A stretch of DNA of 64,000 bases from Tubulanus polymorphus. Its lineage: Eukaryota; Nemertea; Palaeonemertea; Tubulaniformes; Tubulanidae. The translations under genes were made by a program, and so were the position numbers. The stretch's first letter is position 1; each line of letters opens with the position of its first letter. The notes beneath the pieces were generated by a model. That model saw only the letters and a program-made list of their open reading frames with translations. It searched no databases and was not told the origin of the DNA. The DNA is taken from NCBI RefSeq assembly GCF_964204645.1, contig NC_134035.1, forward strand, positions 9,052,501 through 9,116,500, read 5' to 3'. Shown here piece after piece: positions 1 through 64,000 of the stretch.

Positions 1-89
1 GAACTCTTCATTGCAGCCGCCCGGTACTGGTTCTGTAAAATACGATACGTATCGCATTAAAATATAGGCCTTGTAAAAGTCCACCTCAG

Positions 90-345
90 TGTTCTCCGCA
101 ACAGGTTTTAGAAGGGCGACCACCCCTTTCATTTTTACATTCACCCTCTGAAAATCAGTCACCCCTGATAAAATATCTACTGCCCCTTCCAGAGTGGATG
201 TCAATATTCTATCAATGCCGATAATTGCTATGAAATATATTGAGCTAATATGAAAATTAGAAGATTACACCAAAATTAAGCTTAAATTTTCTGTAATTTT
301 GGCCGGGGTTGCAGGTCTAGCTACTTCAGCAACCAAGATGTCCTA
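90..345. repeat. Dispersed repeat copy, pair of 39818-40095
   Basis: The stretch beginning GTGTTCTCCGCAACAGG is repeated in the same orientation at 39818-40095, including the segment about ATTCTATCAAT and the TGATAATTGCT tract. The two copies differ by scattered substitutions and small indels, as expected for old copies of one element. No coding capacity is visible. The family is not identified. Confidence 0.7.
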
Positions 346-756
346 GACTGAACAATGAATACATCCCCTTTAAAATTCAAGCATATGGAAACACTGCATT
401 GTGCTATTTGAATCAGTTTGTTACAGACAGGATTCTCACAGATCAGAGAATGCAAAATTCGGCGAAATTTTCCCAACCCTCGACCAAAAATTCACTGATA
501 TAGTTATAGGATATCCTCGGTTGGGCGATAGGAAAAACGGAAATACAGGAATCCTTGATCTGTAAGAACCCTATCACATGCTATGGGGTAAAGGTAGGCT
601 CATTTTTACTGTTTTTGACTCCGGGATACCCGTTGAACCAAAAAATCTTAACCGAAACTTTTCTTAAATTTTTTTCATAGATTTTTCACATTTTTTCTCT
701 CACTTTTCCAAATGGACATTTTTCACATTGATCTATAAGAGTAGGCCCATTCTTAC

Positions 757-1770
757 CCGTTTCACGGTGCCACTTGGCAAAAACTATTACGCTGACGTCG
801 CGCTTCGATTTCGTACTGATGTACCACGTCACTGATGTTTGTCCTTTCGTTAAAGCAGTAACGTATCCGGCATCAGTACCGGTGACGCTGTCAGACGGTT
901 TAACACGAGTGCTGGAAGATACTGTCAGCTGTCTACAAACAAATGAGGCAAATGAAGAACGATCGAACAACAATTTCTCAAAGTATGACCTATAATATAA
1001 GTCCATTAATACCCAGGAATACTCGAGTAGTATTTCAAGTATATTTCATCTACCACATGCTGTGTCATTAGTTACTAATATTTCAACATGTTTGAGGGGA
1101 GCTACCATATAGAGAACTGGGAGCGGTTGCTCAAAAGTTAGTGCAAGATAACTGATAGATAAATACCACAGTAACAATGAGCTTTTACCTGTCACTTTAT
1201 ATCAACAATCCAAGCTGGTTAACTCTAACCATTTTTGACCAACCGTTGAGTACTAATTACACCAATGCACCGCGATGCCGTGTATAGGTACATTTTTTAT
1301 CAGTTAATTCTATTTCAGATAAGGTCTACTATACATGATATTTTATGCCTCACAAATCGCAAATGCAGTATTTGTGAGGAAGCCTAACTAACTAAGTTCA
1401 TCAACGATTTATACACCGCACTGCAGTGTAGATGCACGGATTAAATGTATACCTAAGTATAGTCAACATTCTTGACATTTCATACCATCTTTTTCATAAA
1501 GAAATCACTTGATTGCATGAATGCTCTTCGTAGACATTTTCAATGTTGAGTTCGAATTGCAAAAAATCAGTGTCAAGAGTTTATTTTGAAAAGCTCAGTC
1601 CTATTGTTGTTAAACATAAAGCTAGACATAGGCTACTTACTTGCCCTGACTGTGACCCTGGAAGACAACAAAGGAGGCGATGTCTGGAATGCTATTGAGC
1701 GTAACGGTCAAATACGCCGAACCACCGGGTACAGTAAATACTGTCGGCACATCAGCAGTTATCGATACAG
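757..1770 (-). CDS. Two spliced exons of an unidentified protein, partial
   Basis: Two exons on the minus strand, 1641-1770 and 757-932. The first follows a TTTGCAG acceptor and ends at AA|GTAAGT; the second follows TTTGTAG and ends at ACGG|GTAAGA. They join in frame (2 nt left over, 1 nt taken up) across the K-Q junction. The peptide reads from VSITADVPTVFTVPGG through SVTWYISTKSKRDVSVI to FAKWHRETG. It alternates hydrophobic and small or polar residues like an extracellular beta-sandwich, but I do not recognise the family. The exon with 757-932 could instead end at a weaker GTACGA site at 816. The gene would continue off the left end of the window; earlier exons upstream (higher coordinates) were not found. 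Coding character plus matching phase is the only support. Confidence 0.45.
1010..1445. repeat. Degenerate MITE interrupted by a second MITE
   Basis: The outer sequence (CATTAGTTACTAATATTTC near 1066, and CATCAACGATTTATACACCG with GTGTAGATGCAC near 1430) matches the piggyBac-like MITE family seen at 18604-18890. It is interrupted around 1110-1250 by a copy of another small element that starts with TTGCTCAAAAGTTAG and ends near ACCATTTTTGACCAACC; that element recurs at 12637-12800 and 34510-34660. This is a nested insertion of one short inverted-repeat element in another. Confidence 0.55.
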
Positions 1771-1974
1771 CTGCAAACAATTAAACGACAATTTCTCTTT
1801 ACGTCTTGGAAAAGTGTAATTTTTTCAAATGAAAATTTATGAAATACCGAAGATTTTCTATATAAGAAGACTCATTTAGGCCTACCAAAAGGCAGGTGAT
1901 ATTTTGCCAATTGACGCCACACATGCGCACTGAGGTGCATGACTTAGAAGATTCAAGGAAAGTGTGGAGAACAG

Positions 1975-2612
1975 AGTTAGAGAAAATAGCAGCATGGAAC
2001 AGGATTCGAACCCGGGCCAGTAAATTACTAATGTCTATTTATTAATTGATGAGACCTGTTTTTCTTGGATATTTTGCTTACTTTTTGGGGTACATACCTC
2101 ATTTATGTCTTAACAGAATGCCAAAAATCGCGGACAACAACTGAATATCCGATATATTTCCAGTTCTGTACCAATTAGATGGATTGGCAAAAAGACTCCT
2201 TAAGTCCAGTTGAATGAGAGAGAAAATCCTCCATTTTGTGAAATTTCTTGAATTTTTACATTGTTACCATGCCTACGCCACCCTGATTTAGTTGTTGAGA
2301 CCCCACAAGAAAAATAACTTCATTTCGTAGGCATGGTGACAATGTAAAAATTCAAGAAATTTGACAAAATGGAGGATTTTCTCTCTCATTCAACTGGACT
2401 TAAGGAGTCTTTTTGCCAATCCATCTAATTGGTACAGAACTGGAAATATATCGGATATTCAGTTGTTGTCCGCGATTTTTGGCATTCTGTTAAGACATAA
2501 ATGAGGTATGTACCCCAAAAAGTAAGCAAAATATCCAAGAAAAACAGGTCTCATCAATTAATAAATAGACATTAGCGCAGCGTCATACCACTAGACGACC
2601 GAGCTTGCTGAA
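1975..2612 (-). repeat. tRNA-derived SINE, split by a palindromic insertion
   Basis: On the minus strand the right flank (2576-2612) reads GGTCGTCTAGTGGTATGACG, an A-box-like tRNA head. The left flank (1975-2027) reads CCGGGTTCGAATCC, a canonical tRNA T-loop/B-box. The two halves are about one half-tRNA each and are separated by the 2028-2575 palindrome. Removing that insert and one TA would rejoin a tRNA-like promoter, so this is best read as a tRNA-derived SINE (or tRNA pseudogene) hit by a transposon. The exact parent tRNA is not clear. Confidence 0.55.
2028..2575. mobile_element. Foldback/MITE palindrome with 250-bp arms
   Basis: The left arm 2028-2277 and right arm 2326-2575 are reverse complements with only two mismatches that I can find (near the GTGAAAT/GTCAAAT site and the ATTGTTACC/ATTGTCACC site). 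The loop is 48 nt. The ends read CTAATGTC and GACATTAG, so a TA target duplication, which is its own complement, would explain the outermost symmetry; TA is the target of Tc1/mariner-type elements. No ORF of note. The near identity of the arms suggests a young insertion. Confidence 0.85.
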
Positions 2613-4520
2613 AACCACCCAAACCACCCTCAACTATCTATAGTACCTCACCTTACCCTAATCCTATCCCTAGGGGTAAAACAGAACCCTCTGGACCCTC
2701 TTCTCACCCTCTTGACACTAACCCTATCGAAAATAACCCTAAACCCAATATAATGAGTTTATTGTTTAGTTAATACTATATATAACATTATAGTAAATAA
2801 TGTACTGTAAAACTGCGCAAGTAAATACTTTGCTTAACACGGTTAAATTATTTAACCAATTCGTTTTTTTGCACTGTACGTGTACAGTACTGCACTGGTG
2901 TCACTGACACTGACAGTTTGATTTGAGTTTTGACAGTGAAAAAAAGGAAAGACTGGAGGAATCCACTAAATATAAAAAAAGTTAGCCGACAAATACTTAC
3001 ACCTCGATGGCCCAAACAACAAGCAATCAGACGTATGGACACAAATTAAGGACAAAAACAACGTTACAAATGTCACAAACGTAGCCATTCCTAAACTTGT
3101 CAACTTGTGACATTTGTCAAAATTACTTCCTGGTTGAGAAATGGGTAGCTCCGAGAATATCCACATCAGGGGAACCAATCCAATTCAATTCGATCTATAT
3201 CGCGGCGGGCGCGATATCGGCGAAACCGCCGGCGCATATATAATGTAGTTTGTGGTCGTCATGCAAAAAATTCCGACACGATGCGATAATTGTACCGGGA
3301 ATTGTCATTCTAGATTAACCCAGAGCTTCATTTCTACCAAAGTAGAACACTACCTTTAAAAGGCAGTATTTTCGCAATCCAAACAGAAATTCGCATATTA
3401 AGGCAATTTTTTGGTTGAAAGAGCCACAGCTATACTATACACTTCAACATAAAAGCATTAATCTGAGAGATAAAACTACAAATTCACTCTAAAAAGCTTA
3501 AGATTAACAGATCCATCTTTAATTTCATTTTAATTGACATTATTTTTATTAGAAAAATATAATTTAGCAAAATTTGCCTCGTCTTAACTTAAAGATTTTG
3601 AAACACTATATTCGCTTGAAATACGTATTCTTACGTTTTTTCTGCCAGCTCTGAAAAACATCAAAATAATTATACTATCAATAAAAAGTCAACAATGATA
3701 TCGATAATTTTAAGTTTAACATTCGTGTAAATTGTATCACCCAGATTTTATTCTCCGGATTACCCCTAAAACAATTAATACGAAATGCCTGGTTAGTATT
3801 CTAACACGCGACGAATGCCGATGAATACTCATTCGCCATCTATCAGACTTTCTCATCACCACAACCTCAACTATCTAAAAGTAAAATCCTATAGTACTTC
3901 GGCGTATCGCCCCATTAATCCGCAAATATTCTATTTTCATATAACAAATATAGAAAGTCCTACCGGATAGTTGAGCTCATTAGAGCTTCGAATAATCTGT
4001 TTTAAATGTAACCGATTATATGAAAAAACGGACAAAGAGAACAAAGAAACTAGCATCGACGGAGCGGTTACTTGTTTGTGTATTTAGTTCTATTTATAGT
4101 CGTTATTTTATGGGAGCATTTCGGGTAAGTAGTTTTCCCAGGATTCAAGGGGCTCAATGCCTTCCTAAATCATATATATCCCCGAAGCGAAAGTAGTTTT
4201 CTCGAATGTAAACGTCGTTTTCGTCAAGTTCGTCATGTTGATGCGACGGGTATTAGTGTACGAGAAGGTATTAACGTTAGGAAATGAAGGCACTGATTAT
4301 GTCGCCATGACATCTCCCAACCTCCCAAAACTGCTACCACCAGGCGTCGATGTTTGTTGACGTTGTTGAAAATTACAGCCAACAACAGAATCTCAATTAA
4401 CTCAAAAAGTCAATCCAGATTCAAGTCTTACTCATTCTCAACATGTGTATTGCGCAATGACTACTCATCAAATTTGCTGCAGTTGCTCCATTTAGGCCTG
4501 ATGGCCCCGGCTTCAAGTGT
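2613..4520. other. No gene recognised
   Basis: AT-rich sequence without an ORF of convincing coding character. A GC-rich patch at about 3195-3235 (CGCGGCGGGCGCGATATCGG followed by CCGCCGGCGC) stands out from its surroundings, and a short hairpin at 3064-3118 pairs AAATGTCACAA with TTGTGACATTT. Neither can be assigned a function. Confidence 0.4.
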
Positions 4521-4522
4521 AG

Positions 4523-5830
4523 TCCTATAGCACAGGGACTTGTCACAATTGATAGTGAATGAATAAAACCAATATCAATGACCAGGTCCACTATCCCTGT
4601 ATAATATAAAAAACAAGGGTGGCAACAAATTTTCAATCTGACAATGACTTCTCCACTTCAATCGACTGTAATTCCAAAAATTCTCAACCGATTCACATGA
4701 AATAAGCTTTAATACAACCTAGAAGACTTTCTGCTTCCAACGAGCCTTTAACCACCACTCTAGGACAATTATCTCACAACGAAATCACCGTTTTTTGACG
4801 AGAGATAGCTCAAATTGGAGGTGTACCGATTCTATGGTGGACAGCAAAATGGTCGTATTTTTCACTTCAAACGATGATTTCTATGTGAAATCTTAGAGAT
4901 AACCCCAACAAACCATACATTTTTTAAAACTACGCGGTCATACCTGTACGCTTATCTCATTTATTTGTATAATCCACGCGATGGGTGAGCTCACAAGCTC
5001 AAAATCGAAAATGAGGACGAACACGGCGTTCAACTTGTCATCAACTGGGCGGCCATTAATCACGTGATATCGTAGTAACGGGCTAAATATTTCACGCGCA
5101 TTGATTGGCTTAGAGATTTCGAAAAACATTACAAAATTTATTAAAAGTTCTGTTAATTAATAAAATATCCGTATTATGAAAATATAGTGCAACATTCGTC
5201 TGAGGGGTGGTATTATTAGCAAATATTTCCTTTTTTCAAGTCTACAGACGTAGACTTGTCGCGGTTCTATTAACATAGCCCGAACCTGCACGTCACGTGA
5301 TTAATGGCCGCCAGCGCGATAGTGCGAGGTGACTTTTTCGTATATTTGTTCGATTTTGAGCTTGCGAGCTCACCCATCGCGTGGATTATACAAATAAATG
5401 AGATAAGCGTACAGGTATGACCGCGTAGTTTTAAAAAATGTATGGTTTGTTGGGGTTATCTCTAAGATTTCACATAGAAATCATCGTTTGAAGTGAAAAA
5501 TACGACCATTTTGCTGTCCACCATAGAATCGGTACACCTCCAATTTGAGCTATCTCTCGTCAAAAAACGGTGATTTCGTTGTGAGATAATTGTCCTAGAG
5601 TGGTGGTTAAAGGCTCGTTGGAAGCAGAAAGTCTTCTAGGTTGTATTAAAGCTTATTTCATGTGAATCGGTTGAGAATTTTTGGAATTACAGTCGATTGA
5701 AGTGGAGAAGTCATTGTCAGATTGAAAATTTGTTGCCACCCTTGTTATTTTATTATACAGTTGCAGGGATACTGGTACCCCCATCATTGGTCTCATCCAT
5801 TATCAGTCGTGACAAGTCCCTGTGTCCTAT
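4523..5830. repeat. Large inverted repeat, arms about 545 bp
   Basis: The left arm (about 4523-5068) starts TCCTATAGCACAGGGACTTG and ends at GGCCATTAATCACGTGAT. The right arm (about 5293-5830) is its diverged reverse complement, starting CACGTGATTAATGGCCGCC and ending with AAGTCCCTGTGTCCTATAG. The middle parts of the arms (for example about 4617-4990 against 5365-5745) are nearly identical, while the ends and the 5000-5060/5300-5360 part are diverged. A 224-nt AT-rich spacer lies between. Non-coding foldback element; family unknown. Confidence 0.8.
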
Positions 5831-5929
5831 AGAAGGAGCTAATTAAAAGTTCACTGCACTAGCGCAGCTCCTGAAAGTTAGAATCCACAGCATCAGCTGG
5901 AGCAAGACCAAAAGCAAAGGGGAATCTAA

Positions 5930-6225
5930 TTTTTGCAGGACGATTGCCCTGGAAATTGGAAAGGGGCACTTAATGTGAAAAAGGGCAGATTTGGCAATGA
6001 ACGCGACTGCGAAATTGGTAGGGGTTCAACGTAGGTAGGCCTAGGCCTGATATATTATTCCACTCCAACAGAACATTTAGGATAAGGGCTTTCTCTCGGG
6101 CCCCTTTGATATATTTTTCCTCTTTAAAAAAACGTTCTTTGCAAAAATATTGTTTGAGACCTAGGAAGGGAACATTCAAATTTTGAGTGGGGTGGACTGA
6201 GTCCACCCCTACTACATCCGGCCTT
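5930..6225. repeat. Dispersed repeat of the 'gatccgcccctg' family
   Basis: This copy has GGGGCACTTAATG and ends GGGTGGACTGAGTCCACCCC followed by TACTACATCCGGCC. Similar endings (AGATCCGCGCCTG, GGATCCGCCCCTG) with internal GGGCAC and GGGCAT tracts occur at 17806-18050, 29805-30065, 42165-42425, 46970-47215, 60440-60670 and 62660-62765. It lies just 5' of the first coding exon of ZNF143. Confidence 0.5.
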
Positions 6226-6299
6226 GTTGTTTAGCATGGGATGCACACAGTTATACGGTCAACCTAAACCTGACATGGAACCTGTGTTTCAGATTGATT

Positions 6300-9200
6300 A
6301 TGGATGATGATGGACAGGCTACGATTGACGATAGTCTAGTAACAGAAGCTAGAGAAATACATCATCATCAATCCGTTGTACCGGTGGTCGCTGATGATGA
6401 AGATGTTGAGGAAAATGAAGATGCAGCTCTCGGACTTCGACTGTTATTACAGGTATTACCACTGATTATTCCACCCTCCATGGCTTAGGGCAAAATGATT
6501 GCGTTTGAATTGCAACTGGCACCGGAAATGATCCATTTAGCTTTGTTTGAGCATTGTTTAGTATCAAGTGAATGGTTTGTTTGTGTGAACGTGCTCTTTC
6601 ATTAGATCCGTGCCAATTTGGCCCGTGCCAAATCGTCTCCATGATGCGGCTAATAGCTTTAGGGCAAGCCTGATTGTCTAACTTTTGAATAGGATAGAAG
6701 CAAAAATCAGTACCAAAGCTTTTAATTTTCTAGTCAAGCCAACTCTTAGGCCTAACTGTGGATCTACATTCTGCAGCTTTATAGGGCCTAACACTTTTAC
6801 CATAACGTCTAAACTCCACTGATTTAATGATGATGATTTTTAATGATGATGATGATGATAAAGCAACCTTTTAAAATAATCAACCTGGGTCCGGTTTCTC
6901 TTGAGAAGTTTAAGAAGAACTGATGAAGAAATTAAATCAATTCCAAAGTTAAACGTCTTTGTGATACTGATCCCCGAGATTCAGAAGTTAATCTTGAACT
7001 TGAACTTTACTTTATTGCTCCACATAATAAGCTTACACGAATTGCGAAGGAAATGACGTGCAATGAAATATTAACATGAATACTAGAGTACGGTAGGCCT
7101 ACAAGACAATGATAGATGAGCAGTAAGATTACAGAGAAACAATGAAAAACACAAAATGATAACAATATTGAGAAAAATAGAAGAAAACTAGATATAAGAA
7201 ATATGTACAGCACAAAAACTTATAGGCTAAGCAGGAGAAAAAAGCATTACGACGATGAATGGTGGGCATTTTAAAAGAGTTGACTAATTCACAATCAGCA
7301 AAAATACATACATCTTTATGTATTTTTGCAGTCAGTCATAATCAATAACTGTAGACTGTATGTAGAAATTCTATAATTGTTATTGTTTTAGGCTCCGAAT
7401 GAAGATTCGGCTCTCGTGATCAGCGGTGATCAACTGAACGACGACGACGAAAACGCGATTAACGAAGATCATAAGGGTCTGGTCGAGAACGTCGAATCAT
7501 CGGTTGTCGATTTGATGAACCCGGCGTCGATGACGACGGTTCAATCGGTTTACGACGCGAACCAAACGTTCATCGAACCGGGCGACACGGTTCTGCAAGC
7601 GGTTACCCTCGCCGACGGTTCCACTGCTTATATCGAGAGGACGTTTTCTAAAGGTATGCGAGAGAGAGAGACCTTCTTTATGTGTTTATTGGGCGGGGTA
7701 TTGGTGAACTCATCTTCACCCGTCAAGGGATTCGAACCCACTACGCTAAAGCTGTTCGCCGAACCCCTTGACCTCATGAGTCGTTGGAGTCGTTACTAGC
7801 CGACCAGAATCCGGTCGTACCAATCACAGCGCTTGAAACAAACGACTTTAGGCTTCTATTGGTTTTCCCGTTAAATAGACCAATCAGCGAACGTTTTACT
7901 GAACAAGGAAGTATTTGGCAAATCGATATATGACGTCATGTGCAACAGCGTCAGTAATGAAATCACGCTTCGTGAGGCCAGGGGGCTGGTGGAAGCGAGT
8001 TCAGGAAAGATACTGGAGCCCTGGCAAGCGAGGATGCGTTGAACTTGGTGTCCACTTACCTGGAAAACCTGGAAAACAGGGAATCATAAAAATCAGGGAA
8101 ATTTCAGGGAGTTTGAATAATGCTATTGACCAATGCTGTTTCTTTATTAGTACATGATTAAAAGAAAAATTATGAATTGTAAGATTTTAATCCTAGAAAT
8201 ATCTCTGATTTACTCTGGGAATTTTGTATAGGCCTAATCACATGAAAAAAAATCTTAGAAGACTCATGGAATTTGACAAATTTAGCGAAAAACCTATTGA
8301 AAAAAACAGGGAATTGGATAATGCTATTGACCAAGTGTTTCTTTATCAATGCGTGATTCATAAGAAATGTTTTAAATTGTAACATTTTAAACCAAGAAAT
8401 ATCTCGGATTTACTCGGAATTTTGTGTTATAACATGGACAACTCGGGGAATAAGTAAAGTGGCTGTAGAAAGATGAAAAGATTTCATTGGCAAGTCAATT
8501 TATAAAGGGTCTTGAATCATCTTACAACTGTTCTGAAGTTGTTTGAAGCTATATATCATTGGACTGGTCCTAAATCTAAGCCTTGACAGTGCATCTAGTC
8601 CTCAAGAACCAGGTCCGCTGTTGTGAGTTCAGATTTCCTGGGTGGAATTGAATACATGTAAAAGCGAAATTTAGAATGATTTTAACTCTGAAATTTTCCA
8701 ACTTCAACCAACAGTAGAACAGATATAGCCCTGGATTATTTTATCACTGGGCTGCGATAATCTAATCTGAAATCTTCTTATTTTTCTTCTCGCAGAAGAA
8801 CAGCAGTTGATAGCCAGTCAGAATCAACTAGTCGAAGGACACATCGACGCTGAACAACAACAGATAATTCAACAAACGCCGAAATTCGTCGAGGGTCAAG
8901 CTATACAACTAGAAGATGGAACTCATGCATTTATTCACTCGGCACCTAAAAGTACCAAGTTCAAAATGTCGCAAAATATACAGTAGACTCCTGTTAAATT
9001 GAATCCCTTCCCGTAAAATGATCACAAACACAAATTGTAGAAACAAATTGTGATAGGTGGCTTCTGACCTTGAAAACCTGGAAAACTCAGGGAATCAGAA
9101 AAATCAGGGAAAGTTCGTGGAATTTGACAAATTTTACAAAAAACCTTGAAAATTCAGGGAATTTGCATAATGCTATGGACCACGTGCTACTTTATCAGTA

Positions 9201-12200
9201 CGCGATTCAATGAAAAATGAATTGTAACATTTTAAACCTAGAAATTTCTCTGATTAACTCAGGGAATTTTGTGTAATCACATGGAAAAGTCTGGGATTTG
9301 TAAACGGGTGGAAAGTTGATCGAATATCAACTAAAATTGCATAGTTACACAAAAAGTCACTGTCCTCTAGTTGGGAGCGGTCTGCTGCACTATTTTATCG
9401 AATAATCTAGATCATATAATGATTTTCTGAATTTTACAGGTGGCATGCAAGCAATTCAATTAGAAGATGGATCCACTGCTTATATATCACCTGTGTTCAG
9501 TCAAGTAGGTACTTCACTCTGCTATTAACCAAATGATCGTGTGTATGTATTTTAGAAATGATCAGTCAATGATGATGTATTTGTTTCTACACTCACACAG
9601 GCAAATACTGCGGTAACAGCACAGGCCCCGAATGTGGTAGCATCAACGTCTAGTCCAGCTGCTATTACAACTATAGATGTAGAGTCCATTCGTGCAGTAC
9701 GTACATATCCACGGGGTAGTTGGGTAAAAATGGGAACATTCTTTTGTGCGTATTGATGACGTGGGGTTCTTACGGAAAGTCTTTGAAAGTTCTGGAAAGT
9801 GGGAATTTTTTCCCAGGCCCTTGAAAAGCTATGGTAATATTATGGAAAATGAAGTAGTGAAATAAACTTGAAGAACCCTGATGAGGTGTTGAAAATCAGC
9901 CATATTTTGCATCCTCCATACTTCATGACACAAAGAATACCGTTTAAAATTTGCAATTAACAGTATAGAATGGTTTAGGAGAAAGTTTGTGTTTGATTTC
10001 TAGTCATTCTTACCGAAGCGTACACCGAGCGAGCGAGCCCTGGCACTCGGAGAGAAGGCTTTCCGTTGTGAATACGCCGGTTGCGGTCGTCTCTATACCA
10101 CACAGCATCACCTTAAAGTACGTATCATTCATAATCAGAATAGTTTTTATGCACTAGATAATCAAAAGCATGTTTCGAGTCTTAGTTTCAAGTTATTAAC
10201 CCTTTCAGTGCTTTCTAATTAATACCTTAAAGTGCTGGAGATTATTTGGAAATTTTTGAAAATAACAGGCATACCGCTGTAATACGTCTACACCTCAGTG
10301 CGGTGTATTGTTAGGAACTTATATGTAACTGTGTTTGACTTGTGCTGCCATCTTACAATAGCGATAAAAACTAATTTCGAATTACATCAGTACACAATGG
10401 TTCGGTGTACTAGCATAGTCCATCACTGATTTATAAACCGCACTGTGGTGTAGACGCACTGAAAGTGCAAGATAAATCAAAATGAAATATCTATTTTTTT
10501 CAGGTTCACGAGCGTTCACACACCGGTGACCGGCCGTTTCGTTGCGATTTTCCCGATTGCGAAAAAGCGTTTGCCACCGGTTACGGATTGAAGTCGCACA
10601 CTCGCGTACACACCGGGGAAAAGCCGTACAAGTGTCCGGACTCGGCGTGCGAGAAAGCGTTCAAAACATCGGGAGATCTACAAAAGCATATACGCACACA
10701 TACGGGTATGTATTAAACATAGAACTTTACTTGATAAGCAAAACCCACAGTTGTTGATGTAACAATTTATTCTGACAGTTTCAAAGTTATGACTAAACTT
10801 CTTCATCAGAGAAATGGAGATGATGAAGTTTAGTCGAAACTTTGAAAGTAGAAACAGTTAGAATAAACTGTTAAATCATCAACTGTGGGTTTTGCATATA
10901 AACTCTTAATACTGATATCAATACCAGTCTCTGCCAGTCATAACTCTTTACTGTCAGTGTAATGTGTAATTTAAAGCCTTTGTAGTAAAAAAATGCTTCA
11001 ATTTATTTGAAAAAATTTTCGTTTCTCCCATCTGGAAAATCAGCTGCTAGATGAGGTGAATCTATGAGATGACGACATCGTGGTGAATTCGTTAGTTGGC
11101 CTACAAAGCCTGCTAGCGTGCCAAAAATGAAACTGCGAGTGAATGGAGAAATTCCTTGTTTTGAAATGTTACAATTTAATTCATGATCGTGAATCTTACA
11201 TTGATAAAGAAAGGCGTGGTAAATCAGCAATATCCAAAATCCAGTAGTTTTCTGGATTTTCTGATTCCCTGAATTTTTCCAGACCAATCGAATGATTATG
11301 ATTTTCTGTTTTCTGTTTGAACTAGGTGAACGACCGTTTAAATGTCCGTTTGAAGGCTGCGATCGTTCGTTTACGACGAGTAATATACGTAAAGTTCACA
11401 TCCGTACGCACACCGGGGAACGTCCATACGTCTGTGATCTGGAGGGCTGCGGAAAATCATTCGCTAGCGCTACCAATTACAAGAATCATATACGTATTCA
11501 TTCCGGTTAGTATGCTTATACGCTGTAAACTCTGTCCGCCTCGGATCTCGTGGAACCAATTGTCTCTTGAGGTACCCGAATTCCGAGGACCGTTGGGGCC
11601 GGGATGGGCTGTGATCATGATGAATTGTAGTAAGAAAATTCGTTAGGTCGGGCATGTGATAATCCGAGGCGATCGACTCTGGGGTAAAAGGTGTCCACTG
11701 AATCACCGTGCCTGGACGTAAACAATATTTCATAGTTACTCAACTTTCAACTTCCGGTAGTTATTTTCCTCTTATCGATGGGAATCTTTATGAGAATTTC
11801 TCGGCATACTTGCTTTGAAATTAGTCACAACTTAACTAAGTATGGTAGACTACCCCTGTTTATCAAATACTGACTAAAATTTTCAGTCAGGTCAACTCCG
11901 GGGTCAACTTCTAGTACCAGGGTACCTAATGCTCCTTGAAAACTTTTTCCAAATGGAAATTGCTTTTAAAAGCGCTTGAAACTCCTTTGATTGGAGCAAA
12001 GTGCAGAAGCTCTTTTAACTCCTTCACTTTTGAGAAACAGGCAATTAGAAATTTTAGAAGTTGTACGTAAAAAAGACTACGCCTAAATCGATACAGCTGG
12101 GACCTGGATTTTTTGCCCGATTCGGCGGTTACCGAATTAGAAAGGATAGGAATTTGCTTACAAAACCACTGAAATAATGGTTTACCAAGATAAACAGTAC

Positions 12201-15180
12201 GGATTTAAGAGGAGTCTACCATAATTCGGATATCAAAGTGATGCAGATGCTTCTCCTTTAAAACTCCTTGAAAACTCCTTATACCCAGGCTGATCAGTTG
12301 GGACCCTGAAGTACATTTAGGTGGATGAGATACTCAAATCCTGATGGAGGTGTTTGTTGTATTGTATATTTGCAGGTGAGAAGCCGTATGTTTGTATGGT
12401 TCAGGGATGCAACAAACGTTTCACGGAATATTCCAGTTTATATAAACACCACGTCGTTCACACTCACTCGAAACCGTATATCTGTAACCACTGCGGTAAA
12501 AACTATCGGCAGACGTCGACTCTAGCGATGCACAGACGTACGGCGCACGGCGACGATAGTCCGTTAGAGGCTGACGTAATGGCTACTGCAGACGGTACGT
12601 ATAAAAACTGATGATGCGAGATCAGCGGTCAGATGCTCAAAAGATGGTTAAAGATAACCGGCAAATAAATTCCATAGTTGAGTAACAATGAACTTTTAAT
12701 TGATACTATCGTGTCAACCATCCACTGGTTGAGGGCTTAGTAAAATTCAGACGAACGAAGCCCTTTACTCTAACCAACCTTTGAGCAACTGCGGCCCCTG
12801 GGTTCTTACAGATCAGGGAATACAAAATTCCCAGATATTTTCCCTGATAGAATTACGATATATCCTGCGGGGTCTTTCTTATCGAGAGGTTCCTCTTGCG
12901 ACTCGTCACCAGCAAGCACAACACAAGGCACCAAGACAAAACTCAATTCCATGAATATTTCCATTTTCCAAGAAAAGTTGAAATTCCCGGATCTTGTGGA
13001 ACCCTGGGAGATTTAGTTGTTATGGGTTATTTTGTGAATCATTTGAAGCGGCAGGAGTTACTAAGTTACAAGTCTACCAATACCTCTGTAATCTCAGATT
13101 CAGGTACACTGTTGGGAGATAAATTTCACTTCCCCAGTTGCGCAGGTCTGAGATAATTCTGACTGAAATAAAAGTTATTACCGTGGAAAGAGTTATTTTG
13201 AACATCATTTAATGAAAAATTAGCTTCTTCCTATGTATATAATGCTTAAGATTGCATCGGGTTCAAATCAGCAGCTAAATTTTGCTAAGTACCTTATAAC
13301 TTTTTATGTTCTATTTTGGGACAGGAGGTCCTGCGCCGAAGAGAAGTCGAATGCAATTCCAGTTGGCAGCGCCGGCAGATATTTCGAACGTCGGTGGTGA
13401 AGGATCTATTGGTGCTGCAGATGACGGCGAGGGAACGTTAGTTATAAACACTGGAGAACCACAGGTGTGTATGATGATAGGAAGCTAAGAGAGAAAGAAT
13501 TTGTCTCGACCTGCTACTGAAATTTTGTTGAATTTATATCCAGCCACTCATTACACTAATAAGAGTAATTTACTATGATTTAGGCAGGTTTTGATTGAAC
13601 GTATTCGTGTTAAGCAATATCAATTCCGGATTACAAACCATCTACAGGCTGCTTTTATCAGATCAGGTTTACAGAGTATGCTATTCAGGAATAGGCTGAT
13701 TTATCCTTGGCCTTCTGGTGGACACAAATCCACCAGAATAAGACTTCGGAATCGGTTATAGAGGCTGCCAATCAAAGCCTACCAAACTCTTATCAGGTTT
13801 ACAGAGTATGCTATTAAGGAATAGGCTGATTTCTCCTTGGCCTCAAATCTTAAGACTAGTCTTATGTTGTTAGATTGGCTATAGAACTAAGTTCATCTTA
13901 GACTGGTCTACGTCTAAGCTATGCTAAGCTTATCTACTCACTCACTATATTCAGCTACAGGCATCTCATAGTAACCTAGTGGCTGTCCACTGAAAATGGA
14001 CCTTAGAATTGGATCGAAATGCCTAGCGCTCATTTAGCTCTTCTTTATTATCGTGGATTTTTACTTCAAATCGGTAGAGCGAATTTTCTTGTCAAAACGA
14101 ATGCGCCAGAACACAATTCCAGAATTGGATGAAACCCATCGAATTTGGGAACTGATTTGGATAATTAATGTTTTAGGTAACGATGCTATCGTCGGAGGCG
14201 ATTGCTCGTATGGTAAACAGCAACGATCAAACGATGGTGGCTATAGCTACAAATTCGTCGGTCTTGCAGCATATACAGGCTGGCGTTACCGGACCAGACG
14301 GACAACAGATTCTCCTCGTCACCGATACTGCTCAACTTCAAATGCTACAGGTATGTAACGAAATCAGAATTTAAGTACATAGTTTGGCTGTGGAGAGAAA
14401 TATGAAATTGCTACTACGGTGGTGGACTCTGTTCATATTCAAGTCACCGGTCTCGACAATACAGAGTTAATGGGTTTGAATCCTTGTGTGGCTAAAGAGT
14501 TTCTTGGTCGAAGATTCTTCTCTGGTCTCTCCTCAATCGGGGAAATAACACATCGAACCAACTTCTTATGCCCCTACCTGGTGCTCAGCGGGTTGAGGGT
14601 ATTGAAAAATAAGAATCTGCTGTTCCTTCTGACTTGGATGTCGCTCTCGAGTTTCACGGTCCAACGGATCCTACTGGCATCTACTAACCTCGCTATAACG
14701 ACCTCAGATATAACGATTAATCAGTAATTACAAACCTAGAATTTTGTCCCAAATAGAACAATTTTAATAATTTCACATTACTATCAGTCAGAACGAACAG
14801 AATTTGTTGCCCTCTGAAATTTTGACGAGGTTCCCATGTTTATAAGTCTAAAGACTGGAGAATTTAATATTCAATAATTACTCTACTTCTTTCAGCAATT
14901 AACTCAAAACCCCGGAGGACAACAGCCCGGCGTTCAACTGCACGCGATCACTGCGGTACCCGCTGATATTTCAGTAACCCCTTCAAACACGGCAGTGACA
15001 ACCAATAACTCTCAAACATTCCCCGAATCACCAACAGATGGCGTTAGCGAAATCTCACCGGCGGATATCGTGAGTACCGATTCATCGCAGGTGACGCCGG
15101 AGGAGGAGAACGAGCGACATATTATTGAACCGTTAAATATCGTGATGTCGCCCGGAATAAAAATCATTCAGAACTCTTAG
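6300..15180 (+). CDS. ZNF143: ZNF143/ZNF76-type (Staf) zinc-finger transcription factor
   Basis: Twelve coding exons: 6300-6452, 7392-7653, 8796-8951, 9440-9504, 9601-9696, 10004-10117, 10504-10705, 11326-11505, 12376-12594, 13325-13464, 14177-14350, 14896-15180; all joins are in frame, giving 681 aa. The acidic N-terminus is followed by three short activation repeats ([41 protein letters not shown]), the hallmark of ZNF143/ZNF76. Seven C2H2 fingers follow, from [17 protein letters not shown] to [17 protein letters not shown], with TGEKPY/TGERPF linkers. The C-terminus is Gln/Thr-rich. The family binds SBS sites in promoters of snRNA-type Pol II and Pol III genes and many mRNA genes, and marks promoter-anchored chromatin loops (established knowledge). 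The first ATG lies 8 nt after a TTTCAG acceptor, so a 5' non-coding exon probably lies upstream. The exon 3 donor (AAAA|GTACCA) is weak but phase-supported. Confidence 0.93.
7700..7800 (-). repeat. tRNA-like hairpin with a B-box, SINE fragment
   Basis: On the minus strand the sequence reads GTCAAGGGGTTCGG, then GTGGGTTCGAATCC, then CTTGAC; the ends GTCAAGG and CCTTGAC pair, and GGTTCGAATCC is a perfect tRNA B-box. The span between is too short for a normal tRNA. A tRNA-derived SINE fragment or tRNA pseudogene inside ZNF143 intron 2 is the likely reading. An ORF running through it is an artefact of reading past the splice donor at 7654. Confidence 0.4.
8055..8460. repeat. MITE of the 'aaacctggaaaa...cagggaatt' family
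   Basis: Contains CTTACCTGGAAAACCTGG, AGGGAATCATAAAAATCAGG, and a partly duplicated block (ATTGACCAATGCTGTTTC at 8126, ATTGACCAAGTGTTTC at 8327). Related copies lie at 9055-9310, 11195-11285, 21790-21985, 37690-37900, 47395-47615 and 51220-51450. The family carries a GTGGCCACT-like end in several copies. Non-coding, intronic. Confidence 0.6.
9055..9310. repeat. Second copy of the 'cctggaaaa' MITE family
   Basis: Shares GACCTTGAAAACCTGGAAAA, AGGGAATCAGAAAAATCAGG and ATGCTATGGACCACGTG with the copy at 8055-8460. It lies in ZNF143 intron 3 between 8952 and 9439. Confidence 0.6.
10196..10472. mobile_element. piggyBac-like MITE copy A
   Basis: Starts TTAACCCTTTCAGTGC and ends GTAGACGCACTGAAAG. 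Internal GTCTACACCTCAGTGCGGTG and GCACTGTGGTGTAGACGC palindromes match the intact copy at 18604-18890. It sits in ZNF143 intron 6. Confidence 0.7.
10734..10896. mobile_element. Small inverted-repeat element
   Basis: The ends AGCAAAACCCACAGTTGTTG and CAACTGTGGGTTTTGC are inverted copies. The middle has a second palindrome around CTAAACTTCTTCATC and GATGAAGTTTAGTCGAAAC. A diverged relative lies at 27033-27240. The core sequences resemble the conserved boxes of a hammerhead ribozyme (see findings). Confidence 0.65.
11925..12310. repeat. Dispersed repeat of the 'ccttgaaaactcctt' family
   Basis: Contains TGAAACTCCTTTGATTGGAG, TTTTGAGAAACAGGCAATTAG, CGATACAGCTGGGACC, GGTTACCGAATTAG and AAAACTCCTTATACCCAGG. 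Related copies: 15230-15720 (same strand), and 23455-23690, 33370-33665 and 53460-53815 (opposite strand, ending CAGTCATTCCTGGATATAAG). Non-coding. Confidence 0.6.
12637..12800. repeat. Short inverted-repeat element (TGCTCAAAAG family)
   Basis: The ends read GATGCTCAAAAGATGGTTAAAG and CTCTAACCAACCTTTGAGC, inverted with respect to each other. Internal CCATCCACTGGTT is shared with copies at 1110-1250 and 34510-34660. Length 140-165 bp, non-coding MITE; intronic in ZNF143. Confidence 0.6.
13660..13935. repeat. Local duplication plus 'actggtctaag' repeat
   Basis: The unit CAGGTTTACAGAGTATGCTA followed by an AGGAATAGGCTGATTT block occurs twice, at 13665 and 13795. It is followed by TCTTAAGACTAGTCTTATG and TTAGACTGGTCTACG, related to the tandem array at 32455-32810. 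ZNF143 intron 10. Confidence 0.6.
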
Positions 15181-15229
15181 AATTAGAATAACACAGTTTA
15201 TAATATATCTCTGTGCCAAACAACAGTCT

Positions 15230-15730
15230 CCAGGGAGTCGGGTGTTTTAACCAGTCTTTACTACTTCACATGGTCCCTATAACTCCTTGATTCCTTTAAA
15301 ACTCCTTCTGTACAGAAAATGTTTAAGGTTCTTGAAACTCCTTCGATTTTGAGAAATAGGCAACTAGAAATGATTGTTGTTGCACAGTAAACTACACCTA
15401 AATCGGTGCAGTTGGCGCCAGGATTTTCTTAACCCAATTAGGCGGTTACCGAATTAGAGCCAAGTTGTGTAAAAATTTGCTTACTCAACCACCAAATTAA
15501 TGGTTTTACAAAGATAAACAGCACTGATTTAGGAGGAGTCCACTGTAGTAAGGATAAGTTAGGAATGTACTTGCTCCTTTAAAACTACCGGTACTTATAT
15601 CCAGGAAAGTCTGATCTGTAGGGATCCTGTATATTCAGGAATGTCTGATCTGTAGGGACTCTGTATATCCAGGAATGACTGATCAGGACTCTGTATACCC
15701 AGGAATGACTGATCTGTAGGGACCTTGCTT
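15230..15730. repeat. Dispersed repeat in the ZNF143 3' UTR, with terminal tandem
   Basis: Matches the repeat at 11925-12310 (TTTTGAGAAATAGGCAACTAG, GGCGGTTACCGAATTAG). It ends in a short array: CAGGAATG(T/A)CTGATC followed by TGTAGGGACTCTGTATA recurs about three times between 15595 and 15725. It lies between the ZNF143 stop and its likely poly(A) signal, so it would be transcribed. Confidence 0.6.
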
Positions 15731-15839
15731 CAGTATCCTCTCACCGAGTTACGACTTGTTTAGGAAACCGCACTCAAGTCGTCTGTAGCTAAATTCTGTT
15801 TGAAGTTGAAGAAATGTACGTTGTGTTGTAATATTGTTA

Positions 15840-15845
15840 AATAAA
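15840..15845 (+). terminator. Probable ZNF143 poly(A) signal
   Basis: AATAAA 660 nt after the stop codon. On the opposite strand a second AATAAA (TTTATT at 15970-15975 on the plus strand) fits the end of the convergent RSPH14 transcript, leaving roughly 130 bp between the two 3' ends. Confidence 0.5.
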
Positions 15846-16291
15846 TTGAAGTTTTCAATAATAGTTCAATCTCTGAGCACACTCACTATCAGTATCAGTT
15901 GTGGAATGGTGTCCCATACCTCAAACAAATATCAATCCAAATTTGTCCGATTTTGTCGAAATCAACACATTTATTTATGTACAATTACATCACAGAAATA
16001 CTTAAGTATATAACAAAGATGTGTAAGGAGGTTTATTTGGACGGATGAAAATTGTTGTAGAAACAATTATTTTGGTTTAGATACCTGCATACACTATATA
16101 TAATAGTTCAGAGAAGCAGTTTAAATTGAATGGGTAAATTTTGAATATTCAGATGAAATCTGCTCAAAGTGTTCAATATTAAAGTTGCATCACAGAGTTG
16201 ATTACATATAATGTTCATTTGAATGATTTAGCAGCTTCTGCTGCTATTGCTGTGGCAAGATCCGATAGAGATTGAAACAACGAACAGTTTT

Positions 16292-19200
16292 CTATGGTTT
16301 CCAGGTGATAACTTTTTCAGCGATTTGAGCTGCTTTAACTACGGCGGGAATTTCGTCGGTAAGGCGTTCTCGGATCTGAAAATGTATTTCAACAAATGGT
16401 AGATGATGGGGAAAGATTTAATGTAATTTAATGTAATAACATAGAGTAAATCATGTCTTAATTCAAGTACATACCTTTTCGATATGTTCTAGAAGAGTTT
16501 TTCTGCCTTTAGGAGCTTCTGATAAACACGTCAATGCCTAGAAATCATAAAACATCGCAGTACCTTTCAGGTGTTTTCACGGACACCAAGATGATCAGAG
16601 CTCCATCATTTATTTCGATAGACAACTTTCATCGCAGTTTCCAAATTACAGCAAAATTTACTTACTTTGAGAGCGTTTAATCTGACTTCACTGGTTGAAT
16701 CATCAACAAGTTGAACTAATGGTGCAATAGCCTCAGAATCAATAGCTGCATATTTACCATCAGTTGTTATTGTAATCCTACATGAAATATTGATTATCTC
16801 TATAAAAACCTTATTCATCCGTAGCCTCGGTTTATAGCTGAACAGTTAGGTAACTCACGTGGCTATGGCACCGGCACTGGAGGCACGGACGCTTGCTTCA
16901 GAATCGGTGAGTAATCCAACCAGCGATGGCAATGCTTTCACTTCGACTGCCTTATTTTTACCCGCGAGTGGAACGCTGTAAGATTAACAGAAAAAGAAGC
17001 TTATCTTTGGCGTTAATTCAAAACAAGGATAGGTCTATTTTGAAATGTCTACATAGCGGGAGTACTCAAACAAGGATGATGAAAAATGTAAGCGTGAATG
17101 AACGAAAAAGAACTCGAACTTAAAAAACTGAAAATCTAGAAAAAGGAAAATATGAATCAATTGAAAAAGGATAGATTAAGTTTCAAAACAGCAGGGCCTG
17201 GTTTCATAGACTGGGTATCAAAGTTACCCCTAGGGGTATACCGGTATCCTCAACCTGGTTGACGGCACTGAGTACCGGTAACAATGAAAAACTATGGTTA
17301 TAACTGACAAATTTTTAAAAATGTTCCCAAAAAATTATTTTGCTCCCACACACCTATGAAACCCAGTCCGGATAATGTAGCTAAAATAGTTGTATCACGA
17401 AAGCTACCTCTTAGCAATCTCCTCATTCATCAAATGTATTCTCGGCATGGCACTAAATTCGTTGTTAAAAACGGAACATTGAAACCAAATCAAAACATAA
17501 AATAAGTTAGTAGTAATGTGTGTACAACTCATTTATATTTAGGTAGTGCGAAATGAAACGCGAGAGATTTCGAATAGTTAATACCTGAGATCCATGATGT
17601 CTCTGGCAGCTTTAGCTCTGATAATCGGCGACTGATGTTGTAGTAATTTTGTAAATTCTTGCATGGCTTCGTTTGACAAAGCGTCGACAGTATCAACTCG
17701 CATACAGTAATGTAATGTATCGAGAATTAACTCCTGAAATCAAAACAAAATCCTGAGATTTAGAGATAGAGTGGTATAAGCCGACTGGTCTTGTCAATCT
17801 AGCGTTGGTGGGTTACGGGGTGGATCTAGGGGTAAATCTGAGAGTCAGCTCACAATTTTAGGGGCATACCTAAAAGAAAAGGGCACTGATAACACACCAA
17901 AATTTTTTAGATTCCAGCACTGATTTGAAGCCATTTCCTGCATTATAAGTCATGAAATTGTTTAGCGAGCAAAATTTTTTGAGGGCACTTAAAAAAAATT
18001 TCAGGGTCTTCCAGAAGACCTGTAAGACCCCCTAGATCCGCGCCTGGGTTAAAATCCTGGTGGTTTCCACAGTTACATTAATTAGAAATTCCCACGTATT
18101 TCATGGATGATCTCTCAAATTTCCCAAAGAGAAAATTGGGCCTTTCCTTAAAATGAACAGATATCATCATACTACATTCAACATTTTAGAAGTAACTTAA
18201 GTTGTTTTTGTTTAAGTTTTTGGCAAAAAAGGTGAAGTAAAATTGCGAAATCAGATCGAAGCAGAGGTCGGTATTGTATTCAACGAACCTTTATTTCATC
18301 GTGTTCCGATATCAATTTTTCGACCAATTTTCCGACTAATTTCGTCTCGACGATTCCTGCAGCCCCGATCGGCGTCTCCGAAATCATTTCGATTGTTTTG
18401 TGAGCGTTTTTGCGCGCGATATCTTCTTTATCTTCGAATAAATCGGCGACCGGTGGAATTATCTCGAAATGTAACAGCGCGTCCCGTCCGATAGCGTGAT
18501 CTAGAAATTTTTCAATTTCGCATAGGAGAAAATTAATCCGGATCAATGGAGTACCGACGGTACACACCAGATGGCGCAACAATTCACAGAGTTATAAGTA
18601 GTGTTAACCCTTTCAGTGCTGACTAATTGATACCCTATAGTGCTTGAGAAAATGAAAATTTGGGAAAATTCCACCCTAGTGTGTTGAATAACGGGAATAG
18701 CACTATAATGCGTCTACACCGCGGCGCGGTGTATCATTAGTTTCTAATATTTCACTATGTTTGACAGGTGCTGCCATCTTTCAAGAGAGATAATTACTAA
18801 TTAAATCAATACATCGCAGTGCGGTGTACTAGCAAAATCCATCACCGATTTATACAACGCACTGCGGTGTAGACGCACTGAAAGGGTTAATAAATTCATT
18901 TTGTTCGATGAAATTTGAATTAGATGTGAATATAATTGCACAAGTCATCGAATAGATATCAAATCACCCTGAATTGTAAATAGTTGAGACTATTTCCGGT
19001 CCTGATGAATATCATCGAGAGAAATGCATGATATCATTTATCAACACTATTTTTTTCTTACGTTTCCTTCCACCCATTTTCAGAGTTTATTTGAAAAATT
19101 TGAAAACGTGAGAAAAAATGAAACAACAGTTGTTTGATTGATATTGTGGGTTTCTCAAAATGATATTGAATTGCCCTTGTCACTCAATGTATATAGATTG

Positions 19201-20079
19201 AATGCAAATTGATTTACTAATTGGAAAATTTTACTCGAACATAAGTGAAATGTTGTCGAAATAAAAGCGCGGTATCTTAGCAGAAACCACGAGCGACACC
19301 TGCATTAAAGATCTTACTCACTTGCGATAACGTATAAACATTCTGTAGCTTTTTGTCTGCAAGTCAGATCCGGGTCTTTCAATAATCCTTTTAAACTCTG
19401 GGGTATACCTGAAATCGATTTTTCAGGAAAAACAAACAACATCTTTAGCTTGGAACAAAATCATAATGCGATGAAGTCACATATGCAGTCAACCCCCCCC
19501 ATATACCGCCCACATCGGTGCAGAATGATTTTGGCAGTATAGAGAGTATGGCGGTATATAGGGGGTAGGGGGTGTTTAACTATGTATTTGTATAGAAATG
19601 TACATTGAGCAAACCTTGCGGTAGGCGGGGTGGCGGTATATGAGAGGGTGGTATATCGGGGTAACTGAAGAAATGATCTTCAAGACGTTACAAATGGCGG
19701 TTTTTTTAAAGCAGAATTACTCAATTTCTTACTCCTCCCTGATGGACACATCTAAGCTTAAAGAATGGTTCCTAATAAGCTTGCTTGCTACACGTACCCA
19801 ATCTGAGAGCATCTGATATGTGTTCCGGGTCGTGCAAGTAATCGCATAATGACATCAACGCCCGCTGTTTTGTCAGAAGATTCAAATCATTTAACTCTTT
19901 ATTCTAAAAAGAATGATGTCGATATAAATACAACAACATGGACTGTGGATGTAGAGTAAGCGCAAGGCGTCATTTGAATAACTTACTAATCTTGGTAGAG
20001 CTCTATTGCCATACGCCAGTGGAGTTCTGGTCGGGTCGATGAGCGGGGGATATTTCGCAGAGATTATTGTATCCGCCAT
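16292..20079 (-). CDS. RSPH14: Radial spoke head 14 homolog (armadillo-repeat axonemal protein)
   Basis: Nine coding exons, 5' to 3': 19987-20079, 19798-19903, 19322-19408, 18289-18500, 17585-17733, 16859-16975, 16666-16777, 16475-16537, 16292-16375; total 340 aa, near the vertebrate length (about 350). It opens MADTIISAKYPPLIDPTRTP, with the PPxIDPT...AYG.RAL signature of RSPH14/RTDR1, continues LTKQRALMSLCDYLHDPEH, and ends AEKVITWKP. Between are helical repeats such as GRDALLHFEIIPPVADLF and ALPSLVGLLTDSEASVRASS, typical of armadillo/HEAT repeats. RSPH14 is a cilium/flagellum radial-spoke-associated protein (established). The ATG is the only in-frame start in the exon that fits the family. 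Introns hold MITEs but no nested gene. The 3' end faces the ZNF143 3' end. Confidence 0.93.
17806..18050. repeat. Dispersed repeat of the 'gatccgcccctg' family
   Basis: Contains GGGGCATACCTAAAAG, GGGCACTGATAACACACC, GGGCACTTAAAAAAAATTTC and the end CCCCTAGATCCGCGCCTGGG. RSPH14 intron 4. Confidence 0.55.
18604..18890. mobile_element. piggyBac-like MITE copy B, intact ends
   Basis: Bounded by TTAA on both sides: TTAACCCTTTCAGTGC at the left and GCACTGAAAGGGTTAA at the right, i.e. terminal inverted repeats starting CCCTTTCAGTGC at a duplicated TTAA. Internally it has several copies of the short palindrome ACACCGC(A/G)(C/G)(T/C)GCGGTGT. A TTAA duplication with CCC ends is the signature of piggyBac elements. 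No transposase; 287 bp. RSPH14 intron 3. Confidence 0.8.
19488..19672. repeat. Dispersed repeat ('ataccgcccacatcggtgc')
   Basis: ATATACCGCCCACATCGGTG, GTACATTGAGCAAACC and GGCGGTATATGAGAGGG. A close copy lies at 43147-43300 in the Roc-COR gene. The ends are inverted with respect to each other (ATATACCGCC / GGCGGTATAT). RSPH14 intron 2. Confidence 0.65.
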
Positions 20080-21136
20080 GATGTTTTACGTCCTTTCTCT
20101 CTGAAAAAGTAAACAATCATCATAAGGGCACATTTGTTTATTGGTAGAATAAAATTCGTGAATGAATTGGATTGATGTATCAATTTTTGGAAGAATCGTC
20201 AATTCGGTTTGAATCAATGTCCTAAAATTAGATCTGATACAGTTTATCGTTATGAATCATGTGAATACCATATGAAAGTTAGACGGAACCGTCGAATGAA
20301 TGAAGGAGAACGTTGTAAATGTATTAAACTTGAACTTACCCTTTTATTCTGGTTGTCAATGTAAACTATGTTTGGTTATTATACGCAATACCGCATAGTA
20401 CACGTACTGAGGTGGCAGCACTGACTGGAGTTTTAGAAAATTACTCCAATAACTTCGAGTAGGAAAATCACCTATCTATATCCTAGTCCCTTATCATAAT
20501 CATCATCATCTTAAATATCGGGGGATGGACTGAAGCCTGTCATTACAGGTATATTGGTCGCCGGTACATTTCGATCGAGCCGCCAGTATCGGATCCTCAA
20601 ATTCTTCACCGTTAAGTGCTGCCGCTATATATTTGATTTGCGGGGAAAATGTGAACTAACTCGGTTGCTCAACTTTCTCACTGTGGCACGCGAGTAATGA
20701 GTTAGTTCGCCGATTCGCCGTTAACGATGTGTATAGGGGCAGCACATGACGGTTGAGATTTCATCACCAGCTTCATATGATCATTGCCCTCACACCCAAC
20801 ATTCGAGTCTGGATGAATAACACAATTGAATACGTAGCCATCTTTGGAGATAAACAATACAAATATATGAGAATTTCCAATGTAACCCATCATAAGCACA
20901 CACCTACTAGTAGACAAAGGCACATGAATTATAAAGTCGCCGAAGACAAAAGAGGAATAGTCACAATTAAGCCTATGGAAAATTCTGGAGAATGCACCCA
21001 CAAATGCAAAATGAGAAGAAACTAATAGATCAATTTTCGTGCATCAGTATAATTTATATTTGGCATTTTATCATAAATAAAGATGAAATTAATACAGCGC
21101 AGTATTATAAATGAACCGTCTAAACACTAGTCTTAC
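20080..21136. other. RSPH14-CARS1 intergenic interval
   Basis: The two genes are in tandem on the minus strand, so this 1.06-kb interval must hold the CARS1 3' UTR and the RSPH14 promoter. ORFs of about 90-99 codons occur on both strands at 20702-21025, but neither shows a recognisable domain and they overlap each other, so I do not call them. Confidence 0.5.
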
Positions 21137-24100
21137 TCATGAAGTACCATTAGCTGTACACTGTCGAGACATGTATTCGTTGTATTTCTTCTCTTGCGCG
21201 TCGTAAAGTTTCTTCAACTTTTTCAGCTGTGCTTTAGCGATCGGTTTGCCTTCGTTGTCGTGAGTCGGTATACCATCGTCGCCGAATGCGGAATATTTAT
21301 CTTTTTCGTTCAGGAACATTTCGGACGGAGGTATCTTCGCGATCGCATCCTTCGCAGCCTGAGATATAGAAAATGTTCGACGAGGCATTAGAATTAACTA
21401 CGTAATATGTGCATTACCTGAACCATTTGTTTTACTCGAGCAAAGTTCGACGTAGAATTAAAGATAATAGCCATCAATTCATTACGAAATATAAATGAAT
21501 GACTCCCGAAAAGAGCATAAAATCACCTTCGCTTTTTCTGCCTCCTGTTTCTTCTTTTCTTTCTCGATTCTCTTCTGTTCTTCTAACTGCAATAAACAAA
21601 CAATTCTAACTTCGAATTGAGCAGAAGCAGTGAAAATGGGCTTCCCAAATCCTAAACAGCAGGCTCGATTATTGCAGGACTCAATTAAGAGCTGCCATGT
21701 TTATCACATGTCAAGATTCGCCACAATAGCAGATCATTCAGTGCGGCCAAATAACACTGCCACTGATAATGGAGATTGCTAGTATGTATTTTGAACAGAG
21801 TGGCAACTTTCCACCAATTTACAAATTCCCTAATTTTTAGGTTTAAAAAATGTTACAATGCATTCATTTTTCATTGAATCATGTACGGTACTGATTAAGA
21901 AACCCGTGATCAATAGCATTACATGTAATTCTGTGAGTTTTCCAGGTTTGTGGTCAAATGTGTCAAATCTCCTGAGTTTTAACTCTTACCCGAAGTCGCT
22001 CTTCTTTCTCTTTCATAAGCGTTTCCTTGTCGACGAGTTTGATCACCGTTCGTCCTTCGATGTCTTCTAACCGCACCCCAAGATCGGGAAGCGTTTCATC
22101 CCTCACCGTATCGCACAGTTTCAGAATCTCTGAACCTTTAAGAACCGAGAGCAAATAAATCACCGACCAAACAAAGGTTCAGAATCAAAACTTTTCAAAG
22201 TCTGTGGAAAATACTTACTTTTCTGCTGCCTTGCTACTTGGCGTACATCTTCACGGAAATTCGCAAAAGTATTCAAATATGGCATGACAAGTTCTTCGAC
22301 CTGTAAATACATAAAAGGCTCACACAATGCTGGAGATCATCTTTGTGAAAACTGATTAACAAAAAAACGTTTAACGTTACTTACATTAGCGCTCCGTCCA
22401 GATGAATGAGGAAATCCTAGATCTTCTGATTTTTCTATTGCACCGAATATCTACGAAAATGGAATTACAACAATATAAATCAAACCGATTTTATGCCAAT
22501 CAGAGTCGAGTTCAGTGAAAAGAAAAAAATTTGTTTAAATCAGTTACTTTTGAATTGTTGTCGTCAATGAGCTAACTAGGGACCCAGTTAAATTCTGGAC
22601 CCAAGATGAAAGTGGATCATGTAGAACCGTACCTGTAGCATGGAAGTAATATATTTCGCTATATTTTTCAATAGTAGTCTGTTAGGTAGAGATTTCTCTG
22701 AAGCTTTCTTCGCTATATACACGTTACTGGTAGTGACTAGATCTCTAATACATTCCATCGTTGATTTCGTATCGATTGAATCTGAATTGAATTAGAAACT
22801 TAAAACTCCTGATTTTACAATGATAAACACAGGCAGTTTTTGTCGTGTTACTGATGACAAAGCCCAAAGTGAATTGACGATTGATTACAGGGTAGCCATT
22901 TCATTTGACTTTCCCCTGACCATTCTGTGACATGCACTTTCTTTTCTCTGACTTGATCTGCTAAGAATCCAATCAATTAACACCGTCGGGTATATAAGAC
23001 ACGCAAGGAAACTATTTGATTTCAAACCTCGATCTAACAATCTCAACAAATTTCCATCATTTTTCCCTGATTTCCAGGTACTTGTAAGTGGCCACAAAAC
23101 CCAGTTTTTCTGATCACTTACCACACAAAGCTGAGTGAATCGCTACTTTCTTTTCACTGAATCTGAAAACAGATGGAAGTATGCATCACTATCTCAATTT
23201 TCATGAATGCTTATTCGTCACTAGCCGAGTTTGATAGTGCGTAATGCGAGCTTACTTTTCATTCAACGACATTTCATCGTCGTTCCACTTTTGATACGAA
23301 TCGAATCCTTTCGAAGGTTGATTTCGTAAGATGTCTTTCACAGTCAAGAAGAATTCCTAAGTAGATAGATAATGGTAGATGATTTTAGATGAACAACAGA
23401 AACGGAAAGAGGAGAGAGAGGAGGGACATTTAGTTATTCAAGGATTCTGCACAGAGTACCAACAGATCAGTCATTCCTGGATATAAAGAGTTTTCAAGGA
23501 TATAAGGAGTTTTCAAATTTCAAGGAAGTGTCAGCATCACTTTCAATATCCCAATTACTTTAGACTCTTTGGAACTGTTTATCTCGTTATCCATATCACT
23601 AACTCAACTTAGTTTGAAACCACCTAATTTGGTAAACACAAATCTTGATCCCTACAGTAACCGATTAAGGTGTAGTTCTAGAGCAATTAATTCAGCAGGA
23701 ATGTGTGACAATTTACAATACAGAATACCCTGTACTCACACCGACATGTTTTTCAAAAGTCATAGCTGCTTCCATCGTACTGTCGCTGTAATCCATTGTA
23801 TCTTTCCACGAGTGAAGCAGATACAGAAGTCGTAATTGACGCGATGAATATTTCGATAGCGCTTCTTTAATCGTGATGAAATTCTTCAACGACTTCGACA
23901 TTTTACACCCGGCGATCGTCAAGTGTCCCGAATGTATGAAATACCGCACCCAATGGCTGTTACCGTAGTGTGCCTGCAATTATCAGAGAGTACCACACCG
24001 TGGTAATAATCGTTTCTTTCCATAACCCTTTTTAGTGCATCTACACCGCAATGCAGTGTATAAATCGATGATGAACTTTGCTAGCACAACACATTGCGGT

Positions 24101-27100
24101 GTATTGATGTAATAGGTAGCTAGTTTTTATCTCTTATTAAAGATGGCAGCACTGTTAAATATTAGTAACTAACAACGCACTGTAGTAGCATGTCTCTTAT
24201 TTAATGCACTGGGGTGGAATTTTAAAAATTTCAAAATTCATCTCAAGCATTTTAGGGTATCAATTAGTCAGCACTGAAGGGTTAATATAGCCTAACGGCT
24301 ATAATGTAATCTTAGCACTCAACATGAAATGAATGAGACAAGGCTTTAAACAAAAATACAATCATCAGAGGAACATTAAACATAAATTCACCAGTTGATG
24401 TCCATTGACAATGACCGTTAAATTCAATCATAAATTATAAATTCCAATACAAAATTAAGACAAATAGGTTCCGTTTAAAGTAAGTTTTCAGATTTGATTT
24501 AGATTCGACTTTCCGTAAGACTAGATCTAACACGACTAGGCAAAACGTTTCACATAGTGAAGGAGTGGCAATTTGATATTTCCTTACAGTGTCTTACAGG
24601 GAAAATTTTGTTTATAGCTATCTTACCTCAGCCTGAGCCATTTCGTTGTCGTGATGCGGGAATTTCAGATCTACGCCTCCAGTGTGTATATCTAAGGATT
24701 CACCTAAAATCATACTAGCCATTACTGAGCACTCTATATGCCATCCTGGGCGACCCTAGAAAATAAACCGCATAGGTCTAGAAATATGCAGCGAAAGGTC
24801 ATAAATTTTCATGTTTTCAAAATCTTACCTTGCCCCAAGGAGATTCCCACGATGGTTCACCCGGTTTTGACGCTTTCCATAATGCGAAATCATTGAGACT
24901 TTTCTTTTCGCCCAAACGATCGGCAGAAATACTCAAATCACCTGAAACCGATTAATATTCTTATATAGAGATTGACAACAGAGAACTGAATACTTGTCTA
25001 CAGTCGTCTAATTCGCTTAAAGGTCTTTGTAGTTGGCACAATCAATATGACTTTAAAGACTTAGTAAATTGAAATGGAACTCAAAATTAGAGACGCTTCA
25101 ATTATGCGAGGACTTATCCAAATAATGACTTACACAAAGGAAATTGAATCGAAAATCTGCTTAATTTGGATCATTTGGGACCAACAAAAGTCATCCGGTT
25201 TACGGGAAATCCACATTGAAAGTCATTTTCTTGTAATACATAAGCGAACAAATGGACCACAAACATTGTCCGGATTAGACCAAAATCTGGATTAAACTGA
25301 GGTTGACTGTAAGGCCAAAAAAAAAATATTCTGTTTCTGGTCAGGCCCTTCTGCACAAAATGATGCGGTGATGCAGTAATGCATTTTTTTTTTAATGTTC
25401 CTACATTTGACTATTGAGTTTGATGATTAGTCGACAGGAACAAGTCCGAACGGATGTATAGTAGCCGGCCCTTTCAAAATTGATATCGATATCAACATGC
25501 TTTTGATCAGAAAATAGCAATGAATAGATAGATGGATGGACTAAACTTTCACGTTTTACTTCCGCGTTTGACGCCATTTTTGTTTCCGAAAAAAAATTTA
25601 TGCCGCAGGGGTTCTAGATCGACGCGCGCGCTGACCAGAAACAGAATACATTTTTTGTTTGGCCTAATGACAACAATCCGACTACAATAAGAGTTTGATA
25701 GGATATACTGAAGTGTTACCTTCTCCCTCCTGTAAAGCTTTACTGTCGCCGAACGCCTCCGGTACGAGTTTCGCGTAGAAATGATTCGGATCATTGCTGA
25801 ATTTCATCGTATTGAAATAAACCGAACTATTCGACTCGTATCTGAGAAATACAATAAACACAGCAAGTATTCAGGACGGTTTTGAATTTCTTTTTAAATC
25901 CAGTCTTCGGAGAAACCGAAACGATTACGGTTAAGACGAGTCGAGAAGAATTAACGACGATTAAATGAAATGTTTCAACGACTCACGCGAAATCGTTATC
26001 GATGATTTTCTGTACAAATTCGATAACTTCGGGAATATATTCACTGACACGAGTCAAAACATCGGGCGGTAGAACCTAAACATAGAACACACTAATCTAT
26101 CAGTCAATCGAAAAGCTATCGGGCCCAAGTCCACAGTTCTGATTTGAATAACCCTAAATGATTAAGAATAATTGTTCTAGGAAATTAATTAATACCAACT
26201 CAGTACAATCAATATTCAATTAGTACACCCTATGAGCTTTATGCTCTTTGTGTATTATCTGTAACTTGCATTTCAAAAATGCAAGTTACATTCCGAAACT
26301 GCAAGTTAGAATCCAATAATGCAAGTTAGATTCCGAAAATGCAAGTTACATTCGAAATGCGAGTTACATTAGAAATCTTTCAGATGTAAGTGCATGTAAG
26401 GCATGTAGTGCATGTTTCATGTAATAAATATGTTTCTTGAAGAATAAAAGATTAAAAGTTATATCTGACTTAAGTCTCAACTATGGAACAGGAGCACTGT
26501 TCATGTATTCGATCCTATTTTAGGAACTGGATATGAATCTAAATTTCAAATCCACTGAACTCACATTTAGAGATTCCATGTCTTCGTGATATTCTTCTTC
26601 AAACTTCTTCGGAAGTTCAGCGAATATTGAATTATCGGTCACCTCAGATCCATGTTTTCCGTCTAACCAATCGGACATCACGTCTTTAGCGTTCTTCAGC
26701 AGATTCTGATTATTCGAAAATCAAAAAGCTAATAATCTTTCGTTTCACCAGTAAAACAGACAGCACTGAAATACTCACTGACCTTTCTGGCGTCGTCGAT
26801 ATTTTGTTTTGATTTTTGCGCGCCTTTGATATCGGTCAGTGCTTTATTCACGTTCGTCAACATTTTTTCTAACATGTTCTTTTTGTCGGGGTCGGTTTCT
26901 GCAGAACATTTTATACTGAACGGCTAAAATGATGATAGAAAACATCTTAATCAAACAGCCAATTTCACGCGAAAACAATTGACTGAAAATCTTGAATGGA
27001 TAGACGGATATTAATCACAGTATTCCAGAGTTAATGAGCAAAACCCACCAATTATTATAAGACTGTTTCGAAGTTTAAACTAAACCTCATCAGAGAAACA

Positions 27101-28793
27101 AAAAAGCATTTTTTAACAGTTATTCATGTATCTCTAAAGATGAAGTTTAGTCTAAACTTCATCAGTTGTTTTTCTGATGATGAAGTTTAAATAGTCGAAT
27201 AAATAGCTTAATCACCAAAACTGTTGGGTTTTGCCCATTAAGACGTGAAAATCCCTTTTCGTAATTTTAAACCGAGTAGGGTCCACAGCGTTGTAAAATG
27301 AATCAATGCCATAGACCAATAACTAATATGGCACCTACTGACCTTTTCAGCTGTCTCTATATCGGCGATAAGCTGATCATCGGAGCGCGATGATTCGGAT
27401 AAGTATTTCTCCCAGAGATAAGACTGTCGAGCTCGTTTGATGATCTTATCGTCGATATCTGTGATATTCATGCAGTAAACGATGTCGTATTTGAAATAAT
27501 CCTGCATAACTCGACGTAGAATGTCGAACGAGATATACGACCTGAAATAGCGATGTGTTAATCACTGACTTGTATTGAAATATCACGGTGGCCACTTTGT
27601 CCTCGACTATTCTCAGACATGCTCTGCTAGGAATCCAAACAATTAACAGTCAAATATGTAAGACATAGATGGGAACTGTTTGATAAAATCCAATCAATTA
27701 ACAGTCAGATATGTAAGACATAGAGGAATGTTTGAATTTATGCCGGATCAAGAATTCTCAGGAAATTTTCCTGATTTTAGCACTTTTACAAAATTCTCGG
27801 TCTTCCCTGATTTTTCCTCATTTCCAGGTAAGTGGCCACTTTGAAAATTCTGTTCGATGAAAATTATTAGCATATTCTAAAATTGTAATAGTAAATGTGA
27901 AAAACGAATAGTACTTTGAAGGTTTACTTGCATAAGCTTATGCTACTTATGCATAGTAGATTCATCAGGTGGAAAATTTAACTAAGTCGTCAACATTCCT
28001 GAATATCATTTCAAAATTCAAATCAATGAGCAGATTAAGTGTATCAGATACCTGGCATGTCCCATGTGAGATGAATCGTACACCGTAGGGCCACAGCTAT
28101 ACCACAACACCTGTTTACCATTCTGAGCAACAAATAATTCCTACAATTCACATTGATTCATTAAAACATATTCTGATATATTCAAACACTGGAAAATGTC
28201 AGATATCGCGGTTATCGGTGGTAAATGGTGCATTTATTCATGCTTATGAATAAGGTTAAGATTATAGCCATAGGGAGGTTGTGACAATAATGTGCGCTAT
28301 TGCAACTTATATTATTAGACGCTGACCAGCGATGAAAATACAATAACAAGAACAAGTCTTCAAATTGCTTTTCGACTTCTTCGTTAGTCTTTTTTTTCTA
28401 ACTAACTGCATGATCCACATCATAGACCTAAGGTTTTTCAGTTTTGAGCCAACCATACTTACTTTTTTCCTTGTCAAGCTATTGTAGAGCATCAGTTGGG
28501 GCAACGGGGTTCCTTCAGGAATCTTCCAGTCATGAAGACCACGTTTCGCTTTTCCTATAACGACAGTTTTAGAGAACAAAACCAAATTTAAATTGAATTG
28601 AATGAAAATCGGGCCGGTTTTAAGCGATTAATTCGGTATTTAAAGGTAAACGAACATATATCAATAGCTGAACGCATAGCAAATATTGGATTGCAATGGA
28701 CAGCAATGATAGAAACAAACGACATTAGATGATATCGTCAATTTAATCATAAAAGTCAATTTTTTATCGAAAATTACCGAGTTGATCCGCCAT
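21137..28793 (-). CDS. CARS1: Cysteine--tRNA ligase, cytoplasmic
   Basis: Nineteen coding exons, 5' to 3': 28778-28793, 28463-28554, 28052-28140, 27343-27541, 26783-26923, 26565-26705, 25987-26075, 25720-25841, 24829-24941, 24627-24755, 23740-23973, 23256-23356, 23122-23162, 22633-22781, 22385-22450, 22219-22300, 21990-22135, 21527-21586, 21137-21358; 743 aa, close to human (about 750). It charges tRNA-Cys with cysteine. Visible motifs: [18 protein letters not shown] (zinc-binding Cys and the HMGH class I signature), [35 protein letters not shown], and [10 protein letters not shown] eukaryote-specific insertion ([15 protein letters not shown] onward) and the long lysine-rich C-terminal extension ([13 protein letters not shown]...[12 protein letters not shown]) mark it as the cytosolic enzyme. 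No N-terminal GST-like domain is attached. Start at MADQLGKAKRG, where TATGGCGGAT also forms a YY1-like start context. Confidence 0.97.
22885..23112. repeat. Repeat of the 'gtggccac' family
   Basis: Contains TAGCCATTTCATTTGAC, CTTTTCTCTGACTTGATCTG, AAGAATCCAATCAATTAACA and ends CAGGTACTTGTAAGTGGCCAC. Relatives at 27585-27840, 35705-35935, 41000-41280, 56213-56478 and 57920-58065. CARS1 intron 13. Confidence 0.6.
23455..23690. repeat. Reverse copy of the 11925-12310 repeat family
   Basis: CAGATCAGTCATTCCTGGAT, AAGGAAGTGTCAGCATCACT and AACCGATTAAGGTGTAG are the reverse complement of parts of the 15230-15720 copy. CARS1 intron 11. Confidence 0.55.
24022..24285. mobile_element. piggyBac-like MITE copy C (reverse)
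   Basis: ATAACCCTTTTTAGTGCATC at the left and CAGTCAGCACTGAAGGGTTAA (split ends of the family) at the right; internal CTAGCACAACACATTGCGG and AAGATGGCAGCACTG match copies B and D. It is inserted in CARS1 intron 10, opposite orientation to copies A and B. Confidence 0.7.
26264..26390. repeat. Tandem repeat, 21-22 bp unit
   Basis: About five copies of a unit based on AATGCAAGTTACATTCCGA (variants ...TTAGAATCC, ...TTAGATTCC, ...TTACATTCG). A reversed single unit (GTAACTTGCATTTC) sits at the left edge. CARS1 intron 6. Confidence 0.75.
27033..27240. mobile_element. Inverted-repeat element, relative of 10734-10896
   Basis: The ends GCAAAACCCACCAATTATTA and AAACTGTTGGGTTTTGCCC are inverted. The interior has GTTTAAACTAAACCTCATCAG and CATCAGTTGTTTTTCTGATG. 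On the minus strand near the left end CTGATGAGG, a short stem (GGTTTA/TAAAC) and CGAAAC appear in hammerhead order. CARS1 intron 4. Confidence 0.6.
27585..27840. repeat. Repeat of the 'gtggccac' family
   Basis: CACGGTGGCCACTTTGTCC at the left, CAGGTAAGTGGCCACTTTG at the right, with an internal duplication (ATCCAATCAATTAACAGTCA... twice, at 27632 and 27690). CARS1 intron 3. Confidence 0.6.
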
Positions 28794-31422
28794 ATTGAAG
28801 GATGATGCAATACGACGTGTCGATCGTACGATTAGGTTCGAATCCCGAATATACGCACTTCAGCGGGCATGAACCCTGATAACTACCGTATTAAACTGCA
28901 GTTCTAACGCTACCATAGAATAGAAATACGATTTGAAAAACAGTCAGACCTCAGCCATAAATATATTCCATTCCTCCAGCAAAAACTAAAACAAAGCAAA
29001 AATCTTTTTTCATTTCATGATGGCGGGTTTTTATTCATTACAAAAATGCATTTATTCAGGAAAAGAGTTCAACAATACATCTATCGCCGGAGGGGACTAG
29101 AAAATAAAACCGAATATAAAGCTAAGCAAGTTATATAACTCAATCGCATTAATATAAAGTATTTGCAGACTTTGAGAACATCAAATCATATCTGTTTTTA
29201 AGTACAATCCATAAAGATAATGTTCATATCGTAATGACAAAGCTTAATTAGATAATTGTTAAGCGCAGACTAGTCCTACCTGATATCTCTAATTGTAGTA
29301 ATTTTATCAAAAAAGAGAGTAATTTGACAGTAAACTTAGCAGTTTAATTTAAAATGAACAGTAAATTATTCTGATTTTGAGAGTATTTTGATATTCGAGC
29401 TCTAAGAAAAGAGCTGAAACTACATGTACTCTCAAATAGTGGTCCTAGTGAGGCGTGTATGCGAATTTAGGCACAAGATCGTCATAATTAATGAAAAATA
29501 AACTAACTAATAATATAAATGAATCATATACGGTGCAAGCTTAATAACTACGCTATAAGCTTATCGTTGCTGAACAATTGAGAAAACCCTCATCAAAAAC
29601 ACAATCTCCACATGCGAGGTCTTTACAAACGAATAGTAATATTAATTTAATTTCTATAGAGCCCTTTCCACTGTTCAACAACACTTTCCAATAAATTGGT
29701 ACATGTATTATTACCCCAGCCTATATCTTATATCTCTAACCATTTATCAGTCATCTAAACATAGTCGTATTTTAACATCAGTTATTATTCATAGAGTAGA
29801 CAGGGTCAGATCTACGGTCTGATTCAGGGAGGGGTGCACCGTCAAAATAGGGCATATCATATAATTATAAGGGTACCAAAGAAAGCTCATCAGAAAACGT
29901 TGACTCATCTTTTGATAATAGAGAAAAGCTCATGAATTTAAACTTTAGGTATCAATTCAGTAATTTTCTTTTTTTCCGTAAAATTTCGGGGCAACTTGAA
30001 ATATTTAGAATGGGATGCGCACGTCCTGCACCCTTCCCTCGGGATCCGCCCCTGGTAGATAGTCGAATAGAAGAACTTATAGGCACACTGAAGTGGAACA
30101 GTTTTTATGCGATGAACTTCGAAGGATATGCGATTTGAAGATATGTACATATAATACAAAACATCTATAACAAATAACTGTGTTCATCGAGGTAAAAATG
30201 AACAGATTTCGTTGTTAAGTGAAATGAACAGCTTTGAAATTTATACCCTGCTATTAACTGTTGGTTTAACATTAATGCTATACAGTACACGATCTGCAGT
30301 AACACCAATTAGCTCTGGAACATGAAGCAATGAAATACTGGAAGGAAGCCAGTTTAGTTGACCGGTTATGAGCTGAATTTACGACTCTGAATTCGAAAGT
30401 CCCCGAGTACCGTAAATGAGATTTACATCGTATTATTGCGTTTAAAACATTTTACAACATACACATGTTTTTTATCATAGAAAATGAATCCAAATACAAG
30501 CGCCTGAGACCTTCTATTTAAAAACAACCGACTTTATAACTATATCTTATGACACAATACGTAATTCAGTCTCAAATTCTAAAATCCACATTTACAAAAA
30601 CTTAAGGTAAACCACTTATTCTCGAGGCGCGAAAACTACGACGGAACTAAAATGTACAGTTTTAACGTTACATGTATACAAAATGCATCTTTTACTCACA
30701 TATCATTTACAATTGAGTACGGGTTTATCTAGCTGTTGGGAGAGAGGTTGAATCGAACAATCATTCCTTAACTTTTTTAGTAGAACGAGGTAGGTTGAAA
30801 ACAACCTTGGTATTAACCCTAGGCTGCATTTTTCAATCTCCAAATAAAATCGTTCAAGTATACCATAGAATTTAGTTAGTACAAAATCAAACTTGTTCAC
30901 CGCCAATTGACAAGTTGCAATTCATTTAGAATTTTTAAAACTAGTCAAATTAATGCATATCACTGCTTTGAAAAATGCAAACCGAGGCGAAACACAAATT
31001 GAAAATTAGTTTGTTTCTCCTAATCAGCTGGATCACTTATGTGAACAGCAACAAAATTTGTAATCAGTACATTTCTATAACTGCCAGGTCTGTTATAGGT
31101 CTGTTATTGTTAGCTTGATCGTGATTTAAACAAACCTTAACTCAATAGCTAACAAACCTCAATAGTGACTAGTATTCTAGTTCACCTCAATAGTGACTAG
31201 TATTCTAGTTCACCTCAATAGTGACTAGTATTCTAGTTCACCTCAATAGTGACTAGTATTCTAGTTCACCTCAATAGTGACTAGTATTCTAGTTCTGGTC
31301 GGGAAATAAAGGACTCATAATGATTATACTTGTTGAACAAACCGTTAAGGAAGAACGAAAAGAACAAAGTTTATTTTTTCATATTTTTTTCGTTTAAACC
31401 GCAGCGTCACACGACGAAGCGT
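28794..31422. other. CARS1-LMF2 interval: promoter plus possible LMF2 3' UTR
   Basis: No gene recognised in 2.6 kb. Possible minus-strand poly(A) signals for LMF2 (TTTATT read on the plus strand) occur at about 31368, and also at 29030 and 29051, so the LMF2 3' UTR is either short (about 50 nt) or about 2.4 kb long. A copy of the 'gatccgcccctg' dispersed repeat occupies about 29805-30065 (CAGGGAGGGGTGCACCGTC at one end, CGGGATCCGCCCCTGGTAG at the other). Confidence 0.45.
31157..31294. repeat. Minisatellite, 28-bp unit, five copies
   Basis: Five essentially identical tandem copies of a 28-bp unit built on CCTCAATAGTGACTAGTATT followed by CTAGTTCA. The identity of the units indicates a recent or actively homogenised array. 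It lies 130-270 bp downstream of the LMF2 stop codon. Confidence 0.9.
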
Positions 31423-34400
31423 TTATCGCCAACCGCGACTGAGTCGGTCCAATATAGTAATCAGAACGCTGGTTATAACGAGAACTCCAATGAACAAGAA
31501 TCCATCCATCTGACCGACGTGCGAACGAATGTGTTTAACACCGACGCTCAGCAAATTAGCCGAAAATTTACGCCGTGGTTCATCCTGAAATTAAAAAAAA
31601 TTACATCAATTACACAGTTTACCGTGGTTCATCCTGAAATTACCGAATCACATCAATTACAGTTGAATCTTTGTTAGATGTCATTTGCTCAAATGAACTC
31701 TGGTTACATATGTAGAGAATCCCACAATAATAACGAAAAAATTTTATCAAGTCCAAAAATTTTTTTTAACTAGGAGTTTATCCAACCATGGACTATAAAA
31801 CATTTTCTAAGTCGATGATTCAACTTTTCGACTATATCTCCTAAATAGTCATCTTCAGGAATGCTGAAGAATATATCATACTATTAGAATATAGTCGAAA
31901 CGTTGAATAAACTACTAGCTCAAGGAAACATTTTCGGACTTCATATGATTTTTTCATTATTTTTGTGGTATTCTCAATGGATTATCGTTAATAGTAGTGT
32001 TTTATCAATGGAACTCAAAGGTAAAACTTGGTAGAACCTTTAGCCTATACAAAGAGTAAGAAACTGTCTAATGTATTACCATACGAGGAAGGGCGTAATG
32101 TATTACCAGGAGTGCATCTAACATATTACCAAATAAAGACATGTAGTCTGATGTATTACCATACAATGACAGGGTGTATAATATTACCAGGAGTGAATTT
32201 AATGTTTTACCAAGTCAAGACATCTAATCTAATATATTACCAAGTATGTTTGTTGGATGTAATGTATTACTGGATGCGCGAAAATTTGTAATACCTGAAT
32301 AATTTTTTCATGACGTAGATACTGTAACATTGTAGGTTCATCTTTCGTCAGTATCGGGATATAATCACTCTCCTTTTCTCGTACCCACCAGTCGACTTGT
32401 GAATGCCTGAAAACACCACGAAACAAAGCATTTTACAATCAAACTTTAATCAGGGGCCGGTTGCATAGTCATGGCTTAGACTTAAGACCAGTCTAAAACC
32501 TAAAATCAATATAATATCTTAGAACCAGTCTAAACTCACTTAGGTTCTATAACCAATCTAACAACTTAAGACATGTATAAGCTCATTTTGGTTCTATAAT
32601 CAATCTAACAACTTAAGACAGGTATAAGCTCATTTTGGTTCTATAATCAATCTAACAACTTAAGACCAGTCTAAGCTCATTTAGGTTCTATAATCAATCT
32701 AACAACTTAAGACCACTCTAAGACCATCTTAGCTCTATAGCCAATCTAACAACTTTAAACCAGTCTTAAGACCATTTTCAAGCTTAAGTCATGACTTCAC
32801 CCAGCCCTAGAAACTAATTAGCATTAGGTATACTCACCATTTATGTTGTCTATCATATCGAGTGTAATGATACTTGTACAACGTAGCTTTCATATAGATC
32901 GGTGGCTTATTCGGAAACGGGTTTTTCTCCAACAACTCTATAACTACAATCACAAAAAACGCAGTTGAAAGAGGATATGGAGAAATATCTCAGATTAACA
33001 GACTCATCAAAGAGATAGAAGATATTAGATAATCTTTAATGATTAGATAATTTCTTATAACTTATGAACTATTCACTTAAAGAAATCTCTCCAATTCGAT
33101 CGGACATTCCCTAAAGTTTGAAAGTTTTCAGGTCTGAGACGAGTAGAACGACTACGACCGCTGTTAATTTCCACACGAAAAACTAACCTTCTTTTTGTCC
33201 CGTGAGCAAACGATAAACGAGATTAATAAACCATGGATTATGCTGATAATTTCCGAGCGCGGCGAACCACATTTGCCAGTCGAGTCGCGGTTGATGCGGA
33301 GCTACAATTCATACAGAAAAAAACACGGTCACCAAACAGTTCATTTATCGGCGATCACGGATCAATGAACTCCGAAATCTACACATTTTTCCACATCTTT
33401 TAATCAGTGTCTACATAGATCAGTTATTCGTTGTTTTCAAGGAGAAAATTTCAAATTTCAAGCAGTGTCTGCATCACTTTCATATCCCAGTTACTGTAGA
33501 CTCTGCGTAAATCGGTACTATTTATCTCGGTAAACAATTAATTGGTTTTGTAAGCAAAATGTTTATGCCATGCAATACAGAACTAGGGTTCTTATTTGGA
33601 AACCTTTAAAAAAAATTCTGGTCCAAAGAGAATCGATTCAGGTGTAGTTTACTATACAACTACATACATTACATGAATAAGTCAGTGGGTCGAGGGTATT
33701 TAAGAGAAAAAAATCTGATATTTGTAAGTAATACTTACCCACAATTGGCGGCATTACTGAGGTATTTCCTGGTTTATATAAGAAATCGTATTCGTGCCAC
33801 GGTCCTTGTAACGAATTGCTGCCTTCGATTACGAGTTCAGGACGACCGCCGACACCCGTCATTCTAAATACATGTAGTGAAACGATGAAGATTTCAGACA
33901 CCGCTATGAAAACACGTTAAATTATCACGCCTTTTTTTTATTCGAATTTCGGTACTTAAATCATAAAATTCACCAGACAAGAAACGAAGGTGTCAATGTG
34001 CACGAAACTAAAGCTTATTAAAATAAATGCCAAGTTACGCAGTCACAACTTAAATCAGATCAGTTTTATTGAAAAATGTAAAATTGATGTCAAGGACCCA
34101 GTTGCATAGTCATCACTTGAGTACAACAGTGATGGTCATAAATCGTACAGCTGTCCTTAAGCTTAAGCTCAGGCCGACTAACGACCCAATCAGATCATCG
34201 GAAGATCATCGATCCGCGATTTTACTTATATGACTGTGATGGATTGATCGCAGACTCGTCGTAGGCCAAATGGCAAGGATAGAACCAGTTCTGTTTTCTA
34301 TAACCCGATCAGATCATCGTAGCCAGTCAGCGACGAGTTATGCATCACATGACCTTTAAACTCCGCGATGATGGAGTCGTAACCGACCCGCGTGCTGTTA

Positions 34401-36971
34401 CGACGCCACGACTCAACGGTCATGTGTTTACTACCGCTGTTCCTACGACGAGATGAACGGCTCGTAAGTTGGCCTGAGCTGAGCGTTTAGATTGACAGTG
34501 GATGGTCTCAAACTGGGGCCAATTGCTCAAAAGTTGGTTAAAGATAACCGGCGGATAGATACCATAGTAACAACGCAATTTCAATTGTCACTATGTCAAC
34601 TATCCACTGGTTAACTCTAAACTTTTGAGCAACTAACCCCGGGTCTTCAATAAAAGCCACGAATGTGCAACTGGCCCCAACAGTTTCCTAAGATTAAAAC
34701 TGATCGTAAGATTAAGTAATGAATAGGCAACAAGAGAGATCAAGAATCACCGCAAGATAAACATTATAATATGACGTAACAAACAGGTTTTAAGTAATAA
34801 ACACAACGGTGAAGTTTTTAGACATAAGAAAGACGAAGAAAATCAAAATGTTAAATTCACCGGAAGAAAAAGATAGTCTTACGTGCGAAACAGGCCATAA
34901 GAGCTGGCAAGCTGCAAGCGGTCTACTTTATTAAATGCAGTTTGTAACGAAGGCCACAGACTTCGATACGCGTTCACCTCTAAACCACTGGTATACGGAA
35001 CCTAAAAATACCAAACAAAAAAACCACACCTCTCAGATTCACACCGACGACATACCGAGAAACACAATATATACGATCTATCAACACCTCAAAAATCACT
35101 CAATTCAAAAGAACACCAGTCAGGAACAGGCATCGATAATGTGTGCGTTTATTAATAATAAGGGGTGGGAGGAAAAATGTGAAACTAACTGAAATAAACT
35201 GAAAATTAAATTGTAATATATAACAACAGGGTTCCTACCGGTTATGAATTTTCCACGCCCTTAAGCTACACATCGCCAACTAGAACAGGCAATATAGACC
35301 CATTCGAAGTGAAGTCAAAGTGCATATTATCAATACCATCGACATATTTTTTTCATAATGTTTGTTATCAAATGTGTAGTAAGACATTTAGGCATAAAGC
35401 CTGAAATTTGAAATAGGAAAATTTCATTTTGAGACCGTTTTCTGATGTTCCATACCTCTTCCATTCCCATTTACCAAAACTGTCCAAAACCTTGAAGAAC
35501 CCTGTTTTATTACAAGCAACAGTCGTTTTAATCAGAACCAGTCTCTGAGAAACGGAGAACGAAATTGTCAAGTTCTCAGTTTTAGAGACAATCGGTGATT
35601 ATTGCGACCTGTGTCTGTTATGAATAACCAGTGAAAGCATTAGAATTAAAATAATACGAACATTGAAACCCTCACTAATTACAAAACTATAGTCATTGAA
35701 CATTTTCAGGGTGGCCACTTTTTCTCAGACTATGCCCTGACATGTGCATTGTTTTCTCTGACTTGATCTGCTAAGAATCCAATCAATTAACACAGTCAAA
35801 TACATACAATATAAATAGAAACTGTTTGATCATACGTGTAATGTATCTCAATACATTTCCCAGACTTTTCCCTGATTTTCAGCCGTTTTACAAAATTCCC
35901 GATTTCCAGGTTAGGTGGCTACGCTGAAATTGTTCAGAATTCAAAATCTATGATTGCATGAGAGGCTCAATGTTAGGGTTGTTAATGATAACTGATCCCG
36001 CTTTACTACTACCTGCGAAATAGTCCGTATCCACTGGTTATGTGGAACGGACGCGTCGTCTCGTACCACGTTTTGACTTGTGGCCACTTTTTAAGGTTCA
36101 TTTTATTCGCTAATCTTGCATGAGGTACCTATACATACACGAGATACATCATATGCCGATCACTACATACGCCAGGTTCCCTTTATGCCTGAAACCCGAC
36201 CCACAAAGACTCATATATCCTAGGTTCGGAAATTACTCCTGGGTGGCCCAAGTTGCACAGTCGTGACTTAAGTCCAAAAGTGGTCTTGAAACTTAAGACT
36301 GATCTTAAGTTGTTAGGTTGACTATAGAACTAAGTTGGTCTAAGACTGATCTTAAATCTAAGCCATGACTGTGCATAGGGCCATTGGGTCCAGTTTTTAT
36401 TACTGAAATTATTGGAATGGCTATAGGACCGAAATAGGCTTAGACCGGTCTTAAGTTAGAACCATAGTGGGTGCACTAAAAGACCGGTCATGAATCATTG
36501 GCCATTGGAATTAGAAAATTCATGTCTTTAATGAGGACAACGATTCAAGCTTAACTGTTTTCAGCAAGTTTTTTCTCAAACTGGACCCTGGGCTATAGAT
36601 CTATGTCATGAATGTACAACTATTGCAGCCCATTGTTGAGAATTTCCTAAATTCCAAAAGCGTGAACTCACCAAACTGACTCCGAACATCATTCCGGCTA
36701 AAGCCGAAAATAACAACGTTCCTAAAAGTGCCGAAAACTTCTTCGGTAAACCACGTTCCCGCAAAGACCTGAAATCAAAGACACGAATCGATTCTTTAAT
36801 GTGAAAAGACCAGCAACAATAAATTGATTCAGTTAATTTAAGGGATCACTGACCTGTATATAGCCGTCAGTACTTCAAGACCTAATGACGCTATACCCAC
36901 ATAGATCGTTACCGGAACAGCCTTCTCCAACCAGTTATCAAACTCTTTACGCGTAAAACCTGTGAATGATG

Positions 36972-37005
<34 letters not shown>

Positions 37006-40000
37006 TAATACATTGTTCTTATATGGCACGAGGATCCTATGGTGCAGTTCAAATGCGCCCCTCTGCGAAAATCTTATCGTAATAGTCACAGAACAAGGCG
37101 GTTTTGAAGCAGTCTTTTAAACTGGTCCGCATTGAGATGACACAAATCCGAAAGACTTGGATTCATTCCAAAGTCTTGGCGATAGACGTGAGGAAGCTCG
37201 CTGTCCAAAAGTTGAAGTGTCTAAAGTAGGGTCGGATATAGTCTGTTTTGAAATGCTGATCGAAGACTATGTGGAGGAAAAATCCGGAAAAACAATGATT
37301 TCTAATAATTCAGATTTTCTTAATCAGAATGCTTGCAAAAGAGTAAAATATTACAGGAGCCATTTGCCATGACCAACTGTCGTCGATTCACTCCGATTTG
37401 ACTCTGAATATTTCATACCTATTTTTGATTCGATTTGCCAGTTCTGTTTGTTGAGCGTGAGATTGAAGTATTTAATCGTGCTGTAGATGATGTAGATGAT
37501 AACGGCGAGAACGGTGACCTTCGTGAACAGACGGACGAGGAAACCGACGACCGGTATACTATCAATACCTTCTCTAAACGTTACTGCAACAACAAATACA
37601 AAATCTATCATTATTAAGAAGGGTCTCTTAGAGAGACCAGCACACACGGGCCGCCACTTTCCGCCCATTTTTACAAATCTTTGATTTTTCCATGTGATTA
37701 CAAAGATTCCCAGAATGAATCAGAGAAATTACTAGGTTTAAAATGTAACAATTCATTCATTTTCAATTGAATCATGTACTGATAAAGAAACATGTGGTCA
37801 ATAACATTATTCGAATTCCCTGAATTTTCAAGGTTTTTGATAAAATTTGTCAAATTCCCTGATTTTCTCTAGATTTTTTTTAGTGCATTTCGAATGTTTT
37901 AAACCCAGAATTGATTTCCACTCCGAAACCCGGCTAAATCTCTTTAAGTTTAAAATCATCCCGGAGCAAAGACTTCACAAAGTTTTATACCATAGATCTA
38001 AAATACTCAATCTTTAACTTAACTCGATCGACTTTACAGTTATTCTCGAATTATTCAATTACCTTTGCGTCTCTTTTTGAGCGAGAACAAATAGTCGTCG
38101 TCGAGTAACGAGATGCACAGCGCCATCGTGAGGAAATTAAAGAAATTATAATTGCCCGTCAAAATAATCATCACTTGAAGCAACATCTGCAAAATACGAT
38201 TTAAAGAATATTTTCTGATTTAGACTCGTGACATTTCTTTTGATTAGGAATGAAAAAGAATTTAGAACCAGCTGGTCAGCCAAACGCTTTGAATGGCATA
38301 TAGAGTTACATTAGAAAATCTCCTAAAATGGGGTGGGGGGGGGTCCTATGCAAACCCCATAAACCTTTATCATAGATTTACAAGACTGTTAACCTCTAAA
38401 AAGTGCTATCAGTAACAAATTGAATTTTTTTTGGTAACATTTCATTGAAATATATGAAAGAAAATGTTCAAATTAATCAGTTATCAACAGTACGACCCTC
38501 AGTAACATCTTTCCTGTTTCTGTACGCATCAAACTAATCAAAACAGCATTTCTCATTAGTAGAGAAAGTAAGAAATACTGAAAATCGGGAACAGTTGACA
38601 GCTCTATAGATCTAAAGGGCTAAGTCACTTCTCACAACACGTAAAACTAAATGAACATTTATTTGAGCGGTTCATTCACTAGTTGTACAAACAACAACCA
38701 GTTTATTAGCTTATACAAACTCAACCATAACGCTTCCTATTATCAGCACTGCAAAACAGAGGAGTCTTAAATACACAATAACGCCTGAACCAAGGAAGAG
38801 GTCAGTTTCTTTTTTGACAGTAGTAGTTAACGGTACGTTTAGAAATAGATTTCATTGCTCATAAAATTCCACAAATCAAGACTGAAATGTTTCCTCGATC
38901 TAACGCTTTATTCAACGTTTCGACTACATTCTTCTAAACTTCAGCATTTCTGAAGATGACTATAAGGATATACAGTTGAGAAGCGTTGAATAAACTATCA
39001 GCTCAAGGAAACATTTCATTCTTGGTTCTTCATTTGAAGCGTGGGATTTTCGAAGTCATCGTCACGACGCAACATTTCATCAACGGTGGTAATAGAGATA
39101 GATTTCATGGAATTCTGATAGGCTTTAATTTCCAAAATGTTTGAAATCGAAGCACCATCACTAGGGCTCGGTACTGGTAAAGTATTCCCGATTGCTACGA
39201 AGACGATGTTCCATGTTTGTTCGCACCATCGGAATAATCGACAGAACGCAAATATTACTGTCAGCATGAACTGAATCTCAACTCGGAGGTGTTGTTAGCG
39301 CTGCTCCGAGCACGCTCACCGCCAAAGCTTGAGAATTTCAAACTCCATTATTCAACTATAGTAAGGTAGCGTTTAATGGGCGCTGTAATCATTCACCATG
39401 GTGATATATCACACACCTGTACCGCAGTGAAATATCGCTATTCTCAATTCTAATTAATGATACATTTTCAGCGGGCAATCGAGTGTATCGCATTGTTATA
39501 CACACACATAAAGCTCTACTCAGGACGTCGCCGATGACCTCAACTAAATCATTACGCTCATTTTTGTAAAAAAAAGCGGATGGTTTTATTGATAGCAGCG
39601 CGAATGATTATGGATATTCTTCAAGCGAGTTTTAAATAAAAGAGCAAATCGTTTTTACAGTAAGATGGAAGAAGAGTTGGTAGGAGATGGACACCGGCCG
39701 ACAGAAGATGAGGTCTTCGTCAAGAATGATGAAATCGCTATTCAGCAGGTACGCATTAACTCATAGGTCCAATAGAAATCATTCTTACACTAAACACTCA
39801 AATAACGCATACTAAATTCAGTGTTCTCCGCAACAGGTTTTAGTAGGGTGACCAACCCTTTCATTTTTACATTCACCCCTCTGAAAATCAGCCGTCAAAA
39901 TATCTTACAAAATATCTCATGCCCCTGTACTACCAGAGTCGATGTCAATATTCTATCAATTCTGATAATTGCTTTGAAATGTATTGCATGGTATATGTGC

Positions 40001-43000
40001 AAAAATAGAAGAAAGATTACAACGAAATCATTAAGGTTGAATTTTCTGTATTTTTTGGGAGATCAAAAGAGCCTTGCTAATTCAGCAGCCACCATGTCAG
40101 CCCGTATAGAAGTCGAGCGTTGGAGAACACCGACTAATATTCTATAACAAATCAAATATCCGCGGAAAATATTTCAAGATGAATCTATTCAATTCTGAAA
40201 CCATTGTTTCTATATAATTCTGCGTTGTTCTTCCAAGCGTTCTTTCCTCCAAGAAATCCACCTGCGAACGTTCTAAGCATAAATAAAACTAACGTATTAA
40301 CGGGACATTTGTACCGTAGGGGCTTCGTGAAAGTGAGTATGATCGACTGCGGCAATTAATTACACGTAGCCATGGTTCGCATTCAAATACCCGAACGACG
40401 AATAGCTTTTATGATTTACGATCAAAGCTAATCAAATTCTCTACTAATCGTCAACCTGTATACCACCGCTGCTGTGAGTCAAGTGCAGCTTGAAAGCAAC
40501 TGAGAGTAGAGGAGAGTAGAAAGAAGTAGTATTTCGTCAGAATAATTATGGTTTCATTCGATTAATTAGTTTATACCTAAAGAGTTGATTAAAGCTAACA
40601 CGAGATTAGAGCGGATATGTTTTTATAAGTAAGGGGGGGTAGTGCTGTAAGACGAGCATTGTATGAAGTCAGTCGACCGGAACCATTATACAGGTTTACA
40701 GTACAATACTGATCAACGGGCAAACCTGTCCTAACAACCACAAACACATATACATACACGCAGACGTAGGGCTGTCGTGCGTGCGAACCCATAAATATTC
40801 AACCGAACGCATTAAACGGACGGATTTTATGAGAAATATTTACAATGAGCTTTTGATTTTATTACGAGGTATGTTTTATAGCCGTGTATAGAATGGATAG
40901 AAATCTGTGAATATTTCATGTCATAGTTATTAGTAGTCTCCTGTCTGAAAAAAAAAAATATCTATTTGTTATATGCTACAAAAATAATGAAGACAGGGCG
41001 GCTACTTTTATTTGACTTGGTTATTTCGCTGACTATTCCCAAGTCGTGTAAGTTGTTTTCCCTGACTTGATCTGCTAAGAATTCAATGAATTGAACACAG
41101 TCAAATACGCAGAACATAGACAGAAATCTTTTGATTTTATGCGCGATCTAACATTCTCTACAAATTTTCCCGAGTTTTCCCCTCATTTATAGCTTTTCCA
41201 CAAAATTCCGCGACTTTCATGAAGCAAAGAAAATTCTCTGACTTTTTCCTGATTTCCGGGTATAAAGTGACCACCCCGACTAATATAAGCTGTAGTTCGA
41301 GGCACCGAAACGCACAGCAAATTGTCCGCCCAACAGTTAGAAATAAATCAAATTAAACAATTCTCGTCCTGATAACAATAAAACTTGTCGTAAAGTTTAT
41401 CACGATGTGATATAAGATATTGTCAATTTATATTGACAGTTAACACTGATAAATAACCCTTTCGCGCGATGCTCGCTTATAGTGTTTGTGTGACATCATT
41501 AATCAAATATACAGATTATCGAAACATATACAGTCTACATATATATTTATAAATATATGGATAGCTGATATGCGAAACGGCTTTTGTTTCGTTTTTTAAG
41601 TTGTGTCAAGTAACAATTAACAACAGTCTTCTTGAACGGTAACTAAGTGGTAGGAATATACATCTTAGGGATGGCGAGTTGTCTAAAAGTCGACCGTGCC
41701 ACGAGCACTACTGATTTACCGAAACCGGTAAATTTACAGCAGGTTCGTTTTTTCTGAAAAAATCTGTATTGTATATCGATTTTTTAGCATTACGCATAAC
41801 GTCGTTATGTATTAATCTTCTCAAGTGATTGCCCGACCGCTGGTTGGGACGAAGGATGAACAATAAGGAGTGGAATCTCATCACAACGAACTTAATATTA
41901 ACAAATAAGCCCTAAGTAGATAATTAGAAAAGTTTATCATCCGACAGTTTTGGGGTAACTTCTAAACCCCGACATCAGAGAAACTAAAATCGATTTGTTA
42001 CCTCTACACTGGGATTAATATCAGTTCGTTATAATCAGGAACTTAATATGTTTGTTATACCCAATAGTTCCTTATATCCAGTATAAAAAAAATCACTAAA
42101 ATTATCTTATTATCGGGATGAAATTCCAGGACTGTAATAACCAATGAATTTTCATATCCGAGGCAGGGGCGGATCCTGGGCCCTATCTCGAGGGGGTTCC
42201 AAATTGTATAGGGGCACTCACTATAATGGGGCGGGCATTTTCTATGTCAAAGCATAGCAAACAAGGGCACTAAAAATCAAACTTTTCAAAGGTTTTTACT
42301 ACTCCAAATCAAGCCGAACAAGGGCACTTTTACGTCAAATCCATGGATAGGGGCATCTCCAAGGGACACAGACACAGCTCGACGGTATTCCAGAACCCTC
42401 AGAACCCCCCTGGATCTGCGCCTGTGAGGTCCCTGTAGATAATTCAGTAACCAATGACTATCAATTTTAGGACACAGACCATATCGAGAGCGGCGACATG
42501 TCAGCGACGCAGAAAAAGTCAGTGAGCGGAACCTCCCCGAAAACTGGCTCGGCGCAACGCACCAGATCGAAGTCTCCACCGAAATCACCCGGACGAAAAA
42601 ATACCGCCAAAAAAGGCAAAAAGAAAACGACGATTTCGACTCCGACAGAGAAAAACAGCTGGAAAGTCGTGGATTTCTCGTACCAGGGAATAACGGCTAT
42701 TCCGAATAATATCTTCTCTAGTGAGTTACGAGCAAGTCTTAATCTTTTCAGCACATCTACACTGCAGTGCGGTGTATTAATCAGCAATGCACTTTTTGGT
42801 AAATTCACCGCATAGCGGTGTATTGATGTAATCAGTTATTACCTGCTCTCTGTATTGAAAGATGGCAGCACCTGATGAACGTAGTGAAATACGAGTATCT
42901 AACAATACATCGCACCGCGGTGTAGATGCACTTAAGCGGTATGCGCGTAATTCAGCACACCGGGGTGAATTTTATCAAGATTTTCAAATCATCTCATGGA

Positions 43001-46000
43001 TGAGCAATTTTGGATATCAATCAGCAATGGAGGGGTTTAAGCAAAGAAATATTTCATACCAAATCACTTTAAACTGAAAAGACTTCACTACCTAGTATGA
43101 GTTAACTGAGCTGTTGATACAAGTAGAAGATAACACAAATACAATCAACCCCCGATATACCGCCCACATCGGTGCAGAACGATTTTGGCGGTACATAGAG
43201 TATGGTGGTATATGGGGGGTGTTTTACTATGTATTTGTATAGAGATGTACATTGAGAAAACCTGGCGGTAGGCGAGGGTGGCGGTATAGACTATATTAAC
43301 TGTATATATTGACTGTAGTGTTGAAAAGCAACATCGTTCTAGCCACTTAAAATCTCTCTTCGACTTTCAGAAAAAGAAGTCAGCGAATTACTTTTGCCGA
43401 GCAACAACATCCGATCGTTACCGACCGATATGAGAAAATTGCGCAACCTAACGAAACTCGACATAAGTCGCAACGGTATCCGGTGCACGGGTCCCAACGA
43501 TTACGGAGGTATGCCGAGCGAGATGGAAATGTTGACGAAACTGGAAACGTTGATCATGGCCGAGTGTAATTTTCGTTACATCCCGCCAGTCGTCTGGAAA
43601 TTACAAAGTCTCCTATATCTGGACATCAGTCGTAATAAGATCAACGCGTTATCGCCGGACGTCGGCAATCTTTACAAACTGCGTCGTTTGAATTGCCAGG
43701 AGACGAACATCTCGACGTTGCCGCCGGAGATCGTCTACTGCGACGACCTCGAGGAGCTGCTGCTGTGGGGCAACTCGATCGAGACGCTGCCCGAAACGAT
43801 GGTCGAAATGACGAATCTCGAAACGCTGGCGATCAACGCGCAGGGATTCACGCAACTCGTCGACTCGTACATGGAAACGCTGTTACAAAAAGGACAAATC
43901 CAGTCGGAGCACGTGCCGGCCGTTCTGTTCGAGATCCCGAAATTGAAAAAGCTCGATCTCGAAAACACGATGATCAACAACATTCCGTCGAGCGCCAATC
44001 GAACGCTACGCGAGCTCTACCTGAACGGCAATTTCTTCTCCGAAATCCCGACCGCCGTTCTCAACATGGCCGCCCTCGCCGTGCTCGAAATATCTGACAA
44101 TTACCTGAAAGCGATTCCGCACGAGATTCAGCTCGCCACGGGTTTGAAATCGCTGAAAATGAACAACAATCAAATCGAGAAATTGCCGAAAGCCGTCTGT
44201 TCGATGACGAGTCTCGGGGTGCTGGAATTGGGCGGCAATCGTTTGCAAAAGTTGCCGCGCGACATCGGAAATTTGCGGCATTTGCGCAAGTTGATTCTCG
44301 ATCGAAACGAACTGCGGATTCTTCCCGATTCGACGTGCGATCTCGCGAATCTCGACACGCTCGACTTGACCGCGAATCAAATCGCCGAACTTCCGATCGA
44401 CATGTACAAGCTGTCGTCGTTGACTACGGCGCATTGTTACCGCAAACTGTTCAAACACGGACTGTGGCTGCACTTGAATCCGTTGACCCTGCCGCCGGAA
44501 CAAATCTGGAAAACCGACAACCCGAAAAACATCTACGACTACCTGAAACGATGGAAGATTCTGAACACGGAGAATCTTCAACGTCTGAAGGTGATAACCG
44601 TCGGTGAACATCAGTGCGGTAAAACGAGTTTACTGAAATCGCTCGAATCCGGCAAATCGTATTTGACAAAACCTGTCGTCGATAGCACGGAGGTTTTCGC
44701 TCAGATGCACGGGCAAACGCCGAATAAAGTTCGGTTCTCGTTGTGGGAACTCGGCGGGCACGAAGCGTATCAGGTGACGACTCCGCTGTTTCTCGGCGAC
44801 AAGTGTTTATACATGCTCGTCTACGATCACGCCGCGTTTCGACCGGACAAGTTCAACGCGGCGATCGGTCAGTGGTTGAATCTGATCACGACGTACGCGC
44901 CGGGGAGCGTCGTCAAAATAGTCGGCACGAAACTCGATTTGCGCGATGAGGCAGACGGAGAGAATTTCGAAGCAGACGGAGGAAATTTTGAGGCAGACGG
45001 AAAAAGATTCGAGGCAGACGGAGAAAGATTCGAGGCAGACGGTGAAAGTTTCGAGGCAGACGGTAAAAGTTTCGTCGACACGAAATCACGAATAGTTAGA
45101 CGAATGATCGCGCGACATCTAAACGAATGCGAAGACCAACTGAACGAGACTTTGAATCGAATCCTAAAACTGATCGACGACGGTTCCGACGACACGACTA
45201 CTTCTCGAAAACAACTCGAAAATCAGCGCGAACGACTCGAGTATCTGATCCGCAATCCGTTACGCGTCGAATCGCGGATCAATCTCGTAACGTCGATCGA
45301 AGGCACGGCTGGAATGAACGCATTGATATTCGACCTGGAATCGCTGATCATACGGAAAGATCTATTCCCGCACAATCAACGCCACGTTCCCGTTTACTGG
45401 AAGAAACTGCAATCGCGTATCAAACAACACGACGGTCACTTCGTGACGATCGAACGCGTTCGCGACTACGCGCGCGAGTTCAACATCGTCAACGCCGACG
45501 ATCTGAACCATTGTCTCGCGCACCTCGTCGATATGGGCGAGATTATCTGGAAGTCGGACGACCCGCGTTTGAACGACTTCGTTTTTCACTCGCCGACGAA
45601 ACTGGCCGCCGTTCTCGCGTGTCTGTTCCGCCACGACTTCGACGAGTATTTCGACTTCGATCGTAATCGCGTGTTCACGTGTAAAGGTCTCTACGACGAC
45701 TACAACGACTTCACGAAGGCGAAAGACGACGTTTTCACGCACGGCGAAATCCCGCGTCCGATTCTGCGGTGTTTGTGGTTTTATTTGCGTCTGCGCGAGG
45801 AACGATTCGTCGAGTTGTTGGATATTTTGTCGTCGTTGCGTTGCGCGTACGTCGTGCCGCAGCCGACGATCACGACGCCGACGAGTTACCGCGAACCGCT
45901 CGTCGTTCTACCGTGGTACAACACGGACGTACAACCCGAGAACCTCGACGAATTCTGGCCGGCGAACACCGGCGAATCGGAAGCGCGCGTCGAGTTTGTA

Positions 46001-49000
46001 TTCCCGATCGAATTTTTGCACGGCGTCTTCGAACGGATGTCCGTGCAGCTGCAGGAACACGTCGACGCGCGCATCGACTGGCAGGATCTAGTTTACGCGA
46101 CGTACACCGGGGGGAGCTTGCTGCTACAGCGCGGACTACAAATCGACACGTACGACTTGTCGATTCAGATCGCGATTCGCGGCGAAAATGAAACGATTAC
46201 CGTCGAGAAACTGAAAGATCTCGCCGAGATTATGAGAGAAATGTTAGAAAGGCGACCGGGGGTTGTTTGGTACGAGTATTACTCGTCAAATAATTGTGAT
46301 ACGCATATAGCCAGGTACTTAAACAGCGATCTAAATAATGAAAGTTGATCATTTATATTAGGTTTGTAAGTTCAGGGGTGGATCACCGTTCAGGAGAGGA
46401 AGGTGTCTACTTTTAAACACAATGATTTTTTAGATCTTCTATAATTGGTCAAACAGTAATTGGCCCGATGATGGCTAGAAGTATTTAGCCGAAACTTTGC
46501 TCGAAATATACATCATTTTACTATAGAACTTTCTCTTTTTTTGGCTGAACCTATTGTGGGATTTTTCTCAGTATAATAACTGCTTTAAATACATACGAAC
46601 TTAACGATAGTACATGCGTGCGCTGTCGTTTTTCGAAACGTTCCACGCTTTAAATGTCTTACCTGAGCGTAAAACGAGAAAATCCGCAGCGATCGAAACG
46701 GTACGAAGAACAGGAAAGGAACGATGATTTCGATGACGAATACGATCGCGACGCCGAGTTTCTGAAACCATTCCGGAAACTGATGAGCGTACCACGCCAG
46801 CGGTGTAGGAATACACTGCGATTCGTAATGATGCAACAGAGCTACAAATAACAACAATACACCCGGGTATGAATTTCATAATATGAAAACTTCGTCACAA
46901 AGAGTCCGTGAAGATAACTGGAGCTAGTGGTATATTCGACGTTTACTGAAGATGACTACAAGGGCAGAGCTAGAATTCTTTGAAGGGGCTGGCCTGAATA
47001 TTGGAGTGGGTACTTAGATTGAAAAGGGCATATCATTGGAATATTGGTGGGGGTTCCGATGGCCATCCAACAGAAAATCTAGGATGAAAAAGGAGTCAGG
47101 GCCCTTGTGGATTTATTTTCGTCTTTCTTAAACTTTTCTTCGCAAAAATTTTTTTTTTTGAAATTGAAGGGGGTGTTCCAGTCCACCCCCTAAATCAGCA
47201 CTTGGATTATCAGGATATAGTTTGAAATGTTTCGTTCGGTTTATTCAACATTTTAAACTGTTTTTTCCCTCTTTTATGGTGGAATTCCTGACTTATCACG
47301 GATATTACACTATTTTTACAGAATTAACCCGACTATTATAAAGAGAAGAAAATTCGCTGTCTTTTCCTCAGAATAATACCGGTACATGTGATAGGGAAGC
47401 CACTGATTTTTCCATTTGATTACACAAAATCCTTTGAATGAATCAGAGAAATATCTTCTTTGTTGAAAAATGTCAATTTATTCATTTCTCATGGTGCTCA
47501 ATAGCATTACCAGAATTCCCAGGTTCGAGGTAAAATTATTCAAATTCCCTGATTTTTTTCTAGATTTTTCTGATTCCCTGAGTTTTCCAGGTATTTCCAG
47601 ATCAGTGGCCACCCTCTATTTAATAACAAGAAATATCTAAGACCGTCATCAAATACCTGTTAAACCCCACCACGTAGGGCAGCCGCTCGTTAGCTTAACA
47701 ACTCCAGACGCGAACATCAAACGAAACAGTAACCATTTAACGAGCCACATTGTTATAGAGTCGTGATGGTGATAGTAAGAACACGAGAAACGGCCGAGTT
47801 TCAAATTCATCGGAGCGATGAGAATCGTTAGGAATCCCGCTTCCAATATCAGACTATCCCTAGAAAACAGAACCAGACGATTTCAGATGGAAATTCAAAT
47901 AACAATCGTAGATGATACAGTTCCACAGTTGTGAGTTAAGGTTGACTCGGAAATTTAGTTCATTTTGAATGAGTTTACAGTCAAATCTTAACTCACAACT
48001 GGGCCCTAGTATCAGATTGAATGAGATAACAGGTAATGCTTCGAGGTTCACGTTTACCTGGTGAAGCTATATATGCTATAAATGAAATATCGTGATTTCT
48101 AATAAAATCGGTTAACCTAGAGGTACTTGTTTTCAAATTCAAATAATTAATGTATCAAGTTAGAAGTAGCCTTTGTTTAAATGAATTGATAATTTTAGAC
48201 TCATTAGACTTTCATGACAGATTTACTGTACTCGGTTAACTGTAATTGTATAAACAAAGTGTAGATTATGTATTCGTAATATTCATTATAATTCAAACAT
48301 TAAAAACTTACCATTGGAAATAGAGAAACGTTTGACCAACCTAAAACAACAATCAACGATATCGATTTAATCAAAAGTCATTTCCGAAATTTCTTGCAAA
48401 AGGAATAAACTGTTTATCATTATTTGACGTGAAATGATACTGAAATGATTGTGGCCGTGAGTTGAGATTTGAATCTCGAGCTTAAACATTGAAAATAAAC
48501 TCATTGAACTTTTTGAGTCGAATTCTACCAGGGGCTGTAGATGACTTCTTAGCTTCCTTCTTTGAGTTCCATTATATAATTGTGTTCTCATGACTAATGA
48601 CACGCAGTTCCGTAAAAACGAGAACTCTGGAACTGTTGGCAATCATTCCCTATTTGACTTCGCTAGTACGCCATATTGCAGTATATTTAAGTTATTAGTA
48701 ATTAGTTTTTATCTCTATTGTAAGTTGTCAACACACTAGGATGGAATTTTTCAAATTATCTCTTTCGGATATTTATCAGTCAGTACTGAAAACGTTAAAT
48801 CCATGGAGAATTTAGTGTAACTCTCAAGACAAATGCGCAAATTGTAACGGAATCAGAATTGGTTCTTCAATTGGTTCTTCAGACCACTGTTTACATTTAC
48901 CTGATACAAAGAGAAGTATAGAACCCATAGTATGACGAACCCGACGCATTCACGAAACGATTTCGCAATCAACATGATGAACGAGAACAGAATACCGATG

Positions 49001-50433
49001 AGGCAGAGTAAATCCATACCGGTCTCCGGTTCGAGACCGAGTTTAGGCATTAGAGACATCAATGTCGGGTGATTCTGCATGAAATCATTGAAATCTTTCG
49101 GGGCTTAAAACGAAAATAAATGAGTGTTACTGAGAGTTTATATTCAATAATGCATTTAACCCCTCACAAGCTATCACAGTAAAACTCGCCTATTCGGATA
49201 ACGGTTTCATTCGGATTTTCACTTATTTCGGACTAAAATTCCAGTCCCCTCTAGTTATTTCTATTCAAATGAAAGTGCACATAATTCGGATTTTGGTTAA
49301 TTCGGACAAAATATTCCAGCCCCAGGTGATCCGAATTACGCAAGTTCTACTGTACTTAATATTCTTACGTTTTGGAACTTTAAGGTGAACCGGTAGGATG
49401 CCATTCTCTCCGTAAAGGCCTGAAAATAAAGAACCAGACCAGGTCATTTCAATGGCTACTAACCTCAGCGATGTAGTTTCAGTAGGGCTAAATAATCACT
49501 GGAATAGAAAGCGATATGTTCAATTTAAATCATGATGGGGGTTAAATCAGTAGGCCTAACCTGTGTGGTTTAGTTTCACGTTCGGATATTTTCACAAACC
49601 AGTCAGTAATGAGAAGCCCATCTTATTATAAAAGCTTACCACCAATGAATAGGTAACTATCTAGATGAGGGCTAACCCAAATACCAGATTCAGATTGGTA
49701 TTCTGTAAATCGCACAATGGTATGTAGTCTAGTACCTAGCCGTCGTTCCACAAACAACGATGTAGGGAACCAGTAACAACGACTGGTATTCAGACTAAAT
49801 GGTATTGTACCAACGTCAAACACTAGTTAGTTACCTTATAGTCGGTGGTACGCTTTTTTTAATAGGATAGGCTTATACCATAAATTGTGGATTGTGAAAT
49901 ATCTGATCATGAAATTAAAGCATAGACAGGTTACTGACTACGTCAATCACCAGTTTTTTAGACTCTCAGCCACACATTATTGGTTATTGATAAAAAAGAA
50001 ATTGGTTTCATCTTGGGCTAAATCTTATTCTCGGGGTTTCTGGGGTTGGCATCCAATGATCATTGTCCTTCCTTCTTATGCCCTTCCTTGTCTTGTTTGT
50101 CAATGCTGTCGTCGCATCTCGAGAAGGAAGGAGAGGACCTCTTTCAAGAGTGCTACATCTACTCTATCTGGCCACTCGAGCACAGCACCAGTTTGCTTTC
50201 GAAATAGCCATTATTTTAGGAAGCTCTGTCTAGAATCACTCCAGAACACCTGGGTGAATCCTTTATAATGAAACCGGCTGCCCTGGGACTCCAAATGGTA
50301 ATAAAGACTTGATTTAACGTTGAATTGATGGTGTTATACCTGGAATTTGGACGTAAAGCGACGCGAATGCGAACAAATATACAACCGACATCGCCCACAG
50401 ATACAGATCTCTCGTTAGATGATACGAGCTCAT
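31423..50433 (-). CDS. LMF2: Lipase maturation factor 2 (ER multi-pass membrane protein)
   Basis: Sixteen coding exons, 5' to 3': 50340-50433, 49369-49419, 48901-49103, 48312-48340, 47657-47859, 46663-46841, 38063-38186, 37419-37571, 36854-36959, 36672-36768, 36013-36128, 33739-33863, 33188-33301, 32838-32943, 32295-32406, 31423-31584; 657 aa, all phases consistent. Family landmarks in order: start [146 protein letters not shown]. The KLTSxCPxWWGLT and YGLFRRMTG forms fit LMF2 better than LMF1. LMF proteins act in the endoplasmic reticulum in folding and assembly of dimeric lipases (shown best for LMF1). A hydrophobic segment ([18 protein letters not shown]) closes the protein. Intron 6 (38187-46662) contains a complete opposite-strand Roc-COR gene. 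Confidence 0.95.
31785..31960. mobile_element. Inverted-repeat element with hammerhead-like boxes
   Basis: Two facing halves: on the plus strand GCTGAAGAATATATC...GAATATAGTCGAAACG, and on the minus strand CCTGAAGATGACTATT...GATATAGTCGAAAAG. Each half shows CTGAAGA, a short stem and GAAA. A related element is at 38870-39020. LMF2 intron 15. Confidence 0.55.
32055..32285. repeat. Tandem repeat ('aatgtattaccag')
   Basis: Units based on TAATGTATTACCA, with AGGAGTGCATCTAACATATT and AGGAGTGAATTTAATGTTTT as equivalent positions of an about 85-bp higher-order period (2.7 copies). LMF2 intron 15, directly upstream (plus-strand sense) of exon 15. Confidence 0.7.
32455..32810. repeat. Tandem array of 'acttaagaccagtctaagctc' units, about 50 bp
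   Basis: A unit of about 50-60 bp (AACAACTTAAGACCAGTCTA, then AGCTCATTTTGGTTCTATAA, TCAATCT) repeats about six times. The flanks, GGTTGCATAGTCATGGCTTA and CTTAAGTCATGACTTCACCC, are inverted repeats, so the array is the interior of a larger palindromic element. Single-unit relatives occur at 13845-13930 and 36250-36480. LMF2 intron 14. Confidence 0.8.
34090..34500. mobile_element. CpG-rich inverted-repeat element inside another repeat
   Basis: About 34166-34480 has terminal inverted repeats AGCTCAGGCCGACTAACGAC and CTCGTAAGTTGGCCTGAGCT and an unusually CpG-rich interior (for example ACGACTCAACGGTCATG). It lies within a flanking element that starts CCCAGTTGCATAGTCATC. No ORF. LMF2 intron 11. 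Confidence 0.6.
34510..34690. repeat. Short inverted-repeat element (TGCTCAAAAG family)
   Basis: GCCAATTGCTCAAAAGTTGG at the left and AAACTTTTGAGCAACTAACC at the right; interior ATAGATACCATAGTAACAAC and CTATCCACTGGTTAAC match the copies at 1110-1250 and 12637-12800. Confidence 0.65.
35705..35935. repeat. Repeat of the 'gtggccac' family
   Basis: CAGGGTGGCCACTTTTTCTC, GACATGTGCATTGTTTTCTC, TGACTTGATCTGCTAAGAAT, CCAGGTTAGGTGGCTACGC. LMF2 intron 11. A further diverged copy lies at 41000-41280 (GGCGGCTACTTTTATTTGAC to GGTATAAAGTGACCACCCC) inside the Roc-COR gene. Confidence 0.6.
36245..36480. repeat. Inverted 'ttgcacagtcgtgacttaag' element
   Basis: CAAGTTGCACAGTCGTGACT and CTAAGCCATGACTGTGCAT are inverted ends. 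The interior has TTAAGACTGATCTTAAGTTG and CTATAGAACTAAGTTGGTC. Same superfamily as the array at 32455-32810. LMF2 intron 10. Confidence 0.6.
36967..37012. repeat. (AAT)n microsatellite
   Basis: GATGATAATAATAATAATAA and onward, about 13 AAT units with two GAT interruptions, 8 bp upstream (in transcript sense) of the LMF2 exon 9 acceptor at 36959. On the transcript this gives a TTA-rich tract close to the splice acceptor. Confidence 0.9.
38870..39020. mobile_element. Inverted-repeat element, relative of 31785-31960
   Basis: GAAATGTTTCCTCGATCTAA / CAGCTCAAGGAAACATTTC ends, with facing TTTATTCAACGTTTCGACTA and GCGTTGAATAAACTATC blocks and a central CTTCAGCATTTCTGAAGATG. Lies between LMF2 exon 7 and the Roc-COR first exon. 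Confidence 0.6.
39665..46348 (+). CDS. LRR-Roc-COR (ROCO) GTPase, MFHAS1-like, nested in LMF2
   Basis: Exons 39665-39748, 42471-42720 and 43371-46348, all in phase; 1103 aa. The start [16 protein letters not shown] leads into a basic Ser/Lys-rich linker ([18 protein letters not shown]), about 15 leucine-rich repeats (residues about 95-470, e.g. [15 protein letters not shown]), a Roc GTPase domain and a COR-like C-terminal region. Roc motifs: P-loop [11 protein letters not shown] (about residue 523), WELGG at the G3 position (about 570, Glu where Ras-type proteins have Asp) and GTKLD at G4 (about 631). Directly after G4 lies a six-unit heptad repeat, EADGxxF (residues 638-679). No kinase, ankyrin or death domain follows, so architecture and length match MFHAS1/MASL (human about 1050 aa), which acts in innate-immune and PP2A-linked signalling. 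The large last exon holds nearly all domains and is very CpG-rich. The gene lies whole inside LMF2 intron 6 on the opposite strand. Confidence 0.9.
39818..40095. repeat. Dispersed repeat copy, pair of 90-345
   Basis: Begins CAGTGTTCTCCGCAACAGG and retains TTTCATTTTTACATTCACCC and TCGATGTCAATATTCTATC. Roc-COR intron 1. An ORF across it is incidental. Confidence 0.7.
41671..41742 (+). CDS. Candidate alternative first coding exon of the Roc-COR gene
   Basis: ATG followed by 24 codons ([20 protein letters not shown] then NLQQ) ending CAGCAG|GTTCGT. The phase is 0, the same as the 39665-39748 exon, which also ends CAGCAG|GT, so either could splice to 42471 and give a full-length protein with a different N-terminus. 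The donor GTTCGT is weaker than GTACGC. Inferred only from ORF, phase and donor. Confidence 0.4.
42165..42430. repeat. Dispersed repeat of the 'gatccgcccctg' family
   Basis: GGCAGGGGCGGATCCTGGGC at one end and CCCCCTGGATCTGCGCCTG at the other, with GGGGCACTCACTATAATGG and AAGGGCACTAAAAATC between: two facing family ends, immediately before the Roc-COR exon 2 acceptor. Confidence 0.6.
42740..43040. mobile_element. piggyBac-like MITE copy D
   Basis: CTTTTCAGCACATCTACACT at the left; AAAGATGGCAGCACCTGATG and ACATCGCACCGCGGTGTAG within; ends near GCAATGGAGGGGTTTAAG. Roc-COR intron 2. The ORF at 42862-43077 is repeat, not gene. Confidence 0.65.
43147..43300. repeat. Dispersed repeat, copy of 19488-19672
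   Basis: CCCCGATATACCGCCCACAT, GGTGCAGAACGATTTTGGCG and AGGGTGGCGGTATA; Roc-COR intron 2. Confidence 0.65.
44948..45073 (+). repeat. Coding 21-bp tandem repeat in the Roc domain
   Basis: Six 21-bp units on GAGGCAGACGG(A/T)(G/A)AAA..TTC encode [42 protein letters not shown]. It adds 42 residues right after the G4 motif without breaking the frame. Confidence 0.95.
46970..47215. repeat. Dispersed repeat of the 'gatccgcccctg' family
   Basis: GGGGCTGGCCTGAATATTGG, AAGGGCATATCATTGG, and end GGGGGTGTTCCAGTCCACCC. LMF2 intron 5. Confidence 0.5.
47395..47615. repeat. MITE of the 'cctggaaaa' family, reverse
   Basis: GGGAAGCCACTGATTTTTCC, AATGAATCAGAGAAATATC, and CCTGAGTTTTCCAGGTATTT then AGTGGCCACCC. 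LMF2 intron 5. A related copy lies at 37690-37900 in LMF2 intron 7. Confidence 0.6.
48658..48797. mobile_element. piggyBac-like MITE fragment E
   Basis: GCTAGTACGCCATATTGCAG to CAGTCAGTACTGAAAACG with TTAAATCC at the end: the right half of the family (compare 24100-24285). LMF2 intron 3. Confidence 0.5.
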
Positions 50434-50990
50434 TGTGGCATCGATTTCTGGGCAGAAAAAGCGAGGAATTTAGCGAGAATGTTTTCTATTTTTTGAAGCG
50501 GCTTAAAGAGCCGAACAACATCTGTTTCGGGTACATGCGCATCGAAATAGTTATCCGCTTCGGAAAGTATTTTCTACTGTTCAAACTGCATTTATTACCA
50601 AATTATGAATAGAAATAATGAAAATTAACTAAAGAACGTGATATGTGGTTTTAATCGCCGATTTAAAAGTCGATGCACTCAATGAACACGTTTGTATGCA
50701 AATTGCAGATGCGGACTCGGCAACCGGACGAAATGAAGCATCCTCCACCTTCCACAAACAAGAGAAAAAGAGGACGATATTTAAATACTATATAAGAATA
50801 TATTTACACTATAATAGTAATGATAATATTAATAATGTGACATATAACCACCATATTTTACACAATCATTAACATAAAATTCTGTACCATTAAAAATCGG
50901 TTGCTATAAAAAAATAAATAGTTCGACTCGAATCCCTTGCGGCGACGAACTGCCGTGTAAAACTGAAGTCCAAATAAAAAATTTATATAA

Positions 50991-53900
50991 TCATATATCG
51001 TCGTGAGACGGAACTCGGTATCCTTCCAGTTCCTCGTGATGTCGTTTCAGTGATAAAAGTTTCAGCGATACTGAATCCATACCGGACTCCGATGAGTTTT
51101 CATCAGTAGAGATTTGTAGGTTATAATTATTAGCCTGAAAATATAAAAGATGAATTATTAATTCATCAAAGATGAACACAAGACGAACCATGCGCCACGC
51201 CCTAAATAACAAGGAGGCCACTTTCCATCCATTTACTAATTCCCTGAGTTTTTTCCTGAATTTTTTGTTATAACACAATTCCATGAGTGAATCCAAGAAA
51301 TTTCTAGGTTGAAAATGTCATGTTACAATTTATTCATTTCTCATCCCTGAATTTTCCAGGTTTTAGGTTCAATTTGTCAACGTTTCCCTGATTTTTTCTA
51401 GATTTTTCTGATTCCTTCAGCAATCCAGTCTTTCAAGTCAGTGGCAACCGTGAATAACCAATTTTCCCCCTACTAACATTACAGAGATGCACAAAGGGCT
51501 TCACAAATCCCCCTGCAAAAAATTCCTTATTTTGAAAATTCCTATGAAAGGATTAATTAAGACGACTAATAAGAAACTACGAAGTTTAGTAACAAAAGGA
51601 TATTGACATTAGAAATTATTTCTTGAATTATTTTCTTATTTAGAAATACTTCTACATCATGCACTGCCCTGACTATTTCCCCAACCCTTCCTAATTTCTT
51701 TACAAGAGGTTCCTTGCGTAATTCATTACCGGTACCAGCAAGAAAACCTAGACAATTTTCATGATTTTCAAGAAGAGTCGTTATTAGATATTTTTGAAGA
51801 AAATATGCAATTTCTGAAAGTGAGTGTTGTTAAAAAATTTGCAATCTTTGATTCGACGAAAAGGGGAACCTTAAGACCCGAGACCACCCCCCAAAATTCA
51901 CTTCTGGGAATTGAAACGCGTGTCTAGTAATGTGTGATGCGTACCAGTTGTAACGTAGCGGCGAACAGGCGACAAACTTCGTGCGGCGTTTGAGTTTTAG
52001 CGATGTCGTTAAACGACACCGATCGCGATTTAGTCGGGAAACTTTCGAGAACGGCGCTGCCATACGAGTGAATATCGAACGCCGGGCGAGTTTCCTGCGA
52101 AATAGAAATACAAAATTATTCCGATAAAACTAGCAGTATTTCAGTAAAACTATCATCAACTGAACCGAAAAATGTCGAACGAACCTCTTCTTCTAGTTTC
52201 GGGACGACTTTATCTTCCCATTCACCGACTCGCTTCGATAATTCAGTCAATTCGGCGAATTTCTGAGCACTCGTCAGAAATTCATCCTACGAAATAAGAA
52301 AACATACATCGAGGTTATGTTCTGTTCCCTACCAGCTTGGAAAACAACCCATATGGGAATCATTCACTTTACATCCACGTAAAATATGAATTTTTCAACC
52401 CCTCATGTATGCAATAACAGCCATTTTTCATACACATTATTTAAGCATTACAGTACGCAATTGCACGGACCCCTCCACATCCCGTAATGTGTACGTAATA
52501 AATGAATGACTCCTGCAATCCCGCGTAATTCAGTTATGAATTTCTCCGAAATTTTATTATCTGGGTCCAAAGTTTAACTAATTTTTTATGTAATTGCTAT
52601 TGGTTACTTCATATTTTCAATGAGGAAAACGATTCAAACTTAACCAATTTTGGATTAAACTTTTTTTCATGAAACTTGGCCCGGTACTTACCACATATTT
52701 TCTAACCAACTCCTCGTACGATTGCGAACACAATAAATCAGATTGCTGCGAGAATAAATCATCGTCGATTCGAGCTGCGTTCACGGCTAACGGGTCGTCG
52801 TGAATATCAACCGCCGCGCCGACATCATCAAAATCAACAACATTATCATCATCTCCGTCATCGTCGTCAGCGGCATCTAATAATAACAACAGTTCAGAAA
52901 GAACACAAAATATAAAATCAAAGCTTCTCGTAACGATGGGCATATTCTTGAAAAAAATACAACTTCCAACGCAGCTAAATCTTAATGACCTGCAGGTATA
53001 CCGAGTTAAGACTGAAAAGAGTCTGATGACTTCGGTTAAAGGGTCGTTACTTTCTCATGTCGATCCGATGAGCTTTCGGTAGATTTTACACTCATATATG
53101 GCCTGGTATCACTTGGTGCTAGTTCCCTTCAACGACAGACCAGCTCACAAATCATACCAGGACACATACAGTATAATCCTTACGTCTATAATATCCTGAT
53201 TCAACGATAGAATAGACGCCAATACATCGGCAGCACAACACGATCGTTTGCGGCTTACTTGTCCGTAGAGTTATAGGGTATGAATGTTTTCGATTGAGAA
53301 TTCAAATTCGAAATATTTACCCAAATATTCAGGCTCCGTAAATCTCGGTTCTTCCTCTTCTTGCTCATAAACATCGACAGCGTTGGCTCCATAATTGTTC
53401 TGAAATAGTTCAAACCACAAGCTTATAACAGTCATAACGAATCACGGAGATATTTGTATCAGGGTCCCTATAGATCAGTCATTCCTGGATATAAGGAGAA
53501 AATCTCACATTTCTAGGAAGTGTCTGCATCCCTTAGTTTCATACTGTAGATTCTTAAATCAGTACGTTTTATATGGGTAAACCGTTAATTCATGGTTTAG
53601 TAAGCAAATTTTTATTCTTACGACTACCTAAACTCGATAACTAATATGGCAAAAAACAAATCCCAACTATCACAATTTAAGCATAGTTTACTGTACAACT
53701 ACTAACTAGACAAATATTTCTAATTGCCTATTTCTCAAAATTGAAGGAGTCTAATTATTCCTCACCGAACGAACCCCTTAAAGGAGTTTCAAAGGAATCA
53801 AGAAGTCGTAGGGACCCTGTATGATGAAAATGTGTAAAATACAAACCCGAATCAATGTTTTCAGTTGTTTACTGATCTGTTGCCGGCGCTTGTATTCGGT

Positions 53901-56900
53901 CCAATAAAGACGTTCGAACCCTGCGTACGACGGAACCTTTAACGCATTACTCGTGAATTTTGATCTATGCGAATCTGTAAACGACAAATGAATGAAATTC
54001 ATCATCGCGATAAATTCTTCAGAGCTTTCATTTTCTTCTTTAAAACTATTTTCATTCAGAAATATTCCGATATTTTTCTATACAGTAGACTGCGCTTGCA
54101 TCCAGCGAATGCAGGACTGAGGATTTTCCAAGACGCAGTTGAAGCAGGGATGAGTCGTTATCTGACGAAAAATCTGAATTAAGAAAATCTATACATTTCA
54201 TATTGATATTCAATCTGTCGTCCGGAGCATGTGCGATAATCTGATGTAACAAATCCTACTAGAGCCATCCATGAATATGAAGGTCAACAGTTGCCTGAAG
54301 CCCTAGTATCACTTGGTGCTAATGTGAGTAAATACAATTAGCCCACAAGTGATATTAGGACCCGAGAAAATGTAATAGAACTGGCAGAATGAATGGGGAA
54401 CCCAAAAAACCAGCTCAACAGATGGCGTAGCGAGCAGTGGGTCTTTTGGTGTCAAAATGCGTTCATTTTCAATGAACTTTGAACTGGACTCCTGAATCCT
54501 GATATTATCACAACACCCACCAAATATACAATTCTCTCATTCTTCCTACTCGGATATCGGTATAGTTTTCATGAAAAATTGATTCATTTTAGGAGAAAAT
54601 TTCATTCGGATTTGATTGAAATGTAGAAGGAATCGAACGCTGACGACCACCTACAAACTTGGCATATGCTCGGAATCCGCAATTGCCACTGTAGCACTCT
54701 GGGTATGCAACCCATCGTCGATTATCTATGGGTCATTCCTGGTATCATTTGGTGCTAGTAAATTCATCTAACCACCACACAAATCATATCAGGAACAATC
54801 TCACAAGAGAAACTACTATCATAACTCAATTCTATTTTCCTAGCTAAGTGGTGAACTCAAATGCATTGCTCTTCACACTTTCCTCGAGATGAAAAGAAAC
54901 GGTAAATTCCTGGTATCACTTGGTGCTAGAGTTCCCTATAATCGTCCAGAACACACAAGTTATAACAGGAAAATACACGTTTCTGTCGGGGGAGCAAAGT
55001 AAAACCTAGAACAGAATCCAGTTGTTGAGAGTATTCTAATCTTTCAGCCCTGGTATCATTTGGTGCTAGCTACTTATTATGATTGATGCTATCACACAAA
55101 TGATTCCAGGCCTGATAGAACTAGTAGCACTAGGTTCCTGCTATCGACGTACATCGGCTAGCATGTGCCCTGGTATCTCCTGGTGCTAGTCGTCTAGTAA
55201 CACACACTATCACTCAGGATATAACAGGCCACTAACTATTAGCTATCGCCCAATAATAATATTCACTACTAACTATTCATTCTAATATTTGATTTTCCAT
55301 AATTCTCCGATTGCTCTACAATCCAGTTATTCGAGTCAAATACTAAACCGTCGAATTGACATGAGAAATTCCAACCCGAGGATTATAGGATCAGCGAATA
55401 TGAGAGCACTAGTCCTGATATCACCTGGTGCTAGTATACCGTCTAATCGACTAGCACACAGATTATATCAGGATCAGGACACCACACTCTGAATCCTATT
55501 CTGAGTATAGTAGAATAACCATTTTTTAACATCACCCGACGATGGTCTCTATAGAGTCCGAAACATTATGTCTTTTGTTTTAAACTTATGACAAATAAAA
55601 CGTTTCTTATCTTTATAAGAATTTTGTGTAAGAATTTTGGGGGTTTTAAACTTATTATGGATTGAGAGAAAATCCACATTTTGTCCATATTTTAGTCATT
55701 GTACTTACAAGCTTTAGAGAGAAATTGACAGAGAGGAACATCCTTAGTCGGTTTGACGTTTCTGTCGCTTTTCTTATTTGTTTTCAACGCAGCAGGAATC
55801 ACCAGTTTCACTGAAAACAAAAAGGTCAGTCGGAAATGTAAGAAGCATATATAAATCTTAGCAAGAGTCTTCGATAAATAGACATTACCTTTCTTGGGAG
55901 GTTTCTCTTTTTCGACAGTCGTTTGATGAGGATCGAGTAGTTGCCAAAAATCAGTTTTCTGCAATAACATATCTTATGATAAATAACATAATTTACTGCA
56001 ATATTCAAGACTTCCAACTTTAGTGTTCAAAATTAATTGAACAATGAGCGTCTAAAACTAACATGGAGCGGTTGTTTAACTTACCTTTGATTTAGATGCA
56101 GTGGCGTCTTCAAGATTAGATGTAAACTGTACTCGTTTACGACGCAGCTGCATGTGCTGCTGATTTGCATCGGGCTACAAACATAAAACACACCAACATG
56201 AACCCTCTACTCAGGGTGGCCACTATCCGTCCATTTAACAAATACAGTGACTATTCCAAGGCAAAAATGTTGTTTTTTTTCCCTGATATGACTCTATCGG
56301 CTAAGAATCCAATCAATGAACACAGTCAAATATGTTAAACAGACGGAAAATTTTCGATCTTATTGACAATATAGCAATCTCAGTAAATTTCCCCTTTTCC
56401 CCTGATCTTAAGCTTTTTTTTCATACAAAATTCCCTGAATATTCCCCGATTTCCAATAAAGAGGCCACCCTGCTTCATAAAACCATTTATTCGTTCCCCG
56501 TGAGAAAAACCTGGTCATTTTCTTCAGAACTTACTAGTTCTTGATGAGGAGCCTCATTGACAGAAACTTCCGCAGCCGCCGCTGGATCTGGAATTTCATC
56601 GAAATCCCCGCCGCCATCGTCATCATCGTAGCGATCATCGCCAACATCATCCGACCGAACCTCACACACTTCATCATTTCGCATGACGTCACCCGTAGAT
56701 GGCGCCGATATTGCCGTCGTTAACTGCGTCGCCGATGACGATTCTTTCAACAATGATAAATGCGACAGGTCTAGAATCAGCGATCCGATTCGTAGAATTT
56801 CCGACGTGTTCATTCGGAAATCTAAACGACTGCCAATTAATTCTCCTTTACGACTGTAAATACGAGAAACACTTTAATTAACGCATTATCTACGCGAGAC

Positions 56901-58955
56901 ACAGGCTTCGCGGATCACAAAATCCTTAACTCAGATATTTCCATGACCCTTGACCAAAAATTCCCCGATTGAACTATCAAATATCGCCAGGAGTGATTTT
57001 CTCAAGAGGCAAACTCTAACACCAGCTGGAGAGCGGGCGGTTAAAGAAATAAAGTCCAAATATGGAGAGGCATTGTGGAGAACGACTGTAGACTGGTTGC
57101 CTGTCAAATTCTGAATCTAGACTGGTTGCCAGTATAATAAGTTAAGCGTTACGTTGAATGCGTGTCTTTCATCGCACATCAAGAAGTTGTTCCCAAGAAA
57201 TTCCCCAATTTTCCATGCAGGGAAAAGTATCTCTGGTATTCCATGATTTTCCCTGATCTGTTAAAACCCGGATGGGAATTAGACGAGTGAGAGAGCGATG
57301 ATTAACAGAATTACCTGATTAATGGATTATCACTTTTATCAATTGCATCTATCTTTACAAGCACCATCGGAGTTCTAGTTAAATCTTTTAATATTCCCTG
57401 AAATCATCGAAAGTTAAGTGTAAATTGTAGTTTTGTTCATCGGCTTAAAACTACTGATATTTCTACTATCAAAACTGCGTAGTTGCCTTAAATTAATTCT
57501 TAAGTTAATCCAGAACGGACCCATCTACATCTAAACTTACCAGAGTTCCATCTCTTAAATCGATGTTATTTTTAGGCGCCACATCATCAAGAGTTAGAAA
57601 TTGCTCTTCACCATCGTCAGCATCATCAGCAACGTCATCCCCATCATCTCCTCCACCGGCCGTGGCGCCTGCTTTCTTTCGGTTATTCTTTCTGAATTAG
57701 ACAACAACAATTTCATATTAAATATTCGTTTAACTTTAACGGTTTGCTTTCATAATTTCGGTTCATAATTGCTTACTGCGTCGCGGTGACCATCTCTAAA
57801 ACTTTACACACATAACTGTACAAGTACTCAACCTGCAGGTACAGAAACAATTATTAAACATTTGATTCCAATTCGATTCAAATATCCCACCAAAAAATTC
57901 AACAACTCTAAGAGTTAATCAGGGTGGCCACTGTTATTTCACTTGTTTTTCCCCCGACTATTCCCTGACATATATCAGCTAAGGATCCGATCAATTAACA
58001 GTTAAATACATAAGACATAGACATAAACTATTTAATTTTACACGTGATAATTATCCCTGACTTTTAAAAATATATTTCCATTATTTCTAGCTCCGACTAT
58101 AATTACACCTATTTGTATCATTCTCACCTAATTGATTTGAGTGAGGTGTACTGAATTATCAAAAAGTTTCTCAAATTACGAAGAAAAAGCCAAGCACAAA
58201 CCTTTTTGCTATAAACACAAGCCGAGCCTTGTATGAGCATCGCCGCCTCGGCAAAATTCACCGTAGTTTTCCCTCCATCAAACGATATCTGAATCTGACC
58301 GACCTGTGAATGAAACTCATATTTTTTTATCTCACAAAATTATACGTCGAATGGGGAATTTTGTCATCCTTGATCAAATTCAATACTTTTCGATTCAACT
58401 TTGAATTCATTTTCATCGATGTCTATTTTTACGGCAAAATTCTAATAATACGCAAAGAATCGAAGAACAAGTCGATGTTAATAGGAATCTTCGATCCAAG
58501 CTCGTCTTCCAATAATCCTTTCCCTCAATTTTTCAGGGATGAAAATATATTGAAAAAGTCGGAAAATATCCCGAATTAGAGCCGCTTTTCCAATGAGACG
58601 CCATATTGGTTTCTTCGACTCCACAATTGTGCTAACCAACGCCAAAAACTGTCTTAAGGAGCACTCCTTAAGGGGCTCCGATATGACGTGCGTGATTGAG
58701 GCGATTTACACTGATCTCAGGAATGACGAAAATAAAAGAGAAAGTCGGCAATCCGTCTATGGTTGGAAGATTTTCATCCCCGATTTTTAGATTTAATTAA
58801 CGATGATGATAAAATGTGGGAACCTGTTGAAGGTAGTCGTCTAATTGCTCCGCTATTTGAACGTTCCAATTTTCGTTCAGATCGCGAATGATCGGATGCA
58901 TCAACTGAGCGAGATGCCCGGCTGCATCACCGCCTGCCGCTGCAGTTTCACCCAT
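50991..58955 (-). CDS. NCAPH2: Condensin-2 complex subunit H2 (kleisin beta)
   Basis: Fifteen coding exons, 5' to 3': 58824-58955, 58202-58303, 57777-57832, 57541-57691, 57315-57397, 56535-56853, 56085-56174, 55889-55958, 55709-55810, 53847-53974, 53321-53399, 52692-52876, 52185-52286, 51945-52094, 50991-51134; 630 aa (human about 605). N-terminal condensin II H2 block: [20 protein letters not shown], then [35 protein letters not shown]. Acidic linkers and a FWQLLDP box follow, then [30 protein letters not shown] and a C-terminal [25 protein letters not shown]2 bridges SMC2-SMC4 with the HEAT subunits D3 and G2 of condensin II, which compacts mitotic chromosomes and acts in the interphase nucleus (established). 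A candidate 5' UTR exon ends near 59651 (CAGG|GTAAGT). Introns 9 and 11 hold seven miRNA-like hairpins on the same strand. Confidence 0.96.
51220..51450. repeat. MITE of the 'cctggaaaa' family, reverse
   Basis: GGAGGCCACTTTCCATCC, TCCCTGAGTTTTTTCCTG, CCTGAATTTTCCAGG, TAGATTTTTCTGATTCC, CAGTGGCAACC. NCAPH2 intron 14. Confidence 0.6.
53102..53161 (-). ncRNA. miR-29-seed hairpin 1 (candidate pre-miRNA)
   Basis: On the minus strand a 60-nt hairpin: 5' arm CCTGGTATGATTTGTGAGC, 3' arm TAGCACCAAGTGATACCAGG. The arms pair over about 15 positions with one mismatch before the loop. The 3' arm starts with the miR-29 family seed (AGCACCA at nt 2-8). NCAPH2 intron 11 (52877-53320), separate from the other six. 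Confidence 0.75.
53460..53815. repeat. Reverse copy of the 11925-12310 repeat family
   Basis: ATAGATCAGTCATTCCTGG, AAGTGTCTGCATCCC, TAAACCGTTAATTCATGG and TTTCAAAGGAATCAAGAAGT. NCAPH2 intron 10. A similar diverged copy lies at 33370-33665 in LMF2 intron 12. Confidence 0.6.
54302..54359 (-). ncRNA. miR-29-seed hairpin 2 (candidate pre-miRNA)
   Basis: Minus strand: 5' arm CCTAATATCACTTGTGGGC, 3' arm TAGCACCAAGTGATACTAGG. AAGTGATA in the 3' arm pairs with TATCACTT in the 5' arm, the most perfect stem of the set. First of six in the 53975-55708 intron counting along the plus strand. Confidence 0.75.
54738..54793 (-). ncRNA. miR-29-seed hairpin 3 (candidate pre-miRNA)
   Basis: Minus strand: 5' arm CCTGATATGATTTGTGTGG, 3' arm TAGCACCAAATGATACCAGG. 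The AAAT of the 3' arm faces ATTT of the 5' arm, a change on both sides relative to hairpin 2. Confidence 0.75.
54909..54969 (-). ncRNA. miR-29-seed hairpin 4 (candidate pre-miRNA)
   Basis: Minus strand: 5' arm CCTGTTATAACTTGTGTG, 3' arm TAGCACCAAGTGATACCAGG. Seed arm identical to hairpin 1, with a different 5' arm and loop. Confidence 0.75.
55049..55110 (-). ncRNA. miR-29-seed hairpin 5 (candidate pre-miRNA)
   Basis: Minus strand: 5' arm CCTGGAATCATTTGTGTG, 3' arm TAGCACCAAATGATACCAGG. AAATGAT pairs with ATCATTT. Confidence 0.75.
55169..55228 (-). ncRNA. miR-29-seed hairpin 6 (candidate pre-miRNA)
   Basis: Minus strand: 5' arm CCTGTTATATCCTGAGTG, 3' arm TAGCACCAGGAGATACCAGG. The AGGA of the 3' arm is matched by TCCT in the 5' arm, a clear compensatory double change against the other copies. 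Confidence 0.75.
55414..55472 (-). ncRNA. miR-29-seed hairpin 7 (candidate pre-miRNA)
   Basis: Minus strand: 5' arm CCTGATATAATCTGTGTGC, 3' arm TAGCACCAGGTGATATCAGG. The outer stem CCTGATAT/ATATCAGG is perfect, including the T that replaces C in most other copies. This is the first hairpin in transcript order, 237 nt after NCAPH2 exon 9. Confidence 0.75.
56213..56478. repeat. Repeat of the 'gtggccac' family
   Basis: CAGGGTGGCCACTATCCG, GGCTAAGAATCCAATCAATG, AAGAGGCCACCCTG. The ends CAGGGTGGCC and GGCCACCCTG are inverted repeats. NCAPH2 intron 6; a shorter copy is at 57920-58065. Confidence 0.65.
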
Positions 58956-60780
58956 CTTCGTCGTTCGTTCAAAATTCTCGTCTAAAAATGAATAGCAAAA
59001 AAAACACACACAATTATCATTCGTTATTCTTAATCACGAAAAATGGATTCTAAAAGATATCTGATGTAAAAAGCTGATAATTCAAACAGAGTATTACGTA
59101 TCACAAATATTAGAAGTATAAACGTCGAACGGACAAGTCCGGGTCGTAGTCCGAACTTTGAAACGAATTTCGCATCGGAGTTCTAATCGTAATTAATGAT
59201 TCTACAACCTCAAATACGGCTTCATTTTTGTGACCAATAATTCGTCAACATTAAGTCATACCAATATCTCAAAATTACAGCGTCAAAAAGCGGGAAACTT
59301 CGCGAATATCAACCGCATAATTCGCGGTCTGCACATCGGGCGCCATTTTGAATATCGCGGTGTTTGGACTGGTTCCGCGACGGAAAATACCGAGACTGGT
59401 TCCGCTCCGAAAAGAAGCGCGGATTTCTACGCGATTGCGGATCACTTATTCAAGACAGATTTTTTCAGACAAACAACACTCTAATTAGGATAGATAAGGA
59501 TAGATTTTAATTATTTTTCAAAATTTATAATCGACGAGAGTAGATAGCTTTGGAAATTAATGCGCGCACGGATCGGACTACTGGTCGCACACTCGCTTGC
59601 CACAGAAAATAGAAATCCCTTCAAATAGTACACAATCTAACTTACCCTGGCTACGCGCTTTTCAGGCTTGTAGAGGGTGTTTCTCGGTTGTTTTCTTCAG
59701 CCTTTTCCTCTATATATGCTAAAAAATAAAATTCAATCGGATTGATATAATCAGATGACGCAAAATACACGAGATTTCGAAGTCGGGTTTTCACTTACTG
59801 GTATTTGAAGTTACACACGATTGAAAGCCCTTTAAAAACCATATCTAACTGCCTTGGCGATTAATTTAACTAATACTGACAGTATAAATCCCTCAGACGC
59901 CCGTTGAACCGACGGGAGTCGACGAGAGTTCAACCAGAATGAAAATCAACGAAAAGAATTCATTACCGGAAACAACTTCTCCACACTTGATAATCCTAAA
60001 ATGTGGATATCTGCAAATGGCTCTATGCCATATAAGTCCAAGAGACGTCTTGTGTGTCAACCGGCCATAATAAATATTTTTGAACTTTTTTCCAATACTT
60101 TGTTCCCCATATTGTCTTTATAGTCATTAATGAGCTATTCGTTTTGCATTTCGCGTATCAAAATAATACGGGTTCGAACCCTGAAGTTCGCGCATGGACG
60201 TTGGTCACGCTCAATGAATGTGGAGCCCCGGGGAAATATGAACCGTGAAATCTGCGTCAAAACGTGCCGTCAAAACAAACAGTGAAAAAGTGATTTCAGA
60301 TGAAAAATAGTTAAAATCGAACTCGGGATGCATGATTATTTCATGAGCTGGTTTTGACCAGCTGCTGGGTTATGCCATGGTCGAGGAGGATGAGTTGGGG
60401 GGTTAAGCCCAAAGAGGGACTATCGGGCTAAATCAGGAACGAAGTGACACCGGATCGGAGCGGAACCAGACTTGAGGCTTAATTTTGAAGGACTTGTCGC
60501 ATCCTAAAATGGGCACATTCATGTCGAAGCAGGCAGCATTGGATCCAAATTTGAGTTCTATGATTACTCCCGCGCTGAAATCCACCAACCCAATTATCTT
60601 TGTTGTCTAAAAAGGCACTCAAAAATGTGATGGACTTCACGTCCTCCTGCTGGCCTAGGTCCGCACCTGCACATCAAATGAAGAAACAACACTATTTTTT
60701 CAAGTTCGTTAGGTTCTCCGTTAAATACTTCTGGCAACAGTTAGAAACAAATTATCTATATGAATTATGTTTTCAGTACG
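58956..60780. other. NCAPH2-MEI4 divergent intergenic region
   Basis: The two genes are transcribed away from each other. On the minus strand AGCCAGG|GTAAGTTAG at about 59645-59655 is a good donor for an NCAPH2 5' UTR exon, and TTTTTAG at 58981 is a matching acceptor 25 nt before its ATG. GCGCCATTTTGAATATCGCG at 59340 is a YY1-type GCCATTTT site. A B-box-like GGGTTCGAACCC at 60170 and a dispersed repeat at about 60440-60670 (GGGCACATTCATG... GGTCCGCACCTGC) lie nearer MEI4. No other gene seen. Confidence 0.5.
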
Positions 60781-61872
60781 ATGGATGCTACAGATGAAGA
60801 AAATGAACACACTCCAGTGCATACTGACGTCTCTGAGGCTGATATACACGAGGTCCTATCGATGAAAATAGCCACAGCAATCGCCATCATATCTCTGAAA
60901 CCAGACGGACTGACAGGCGAACAATACGCCCGAATCCTCTTTCAACAGATGCACGATCGACTCGAGAATATGACGAAAACATCGGCGACGCGTGAAAACG
61001 AGGAATTCGAACTGCGTCTTCGAGTGGAAGATTTGGAAAAACGACTCGGCGAGGAATCCGCAGTACCAGCACCAGCAGCAGCCGCAGTTGATTGCGATGA
61101 ATCACTGTCGACTGTCAGCAGCCGCGTGGCACGAGGTCCTCGTACGTTTTTCAAGAGCTATCAATTCTTACAGACTTATTCCAAACTCAGTCGATCGGAA
61201 CAAATATCGAAAGTCGAATCGCTCGACGAAAATTTGGCGACTATTTTCGAAATTATTCGCCGTTTAGTAAACAACGACGATCCGGAGAATCGGGAGCGAG
61301 AAACGTCGTTTAAGGTGATGAATCGCGCGTTGGTGATAATCGCAGAAACGACTAAACTCGAAAATGCGGATGACGTCGTTCAGAACGCGATGATATCACA
61401 CATTAATAGATTCCTGGACGAGCTCATAACGACGCTTTACGAACAAGACCCATTCGATGAAAGTTCGTCGTCGTCATCATCGCCCGCCGTCGATAAACAA
61501 TTCCTCGTGAATTTAGCCGGGATTTTAACCGGTTGTTCGGCCAGAGTTTTCGTGCGTAGTTTCGAGGAAATTCTGTCACGAATTGGCGAATTCACGAACG
61601 AGCTGCGCGAATGGAAACGAGGCGAAGGCGCTGCTGAACGCGAATTGGACCCGGTTCGTTGCGAAAACGTTTACTACTTGATGAAACTGGGCGAAGATTC
61701 TTTACGCGCCGTTTGTGAAAATCCCGATTTAAAGCGCGCTTTGAGCGACGAAAAATTTGCCGAATTTCAGAATTTAGCCGACGATTGTTTACTGCACGTA
61801 TCGGACGAGTTTCCCATGTTTTGCTGTTGCATGTGGACGTTACAAGATTTAATGGAACGAATTAGAAAATAG
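60781..61872 (+). CDS. MEI4: Meiosis-specific protein MEI4 homolog
   Basis: One exon, 363 aa from MDATDEEN (vertebrate MEI4 about 385-390 aa). Family blocks: N-terminal helix MKIATAIAIISLKPDG (vertebrate LALALAxIxSKP); central FLQTYSKLSRSEQI...ATIFEIIRRLV; CENVYYLMKLGEDSL; and the C-terminal VSDEFPMFCCCMWTLQDLM, matching the SDAFPLFxxYLWR end of vertebrate MEI4. MEI4 forms a complex with REC114 and, with IHO1, lets SPO11-TOPOVIBL make programmed meiotic double-strand breaks (established). A TTTTCAG just before TACGATGG suggests that a 5' UTR exon is spliced on; an upstream in-frame ATG at 60760 would add only MNYVFST and lies before that acceptor. Low-complexity runs (APAAAAA, SSSSSSS) sit between the blocks. 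Poly(A) signal AATAAA at 62039. Confidence 0.85.
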   Translation: MDATDEENEHTPVHTDVSEADIHEVLSMKIATAIAIISLKPDGLTGEQYARILFQQMHDRLENMTKTSATRENEEFELRLRVEDLEKRLGEESAVPAPAAAAVDCDESLSTVSSRVARGPRTFFKSYQFLQTYSKLSRSEQISKVESLDENLATIFEIIRRLVNNDDPENRERETSFKVMNRALVIIAETTKLENADDVVQNAMISHINRFLDELITTLYEQDPFDESSSSSSSPAVDKQFLVNLAGILTGCSARVFVRSFEEILSRIGEFTNELREWKRGEGAAERELDPVRCENVYYLMKLGEDSLRAVCENPDLKRALSDEKFAEFQNLADDCLLHVSDEFPMFCCCMWTLQDLMERIRK

Positions 61873-62037
61873 CTCAAATTTTGTCTTGAAAAATTCCTCA
61901 TTAAATGTCCGAATCCGAGCTAGAAATTGAAAACGACTTACTTTTTCTTAAGTTTTTCAGAAATTTTATTTTTCCCTCTATTCGAACTATGCGACATATG
62001 AAAATTAGAGACTAATTTTTACTTCTTTCGTTTTTTT

Positions 62038-62044
62038 AAATAAA
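62038..62044 (+). terminator. Probable MEI4 poly(A) signal
   Basis: TAAATAAAGG 170 nt after the MEI4 stop; canonical AATAAA hexamer. Confidence 0.5.
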
Positions 62045-63039
62045 GGAAATCTCTACAAAAACGTATCTACAAATAATAATAAATAGCACAGGTGATAGTT
62101 TTCATTTCTGTAACAAAAATCACTGCATAAGTCATGGAATGTAAAAAAAATACATAAATAAGAATTCTGTCAGTATTAATTCGTTTTTTTAAGTGCTGTA
62201 CAGATTTTTGGTGGATAATTAAATAATGAACTCGTAATGAAATGCAAGAGAAAATAAACAATGAATGCAACAAAGACATACTCTGTTTTTTAATAAGACC
62301 TGCTGTTACCGTAATATTGATTATTTTTGAGTTATGGACGGACAATTGTTTTCACTGTATCGATGACATCTACACTGGTATTAATAAACAATATTAAAAC
62401 ATTTCTGATTAGTTTTACCATGTACTCTAAAACGAATAATTTAAGAGTCCATGGTTTTACATGCCACATACATTTAGGTATACATGAACTATTATATATA
62501 AGACTGCTTTACTCATCAAGGGTGAGGGTGCAAGAGGTGCATACCCTATCTCCCCCTAAAAATGTCGAGTTGCCCAGGGAAAATGAAAGATATTTAACTG
62601 ATACCTAAAAATTTTCAATTTATAAGCTCATTCTCTGTACTTCCAAAAGTTAGTAAACGTTTTGCAATGAGCTTTCTTTCAGGGATGCCCTTTTCATTAT
62701 ATAATGTGCCCTATTTTGGGGGTGCACCCCTCCCTGAATCAGACGCTAGGTCCACCCCTGCTCATTAAGCTTTGAAAAAAGCAATCTCATCAGAACTTCA
62801 TCCACTTCATTGGTATAGAGGTTCTAAGCAGTCGAATGTTATACAAGATTAAATTTGGGAAATGTGATGCATCATTGAGGCAGCATTTTTTCCTTATATT
62901 TCGTATTGTTTAATTCCATGGATTCTTTTTATCCCCAGCTTCCAATGAATCTAAAAATACATCAAAAATTCCGAAATCACATTCAAAATTCAGTTAAAAA
63001 CAAGTTTTTTACTAGTGACACTCCAAAAATTCTACTCAC
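62045..63039. other. No gene recognised; dispersed repeat near 62660-62765
   Basis: AT-rich. TTTCAGGGATGCCC, GGGGGTGCACCCCTCCCTGA and CGCTAGGTCCACCCCTGC at 62680-62765 are the inverse of the repeat end at 29805-29890. The downstream exon of the minus-strand gene at 63040 was not found here; it may be short or lie beyond MEI4. Confidence 0.4.
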
Positions 63040-63455
63040 CAGTAACCGAGACATTCGTCAGATTCGATTTCCTCAACTGGATTTCATCTTGAGACATTTG
63101 TCTCAGATCTTTACGCGATATTCTGACCGGGGTCAGAGCACCGGGTTCGGCCGACTGATCCACAGCGGTAGACGCTTCAAACATGTCACCCTGCGATCTC
63201 TCAGGCCGCGGAGTATCCCTGGAAATAGTTAAAATAGTTACAGGATGAATTACATTCCGATCTTACAAATCCCTGTTGAGTGCCACAGAAGAGGAAAGAA
63301 AACAATACCTGTTTGATTTCGGTGTTCTCACACTATCCGGCGTTATATCCACACCTTCAGTAGCACCGATATGAGCCATCAATTCTCTCATCTTCCTCTT
63401 CAAATCGCGACTAGTTTTTTTGTAATAATACAGATCTTTCTCCAGCTGATGAATC
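63040..63455 (-). CDS. Coiled-coil protein, two internal exons, partial
   Basis: Exons 63309-63455 and 63040-63218, joined in phase (AG|G). The peptide starts IHQLEKDLYYYKKTSRDLKR, a strongly charged coiled-coil segment, then KMRELMAHIGATEGVDITPD and RTPKSNRDTPRPERSQGD, with the second exon giving PVRISRKDLRQMSQDEIQLR and KSNLTNVSVTG before a GTGAGT donor. Acceptors CCGTAG and TTTCCAG are clean. Several Ser/Thr-Pro sites suggest a phosphorylated linker. The family could not be identified; a cytoskeletal or centrosomal coiled-coil protein is a guess. The gene starts right of the window. Confidence 0.6.
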
Positions 63456-64000
63456 CTACGGATTAGATAACGGGTTATTCATTTATTATGTAAGCATCAG
63501 GGCAGGGCTAAGGGCAATTGCATACTAGAATGTATGTGCAAAAATGAGTCAGGGGAAGGGGTTCATGCTGTTGAAAAAATACAATTGCTTTCCCTGGAAC
63601 AATTTGCTACTCTAAAAATCCCTAAAAAATTGTTCTAATTCTTTATTTTTCGCCTTATAGTGTTCCTGAAATTTGTATTCTGATTAAAGCCATATTATGG
63701 CTTCGATCAGACATGCAGAAAGCAGCAAAGATCGAACATTCATTCAAAGATTTTTTCACAATAAACGTCAAACACTAGTACCCGGTATCTTACACGGAAA
63801 ATTTCCAGTACCGCGTAGTGTCTGACAATAAAGTTTAACGATGATTTGTGCTATCATTCTTACAGGATTTGGGTGATACGTATATACAACATATTTTGTC
63901 CACTAATTGTGCATAGAATTGATGGCTGTCTGCTACCTATCGTACACATTTCGTAAGATCTGACTCACAGGTCCTAGCTAGACCATGCGTACGTACTATA
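63456..64000. other. No feature recognised
   Basis: AT-rich sequence upstream of the 63309-63455 exon, probably intron of the same minus-strand gene. No exon with convincing coding character seen. Confidence 0.4.

Follow-up and report, generated by a model that had tools for sequence, protein, structure and literature searches.

A large family of probable microRNA genes carrying a miR-29 seed, with members in introns of NCAPH2, in a protostome genome

The best-known examples of very large microRNA families come from the embryos and placenta of vertebrates, and expanded microRNA arrays as such are an already known kind of locus. In fish and frogs, the microRNAs of the miR-430/miR-427 arrays clear maternal mRNAs; X. 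laevis has 33 copies of mir-427 over 55 kb, and the zebrafish reportedly carries more than 2000 mir-430 precursors (PMC10569791). Mammals have lineage-specific expanded clusters of their own, Sfmbt2/C2MC and C19MC, of which the first lies in a host-gene intron (PMC6346411). A spiralian example comes from the annelid Capitella teleta, where a tandemly duplicated microRNA cluster on CAPTEscaffold_488 is reported to reach high expression early in embryogenesis, and where the authors of that work themselves drew the parallel with miR-430 (PMC8915122).

Here, we describe seven hairpins found in a window of 64 kb (the whole stretch of DNA that was analysed), which lies on contig C11 of a 267.8-Mb genome. 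We consider it very probable that they are microRNA genes, members of a lineage-specific family that was probably derived from miR-29 and that comprises about 270 hairpins, most of them in two tandem arrays, where seeds would have drifted. Their transcription, processing, Argonaute loading and targets are what we infer. Like the miR-430/miR-427 arrays, the family has near-identical precursors that number from tens to hundreds and are arranged in tandem units, every unit containing several hairpins. Unlike them, it has an unrelated sequence and seed, its arrays lie antisense in introns of DYNC2H1 and of a HERC-like gene, and it has dispersed outposts in sense introns. The mammalian clusters differ from it in having other seeds and in being imprinted placental loci, whereas the family described here spans several host genes. 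The Capitella cluster resembles it as a tandemly duplicated spiralian cluster, a comparison by description (PMC8915122); the two may belong to the same family or be independent.

Hairpins within the NCAPH2 gene

All seven occurrences of the 8-mer TAGCACCA in the window lie on the minus strand, between positions 53114 and 55433 (expected 1.09; none of 100 shuffles reached seven). Folding places every one of these copies in the 3' arm of a minus-strand hairpin (Table 1). In all seven hairpins the 3' arm starts with UAGCACCA, and all seven are sense to NCAPH2.

The host gene was recognised from three Pfam domains on the minus strand, CNDH2_N at 58.1-59.0 kb, CNDH2_M at 56.5-56.9 kb and CNDH2_C at 51.9-52.1 kb, with a weak match of the 56.5-kb exon to the solved condensin-2 subunit H2. 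Further exons, recognised by eye and bounded by consensus splice sites, lie at about 55.9, 53.84-54.04, 53.3-53.4 and 52.65-52.88 kb. Six hairpins share a single intron (about 55.88-54.05 kb), and the seventh lies in another (about 53.3-52.88 kb). The initial annotation had placed seven hairpins, all the same way round, in two introns of NCAPH2, with an invariant 8-mer on the 3' arm of the host-gene strand; the 8-mer count, the folding, the Pfam domains and the splice sites agree with it in coordinates and orientation, and the 8-mer is present in seven of seven.

Table 1. Predicted hairpins and their host gene, in positions of the window. The 22-nt length of the mature products and their 5' end at U1 are assumptions borrowed from miR-29; z scores are relative to 300 dinucleotide shuffles.
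Feature	Position	Strand	Predicted 3p mature	dG	z	CNNC	Rfam match or basis
Hairpin 1 (pri-miRNA-like)	53091..53172	-	53100-53121	-38.1	-5.85	at +16-18	
Hairpin 2	54291..54370	-	54300-54321	-30.6	-6.25	present	
Hairpin 3	54727..54804	-	54736-54757	-28.8	-5.16	present	
Hairpin 4	54898..54980	-	54907-54928	-31.7	-4.81	present	
Hairpin 5	55038..55121	-	55047-55068	-38.2	-6.99	none	mir-29, 36.0 bits, E 2.5e-5 (gathering 46.7)
Hairpin 6	55158..55239	-	55167-55188	-32.2	-3.76	present	
Hairpin 7	55403..55483	-	55412-55433	-35.7	-4.27	none	mir-83, 33.7 bits (gathering 44)
Host gene NCAPH2 (condensin II subunit H2)	51924..59033 (approximate extent)	-					three Pfam domains on separate exons; splice sites of hairpin-flanking exons

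Stem conservation, strand and Microprocessor signals

The minus-strand folds of the seven hairpins are well below those of shuffled sequences (z -3.8 to -7.0). With a consensus stem of 24 pairs, they have the 16 or more paired positions between the arms, and the loop of 8 nt or more, that MirGeneDB-style rules describe. The conserved mature arm and divergent loop of such rules are also found, in a comparison made on paralogues only: pairwise identity among the seven copies is 0.86 in the 22-nt 3' mature arm, 0.72 in the 5' arm, 0.22-0.30 in the loop and 0.24-0.30 in the flanks. Loops and flanks differ between copies, as had been stated at the outset. The conserved part of the 3' arm is about 20 nt long, reaching well past the 8-mer, and reads UAGCACCA[AG][AG][UA]GAUA[CU][CU]AGG.

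Base pairing is conserved as well. Across the alignment, 92.9% of stem cells are paired and 11 of the 24 pairs have changed on both sides, a result matched by none of 500 shuffles, with the qualification that the stem structure came from the same seven-copy alignment, which favours it. The signal is lost when partners are slid by 1-3 columns. Many of the compensatory changes fall below the mature duplex, in a basal stem whose own sequence is not conserved.

Additional evidence comes from the CNNC motif, known from animal pri-miRNAs, where its place is 16-18 nt downstream from the site of Drosha cleavage. It provides a separate check because it played no part in finding the hairpins. When 45 non-redundant hairpins of the family are aligned on U1, average pairing drops at about +33 to +36, and the stem below the predicted Drosha cut (+22) measures about 11-13 bp. 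CNNC is found 16-18 nt past that cut in 24 of these 45 hairpins (expected 4.4), and in 20 of 36 after a stricter removal of similar flanks (expected 3.7); several of the non-redundant hairpins are still related, and the p values for CNNC are somewhat optimistic. On the opposite strand, where the position of the cut is approximate, the control count is 9 of 45. Within the window, five of the seven hairpins have the motif (expected 0.78, p 3e-4) and two lack it, and both canonical mir-29 hairpins of the same genome have it also. The stem of about 35 bp, together with CNNC at 16-18 nt, is what would be looked for in a Microprocessor substrate.

Which strand is the functional one? On the plus strand, too, the hairpins are more stable than shuffled sequences (z -1.8 to -6.1), and sense/antisense microRNA pairs are known to exist, so that a plus-strand transcript, antisense to NCAPH2 and yielding CCUGGUAUCACUUGGUGCUAGU-type 5p products, has to be considered. 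However, the minus-strand version has the lower energy in seven of seven cases. Stem cells with G-U number 14 and those with A-C only 2, an asymmetry that fits selection on the minus-strand RNA. The placement of CNNC likewise fits the minus strand, and the TAGCA-3' hairpins of the main arrays (see below) lie on one strand. Energy, G-U asymmetry and CNNC placement led us to reject the plus-strand reading, which we hold to be most improbable.

A different kind of explanation is that the hairpins are copies of a short inverted-repeat transposon (MITE), or a foldback satellite, with no small-RNA function. Such elements come in many copies, and the arrays on contig C5 are tandem, with units of about 920 bp that are about 98% alike; arrays of this type can spread neutrally. 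It is difficult to see, however, how the copying of an element would leave window copies that share their arms only, with loops and flanks at chance identity. Indeed, the likeness along the whole length that a MITE or foldback origin predicts is missing from the window copies, the loop being as divergent as stated above (n = 7). An element would also leave the compensatory changes of the basal stem and the placement of CNNC unexplained, and in the fold scan nearly all TAGCA hairpins within each cluster lie on a single strand. We reject this explanation for the window copies and judge it very improbable overall.

Hairpin-derived siRNAs or piRNA-cluster precursors could be proposed in place of microRNAs, considering that tandem arrays lying antisense in the DYNC2H1 and HERC-like introns recall some sources of siRNAs or piRNAs. 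Against this stand the short imperfect stems of microRNA length, the constant 5' register, the CNNC motif and arms that are conserved as separate blocks of about 20 nt, and there seems very little chance that the proposal is correct. If the hairpins are microRNA genes, as is very probable, they would be transcribed within the NCAPH2 pre-mRNA; Drosha would cleave them about 11-13 bp up from the stem base, and Dicer would cut next. The 3' arm, UAGCACCA(A/G)(A/G)UGAUACCAGG, would be loaded into Argonaute, and target mRNAs with UGGUGCU(A) sites would be repressed.

Relation to miR-29

The seed AGCACCA is found at nt 2-8 of the 3' arm, the 5' end being assumed by analogy with miR-29. The miR-29 family (RF00074 mir-29, RF00812 mir-83) has this seed on the same arm and in the same register, and the hairpins also match UGAAAUCAG in part beyond it. 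Past the seed, the copies match miR-29 at 6-9 of 14 positions (p 0.002-0.23, depending on the copy), a similarity that is modest and for some copies weak. A UGAnAnCAG motif is common to miR-29 and most copies. On the other hand, the window hairpins have a distinct 3' half, GAUACCAGG, lie in NCAPH2 introns, and score below the Rfam gathering cut-offs (36.0 vs 46.7 bits for mir-29, E 2.5e-5; 33.7 vs 44 for mir-83, E 0.001). The family as a whole further departs from miR-29 in its massive copy number and in its sister hairpins with shifted seeds.

The genome also carries two canonical mir-29 hairpins, UAGCACCAUUUGAAAUCAGUUU and UAGCACCACUUGAAAUCAGUGC, with start positions 186 bp apart on contig C3, which score 62.1 and 46.4 bits, one of them above the Rfam cut-off. 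A covariance model of the seven hairpins in the window picks up a canonical mir-29 with 22.7 bits (E about 0.009 in 185 kb).

The main rival to descent from miR-29 is that these are genuine microRNAs of a novel family, unrelated to miR-29, that converged on the AGCACCA seed. The sub-gathering Rfam scores would agree with convergence, as would the weak similarity of several copies to miR-29 past the seed and the sister hairpins with other seeds, which share only UAGCAC. Yet the arm and the 5' register are those of miR-29, the UGAnAnCAG motif follows the seed in most copies as it does there, the window-derived model matches a canonical mir-29 of this very genome, and the Rfam E values of both families are low. 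Convergence is a possible explanation, though in our estimation less likely than not.

On the Rfam scores, the match of the model and the 6-9 of 14 positions given above, descent from miR-29 is in turn likely but not established. The initial annotation had spoken of miR-29-family or miR-29-seed microRNAs. There is strong support for microRNA-like hairpins that are intronic, co-oriented and carry the seed on their 3' arm; that those of the window belong directly to the miR-29 family is probable and not proven, given Rfam scores below gathering and modest similarity past the seed.

The family across the genome and its possible role

A pattern for the 20-nt mature arm, with at most one mismatch, finds 64 UAGCACCA-type sites in the whole genome, and the reversed pattern finds none. 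These sites lie on C11 (the window), on C1 near 8.02 and 29.82 Mb, on C4 near 25.61 Mb and on C5 near 3.30, 17.81-17.85 and 18.04-18.05 Mb, with a few isolated near matches. Patterns give 59 sites of the UAGCACAU type and 96 for one UAGCACAG subtype. A fold scan yields 246 hairpins with one or other of the three seeds: 154 UAGCACAG, 52 UAGCACCA (the two canonical mir-29 included) and 40 UAGCACAU. The family total of about 270 hairpins, with about 200 seed-shifted sisters, is an estimate that merges fold scans and patterns, genome counts resting on the patterns. The "seven-copy cluster" of the initial annotation is accurate for the window, but its hairpins are outlying members of a much bigger family at several loci, with the 64 sites and about 200 seed-shifted relatives. 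Two other candidates were set aside: the TAGCATCAGGTGAGAGCAG repeats on contig C15 come from a tandem repeat of about 96 bp that has no relation to the family, and a near match at C2:21402065 has no microRNA-like hairpin.

Most members occur in two tandem arrays, antisense in introns. The array at 17.81-17.85 Mb of C5 lies inside DYNC2H1, whose exons on either side of it match residues 3838-3906 and 4111-4179 of a solved cytoplasmic dynein 2 heavy chain construct; the array at 18.04-18.05 Mb lies between exons of an RCC1-repeat, HERC-like gene. Units of the C5 array are about 917-1005 bp long and about 98% alike, and each holds about five hairpins, with 3' arms that mostly begin UAGCA. Tandem multi-hairpin units in many copies, as in miR-430, are thus a feature of the C5 array and not of the window cluster. 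Smaller sets are in the sense orientation, that at 8.02 Mb of C1 in XPO4 (its exons match exportin-4) and that of C4 in LIG1 (a DNA ligase N-terminal domain lies downstream on the same strand, and the N-terminal exons round the hairpins were recognised by eye). The set at 29.82 Mb of C1 is flanked, on the same strand, by genes that were named by eye as POLR3E-like and JMJD4-like. The dispersed sets (C11, C1 at 8.02 Mb and C4) hold only the UAGCACCA type, which suggests that this type is the older form.

As to the genome itself, mir-71 is present and the miR-2 sequence UAUCACAGCCAGCUUUGAUGAGC follows 1.3 kb downstream on the same strand; mir-71 with mir-2 is a protostome arrangement, and a tunicate, which had been considered, was dropped on this finding. 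TTAGGG repeats near several contig ends point away from arthropods and nematodes, and a pattern search of the genome did not find bantam. COX1 and glycosyl hydrolase 6 gave no match, a result of no value for the affinity of the animal, which is most probably a spiralian.

How might such a family have come about? It probably arose by duplication of miR-29, and the window copies would be among its older, dispersed members. Sense sets would have formed in the introns of NCAPH2, XPO4 and LIG1, and the large tandem arrays separately; within the arrays, drift of the seed would have produced AGCACAG and AGCACAU, bringing the family to its about 270 hairpins, and the different versions would be expected to silence different genes. 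The arrays probably use promoters of their own, because they are antisense to their host genes.

The literature searched contained no family this large that combines the miR-29 seed with two seeds derived from it and that lies in part within sense introns of genes for replication and mitosis; a prior description is possible. The search found no papers quoting the longer mature-sequence strings, and the few matches to the short string UAGCACAGG were apparently irrelevant by title.

By analogy with miR-430/miR-427 and the Capitella cluster, we raise, as a hypothesis only, expression at very high dose in the germ line or early embryo. In its full form, which is possible but less likely than not, a protostome, probably a spiralian, would have turned miR-29 into a three-seed system of about 270 genes, with antisense tandem arrays in long introns and smaller sense copies in introns of LIG1, NCAPH2 and XPO4, a system whose bulk output in the early embryo or germ line would clear maternal mRNAs or set their level. 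It would then be an independently evolved invertebrate counterpart of miR-430/miR-427, with diversification of seeds inside the array.

A three-seed family of this size with a miR-29 seed, beside ordinary mir-29 genes in a protostome, offers a clean system for the growth of arrays and for the origin of new seeds within an array. The same family allows one to ask whether embryonic microRNA arrays evolved repeatedly and, together with the Capitella cluster, makes a spiralian microRNA system for maternal clearance directly testable.

Arrays of UAGCA-type hairpins outside the window

The array lying antisense within an intron of DYNC2H1 is built of units of ~920-1000 bp repeated in tandem, each with ~5 UAGCA-type hairpins, and the order of the three seed types recurs along it. 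The array amid the exons of a HERC-like gene belongs to the same family and is more diverged than that in DYNC2H1. Among the 39 hairpins of the third set, the UAGCACAU and UAGCACAG types are abundant. The isolated near match TAGCACCAATGGATATCAGG is possibly a further single member of the family, or a chance occurrence.

Features located in the genome (G000; C, contig) and in the window
Feature	Location	Strand	Context
UAGCA-type array	G000:C5:17813892-17847713	antisense	within DYNC2H1
Second UAGCA-family array	G000:C5:18040874-18053367	antisense	between exons of HERC-like RCC1-repeat gene
Third set (39 hairpins)	G000:C1:29823082-29833284		flanked by POLR3E-like and JMJD4-like genes (named by eye)
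Canonical mir-29 (2 hairpins)	G000:C3:26638060-26638332		tandem
Near match TAGCACCAATGGATATCAGG	G000:C2:31834828-31834847		within long stable hairpin
mir-71 hairpin	G000:C3:4556669		
ROCO protein, 1001 aa	window 43343-46345	+	uninterrupted frame
Mei4 match, 375 aa	window 60745-61869	+	Pfam E 3.9e-11

Other genes in the window

The ROCO frame encodes leucine-rich repeats, Roc and COR domains; the match to the meiosis protein Mei4 is likewise one uninterrupted frame.

mir-71 and its neighbor

A pattern search found no close match to bantam anywhere in the genome. TGATAGACAAAAGTAGTGAGA, found dozens of times on many contigs (for example, G000:C1:14065651), is a dispersed repeat, and its likeness to mir-71 is coincidental. 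A miR-2 mature sequence lies 1.3 kb downstream of the mir-71 hairpin, and the two form a cluster of the protostome type.
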